This document shows, piece after piece, positions 1-18,966 of a stretch of DNA of 18,966 nt; position 1 is the first letter of the stretch; the number at the start of each line of letters is the position of its first letter. The DNA is from an uncultured Micrococcales bacterium. Its GTDB lineage: Bacteria > Actinomycetota > Actinomycetes > Actinomycetales > Microbacteriaceae. The stretch covers positions 1-18,966 of the forward strand of contig CAIPNT010000138.1 of assembly GCA_903866485.1 (NCBI GenBank). The letters are read 5' to 3'. The notes under the pieces were generated by a model. The model was not told the origin of the DNA. It was given only the letters and a program-made list of their open reading frames with translations, and made no database searches. Both the position numbers and the translations under genes were made by a program.

Positions 1-2
1 GC

Positions 3-290
3 TCGGATGCGATTGCCGACTGGCCAATCTTGAACGCGATGCTGAACGTTGCATCCGGAGCCTCCTGGGTTTCACTGCACCACGGCGGCGGTGTTGGCAT
101 GGGTCGTTCGATTCACGCCGGCCAGGTCATCGTTGCTGATGGAACGGCATTGGCTGCCGAGAAGATCAACCGCGTGCTCACCAACGACCCTGGCATGGGT
201 GTGATTCGCCACGTCGACGCCGGATATGACATCGCTAAGGAAGTGGCTCGCACCAAGCACGTGCACGTGCCGATGCTCGACATCGCATAG
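3..290 (+). CDS. hutU: Urocanate hydratase, C-terminal part (gene cut by window edge)
   Basis: Urocanase converts urocanate to 4-imidazolone-5-propionate, the second step of histidine degradation, using tightly bound NAD+. Only about the last 95 residues are present; the reading frame is open from base 3 to the TAG at 288-290. The visible stretch carries strongly conserved urocanase C-terminal motifs: [13 protein letters not shown], then [11 protein letters not shown], then VIVADGTA, then [16 protein letters not shown]. The gene is first in the visible hut run and is followed after only 9 bases by hutI, so they are surely co-transcribed. Nothing is broken in the visible part; the N-terminal NAD-binding region lies outside the window. 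Confidence 0.96.
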
Positions 291-299
291 GTTCGTTTT

Positions 300-1517
300 G
301 TGAGCAGCATCTCATTTGCCAACATCGGGTCACTCGTCACCAATGACGAGACGCTCGGCACAGGCAAAATCGGCGAGCTAGGTGGTTCAGGGCTTCAAAG
401 CGCGGGCATGGTCATCGACAACGGTCGCGTGACCTGGGTAGGCAATAGTGCCGATCTGCCTGACGCAGATTCTCGCGTGGATGTTGGTGGCCAAGCAATA
501 ATCCCAGGCTTTGTTGACTCGCATGCTCACCTGATGTTTGCCGGCGATCGCGCTGCAGAATTCAGCGCACGGATGCAGGGCAAGCCTTACTCTGCCGGTG
601 GAATCAAGACCACGGTTTCGGCCACTCGTGCTGCCAGCGACGATGAGTTGACGGCAAACCTGCGTCGACTGGTTGCAGAGTTGCATGCCAGCGGAATCAC
701 AACCTTCGAAACCAAGAGTGGTTATGGGCTGACGGTCGAAGATGAAACGCGAGCGCTTCGCATCGCTGCCGCGCATACTGACGAAACCACATTCTTAGGC
801 GCTCACGTGGTTCCTGCAGAATTCGCCGAACGTGGCCAAACAGGCGCTGACGAATACGTCGCCCTAGTGGTGGGTGAAATGTTGGCAGGCGCCGCCGAGC
901 ACGCCAAATGGATTGACGTCTTCTGCGACCGCGGCGCATTCAATCTAGACCAAGCCCGAGAGATCCTTACCGCCGGAATTGCCGCAGGATTGGCTCCGCG
1001 AATGCATGCCAACCAACTCGAGAACATCGGTGCAATCGAACTGGCTGTTGAACTCGACTGCGCTTCGGCCGACCACTGCACCCACCTATCCGAAAGCGAC
1101 ATCGAGTTGCTGGCCGGCTCAAACACCGTCGCAACTCTGCTGCCGGGTGCCGAATTCTCAACCCGTTCGCCTTACCCAGATGCACGCAGACTAATCGATG
1201 CCGGGGCAACCGTGGCACTGGCAACTGACTGCAACCCTGGCTCGAGCTACACGACATCCATGCCATTTTGCATTGCTGTCGCGGTTCGCGACATGGGCAT
1301 GAGCCCAGACGAGGCGCTTTGGTCGGCAACGGCCGGCGGTGCTGCTGCACTGCGCCGCAAAGATGTCGGCCACCTCGGTCTCGGCGCTGCCGCCGATTTT
1401 GTCATTCTCAACGCACCATCTCACCAACACCTCGCCTACCGCCCGGGTGTGAACCTCATCGGTCAAACCTGGCGCAACGGCAAACCAATCGAAATGCAAG
1501 GGCACTCACATGAATAA
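300..1517 (+). CDS. hutI: Imidazolonepropionase
   Basis: Hydrolyses 4-imidazolone-5-propionate to N-formimino-L-glutamate, third step of histidine breakdown; a cytosolic, metal-dependent amidohydrolase-fold enzyme. Of 405 residues, the metal-binding HAH of [14 protein letters not shown] is at H75/H77, a further His is H236 in MHANQL, H259 lies in SADHCTHL and the catalytic-type Asp is D310 in [11 protein letters not shown]. Length is normal for the family. The start is a GTG at 300, nine bases after the hutU stop, without a clear ribosome binding site; the next in-frame methionine (residue 37) is too far in to be the start. The 3' end overlaps the hutH start by 8 bases, indicating translational coupling. 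Confidence 0.95.
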
Positions 1518-3009
1518 TCAGACCGTCACCATCAATTCAGCCGGGATGACCGCTGCCGATGTGATTGCCGTCGCGCGCCACGATGCCAAGATCGTGCTCT
1601 CGTCTGAGGCGTTGGCCGGTATGGCCAAGACTCGCGCTCACATTGAGGCGCTGGCCAGTGGTGAAACTCCGGTCTATGGCATCTCGACCGGTTTTGGAGC
1701 TCTCGCAAACCGCCACATTGCAATCGAAGACCGCGTGCAGCTGCAGAAGTCGCTCGTTCGCTCGCACGCCGCCGGCATGGGGGCACCTGTCGAACGCGAG
1801 GTCGTTCGAGCGCTAATGCTGCTTCGCCTCAAGACACTGGCCAGTGGTCGAACCGGAGCCCGACCTGTGGTTGCCGAAACCATGGCGGCTATCTTGAACG
1901 CCGGAATCACCCCCTATGTTCACGAATATGGCTCCCTCGGTTGCTCTGGCGACCTTGCCCCTCTCGCTCACTGCGCCCTGGTCATCATGGGTGAGGGTCG
2001 CGCTTTCGACTCACACGGAGTCGAGCGCCCGGTGGCTGATTTGCTGGCCGAGGCCGGCATCGCTGCGGTTGAACTGCGCGAAAAAGAGGGCCTGGCACTA
2101 ATTAATGGCACGGATGGCATGCTCGGCATGGCCATCCTGGCAATCGCAGATCTTGAGCGCTTGGCCGACTATGCCGACGTGATTGCTGCGATGAGTGTCG
2201 AGGGTTTGATGGGCACCGATCAGGTGTTCCGCGCCGAACTGCACCATGACCTGCGACCACACCCTGGTCAGGCAACCAGTGCGGCCAACATGTTCAACGC
2301 GATGGCCGGTTCGGCGATCGTGGCGTCGCACCGCGTAGGTGACGACAAGGTTCAAGACGCATACTCGCTTCGCTGCGCACCCCAGGTGACCGGCGGCCTT
2401 CGTGACACCATCAGCTATGCGTCGATGGTTGCCGGTCGAGAACTTGCTGCCGCGATTGATAACCCGGTAGTGCTCGAGTCGGGCGAGGTCACCTCGAACG
2501 GAAACTTCCACGGCGCTCCGATCGCTTACATTCTCGACTTCTTGGCCATCCCAGCGACCGATCTAGGTTCAATGTCTGAGCGTCGCACAGACAGGATGCT
2601 AGACAAGAACCGCTCATCTGGGCTCACCCCGTTCTTGGCGCACGATGCCGGCGTCGACAGCGGCCTGATGATTGCTCAGTACACTCAAGCCGGTTTGGTG
2701 TCTGAGAACAAGCGCCTGGCAAACCCTGCTTCGGTAGACAGCATCCCTTCGTCGGCGATGCAAGAAGACCACGTATCAATGGGCTGGCATGCCGGTCGCA
2801 AACTTCGCAAGATTGTTGATAACTTGCGCATGATTTTGGCTGTGGAATTGACCGCTGCCTCGCGCGCGGTTGAGTCACGCGCACCTCACGCACCGGCGCC
2901 GGTGACCGGCGCACTCATTGCCCGGCTGCGCGAGGTTGTGCCTGGCAACGGTCCAGACCGCTTCTTGGCTCCAGAGCTTGAAGCGGCCGCGGAATTGTTA
3001 AAGCACTAG
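1510..3009 (+). CDS. hutH: Histidine ammonia-lyase (histidase)
   Basis: Removes ammonia from L-histidine to give urocanate, the entry step of the hut pathway; a cytosolic homotetramer in known members. The 499 residues show the family landmarks: Y56 in YGISTGFG, H86 in SLVRSHAAG, and the loop [14 protein letters not shown] that forms the MIO electrophile. The triad here is C145-S146-G147 rather than the more common Ala-Ser-Gly; I checked the codons (tgc tct ggc). To my knowledge Cys-Ser-Gly is a known actinobacterial variant. The [12 protein letters not shown] motif near the C-terminus is intact. The ATG start lies inside the end of hutI (8-base overlap), and hutG follows after 15 bases. Confidence 0.97.
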
Positions 3010-3024
3010 AGAATCGAGCCACCG

Positions 3025-3948
3025 ATGTCGGCACCCAAAGAAGACCTGCTCTGGCCTCGAGCTTCGGCTTGGCTGCGGCCGATAGCCACCGCACCTAACC
3101 GTGATGCAGCAACATTTGACCTATCTCTGATGGGCATTCCTGCTCACCTGACCTCTATCTCACCGACCAATGCGCACACCACTCCGGCCGCCATCCGTGC
3201 CGCGCTTGCGCGCTATTCGACCTTCAACTGGTCAATCGGGCAGGATGTGTCGAGTCTGTCATTCGCCGATTTTGGCGATGTGGTCGAGCCCGACTCAGAG
3301 GCCGGCGAAGCACGCACTGTTTCGTTGGCGACCGAGCTGGCCGCTCGCTCGGGTCTCGCAATCGGTCTTGGCGGGGACAATTCGGTTACCTTTGCGATGG
3401 CCAAAGGTGTTTTTGGCAACACGGTCGATAGCGCCGGCCTAATCACCCTGGATGCCCACCACGATCTTCGCGACGGCATAAGCAACGGTTCGCCAGTGCG
3501 ACGCCTGGTCGACGAAGCCGGTCTAGATGGCCGCCGCATCGTGCAGATCGGCATTGCCGACTTCTCAAACTCCCCGGCATATGCGGCCCGCGCCAAAGAA
3601 CTTGGCATTCACGTGATTGCAAGATCACAGCTGCGAAACCGTCCGTTGGCCGATGTCATGGCCGAGGCAGTCGCAATTGCTGGCTCGGCCGGCGGGCCAA
3701 TCCATGTCGATTTTGATGTGGATGTGTGTGATCGCGGCGCTGTGCCGGGCTGTCCGGCCGCCGCGCCTGGAGGGCTAAGCGCTGACCAGTTCAGGCAACT
3801 GGCCTTCGAAGTTGGTCGATATTCTCAGGTTAAGTCGGTTGACTTCACCGAGATTGACGCCAGCATCGACTCGGCTGATGGCCGAACGGTGCGGTTGGCT
3901 GCACTCGCCATTCTTGAGGTTGCTGCCGGTCGCCTCAGCCGCATTTAG
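3025..3948 (+). CDS. hutG: Formimidoylglutamase
   Basis: Hydrolyses N-formimino-L-glutamate to L-glutamate and formamide, the last hut step in the four-gene route. It is a 307-residue ureohydrolase (arginase/agmatinase fold) with a binuclear Mn site. Metal-binding motifs visible: GLGGDNS at 114-120, DAHHD at 143-147, the Asp cluster DVD at 231-233 followed by PGCPAAAPGG, and a distal EID. Position 119 is Asn where arginases have His (GGDH); from memory the Bacillus subtilis type HutG has the same Asn, so I read this as a subfamily trait, not damage. Substrate assignment rests on the hut operon context as much as on sequence. It ends the operon; no obvious hairpin terminator follows. Confidence 0.92.
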   Translation: MSAPKEDLLWPRASAWLRPIATAPNRDAATFDLSLMGIPAHLTSISPTNAHTTPAAIRAALARYSTFNWSIGQDVSSLSFADFGDVVEPDSEAGEARTVSLATELAARSGLAIGLGGDNSVTFAMAKGVFGNTVDSAGLITLDAHHDLRDGISNGSPVRRLVDEAGLDGRRIVQIGIADFSNSPAYAARAKELGIHVIARSQLRNRPLADVMAEAVAIAGSAGGPIHVDFDVDVCDRGAVPGCPAAAPGGLSADQFRQLAFEVGRYSQVKSVDFTEIDASIDSADGRTVRLAALAILEVAAGRLSRI

Positions 3949-4002
3949 ATGTTCTAGAAGAACCGGTCTTTCTCTGTTGGCAAGAACTAACTTGTTTGTC
4001 GA

Positions 4003-4032
4003 TTGATTTGAAATAGCAATAATTACTAGACT
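4003..4032 (+). promoter_or_regulatory. Candidate promoter before the small unknown gene
   Basis: A -35-like TTGATT (4003-4008) and a -10-like TAGACT (4027-4032, fits TANNNT) are separated by 18 bases. Transcription would begin near 4038-4040, exactly at the left end of the 18-bp palindrome. Called by eye; the surrounding stretch is clearly AT-rich compared with the flanking genes. Confidence 0.5.
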
Positions 4033-4037
4033 GACTT

Positions 4038-4055
4038 TGTTCCCATATGGGAACA
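4038..4055. promoter_or_regulatory. Perfect 18-bp palindrome, probable operator
   Basis: The sequence TGTTCCCATATGGGAACA equals its own reverse complement over all 18 bases, with the centre between 4046 and 4047. It lies immediately after the candidate -10 box, over the expected transcription start, which is a classical repressor position. There is no loop, so a dimeric DNA-binding protein fits better than an RNA hairpin. The nearest candidate partner is the small XRE-type regulator encoded convergently at 4324-4593, but nothing in the sequence proves that link. Confidence 0.65.
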
Positions 4056-4080
4056 GCACAAAGGCTGTGCCCAGTGAAGC

Positions 4081-4088
4081 GGAGGTGA
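4081..4088 (+). promoter_or_regulatory. Unusually strong ribosome binding site that points to a CTG start
   Basis: GGAGGTGA (continuing as TT) is an uninterrupted match to the complement of the 16S rRNA 3' end. The distance from GGAGG (4081-4085) to the CTG at 4094 is 8 bases, ideal spacing. The GTG codons at 4067 and 4085 lie before or inside this site and so cannot use it. Confidence 0.55.
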
Positions 4089-4093
4089 TTGAG

Positions 4094-4327
4094 CTGGAGA
4101 TTCTCGCCACCTACGATGCCATTAGCCCCAGGGTCGAGCGGCTAGCTAACAGTGACCTTCGTGTTGTGATTCACTTTGGCCACACCAGCGTCGACATAAT
4201 CGACCACTGCCGCGGCGAGCTTTCGGTAGAAGACTTGGCCGAGCTGATCGACCTTTGGGCAAATCCAGACTGCAAGCGTGAATACGTTGATCTGCCCGAG
4301 GGGTTGTTGGTTAAAAGAACCGTCTAG
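4094..4327 (+). CDS. Small unknown protein, probable CTG start
   Basis: I do not recognise the family. From the CTG at 4094 the product is 77 residues, beginning (M)EILATYDAISPRVERL, with a middle strand-rich part (RVVIHFGHTSVDII) and an acidic helix-like part (GELSVEDLAELIDLW); no signal peptide or membrane segment. The frame stays open upstream with alternative starts GTG 4085, GTG 4067 and TTG 4037, and an automatic caller would probably choose one of these, because there is no ATG. I prefer CTG because of the near-perfect ribosome binding site 8 bases before it, and because TTG 4037 would lie at or before the expected transcript start. The stop overlaps the stop of the convergent XRE gene by 4 bases. 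An operator-like palindrome upstream suggests tight regulation. Confidence 0.6.
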   Translation: MEILATYDAISPRVERLANSDLRVVIHFGHTSVDIIDHCRGELSVEDLAELIDLWANPDCKREYVDLPEGLLVKRTV

Positions 4328-4593
4328 TCGAGCTCTGGGCCCGACCACTCAATTGCGCCAAGCGCCTGAAGCAACTCTTGTGGCGAGACCTCTAACGCCT
4401 CACAGTAGGCGCTAATTTTGCCCGCAGGCAACTGCCGTTCGCGATGAAAATAGCGGCTGAGTGAAGACTTTGCAAAACCATGTTTGTTGGCAAACTCATT
4501 CATCGATGCGTGGCCAAGGTGGGTCAACCGGTTTTGAAACCACTGCCAACTGTCCACTGCCACTGCCGGTGAAGACTGGCGCTGCTCGGTCAT
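4324..4593 (-). CDS. Small XRE-type helix-turn-helix regulator
   Basis: An 89-residue protein whose central part (about residues 17-78) fits the Cro/C1/XRE DNA-binding fold: MNEFANKHGFAKSSLSRYF gives helix 2, turn and recognition helix (31-49), followed by LPAGKISAYCEALEVSPQELLQAL, the typical helices 4-5. There is no sensor or enzyme domain, so it is a stand-alone regulator or an antitoxin-like protein. I start it at the ATG at 4593, preceded by AAGGA with 7-8 bases spacing; a TTG nine codons upstream (4620) is possible but lacks a site. It converges on the small unknown gene with a 4-base overlap of stops. It could bind the palindrome at 4038-4055 (inference only). An unrelated phage-like origin cannot be excluded. 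Confidence 0.75.
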   Translation of the reverse strand: MTEQRQSSPAVAVDSWQWFQNRLTHLGHASMNEFANKHGFAKSSLSRYFHRERQLPAGKISAYCEALEVSPQELLQALGAIEWSGPELD

Positions 4594-4637
4594 TTTCTCG
4601 TTCCTTGTGCGTATCCCCAAGAAAGATTTTAACGGCG

Positions 4638-5300
4638 CTAGAGCGAACGTTCTGCCAACACCTGATTGAAGGCGTTTACGAAAACATCCGGATTTTGCGC
4701 CCCCGAGACAGCATATTTCGAATCGATCACAAAAAACGGAACACCGCTGATGCCGTAAGCCCGAGCCTGTTCAAGATCAGCCTCGAACTGCGGCAAGAAT
4801 TCTGCCGCTTGCAAGACTCTAGTGACCTCTGCACTATCGAGCCCAACCTGGGCCGCCAACTTGGCCAAGACATCGACGCGACCAACGTGCAACGCCTCAA
4901 CAAAATGCGCCGACATGATGCGCTCTTTCATTTCAGCCTGCTTGCCTTGAGTCTTTGCATACTGAAGCAATTGGTGGGCAAGAACGGTGTTGGTCATGTG
5001 CATGTGTTGCATGTCATATTTCAACCCCACCGATGCAGCGATGCCGGCCAGGCGCTCGGTCATCTGAACCACCTGGTCTCGAGGCATGCCCTTGTGCTCG
5101 GCTAGATAATCGGTTTGGCTGCCCTCATAGTCAACTGGCATATCTGGGTTTAGCAAGAACGAGTGATATTCAACCTCGATGGGCACCGAGCCCAGCTGCT
5201 GAGTGAAGACGGTGATGGCGTTCTCGAGCTTTCGCTTGCCTATGTAGCACCAGGGGCACGCAACATCAGACCAGATGTCTACTTTGATTGGTTGAGTCAT
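4638..5300 (-). CDS. FrnE-like DsbA-family dithiol oxidoreductase
   Basis: A 220-residue thioredoxin-fold protein of the DsbA/FrnE type, cytosolic since no signal peptide is present. The redox motif C15-P-W-C18 follows directly after the first strand (VDIWSDVACPWCYIG), the helical insertion lies in the middle, and GVPFFVIDSKY near the C-terminus supplies the cis-proline loop. Members handle disulfide exchange, isomerisation of polyketide intermediates or oxidative stress; the substrate here is unknown. The ATG at 5300 matches the usual family N-terminus; a GTG at 5318 overlaps the GH31 stop (GTGA) and would add six residues. Either way it is the second gene of an operon with the alpha-glucosidase, although no functional tie is obvious. 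Confidence 0.9.
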   Translation of the reverse strand: MTQPIKVDIWSDVACPWCYIGKRKLENAITVFTQQLGSVPIEVEYHSFLLNPDMPVDYEGSQTDYLAEHKGMPRDQVVQMTERLAGIAASVGLKYDMQHMHMTNTVLAHQLLQYAKTQGKQAEMKERIMSAHFVEALHVGRVDVLAKLAAQVGLDSAEVTRVLQAAEFLPQFEADLEQARAYGISGVPFFVIDSKYAVSGAQNPDVFVNAFNQVLAERSL

Positions 5301-5314
5301 GTTGTTCTTCAACC

Positions 5315-7690
5315 TCACAGCGAGACTGAAAAGTCCTCTGCGCTATTCGAAATGCGTTGGCGTTTTAGGTTGCGCAAATCGTCGGTGTGCCATACGATTT
5401 CAAACTCGCTGCGGGCAAATTCAGCAAAGCCACTGCCCTTCGAATTGCCCAAAAGCGTCACAACATCGCCCTCGCGCTTCAATGTGAACTCGGTGCGCAC
5501 ACGATTTTCATTGAGGGCCGCATAGGTCAAGCCGTCATCCTCTTGCATAGCACTAACCCACTGACCAGACTCGTTTGGCACAAAGACGTGCAACTCGATC
5601 GAGGTTGGCGCCAAGCCATCGGTTGACTGCGGCGCCTCGGCCAGCATCGGCACAACGGCTCCGGCGCGAACAAACATCGGGATGTATTCGAGCGGCGCAT
5701 TAGCCACAATGGTTTGACCTCCTAGAAGGCGTTTGCCCTTGTTGAAGCAGAACCACTCGCCCTCGGGCAGATAAACCTCGCGCTCGCGCTGACCGTCTTC
5801 GACCACCGGGGCAATCAACAAGTCTCGGCCAAACAAATACTGATCATCGAGGTTGCGAGCCTTTTCATCGAACTGATAGTCAAAAATGAGTGGTCGCTGA
5901 ATCGGGGCGCCGGTCTCAGATGCGCAGACAAAGGCTGTGTAAATGTATGGCAGCAGGCGATAACGAAGTTCGATGGCCCTGCGAACACCATCGGCTATTT
6001 CATCGCCAAAACTCCACGGATACTGATCGACGGTGCCAGCCATGGTGTGGTTGCGAGCAAACGGGGTGAGCGCCCCATACTGGGTCCAACGCAGCATAAG
6101 CTCTGCGGTCGCATTTTCACCAAAGCCCGCTATGTCTGCTCCAACAAAAGATTGACCCGATATGCTCAAGCCCGCGCCCATCGGAATGCTCATCCAAAGG
6201 TGGTCAAATCGCGACATGTTGTCGCCCATCCAGTTTGCTGCGTAGCGCTGAATGCCAGGTGAACCAGCACGCGACAGGATGAATGTGCGCAACTCGGGCA
6301 TCGCCGTGATCAAACCCTCGTGGGTGCCCATCGCCATCAACAGCGCATAGGTGTTGTGATAGCGCTCGTGCGAAAACTGCCCGGCGCCAAACAGCATCGA
6401 GTAAGGCTCGATGTCACCAGTGGCCGGCTCATTCATGTCATTCCAGATGCCGGCGAGGCCGCTCTTGACGTGCTCGGCGTTTAGCTCACCCCACCACTTG
6501 CGAGTGCGCTCTTGAACAAAGTCAGGAAACGCTGTGTTGCCGGGCCAAACCTGGCCAATATAGGTTTCTCCAGATTCGGTGGTGGCAAAAACGCCCTTGG
6601 CCAAACCATCGTCATAAACCGCATAGCCAGGTTCGCGCTTTACGCCAGGATCAATAATGGTGATTACACGGATGCCCTGCGCCTTAAGTCGCTCGAGCAT
6701 GCCAGTCACATCCGGATACCGCTCGGTGTTCCAGGTGAACACGCGGTATTCATCCATGTAGTCAATGTCTAGCCAAAGGGTGTCAAGCGGCACTTCTAGC
6801 TCGCGATAGTTCTTAGCCAGCTGCTCAATGTCTGCCTGAACATAGTCTTTCCAACGGCACTGGTGAAAGCCGAGCGCCCACATTGGCGGCAGTTTGGTGC
6901 GACCGGTGAGCCAAGTGTAGTTTTCGAGAATCGAAGACATGGCTGGGCCGGCGAAAACGTATTCACTGTATTGCCCGCCGGTGAAGTTGATTTCATAGGT
7001 GTCGGCGGCGGTGAAGTCATAGAAACTGCGATAGCTGTTGTCGATGAACGAGCCGGCAATTGCCGAGCTGTTGGCATCCTGGTGATAAAAGAAAGGAATT
7101 GAGACGTAATAAGGGTCAAACTCGGTGCTTGTGTTGTCGGCTCGAGGGTCACTTGCCTGCTGAGCCTGGATGAACTCGCCAGAAGAGTTTGGGTTGAGCA
7201 CATCCACATTCCACAACGTGAAATCACGACCGCGGCGGTTGAATGAACCGGTCTTTTCGCCTAGACCGTAAATTGGGTCGAGCTTGCCGATCTTGCGGCG
7301 CAGGCTGAAGCTGTTATTAATAACCGAGTAGGCCTGTGGCTGACCATCGCGATCGTGAGCGGTCTCAAAAATGGCTGAACCATCGGCACGGTAGGCGTTT
7401 AGGGCAAACGGCTGCTTGACCACTTCGAGGGTCATTTCGGTGGTGGTGACGTGAATCTTGTCATTCGACTCAGAAACGTTGAAGTCTTTGAAACCCGTGT
7501 TGGTCTCGGCCGAAATGGCAAAGGTTGGGTTTGAGTCAAACTTTCCACCGCGGCTAATCATCACGCGCATCAGGTCTGGCTTCAGCACGTCAATGGCCAA
7601 AAACTCGGCTTCGAGATGCGCCAAGATGCCGGTTTCGCTCGGTTTAAACGAGGTGACTTTCAAGAAGTTGATCTGCCCAGATTTTTGCAT
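5315..7690 (-). CDS. GH31 family alpha-glucosidase
   Basis: A 791-residue glycoside hydrolase family 31 enzyme that releases alpha-linked sugars, most likely glucose from maltooligosaccharides or isomaltose-type substrates. The order is an N-terminal beta-sandwich (about 1-260, containing YGLGEKTG at 141-148), a TIM barrel and C-terminal beta domains. Catalytic residues are visible: nucleophile D418 in WNDMNEP and acid/base D490 in NWMGDN; substrate-binding LDIDYMD (307-313), FVGADIAGF (515-523) and FARNHT (544-549) are all intact. No signal peptide, so it acts on imported sugar. The ATG at 7690 follows AGGG at suitable spacing and also sits 6 bases after a -10-like TAGGGT. It is divergent from the MFS transporter, a hint that the two may be co-regulated. 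Confidence 0.94.
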   Translation of the reverse strand: MQKSGQINFLKVTSFKPSETGILAHLEAEFLAIDVLKPDLMRVMISRGGKFDSNPTFAISAETNTGFKDFNVSESNDKIHVTTTEMTLEVVKQPFALNAYRADGSAIFETAHDRDGQPQAYSVINNSFSLRRKIGKLDPIYGLGEKTGSFNRRGRDFTLWNVDVLNPNSSGEFIQAQQASDPRADNTSTEFDPYYVSIPFFYHQDANSSAIAGSFIDNSYRSFYDFTAADTYEINFTGGQYSEYVFAGPAMSSILENYTWLTGRTKLPPMWALGFHQCRWKDYVQADIEQLAKNYRELEVPLDTLWLDIDYMDEYRVFTWNTERYPDVTGMLERLKAQGIRVITIIDPGVKREPGYAVYDDGLAKGVFATTESGETYIGQVWPGNTAFPDFVQERTRKWWGELNAEHVKSGLAGIWNDMNEPATGDIEPYSMLFGAGQFSHERYHNTYALLMAMGTHEGLITAMPELRTFILSRAGSPGIQRYAANWMGDNMSRFDHLWMSIPMGAGLSISGQSFVGADIAGFGENATAELMLRWTQYGALTPFARNHTMAGTVDQYPWSFGDEIADGVRRAIELRYRLLPYIYTAFVCASETGAPIQRPLIFDYQFDEKARNLDDQYLFGRDLLIAPVVEDGQREREVYLPEGEWFCFNKGKRLLGGQTIVANAPLEYIPMFVRAGAVVPMLAEAPQSTDGLAPTSIELHVFVPNESGQWVSAMQEDDGLTYAALNENRVRTEFTLKREGDVVTLLGNSKGSGFAEFARSEFEIVWHTDDLRNLKRQRISNSAEDFSVSL

Positions 7691-7696
7691 AGCTAA

Positions 7697-7727
7697 ACCC
7701 TAAGTGCCAAGGGCAAAAAAGTGTCGA
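7697..7727 (-). promoter_or_regulatory. Candidate promoter of the GH31 gene
   Basis: On the minus strand, TCGACA (7722-7727, one change from TTGACA), a 19-base spacer and TAGGGT (7697-7702) are followed by exactly 6 bases and the ATG. Transcription would start at or within a base or two of the start codon, giving a leaderless or near-leaderless mRNA. The AGGG in the same element could alternatively serve as a ribosome binding site. Confidence 0.4.
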
Positions 7728-7737
7728 ACCCAGTGCC

Positions 7738-7743
7738 TAGACT
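7738..7743 (+). promoter_or_regulatory. Candidate -10 box of the MFS gene (leaderless)
   Basis: TAGACT fits the actinobacterial TANNNT -10 motif and ends 6 bases before the ATG at 7750; no purine-rich ribosome binding site occurs between them. No convincing -35 box is seen. It shares the 60-base divergent region with the GH31 promoter. Confidence 0.4.
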
Positions 7744-7749
7744 CAGAAC

Positions 7750-8937
7750 ATGACCGAAAAGCAACGCTCTCCCTGGCTCACCCGAAACCTCATCGCCATC
7801 TCGTGGGTTTCACTGTTGCAAGACGCAGCCAGCGAAATGCTCTATCCGATCATGCCGATCTTTTTGACCACGGTTTTGGCCGCGCCGGCCGCGGTGGTCG
7901 GTGCCATTGAGGGTTTTGCCGAGGGTTCGATGGCAATCACAAAACTTTCGAGCGCTTGGTTGAACCGCTGGTTGCCCAGAAAAGTCATGGTATTTCTTGG
8001 CTATGCCGGGGCATCGCTTGGCAAATTGATTATTGCTCTGGCCGGGGTTTGGCCAATCGTGCTGGTCGGCCGCGTAGTCGATCGTCTAGGCAAGGGCATG
8101 CGTTCATCTGCCCGCGACGCCATTTTGGTTCAGGGTGTTGACAAAAACCACCGCGGCCGAGTGATTGGTTTTCACCGCACCGCCGACACCACCGGAGCAG
8201 TGATTGGCCCAATCTTGGCCCTGCTGCTGCTTTCAGCATTCAACGGCAACATCAGAGACGTGCTCTGGATCGCAGTCATCCCGGCAGTGCTGTCTACCGT
8301 TGCGGTGCTGTTCATCAAAGACCAAGACCCGGCAACCAAGCGCATGCCAAAGCTGACTCGCGCCGAAACCACCCCGATGAACACTCAAAAGCTTTCACCA
8401 ACTGTCACCCGTCTCATCTGGGTCTTGGCCTTTTTTGCGCTGGCCAATTTTCCAGACGCACTGCTGATTTTGCACCTGAGCCAAGATGGCTTTGGCATCA
8501 CCGAGGTTATCGGCATGTACCTGATTTTTAACATCGCCTATGCAGCGCTCAACTTTCCCTTTGGAATGTTGGCAGACCGACTAAAACCGCAACACGTTTA
8601 TGCACTTGGTCTGCTGTGCTTCGCAATCGCCTATGCCGGCTTGGCGCTAACTCACGACCGCACCATTTCGGTGATTCTGATTGTTATCTACGGCGGCTTT
8701 TCGGCGGCCAACGATGTGGTTGGCAAGTCTTGGGTTTCTAAGCTAGCCGCCGACCACCAGCAGCTAACCGTTCAGTCACGCCTGCAAGGCTTGAGCGGTT
8801 TTGGCATTTTGTTTGCCGGCATCTGGGCCGGAATGGCCTGGGGTCTCGGTTCTGGCAGCGGCGTGGTTCCGTTGCTGATTTCGGGATGCTTCGGACTCGT
8901 GGCCGCTGTAGTGCTGTGGTTTTTGAAGTTAGCTTAG
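7750..8937 (+). CDS. MFS transporter
   Basis: A 395-residue inner-membrane transporter with about 12 hydrophobic segments, consistent with the major facilitator fold. The loop between segments 2-3/4 carries DRLGKGMRSSARDA (111-124), and a second motif-A-like element, GMLADRLKP, follows in the second half; HRTADTTGAVIGP resembles the motif-C region of exporters. This suggests a proton-coupled drug/metabolite exporter-like subgroup, but the cargo cannot be told from sequence. The ATG at 7750 lacks a ribosome binding site and follows a -10-like TAGACT by 6 bases. It diverges from the alpha-glucosidase, so sugar transport is an alternative idea, weakly supported. Its 3' end overlaps the convergent peroxidase gene by 9 bases. 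Confidence 0.88.
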   Translation: MTEKQRSPWLTRNLIAISWVSLLQDAASEMLYPIMPIFLTTVLAAPAAVVGAIEGFAEGSMAITKLSSAWLNRWLPRKVMVFLGYAGASLGKLIIALAGVWPIVLVGRVVDRLGKGMRSSARDAILVQGVDKNHRGRVIGFHRTADTTGAVIGPILALLLLSAFNGNIRDVLWIAVIPAVLSTVAVLFIKDQDPATKRMPKLTRAETTPMNTQKLSPTVTRLIWVLAFFALANFPDALLILHLSQDGFGITEVIGMYLIFNIAYAALNFPFGMLADRLKPQHVYALGLLCFAIAYAGLALTHDRTISVILIVIYGGFSAANDVVGKSWVSKLAADHQQLTVQSRLQGLSGFGILFAGIWAGMAWGLGSGSGVVPLLISGCFGLVAAVVLWFLKLA

Positions 8938-9408
8938 GTTTGCTTCAATAAGCTCAATAATCTCGGGAGCATCCGGCTTGGTGGTTGGTCTAAAACGGTG
9001 AATCTCTCCGTTTGGCAAAACCAAAAACTTCTCGAAGTTCCACAAGATTGGCCCAGCCAGCCCGGCCGAATCCTTGGTCTTCACCAGGGTCTTATAAAGT
9101 TCGTGACGGCCGCGGCCATTTACCGGGGTTTTCTCGGTCATCGGAAAGGTCACGCCCCAAGTGGTCGAGCAATACTCGGCGATGTCATCGCTGGTCTTTA
9201 GCTCTTGCATAAACTGCCCCGATGGCACGCCCAGCACGGTGAAGCCGCGGCTGCCATAGGTTTTCTGCAGGGCCTCGAGCGCCTCATACTGCGGGCTAAG
9301 GCCACAGCGCGAAGCAACGTTGACCACCAAAACGGACTTGCCGGCAAAATCGCTGAAGTTGGCGGCGCTGCCGTTCAACATGGTTAGCGGTGCACTGAGA
9401 GTTGTCAT
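8929..9408 (-). CDS. Glutathione-peroxidase-family thiol peroxidase
   Basis: A 159-residue thioredoxin-fold peroxidase that reduces hydrogen peroxide or organic hydroperoxides. The peroxidatic Cys is C35 in NVASRCGLSPQY, with tetrad partners Q65 (PSGQF), W123 and N124 (ILWNFEKFLV). A second Cys, C80 in DIAEYCSTTWGVTFPM, is at the place of the resolving cysteine of thioredoxin-dependent members, so thioredoxin rather than glutathione is the probable reductant, as expected for an actinobacterium. The usual PCNQF motif is changed to PSGQF, which keeps the essential Gln. No signal peptide. It is convergent with the MFS gene with a 9-base overlap, and its own upstream region (36 bases) shows no clear ribosome binding site. 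Confidence 0.93.
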   Translation of the reverse strand: MTTLSAPLTMLNGSAANFSDFAGKSVLVVNVASRCGLSPQYEALEALQKTYGSRGFTVLGVPSGQFMQELKTSDDIAEYCSTTWGVTFPMTEKTPVNGRGRHELYKTLVKTKDSAGLAGPILWNFEKFLVLPNGEIHRFRPTTKPDAPEIIELIEANLS

Positions 9409-9443
9409 ATGCTGGTCAACCCACTATCCCAAGGCAATCTTCC

Positions 9444-10046
9444 CTAGAACTTGAATGTGGCCAACGTAATGGCGATGCTAAACATGACAACCGCAATCAA
9501 AGTGTCGAGCACCTTCCAAAAAATTGGCCTAGACATCAAACCGGATGCGGCCTTGGCGCCATAGCCGATGCTAAAAAACCAGAGCAGGCTGGCCAACATG
9601 GCTCCGGCGGCAAACCACCAGCGATTAGCGCCAAAGGTGTTGCCAACACCGCCGACAAAAATCACTGTGTCTAGATAGACGTGCGGGTTTAGCAGGCTCA
9701 TCACCAAGACCGTGGTGACCACCTTGGCGGCAGACTTGCTCTCAACCCCGGCGGCATCCAGACTTTGACTCTTCGTTGCACTGATCAGCGACTTGATGCC
9801 AAACCAAACCAAATAAGCCACACCAACCCAACGGATGACCTCGAGCAACCACGGCAAACCTGAGATGACGGCCCCAAGTCCGGCGATTCCGAGCGCAATC
9901 AGACTTGCATCGATCAAGGTGCAAATGGCCACCACCGTGAACACATACTTTTTGGTCAAACCCTGACGGATGACGAATGCGTTCTGGGCGCCGATGGCGA
10001 TGATTAGCGAGAGGCCGGTGAACAGGCCCGAAAGCAAAGCGAACAC
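9444..10046 (-). CDS. LysE/ArgO-type amino acid exporter
   Basis: A 200-residue integral membrane protein with five to six hydrophobic segments and the LysE-family signatures GAQNAFVIRQGL near residues 20-31 and NPHVYLDT in the middle. LysE/ArgO proteins export basic amino acids such as lysine and arginine, including toxic analogues; the exact cargo is inferred only by family. The GTG start at 10046 shares one base with the stop of the upstream gene (TAGTG), so translation is coupled. No LysG/ArgP-like regulator is next door, unlike the Corynebacterium lysEG pair. Confidence 0.9.
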   Translation of the reverse strand: MFALLSGLFTGLSLIIAIGAQNAFVIRQGLTKKYVFTVVAICTLIDASLIALGIAGLGAVISGLPWLLEVIRWVGVAYLVWFGIKSLISATKSQSLDAAGVESKSAAKVVTTVLVMSLLNPHVYLDTVIFVGGVGNTFGANRWWFAAGAMLASLLWFFSIGYGAKAASGLMSRPIFWKVLDTLIAVVMFSIAITLATFKF

Positions 10047-10321
10047 TATTCTTGTGATTCGGTTTCGCGGTCAGACGGGTTTTTAGCGCGCGGCCACAGT
10101 GCGATAGCCAACGAAAGTGCGCCAAACAGGGCAGCCAGAATGCCGCCCTCGGTGAGGTTCATCCAAACATACAAACCGATGCAAATCGAAAACACCGCCA
10201 TACTGATGGCAAAGGCCCGATTGCCCTTGCTAGAGCGGGTCAAAATGCTCAGCAGCAGTGACCCGATGCTGAGAGCTGTAAAACTCATCACAGTAAAAAG
10301 ACCCAGATACTCGTCTTGCAC
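10046..10321 (-). CDS. Small membrane protein of unknown function
   Basis: A 91-residue protein with about three hydrophobic segments (roughly residues 8-25, 35-54 and 58-75) and a charged C-terminal tail ending in DRETESQE. I do not recognise a family. The GTG start at 10321 is supported by GAGG ending 5 bases upstream; an internal ATG at 10288 would cut the first segment. It lies 8 bases after the OmdA-like gene and overlaps the LysE start by one base, so the three form an operon; a role linked to the exporter is possible but unproven. Confidence 0.78.
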   Translation of the reverse strand: MQDEYLGLFTVMSFTALSIGSLLLSILTRSSKGNRAFAISMAVFSICIGLYVWMNLTEGGILAALFGALSLAIALWPRAKNPSDRETESQE

Positions 10322-10329
10322 TTCGACCT

Positions 10330-10596
10330 CTACTTCTTTGAAGCGGGATGATCCATTCTCATGTAGACCCCGCCCTTCTTCAGCTCGTCAATCATTTGAT
10401 TCAGTCGCTTCAGCCTAGTCTCGTTGCGCTCGGCGCGGGTTATCCAGCCAAGATAATCGTTGCGCTGATAGGCCGGTCGGTGGTCAAAGTCGGCCCTAAC
10501 CGCGTGCTCTTCAAGTGCCAACTTAACATCCGCAGGCATCTCATAGAGCTTGCGGCGCTGGTTGCCCCTCTTGTCACGAGAATCTGCGGGCTTCAA
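10330..10596 (-). CDS. Solo YdeI/OmpD-associated (OmdA-type) domain protein
   Basis: An 88-residue cytosolic protein matching the C-terminal YdeI/OmpD-associated domain: MPADVKLALEEH, then AYQRNDYLGWITRAERNETRLKR and MIDELKKGG, i.e. the typical YxxWIxxAKxxETRxRR pattern. Members often carry an additional N-terminal DUF1801 or DUF1905 domain, absent here. Biochemical function is not firmly known; YdeI has been linked to stress and peptide resistance. The TTG at 10596 is the longest start, the ATG at 10539 begins right at the domain and is a plausible alternative; neither has a good ribosome binding site. It heads the operon with the small membrane protein and the LysE exporter. Confidence 0.82.
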   Translation of the reverse strand: MKPADSRDKRGNQRRKLYEMPADVKLALEEHAVRADFDHRPAYQRNDYLGWITRAERNETRLKRLNQMIDELKKGGVYMRMDHPASKK

Positions 10597-10632
10597 TTTG
10601 GGTTATCTATGTGCGGCTATTGAATGGTTTGT

Positions 10633-10983
10633 TTAGCGAGCAAACTGAAAAATTAGCGTCGCCAGCGAAACCAAGGTCAAAATCAAGGCAGGGGCAAAAC
10701 CGTTTGCCTTGTGACCGGCACGGATGTGCATCACCACAGCGGTGGCAAAGTAGAGCACGAGCCCAACCGAGGCCAACTGGCCAAGAATCGGCACCCAAAT
10801 GCCAACCAAAAGGCCAAGAGCCGCAGCCAGTTCAAGCGCGCCAAGCAAGGGCACCTGCGCCTCTTTGACGCCAACCGACTTTAGGGTGGCGACGGTTGAC
10901 TCCATCTTGGTGAACTTGCCCATAGCCGACATGGTCGAAGCTAGGCCGATGAGAATAGAAAAAATCCAGAGCGCAATAGTCAT
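10633..10983 (-). CDS. DoxX-family membrane protein
   Basis: A 116-residue protein with four hydrophobic segments (about 3-22, 45-65, 68-88 and 95-113). The overall pattern, with GALELAAALGLLVG in the second segment and the small-residue-rich SAMGKFTKM loop after the first, fits the DoxX/DoxX-like family. Proteins of this family are inner-membrane and some partner redox enzymes; the role here is unknown. The ATG at 10983 is the natural start; a CAGACT 6 bases upstream resembles a weak leaderless -10 box. Stands 33 bases upstream of the SDR stop on the same strand, so it may also be read from the SDR promoter. Confidence 0.85.
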   Translation of the reverse strand: MTIALWIFSILIGLASTMSAMGKFTKMESTVATLKSVGVKEAQVPLLGALELAAALGLLVGIWVPILGQLASVGLVLYFATAVVMHIRAGHKANGFAPALILTLVSLATLIFQFAR

Positions 10984-11016
10984 TGCTTCAGTCTGCCCTA
11001 GTTATTTAGGTTTGTC

Positions 11017-11763
11017 TTACTTTGTGAAGTAAGCGGTGTCGCCGACAAGCACAGTGTTGTCAGCCGGAATCGGCTGCTCGGCCGCCTTCACGATTTCTTC
11101 CGCAAACTCTTCAACGTTATAAAGCTTTCCGACGGCCTGCTTGCGAGCGTCGATTGCGCCTGGGTTCAGTCGGTCAAGCAAGGTGGCGGTTACGGTGCCC
11201 TCAATCATGTCGCCCGAAACCACCACAAACTCGATGCCCTTTGCGGTCAACTCTGCAATCATGTCGCGAAGTGCATCCTCACCGGCACGCTTTGAAAGGG
11301 CCACCGGAAGGTATTCGGGCATGGTCGGGGTTTCGCGGATGAAGTGCGCCTGGTGGCTGGTGACAAACACGATGCGTGAGCCTGCGCCAAGCAAAGGCAG
11401 CGCGGTCTTGACCAGGTTTACCTGAGCATCGCGATTGAGCTTCATGGCATAGTCTTCACCCTTGCCAGTTTCCATGCCTCCGGAGGCGTTCAACACCAAC
11501 AGGTCTAGGCCGCCAAACTGCTCTTTGAGAGTGGCTGCAAGTGCGTCAATGCTGGCATAGTCGGTTAGGTCGGCGCCAACCACGATGGCTTTGCCACCGG
11601 CCTCGATGATCTGGTTGGCAATCTTTTCGGCGCGAACTACCTTGTCACGATAGTTGATGGCCACGGACGCTCCCTTAGCGGCCAGCAGCTGGGCCACCTG
11701 TGCGCCGATTCCGCGGGATGAACCTGATACGAATGCGTGCTTGCCTGCAAATGAGTTAGTCAT
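11017..11763 (-). CDS. Short-chain dehydrogenase/reductase with atypical active site spacing
   Basis: A 248-residue Rossmann-fold oxidoreductase. The nucleotide-binding motif is SGSSRGIG (13-20), with D65 in ADL and NASGG (92-96) in the expected positions. The catalytic Ser is S136 in VTSHQAHF. The usual YxxxK is replaced by Y151-x6-K158 (YLPVALSK). I recall a group of actinobacterial SDRs with the same SHxAHF plus YxPVAxxKxAGE arrangement, so this is probably a subfamily trait; substrate unknown. NADP(H) preference is likely from the R17 in the glycine motif. The ATG at 11763 lies 6 bases after a -10-like TAAACT. The DoxX gene follows. Confidence 0.9.
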   Translation of the reverse strand: MTNSFAGKHAFVSGSSRGIGAQVAQLLAAKGASVAINYRDKVVRAEKIANQIIEAGGKAIVVGADLTDYASIDALAATLKEQFGGLDLLVLNASGGMETGKGEDYAMKLNRDAQVNLVKTALPLLGAGSRIVFVTSHQAHFIRETPTMPEYLPVALSKRAGEDALRDMIAELTAKGIEFVVVSGDMIEGTVTATLLDRLNPGAIDARKQAVGKLYNVEEFAEEIVKAAEQPIPADNTVLVGDTAYFTK

Positions 11764-11769
11764 TCCATA

Positions 11770-11775
11770 AGTTTA
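11770..11775 (-). promoter_or_regulatory. Candidate -10 box of the SDR gene (leaderless)
   Basis: On the minus strand TAAACT fits TANNNT and ends exactly 6 bases before the SDR ATG, with no ribosome binding site between. No -35 box recognised. Confidence 0.4.
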
Positions 11776-11804
11776 GTTTTAGACAGCCTTGCATGTTCAT
11801 TTAG

Positions 11805-11866
11805 TTATCCACAGTGTCTTCACTTTGTCTGGCGTTTGGATTAGGTTAAATCTGGGGTTATCCCCA
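11805..11866. promoter_or_regulatory. DnaA-box-like pair in the SDR/secreted-protein intergenic region
   Basis: TTATCCACA at 11805-11813 is a perfect consensus DnaA box, and TTATCCCCA at 11858-11866, same direction, differs by one base; the second is also the right part of a small inverted repeat TGGGG-TTAT-CCCCA (11853-11866). The 125-base region carries both divergent promoters. The gyrB-gyrA genes nearby suggest closeness to oriC, but this is not oriC itself: too few boxes and no dnaA. A titration or regulatory role is inference. Confidence 0.4.
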
Positions 11867-11888
11867 AATTAATTCAAGGGGTTGAGTT

Positions 11889-13976
11889 ATGAAAATGTTC
11901 GGTCGCCGCGTGATGGGTGCGATTGTCGCCGCGGTTTTTGCCTTTGCCCTGCAGATTGCCGGGCCGGTTGCCTTGCCAAGCTCGTTGGTCGCTGCAGCCT
12001 CGGCCGATGCCCCGCTTGCTGGGCTCACCCCTGACCTGAGCCTGGCCGGTTACTCTGGCGTCACCGGTTTTGTGGTTCACGTCAATAACTATGATCCGGC
12101 CTATTCGTGGTCCGTGTACGCTCCACCAGGATTAACGATGGTAGTTCGAGCACCGAGCGGAACTAACACGGTTTACTCCATTGGCATCCGAGGCCTTGCC
12201 GCCGACTCATCGGCCACCGTCACCGTAACCACAAGCCGGTCTGGTTATGCCGACGCAAGCGCGTCGATCATTGGTTACTCGCGCAACACCGGCCTGACCC
12301 CTGCGTTTGGTTCGGTCACGTCAACCTTTGGTGGGTTTTCGACTCAAATCACCAATTATTCATCCAGTTATTCGTGGGCGGTTTCATCAACTCGCGGCTC
12401 GGCCCAAATCGACAGCAACGGTCTGGTCACGGTGAGCAATCTCTATGGCGGCCAAGCCGCTTCGCTTGTGGTGACAACCAGCCGCTCGGATAGCACCACG
12501 GTCAGTGCCACCATCGACGGCTCGGCCCTCGTGCCAAGCCCAGCCCTTGTGTCTGAATATTCGCTGGTCGCGGTCACCCAAGACGCCGTCAGCTTGCAAA
12601 TAACAAATTATGACCCTGCATTCACCTGGTCGGTAGATTCGGGTGGCGATGGCACCGCATCGATTGACGACGCCGGCCTAATCACAATCAGCGACCTCTA
12701 TGACGGTGAGCAAATCAACCTTCACGTTCTAACTAGTCGCTACGGCTACTTATCGAACGATAAAGTTCTGTACCTAGCCTCGCTGATTCACCCGCAAACA
12801 CCGCAGTTGGGCACAGTAACCCCAACCACCGATGGCTTTACGCTGTCTCTAGAAAACTACGACCCCGCATACGACTGGGCTGTCACCAGCGACACCGGCA
12901 CAGCCACCATCGACTCGGGTGTGATCACAGTTGTCGGCCTAACCCATGGCCAAGTTGCCAACGTAACCGTGGTTACCACGGCGCCAGGCACCGAAACCGG
13001 AAACGCCACCTTTAGCGGTCAGGCTTTGAGCGCCAACTTCACGCCGATTATTGGTGCACCGACACGAAGCGTCAACAGTTATAGCGTGCAAATTACCAAC
13101 TATGACCAAGCATTCACCTGGTCGGTTTACACCGAATCTGCCATCGGACAGGCAGCAATCAGCAATTCTGGTCTCATAACGGTCTCAAATTTGGCCGATA
13201 GTCAAGAGGCAATCGTTCACGTGATGGCCACTCGCCTCACATTCAATGACGCCGATGTTTCAATTACCTCAAGCGCCCTGAGTGCTGCTTTGAACCCAAC
13301 TTTTACCGCTTCAACCCCAACCACCGACGGATTCACCACCCAAATCAATAACTTTGATTCGGCATTCAACTGTTCGATTGTCACAAGCGCTGGGGTCGGC
13401 AGCCTGTCATCCAATGGTTTTGTGAGCGTGACTGGGCTTAGCCCCGACGCCTCGTCAACCGCTTCGGTCACTTGTCAGCGCGAGGGTTATCGCGACGGGT
13501 TGGGCAGCGTCACCGGCCAAGCGCTTTCGTCGCCGGTCACAACACAAGATGATTCCGTTGCCCGCGCTGCCGCACAAGCCCAAGCTGCTGCACAGGCTCA
13601 AGCTGCCGCGCAAGCACAGGCTGCAGCCGAAGCGGCTGCCAAGGCAGCTGCCGACGCAAAGGCTGCTGCGGACGCCAAAGCCGCGGCGGATGCCAAAGCT
13701 GCGGCAGATGCAAAGGCAGCGGCGGACGCTAAAGCGGCGGCGGACGCTAAAGCCGCGGCAGACGCGAAGAAGGCTCAGGATTCAAGAACCATTGCCGCGA
13801 TTATGCAAAAGCCACAGTCGGTGACGGCAAAAGTCATTTCAAAGCTCACCGCCGCTCAGCTGAAGACCATCCCGCCTACTGTCTTGGCTCGTTTGTCATC
13901 AAAGGCCATTGCCGCGCTTAGACCGGCTCAACTTGCACTGCTGAGCAAGGCCCAACGCAACGCCCTGCGCAGATAG
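11889..13976 (+). CDS. Secreted repeat protein: six Ig-like repeats, Ala-rich hexad helix, C-terminal octad repeats
   Basis: A 695-residue protein of unknown function. Residues 1-40 look like a Sec signal peptide (MKMFGRR, hydrophobic core to about 35, then SADAPLA). Six degenerate repeats of 77-86 residues follow (about 46-131, 136-212, 217-298, 303-379, 384-464, 468-546), each with an N(Y/F)(D/S)xx(Y/F)xW(S/A)V strand (starting 67, 156, 240, 323, 404, 488), a G-x-A-x-I-(D/S)-x-x-G-L-(I/V)-T-V stretch and VxVxTSRxGY, as in bacterial Ig-like surface modules. Residues 559-628 form three AAAQAQ and seven KAAADA hexads. Residues 643-690 form six octads. The only cysteines are C494 and C529, both in repeat six. 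There is no LPXTG or membrane anchor. AAGGGG 8 bases before the ATG fixes the start. Probably an exported surface protein or adhesin. Confidence 0.85.
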   Translation: MKMFGRRVMGAIVAAVFAFALQIAGPVALPSSLVAAASADAPLAGLTPDLSLAGYSGVTGFVVHVNNYDPAYSWSVYAPPGLTMVVRAPSGTNTVYSIGIRGLAADSSATVTVTTSRSGYADASASIIGYSRNTGLTPAFGSVTSTFGGFSTQITNYSSSYSWAVSSTRGSAQIDSNGLVTVSNLYGGQAASLVVTTSRSDSTTVSATIDGSALVPSPALVSEYSLVAVTQDAVSLQITNYDPAFTWSVDSGGDGTASIDDAGLITISDLYDGEQINLHVLTSRYGYLSNDKVLYLASLIHPQTPQLGTVTPTTDGFTLSLENYDPAYDWAVTSDTGTATIDSGVITVVGLTHGQVANVTVVTTAPGTETGNATFSGQALSANFTPIIGAPTRSVNSYSVQITNYDQAFTWSVYTESAIGQAAISNSGLITVSNLADSQEAIVHVMATRLTFNDADVSITSSALSAALNPTFTASTPTTDGFTTQINNFDSAFNCSIVTSAGVGSLSSNGFVSVTGLSPDASSTASVTCQREGYRDGLGSVTGQALSSPVTTQDDSVARAAAQAQAAAQAQAAAQAQAAAEAAAKAAADAKAAADAKAAADAKAAADAKAAADAKAAADAKAAADAKKAQDSRTIAAIMQKPQSVTAKVISKLTAAQLKTIPPTVLARLSSKAIAALRPAQLALLSKAQRNALRR
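13563..13772 (+). repeat. Hexad-coding tandem repeat (AAAQAQ x3, KAAADA x7)
   Basis: Within the secreted-protein gene, residues 559-628 repeat every six residues, so the DNA repeats every 18 bases. The copies use different synonymous codons (gcc/gct/gcg/gca, gac/gat, aaa/aag), which shows an old repeat kept for its protein sequence and not a fresh DNA expansion. The product should be a long straight helix or stalk between the Ig-like region and the C-terminal octads. Confidence 0.85.
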
Positions 13977-13983
13977 TCGCCAA

Positions 13984-14439
13984 CTAAACAGTCAGGTTAT
14001 AGACCGCAAGCGCTAGGCAGATCGGCATAAATAAGACCGGAACAAAACTCTCGGCTTGGCCAAGTTCACGGTATTTGGTTTTTGCTCGCCCCGATGAATA
14101 GCCCTTGAGATACTTCCACTCGAGGGTGAATGGTTGTTCGGGCAGCTTTTCTTCAAGCCTCGCGATGACTGACCACTTCGCGGCACTAAGTTGCCGATAG
14201 CTTGCAAGTTGCAACCACCAAACCAGATTGATCAAAAACCCAACGCCTAGAATCGCGATGCCGCCGAGACGGCCGATTGGCAAGTGGCCTTCGGTGATCA
14301 ACCCGCCTGCGGTGATCAAGGCCGAATCGGCAGTCAGAAAGAATGCATTGGCTACACCCCTGCGGGCCGAGATTCGATCTGCCATCTCAACGGCTAACCG
14401 ATAAAACTCAAAAGTCTGGTCTTCTGTGGTTCGCCTCAT
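13984..14439 (-). CDS. Small RipA-like membrane protein, partner of the TIR-like gene
   Basis: A 151-residue protein with three hydrophobic segments (about 29-48, 57-79 and 131-150) and a charged cytoplasmic loop of about 50 residues between the second and third (KWSVIARLEEKLPEQPF, EWKYLKGYSSGRAK). The layout and the LxxYRQLSAAKWxVIxxLE region resemble small proteins annotated as RipA-family octameric membrane proteins (after Francisella RipA); this is recognition from memory, moderate certainty. The ATG at 14439 overlaps the stop of the TIR-like gene as ATGA and is preceded by GGGGG six bases upstream, so it must be made together with its partner; the ATG at 14481 is less likely. It would be the membrane arm of a two-gene signalling or defence module. 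The 3' end lies 7 bases from the convergent secreted-protein gene. Confidence 0.8.
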   Translation of the reverse strand: MRRTTEDQTFEFYRLAVEMADRISARRGVANAFFLTADSALITAGGLITEGHLPIGRLGGIAILGVGFLINLVWWLQLASYRQLSAAKWSVIARLEEKLPEQPFTLEWKYLKGYSSGRAKTKYRELGQAESFVPVLFMPICLALAVYNLTV

Positions 14440-14822
14440 CGTTCGCCCCCAATCAACAGCCTTAAGTTCGACCAGGTCCATTGATAGATTTTGTCCGACT
14501 CGCGCGCCGACCTAGGGGGTGTCACCGGCTGGTCGCTGTGACCGGCCAAAAGAATGTAAGGCACTCTCTCCTCGCGGGCAATTTCAATCTCCTCGGCCAC
14601 CCCGCTGGCTCTTGAAGTGTGTTGACCGCAAATCACAATCACAATGTCGCAGCGTCTGATTCGAAGTCTTGCCTTCTCACGCCAGTCACTCGAGGGCTCT
14701 TTGATTGAATGGTCAGCGATATTGAAGGGTGAATCTGGATGTCTGCTCTGCCCGACCAATGCCTCCTTCAGAAAGAAGTCGTTGTCATAGTCAAAGCTGA
14801 TAAATGCTCGTTTTAGAGCCAT
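14436..14822 (-). CDS. TIR-like (MTH538/DUF1863, ThsB-type) domain protein
   Basis: A 128-residue single-domain protein. It begins at once with KRAFISFDYDND (strand A and the following loop), followed by LVGQSRHPDSPFNI, a conserved W47 in SSDWREKARLRIRRCD, then strand D IVIVICGQHTSRASGVAEEIEIA (59-82), i.e. the T-x-x-S-x-x-V-x-x-E-I pattern of TIR-like domains; E78 is the best candidate for the catalytic glutamate. Such proteins include ThsB of Thoeris defence, which makes an NAD-derived signal on infection. No ThsA-like gene is beside it; the translationally coupled neighbour is a small membrane protein. The ATG at 14822 has GGGGGA 4-5 bases upstream; a TTG at 14843 is less likely. Enzyme activity is inferred, not shown. 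Confidence 0.85.
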   Translation of the reverse strand: MALKRAFISFDYDNDFFLKEALVGQSRHPDSPFNIADHSIKEPSSDWREKARLRIRRCDIVIVICGQHTSRASGVAEEIEIAREERVPYILLAGHSDQPVTPPRSARESDKIYQWTWSNLRLLIGGER

Positions 14823-14957
14823 GGTTTCCCCCGAATCCGGCAAAAGAGTGTTTTTGCGAGGCTACCAATCGCACTCAATCTTGCCCACGGGGGTAGCCGC
14901 TCAAGCGAACAATCGAAGCAAGATTCTTTAAATTTGTATTAATTGGCGAAGAAGCGA

Positions 14958-14973
14958 TTGCCTCGGGAGGCAA
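14958..14973. repeat. Small inverted repeat upstream of the TIR-like gene
   Basis: TTGCCTC-GG-GAGGCAA, 7-base arms with a 2-base centre. It lies between the tRNA terminator and the AT-rich stretch (14928-14945) that could hold the promoter of the TIR-like operon. Too short a loop for a good hairpin; could be an operator. No function can be assigned. Confidence 0.35.
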
Positions 14974-15001
14974 GAGCCTGCGGCGGCGAGTCGTCCAAAG
15001 C

Positions 15002-15029
15002 AAAAACGCCTCCCCGAAGGGAGGCGTTT
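15002..15029 (-). terminator. Rho-independent terminator of the tRNA operon
   Basis: On the minus strand AAACGCCTCCC-TTCG-GGGAGGCGTTT is a perfect 11-base-pair stem (15004-15014 with 15019-15029) closed by a UUCG tetraloop and ending in a run of five T. It lies 7 bases after the tRNA-Ala 3' end. The stem is symmetric enough to work weakly in the other direction as well. Confidence 0.9.
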
Positions 15030-15035
15030 CATTTG

Positions 15036-15108
15036 TGGAGACTAGGGGGGTCGAACCCCTGACCCCCTGCTTGCAAAGCAGGTGCTCTACCAACTGAGCT
15101 AAGTCCCC
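15036..15108 (-). tRNA. tRNA-Ala (anticodon UGC)
   Basis: A 73-base cloverleaf: acceptor stem GGGGACT / AGTCTCC containing the G3-U70 pair that identifies alanine tRNAs, D arm with AGCTCAGTTGGTAGAGC, anticodon stem CCTGC/GCAGG with loop TTTGCAA (anticodon UGC; complement at 15073-15075), and T loop GGTTCGA. The discriminator is A and CCA is not encoded (the next bases are CAAAT), so it must be added enzymatically, unlike the tRNA-Ile next to it. Confidence 0.97.
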
Positions 15109-15172
15109 TGATTTGAATCTGGGTGTTGCTTGGAACTTCGGTTCAGAACCTTCTTTTGGTGAAGAAGCTTCC

Positions 15173-15249
15173 TGGTGGGCCTAGGAGGACTTGAACCTCC
15201 GACCTCTTCATTATCAGTGAAGCGCTCTAACCACCTGAGCTATAGGCCC
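15173..15249 (-). tRNA. tRNA-Ile (anticodon GAU), CCA encoded
   Basis: A 74-base cloverleaf plus encoded CCA: acceptor GGGCCTA / TAGGCCC, D arm AGCTCAGGTGGTTAGAGC, anticodon stem CTTCA/TGAAG with loop CTGATAA (anticodon GAU; complement at 15213-15215), T arm with GGTTCAAGTCC, discriminator A. It is transcribed first, 64 bases before tRNA-Ala, from the promoter at 15264-15292. The tRNA-Ile/tRNA-Ala pair after gyrA is a common actinobacterial arrangement. Confidence 0.97.
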
Positions 15250-15263
15250 GTAGAACCTCTATG

Positions 15264-15292
15264 ACTTTACACGAAATCTAACTTGTGTGCAA
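15264..15292 (-). promoter_or_regulatory. Promoter of the tRNA-Ile/tRNA-Ala operon
   Basis: On the minus strand TTGCAC (-35, 15287-15292), a spacer of exactly 17 bases, and TAAAGT (-10, 15264-15269, fits TANNNT), placed 14 bases before the tRNA-Ile 5' end. This is the best sigma-70-type promoter in the window, as expected for a stable-RNA operon. Confidence 0.75.
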
Positions 15293-15311
15293 AATCTTGT
15301 TTGCACGGTGC

Positions 15312-15734
15312 CTAATTGTTTGTAAATCCAATCGAGACTCCGCCGGTGATTCGCCCGATCACGTTGAAAATCAGAGCGCAAACGCCAGTCAAGAGGGTGC
15401 CGAGCACGATGTTGAAGAATGCCAGAGTGGTGGCGAATGACAAAACTCGTGGCAAGCTCAGCTGTGAGCTGATGTCTGAGCCACTGCCGCCAATAACCGA
15501 GTTGACCAGGCTGTTTAGTGAACCGAAAACACCGGTCTGGCTAAGCACCGCCCAGAGCAGAACGAAACCGACGATGGTTGCAATGCCCATGGCAACGGTT
15601 ACCAAGAGAGCAACTCGAACGGCCGACCAAAAGTCGATGTGAACCAACTTGAGCTTGACCTGCTTCTGCGGAGTCATGTTGCGCTTTGCCGCGGCAATGG
15701 TTGATGCTGCCCCCGCTTTGATTCGTTCTCTCAT
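15312..15734 (-). CDS. DUF3566 membrane protein
   Basis: A 140-residue protein with a basic N-terminal tail (about 1-33), a first membrane segment at about 37-64, an extracytoplasmic loop [20 protein letters not shown], and a second long hydrophobic stretch at about 98-128. The [19 protein letters not shown] opening and the position directly after gyrA identify the actinobacterial DUF3566 family. Its function is not established. The ATG at 15734 overlaps the gyrA stop as ATGA, so translation is coupled to gyrase. The tRNA operon follows with its own promoter. Confidence 0.92.
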
Positions 15735-18268
15735 TCGGTTGCTCCTTCAATTTCTTCTTCAGCCGCTTCATCCAGCAAATCAGCGTTGGTCTCAAGATTA
15801 CGCTCTGTGTTCTTGGCAAGTCCAATGATGTTGTCATCTTCTTCAAATCGTGCAAACACCACACCCATTGTGTCGCGACCCTTAGCCGGAACCTCGCTCA
15901 CTGCCGACCGAACCACTTTGCCGCTAGACAGAACTACAAGAACTTCATCCTCTTCAGTCACGATCTGCGCGCCAACCAGGTCACCGCGCTTTTCTTCGAG
16001 CTTGGCAACCTTGATGCCCAAACCACCGCGATTTTGTGCGCGGTATTGGTCAACCGAGGTGCGCTTGGCATAGCCGCCCTCGGTAACAACAAAGACGAAG
16101 GTGTCGTCTGCGTCATTGATGACCGACGCCGAAAGCAGGTGGTCACCCGAGCGGAAGTGCATACCGATGTTTCCCGAGGTGTCGCGGCCCATTGGGCGAA
16201 GGCTTTCGTCGCTTGCCGAGAAGCGGATCGACATTCCCTTGTGAGAAACGAGAAGTAGGTCATCCGACTCAGACGCGAGCAGTGCAGAAACCAACTCATC
16301 GCCATCACGCAGCTTGATGGCAATGATGCCTCCGGTGCGGGCGGTGTCATAGGCATCCAAGGCGGTCTTCTTGACCAAGCCCTCGCGGGTGGCGAGAACT
16401 AGGTAAGGTGCCTGCTTGTAATCCTTGAGGTCTAGAACCTGGGCGACCTGCTCATCCGGCTGAAGTGCTAGCAAGTTGGCAACGTGCTGACCCTTGGTGT
16501 CGCGGCCACCCTCAAGAACTTCATAAGCCTTGGTGCGATAGACGCGACCCTTGTTGGTGAAGAACAACAACCAGTGGTGTGTGGTGGTCACAAAGAAGTG
16601 TTCAACAACGTCGTCGGCGCGCAGGTTGGCACCCTTGACGCCCTTGCCGCCGCGGTGTTGCTGGCGATAGTTATCGCTCTTGGTGCGCTTGATATAGCCA
16701 CCGCGAGTTAGCGAGATAACCATCTCTTCTTCTGGAATCAGGTCTTCCATCGAGACGTCGCCATCGAAACCGGCGATGATGGCGCTGCGACGGTCGTCAC
16801 CGTGCTTGGCAACCACCTCATCCAACTCTTCGCTGATGATTGAGCGCTGGCGGGATGGGTCGGCGATGATTGCCTTGAAGTCGACAATCTGGGCCTCAAG
16901 GTCGGCGGCCTCGTCAATGATCTTTTGGCGCTCTAAGGCAGCAAGCTGTCGCAACTGCATGTTCAAGATTGCGCGAGCCTGAAGCTCATCGATCTTTAGC
17001 AGTTCAATTAGGCCATCGCGGGCCTCATCAACGGTTGCGCTCTTGCGAATCAGCGCGATCACGGCGTCGAGTGCATCGAGGGCCTTGAGGTAGCCGCGAA
17101 GAATGTGAGCGCGCTCTTCGGCTTTCTTCAAACGAAACTGAGTGCGACGAACGATTACTTCAAGCTGGTGGGTGACCCAGTTTGTGATGAATCCATCGAG
17201 GCTCAGGGTGCGTGGCACGCCGTCAACCAGGGCAAGCATGTTGGCGCTGAAGTTTTCTTGCAGCGGGGTCAACTTATAAAGATTGTTCAAGACAACGCGT
17301 GCAACGGCGTCTCTCTTGAGCACGATGACCAAGCGCTGACCGGTGCGGCCCGAAGTTTCGTCGCGGATGTCGGCAATGCCAGAAAGGCGGCCTTCCTTGA
17401 CCAATCCGGCAATTTTCTCGGCTAGGTTGTCTGGGTTCACCTGGTATGGCAGCTCGGTTACGACGAGGCAGGTGCGGCCCTGAAGCTCTTCGACGTTGAT
17501 GATTGCGCGCATGGTGACCGAACCGCGGCCGGTGCGATAGGCCTCTTCGATGCCCTTGCGACCAAGGATGTGTGCTCCGGTTGGAAAGTCTGGGCCCTTG
17601 ATGCGCTCAATAAGTGCCTCAAGAAGTTCTTCGTTGGTGGCATCAGGGTTTTTTAGGTACCACTGAGCTCCATCGGCAACCTCACGCAAGTTGTGCGGTG
17701 GAATGTTGGTTGCCATGCCAACAGCAATACCGATTGAACCGTTGATTAGCAGGTTTGGGATGCGGCTTGGCAGAACCGTTGGCTCTTGTGTGCGGCCGTC
17801 GTAGTTGTCTTGGAAGTCGACGGTGTCTTCGTCGATGTCTCGAACCATTTCCATGGCCAACTGAGCCATGCGGCATTCGGTGTATCGTGGCGCGGCGGCA
17901 GGGTCGTTGCCGGGTGAACCAAAGTTGCCCTGGCCTGAGATCAGTGGATAGCGCAGGTTCCAGTCTTGGGTTAGGCGCACCATGGTGTCATAGATGGCGC
18001 TGTCACCGTGCGGGTGAAACTGACCCATTACGTCACCGACGACGCGTGAACACTTTGAGAACTGCTTGTCTGGGCGATAGCCGCCGTCAAACATCGCATA
18101 GATCACGCGGCGGTGAACTGGTTTTAGGCCATCGCGCACATCTGGAAGTGCGCGGCCAACGATAACGCTCATCGCATAGTCGAGGTAGCTGCGCTGCATT
18201 TCAACCTGAAGGTCGACTTGCTCGATGTTGTCTCTCAGTGCCGGAACATTTGTAGTTTCGTCAGCCAT
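15731..18268 (-). CDS. gyrA: DNA gyrase subunit A
   Basis: Breakage-rejoining subunit of the A2B2 type II topoisomerase that introduces negative supercoils. At 845 residues it is full length. The catalytic Tyr is Y129 in [10 protein letters not shown]; the quinolone-determining region reads [14 protein letters not shown] with S90 and D94, residues associated with quinolone sensitivity in other bacteria. The C-terminal beta-pinwheel starts near residue 510 and contains the GyrA box, here QHRGGKG where QRRGGKG is usual. An acidic C-terminal tail ends [17 protein letters not shown]. The ATG at 18268 lies 35 bases downstream of the gyrB stop, so the two are co-transcribed. The 3' end overlaps the DUF3566 gene by 4 bases. 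Confidence 0.98.
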
Positions 18269-18303
18269 GATGTCTCTTCTCTAAATCTCTCGTTGTCAGC
18301 GGC

Positions 18304-18966
18304 CTAGATGTCTAGGAAGCGGACATCCTTCGCGTTCTGCTGAATGAATGTGCGGCGTGCGTCGACATCCTCGCCCATCAGGGTTGAGAAAACTTCGTCG
18401 GCAATTGCCGCATCTTCTAGGGTCACCTGCAAGAGGGTGCGCTTATCTGGGTCCATTGTGGTATCCCAAAGCTCGTCGTAGTCCATTTCACCCAGACCCT
18501 TATAGCGCTGAATGGAGTTTTCTTTCGGAATGCGTTTGCCGGCTGCCGCACCATCGGCCAGCGCCTTGTCGCGCTCGGCATCTGAGTAGACATATTGGTG
18601 ATCGGCATTTGACCACTTGATCTTGAACAGCGGCGGCTGCGCTAGATAGACATAACCGTGCTCGATTAGCGGACGCATGTAGCGAAACAACAGGGTCAAG
18701 ATCAGAGTGCGAATGTGCAGACCGTCGACATCGGCGTCGGCCATCAAAATGCACTTGTGATAGCGAGCCTTGGTGACGTCAAACTCTTCGCCAATTCCGG
18801 TGCCGAATGCGGTGATGATGGCCTGAACCTCGGCGTTGCCTAGGGCCCGGTCGAGGCGCGCCTTTTCAACGTTCAAGACTTTTCCGCGAAGCGGCAGGAT
18901 GGCTTGAGTCTCTGGGTTGCGACCGCGAACAGCCGAACCACCCGCAGAGTCACCCTCAACCAGATA
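18304..18966 (-). CDS. gyrB: DNA gyrase subunit B, C-terminal part (gene cut by window edge)
   Basis: ATPase and TOPRIM subunit of gyrase; the last 220 codons are in the window, open to base 18966. The visible part begins [12 protein letters not shown], which holds the TOPRIM glutamate, then [15 protein letters not shown], then [16 protein letters not shown] with the DxD metal-binding pair, then the C-terminal segment with [21 protein letters not shown], ending KDVRFLDI. All motifs are intact. The ATP-binding N-terminal half and, by the usual gene order, recF, dnaN and dnaA are expected beyond the right edge. Confidence 0.98.

Follow-up and report, generated by a model that had tools for sequence, protein, structure and literature searches.

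A small TIR gene and a gene for a membrane protein of the Pfam family 8xMP overlap in the DNA of an uncultured Micrococcales bacterium. The same two genes occur together in many bacteria and in haloarchaea, on plasmids, phage-like DNA and chromosomes. We consider it moderately probable that the pair is a mobile two-gene anti-phage module with a logic like that of Thoeris, in which NAD cleavage would activate 8xMP and the activated protein would permeabilise the membrane. The observations behind this proposal are the gene pair itself, the families of its two proteins, the predicted TIR fold, the conservation of one glutamate, the recurrence of the pair and its patchy, mobile occurrence.

The Gene Pair

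The window is the whole stretch of DNA that was analysed, 18,966 nucleotides in length. It contains the following features.

14436..14822, minus strand: TIR gene (ATG at 14822, stop codon 14438-14436), encoding a single-domain ThsB-type protein of 128 residues with Glu78
13984..14439, minus strand: 8xMP gene (ATG 14439-14437, end 13984), encoding a PF24838 protein of 151 residues
14436..14439, minus strand: ATGA start/stop overlap of the TIR and 8xMP genes, from the ORF coordinates
11779..15022, no strand: variable slot from an SDR gene to tRNA-Ala, containing the pair and the gene of a repeat-rich protein
15035..15108, minus strand: tRNA-Ala (TGC), which borders the variable slot

A first-pass annotation of this DNA had described two genes overlapping by ATGA, each with a strong ribosome binding site, and nothing else in the operon. 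The coordinates and lengths of both open reading frames and their overlap were reproduced, and a G-rich, Shine-Dalgarno-like run precedes each of the two starts (GGGGGAAACCATG; GGGGGCGAACGATG). The overlap is expected to couple the translation of the two genes. The same spacing of -4 is found in 21 of 43 TIR/8xMP rows, which include duplicates and have automatically chosen starts. A simple scan found no promoter-like site. Because the tRNA-Ala lies upstream and a convergent gene downstream, the operon consists of two genes in this genome, as had been stated, but in some relatives DUF7701 is present as a third gene.

The TIR Protein

The TIR protein matches PF08937 (ThsB_TIR) with 33.3 bits, against a Pfam cut-off of 21.2 (E 6.8e-8), and the membrane protein matches PF24838 (8xMP) with 115.4 bits, against a cut-off of 30 (E 2.2e-33). 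Judged by these sequence scores, neither match is due to chance. Neither protein passed the cut-off of an NCBIfam model, and PADLOC returned only weak ThsB and ThsA matches for the TIR protein. The AF2 model of the TIR protein has a pLDDT of 92.5 and predicts a ThsB-like fold, so the suggested likeness to ThsB is borne out by both sequence profile and predicted fold.

Residue 78 is a glutamate at the catalytic position, which resembles that in ThsB proteins. The annotation had singled it out as a position that should be conserved, and it is identical in 36 of 36 aligned relatives. The protein is predicted to be an NAD-processing enzyme activated by infection, and it probably cuts NAD.

The 8xMP Membrane Protein

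The curated family that fits the membrane protein is 8xMP. Three hydrophobic segments had been reported for it; two appear as strong peaks of hydrophobicity, and the third peak is only weak. These peaks fit three transmembrane segments, and the protein is predicted to be a membrane effector with that number. An AlphaFold2 model of the monomer, made from 46 sequences (pLDDT 89.5, pTM 0.78), has helices at residues 5-49, 57-96, 103-113 and 120-150. In our own reading of the model, the short one of these four would lie outside the membrane. The N-terminal helix and the segment 79-130 carry a mean information of 2.93 and 2.48 per column, compared with 1.6-1.8 for the transmembrane segments. Charge and topology suggest that both conserved parts are cytosolic.

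Pfam found no known nucleotide-binding or ligand-binding domain in 8xMP, so a messenger would be one without a known receptor. PADLOC had no model match for the protein. A sequence search found no solved relative, and Foldseek with the model gave nothing at E 0.001 or better, its VIA rows being generic helical bundles. The fold therefore lends no support to pore formation, and the term octameric comes solely from the Pfam name.

Recurrence of the Pair

Two genome samples were not chosen by likeness to 8xMP. In the family sample, 2 of 150 genomes have 8xMP over the cut-off, the own genome and G111, with one more match below it; the TIR gene lies upstream in both, with DUF7701 between the genes in G111. 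In the phylum sample, 8xMP exceeds the cut-off in 8 of 396 genomes, with four more matches below. TIR is upstream in four of these eight (the own genome, L025, L027 and L028), and L026 and L029 have no TIR within 1.5 kb upstream. Two weak members, L030 and L031, lack a recognised TIR and were not matched by our own profile.

A scan of contigs used a profile built from four TIR-linked 8xMP proteins and is biased for that reason. Among the best 80 of 131 relatives, 28 have a TIR on the same strand within 1.2 kb upstream, a count that includes one fragmentary 8xMP, three partial TIRs and identical copies. By label, 12 of them are among the 51 Actinomycetota loci and 16 among the 29 remaining loci.

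The first-pass annotation had asked how often the two genes are adjacent. When all sources are pooled and fragments and exact duplicates are taken out, 39 of 100 non-identical 8xMP are TIR-linked and 61 are not, although four of the 61 (L055, L064, L066 and L112) have hardly any upstream DNA to judge. Of the 39, 13 also have DUF7701 at a distance of up to 1.5 kb; another 17 of the 100 have DUF7701 without TIR, and 44 have neither. In a second set, of seven further haloarchaeal plasmid loci, TIR is directly upstream in all seven, as confirmed with our own profiles. The pair thus recurs. By record labels, many of them of metagenome bins, the TIR-linked rows belong to 13 bacterial phyla and a haloarchaeal plasmid, and they are dispersed over an 8xMP tree built on few columns, in which many of the forks are unresolved. 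A Thoeris remnant was rejected as the main reading, since the pair recurs in many phyla.

The similarities of the TIR and 8xMP proteins co-vary over 36 pairs (r 0.46, with 0 of 9999 permutations as high and no correction for host phylogeny), which fits joint inheritance. A single fused TIR-8xMP reading frame was found, in L062. It arises from a change of frame where the genes overlap, and the 8xMP start is retained as GTG. The fusion may therefore be accidental, and it was dropped as strong proof. A nucleotide search of E. coli with the L039 pair gave no match, nor did a search of phage records with two 8xMP queries.

Some loci depart from the usual layout. In L117 (4640-7432), about 1.9 kb separates TIR from 8xMP, and toxin-antitoxin-like and transposase-like reading frames were seen there by eye. 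In L120, a TIR-like protein is encoded downstream.

Mobility and Genomic Context

Where 8xMP is linked to TIR, its occurrence is patchy and mobile. Matches were found in 23 plasmid records, 15 of which were also found in another plasmid search. The 19 records viewed are those other than one Helicobacter plasmid and three Leptolyngbya records whose match is identical to that of a viewed one. TIR lies just upstream on the same strand in 12 of these 19, the seven haloarchaeal loci of the second set among them. On a Paracoccus plasmid a TIR lies before an 8xMP that is split in two, and this locus was excluded from the TIR-linked count. A conjugative Paenarthrobacter plasmid carries a TIR-caspase pair within 2 kb of TIR-8xMP, and on a Polaromonas plasmid the pair adjoins a type I restriction subunit gene. 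The gene upstream of 8xMP is annotated as two reading frames in Halorussus (L159, 1303-2135) and as a single 834-nt TIR gene in three sister plasmids (L158, L160 and L161).

Viral contigs carry the pair in four of five 8xMP loci. In L037 it is flanked by a RecT-like gene and terminase/portal genes, and in L036 about 5 kb separates it from a phage DNA-transposition gene.

Within the genus, 8xMP occurs in the own genome only, among 60 genomes of which 20 are at least 90% complete. The slot at 11779-15022, about 3.2 kb here, is reduced to about 45 bp in the relatives G545 and G556 (BLAST). In G546 it reaches about 7.8 kb, and Pfam cut-offs are exceeded there by an integrase of the phage type, an adenine methylase of the EcoRI type and a GmrSD_N/HNH protein. 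A search for a duplicate of the tRNA end at the opposite edge of the slot gave none.

On the side of the tRNA-Ala that faces the SDR gene, the genus thus has a variable slot, as seen from the three lengths (window; L143, L144, L147). The same slot encodes, at 11889-13976, a 695-residue protein that has an Ala-rich tail of AKAAAD repeats and matches no Pfam family. Among 40 genus genomes it has a strong relative only in G567 (45% identity), besides two weak matches.

PADLOC was also run on flanking genes. The flanks of 19 TIR-8xMP loci (129 proteins) matched 314 models, including type I methylases, GajB and DRT helicase, and control flanks from 33 TIR-less actinobacterial 8xMP loci (99 proteins) matched 17. 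The contrast is suggestive only, because the counts are of models and not proteins, taxonomy and genes per locus are unequal (up to 7 proteins per TIR-8xMP locus against 3 per control locus), 30 control proteins of 10 non-actinobacterial loci were removed by hand, gene calling relied on a crude script and the flanks include further TIR genes. As to the defence-like surroundings that the annotation had looked for, the context is mobile and in part defence-like (plasmids, phage-type contigs, a tRNA slot).

Other Neighbours of 8xMP

Whether or not a TIR is present, DUF7701 (PF24792) often accompanies 8xMP as a third gene (L003, L027, L028, L048 and others). It gave no match in the own genome, a draft that is 67% complete, in a search whose control matched nowhere. 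Many copies of 8xMP in Streptomyces and other actinobacteria stand alone or with DUF7701. Given these copies and the 61 of 100 without an adjacent TIR, 8xMP is not strictly a TIR effector.

Examples of other partners can be found at several loci. A caspase gene lies directly upstream of 8xMP in L087 (6000-7495) and L094 (5856-7420), with PF00656 scores of 60 and 58 bits; in these two loci, both from Flavobacteriaceae, no separate TIR gene was seen between caspase and 8xMP. An OLD-type ATPase is upstream in L091. In L126 an FGE gene lies downstream of 8xMP and is followed by the gene of a protein that contains VMAP-C and matches TIR below the threshold. With such neighbours, 8xMP can be seen as a shared downstream part. 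On a Rhizobium plasmid (L130, 328-4435), a protein annotated as NB-ARC, with WD40 repeats and a TIR-like stretch, is encoded directly upstream of 8xMP.

Comparison with Known Systems

Thoeris type II. In this system, which pairs a ThsB TIR with a ThsA TM-macro protein, the TIR product is described as making the TM-macro effectors oligomerise (PMC11204291, PMC12948488), and perturbation of the membrane has been proposed (PMC11204291). Here too a small TIR gene stands beside the gene of a small putative membrane effector. Unlike the type II effector, the membrane protein matches 8xMP only and has no macro domain. No Macro match was found in the own genome draft, where controls matched in 8 of 14.

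Thoeris type I. The predicted TIR fold and the position of the glutamate resemble those of ThsB proteins. In type I, ThsB acts with a SIR2-SLOG ThsA, but the partner gene here is 8xMP. ThsA was not matched among the scanned neighbouring genes. STALD gave no match in the own genome draft, and its control matched nowhere.

Thoeris type IV. This type likewise combines a TIR with a single effector, there a caspase-like protease but here a membrane protein. No caspase was found in the scanned neighbouring genes or the own genome draft, with controls matched in 1 of 14.

TIR-SLATT. These are predicted systems, present in phages, in which SLATT is predicted to control membrane permeability (PMC9503650). 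They resemble our pair in placing a TIR beside a small transmembrane protein. SLATT is described there as 2TM, whereas three transmembrane segments are predicted here. No SLATT model was listed for 8xMP up to E 1, and a comparison search with SLATT_5 matched 0 of 149 genomes, its controls matching nowhere. A distant kinship between 8xMP and SLATT may exist.

Pfam 8xMP. The membrane protein is a member of this family (115.4 bits), whose name states octamers.

As Thoeris I, II and IV are described, TIR-8xMP lacks the defining effector of each and is set apart from all three. This agrees with the earlier remark that no ThsA or macro gene is adjacent. The component families and the logic are known already. 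TIR-8xMP is named in no paper among the matches listed, at the level of abstracts, and a full-text literature search on 8xMP and DUF7701 gave no relevant paper. A survey of 12 TIR systems in E. coli is cited in PMC12847820.

Proposed Mechanism and Alternatives

The mechanism that we propose is modelled on Thoeris type II, as described in PMC11204291 and PMC12948488, and on the predicted TIR-SLATT systems of PMC9503650. Infection would activate the TIR protein, which would cleave NAD by means of Glu78. The target of the NAD product, or of the assembled TIR protein, would be the part of an inner-membrane 8xMP oligomer that faces the cytosol. The oligomer would permeabilise the membrane, so that the infected cell is stopped and phage growth halted. 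Infection sensing, NAD chemistry, activation of 8xMP, membrane damage and protection are thus what we infer.

The trigger of 8xMP need not be a messenger. The TIR protein might assemble on a phage component and directly cluster or open 8xMP, with the glutamate serving local NAD chemistry or folding. The co-variation of the two proteins and the lack of a ligand-binding domain in 8xMP speak for such contact, as does the reported binding of a phage capsid protein by ThsB (PMC12847820). A glutamate kept in every aligned relative is stricter than a pure scaffold needs, and we think this version unlikely; a diffusible NAD product is somewhat likelier than direct contact. It is similarly improbable that the TIR protein itself kills by depleting NAD, with 8xMP as its membrane anchor, sensor or inhibitor in the style of a toxin-antitoxin pair. 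Some bacterial TIR effectors do deplete NAD (PMC12847820), and ATGA coupling would suit a fixed ratio of the two proteins. The caspase, NB-ARC-annotated and OLD-type genes that also adjoin 8xMP better suit a shared downstream part.

The pair could also serve membrane-stress or envelope signalling and have no part in defence. The many solitary or DUF7701-linked actinobacterial 8xMP genes would fit this, as would the few PADLOC models matched near TIR-less 8xMP. Against it stands the patchy and mobile TIR-linked form, found in one of 60 genus genomes, on plasmids and phage contigs and in a tRNA slot, and we regard a non-defence role as very unlikely.

The anti-phage module with a membrane effector remains our preferred reading. 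A bolder form of it is conceivable, though we would give it less than an even chance: TIR-8xMP would be a separate Thoeris-like type, present in haloarchaea as well as bacteria. Its 8xMP would form an octameric membrane channel with no known nucleotide-binding domain, and the cytosolic helices of this channel would recognise the NAD product. As a counterpart of SLATT, 8xMP would also be a plug-in membrane effector that TIR, caspase, NB-ARC and OLD-type systems have in common.

Significance

The pair may be a little-described anti-virus device, one that possibly harms the infected cell's own membrane. If this is true, it would add a class of membrane effector to TIR immunity and a new way of reading TIR products. 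The system would be unusually small, with two genes in less than 0.9 kb, and would be shared by bacteria and archaea. The 8xMP and DUF7701 families would also gain a testable role.
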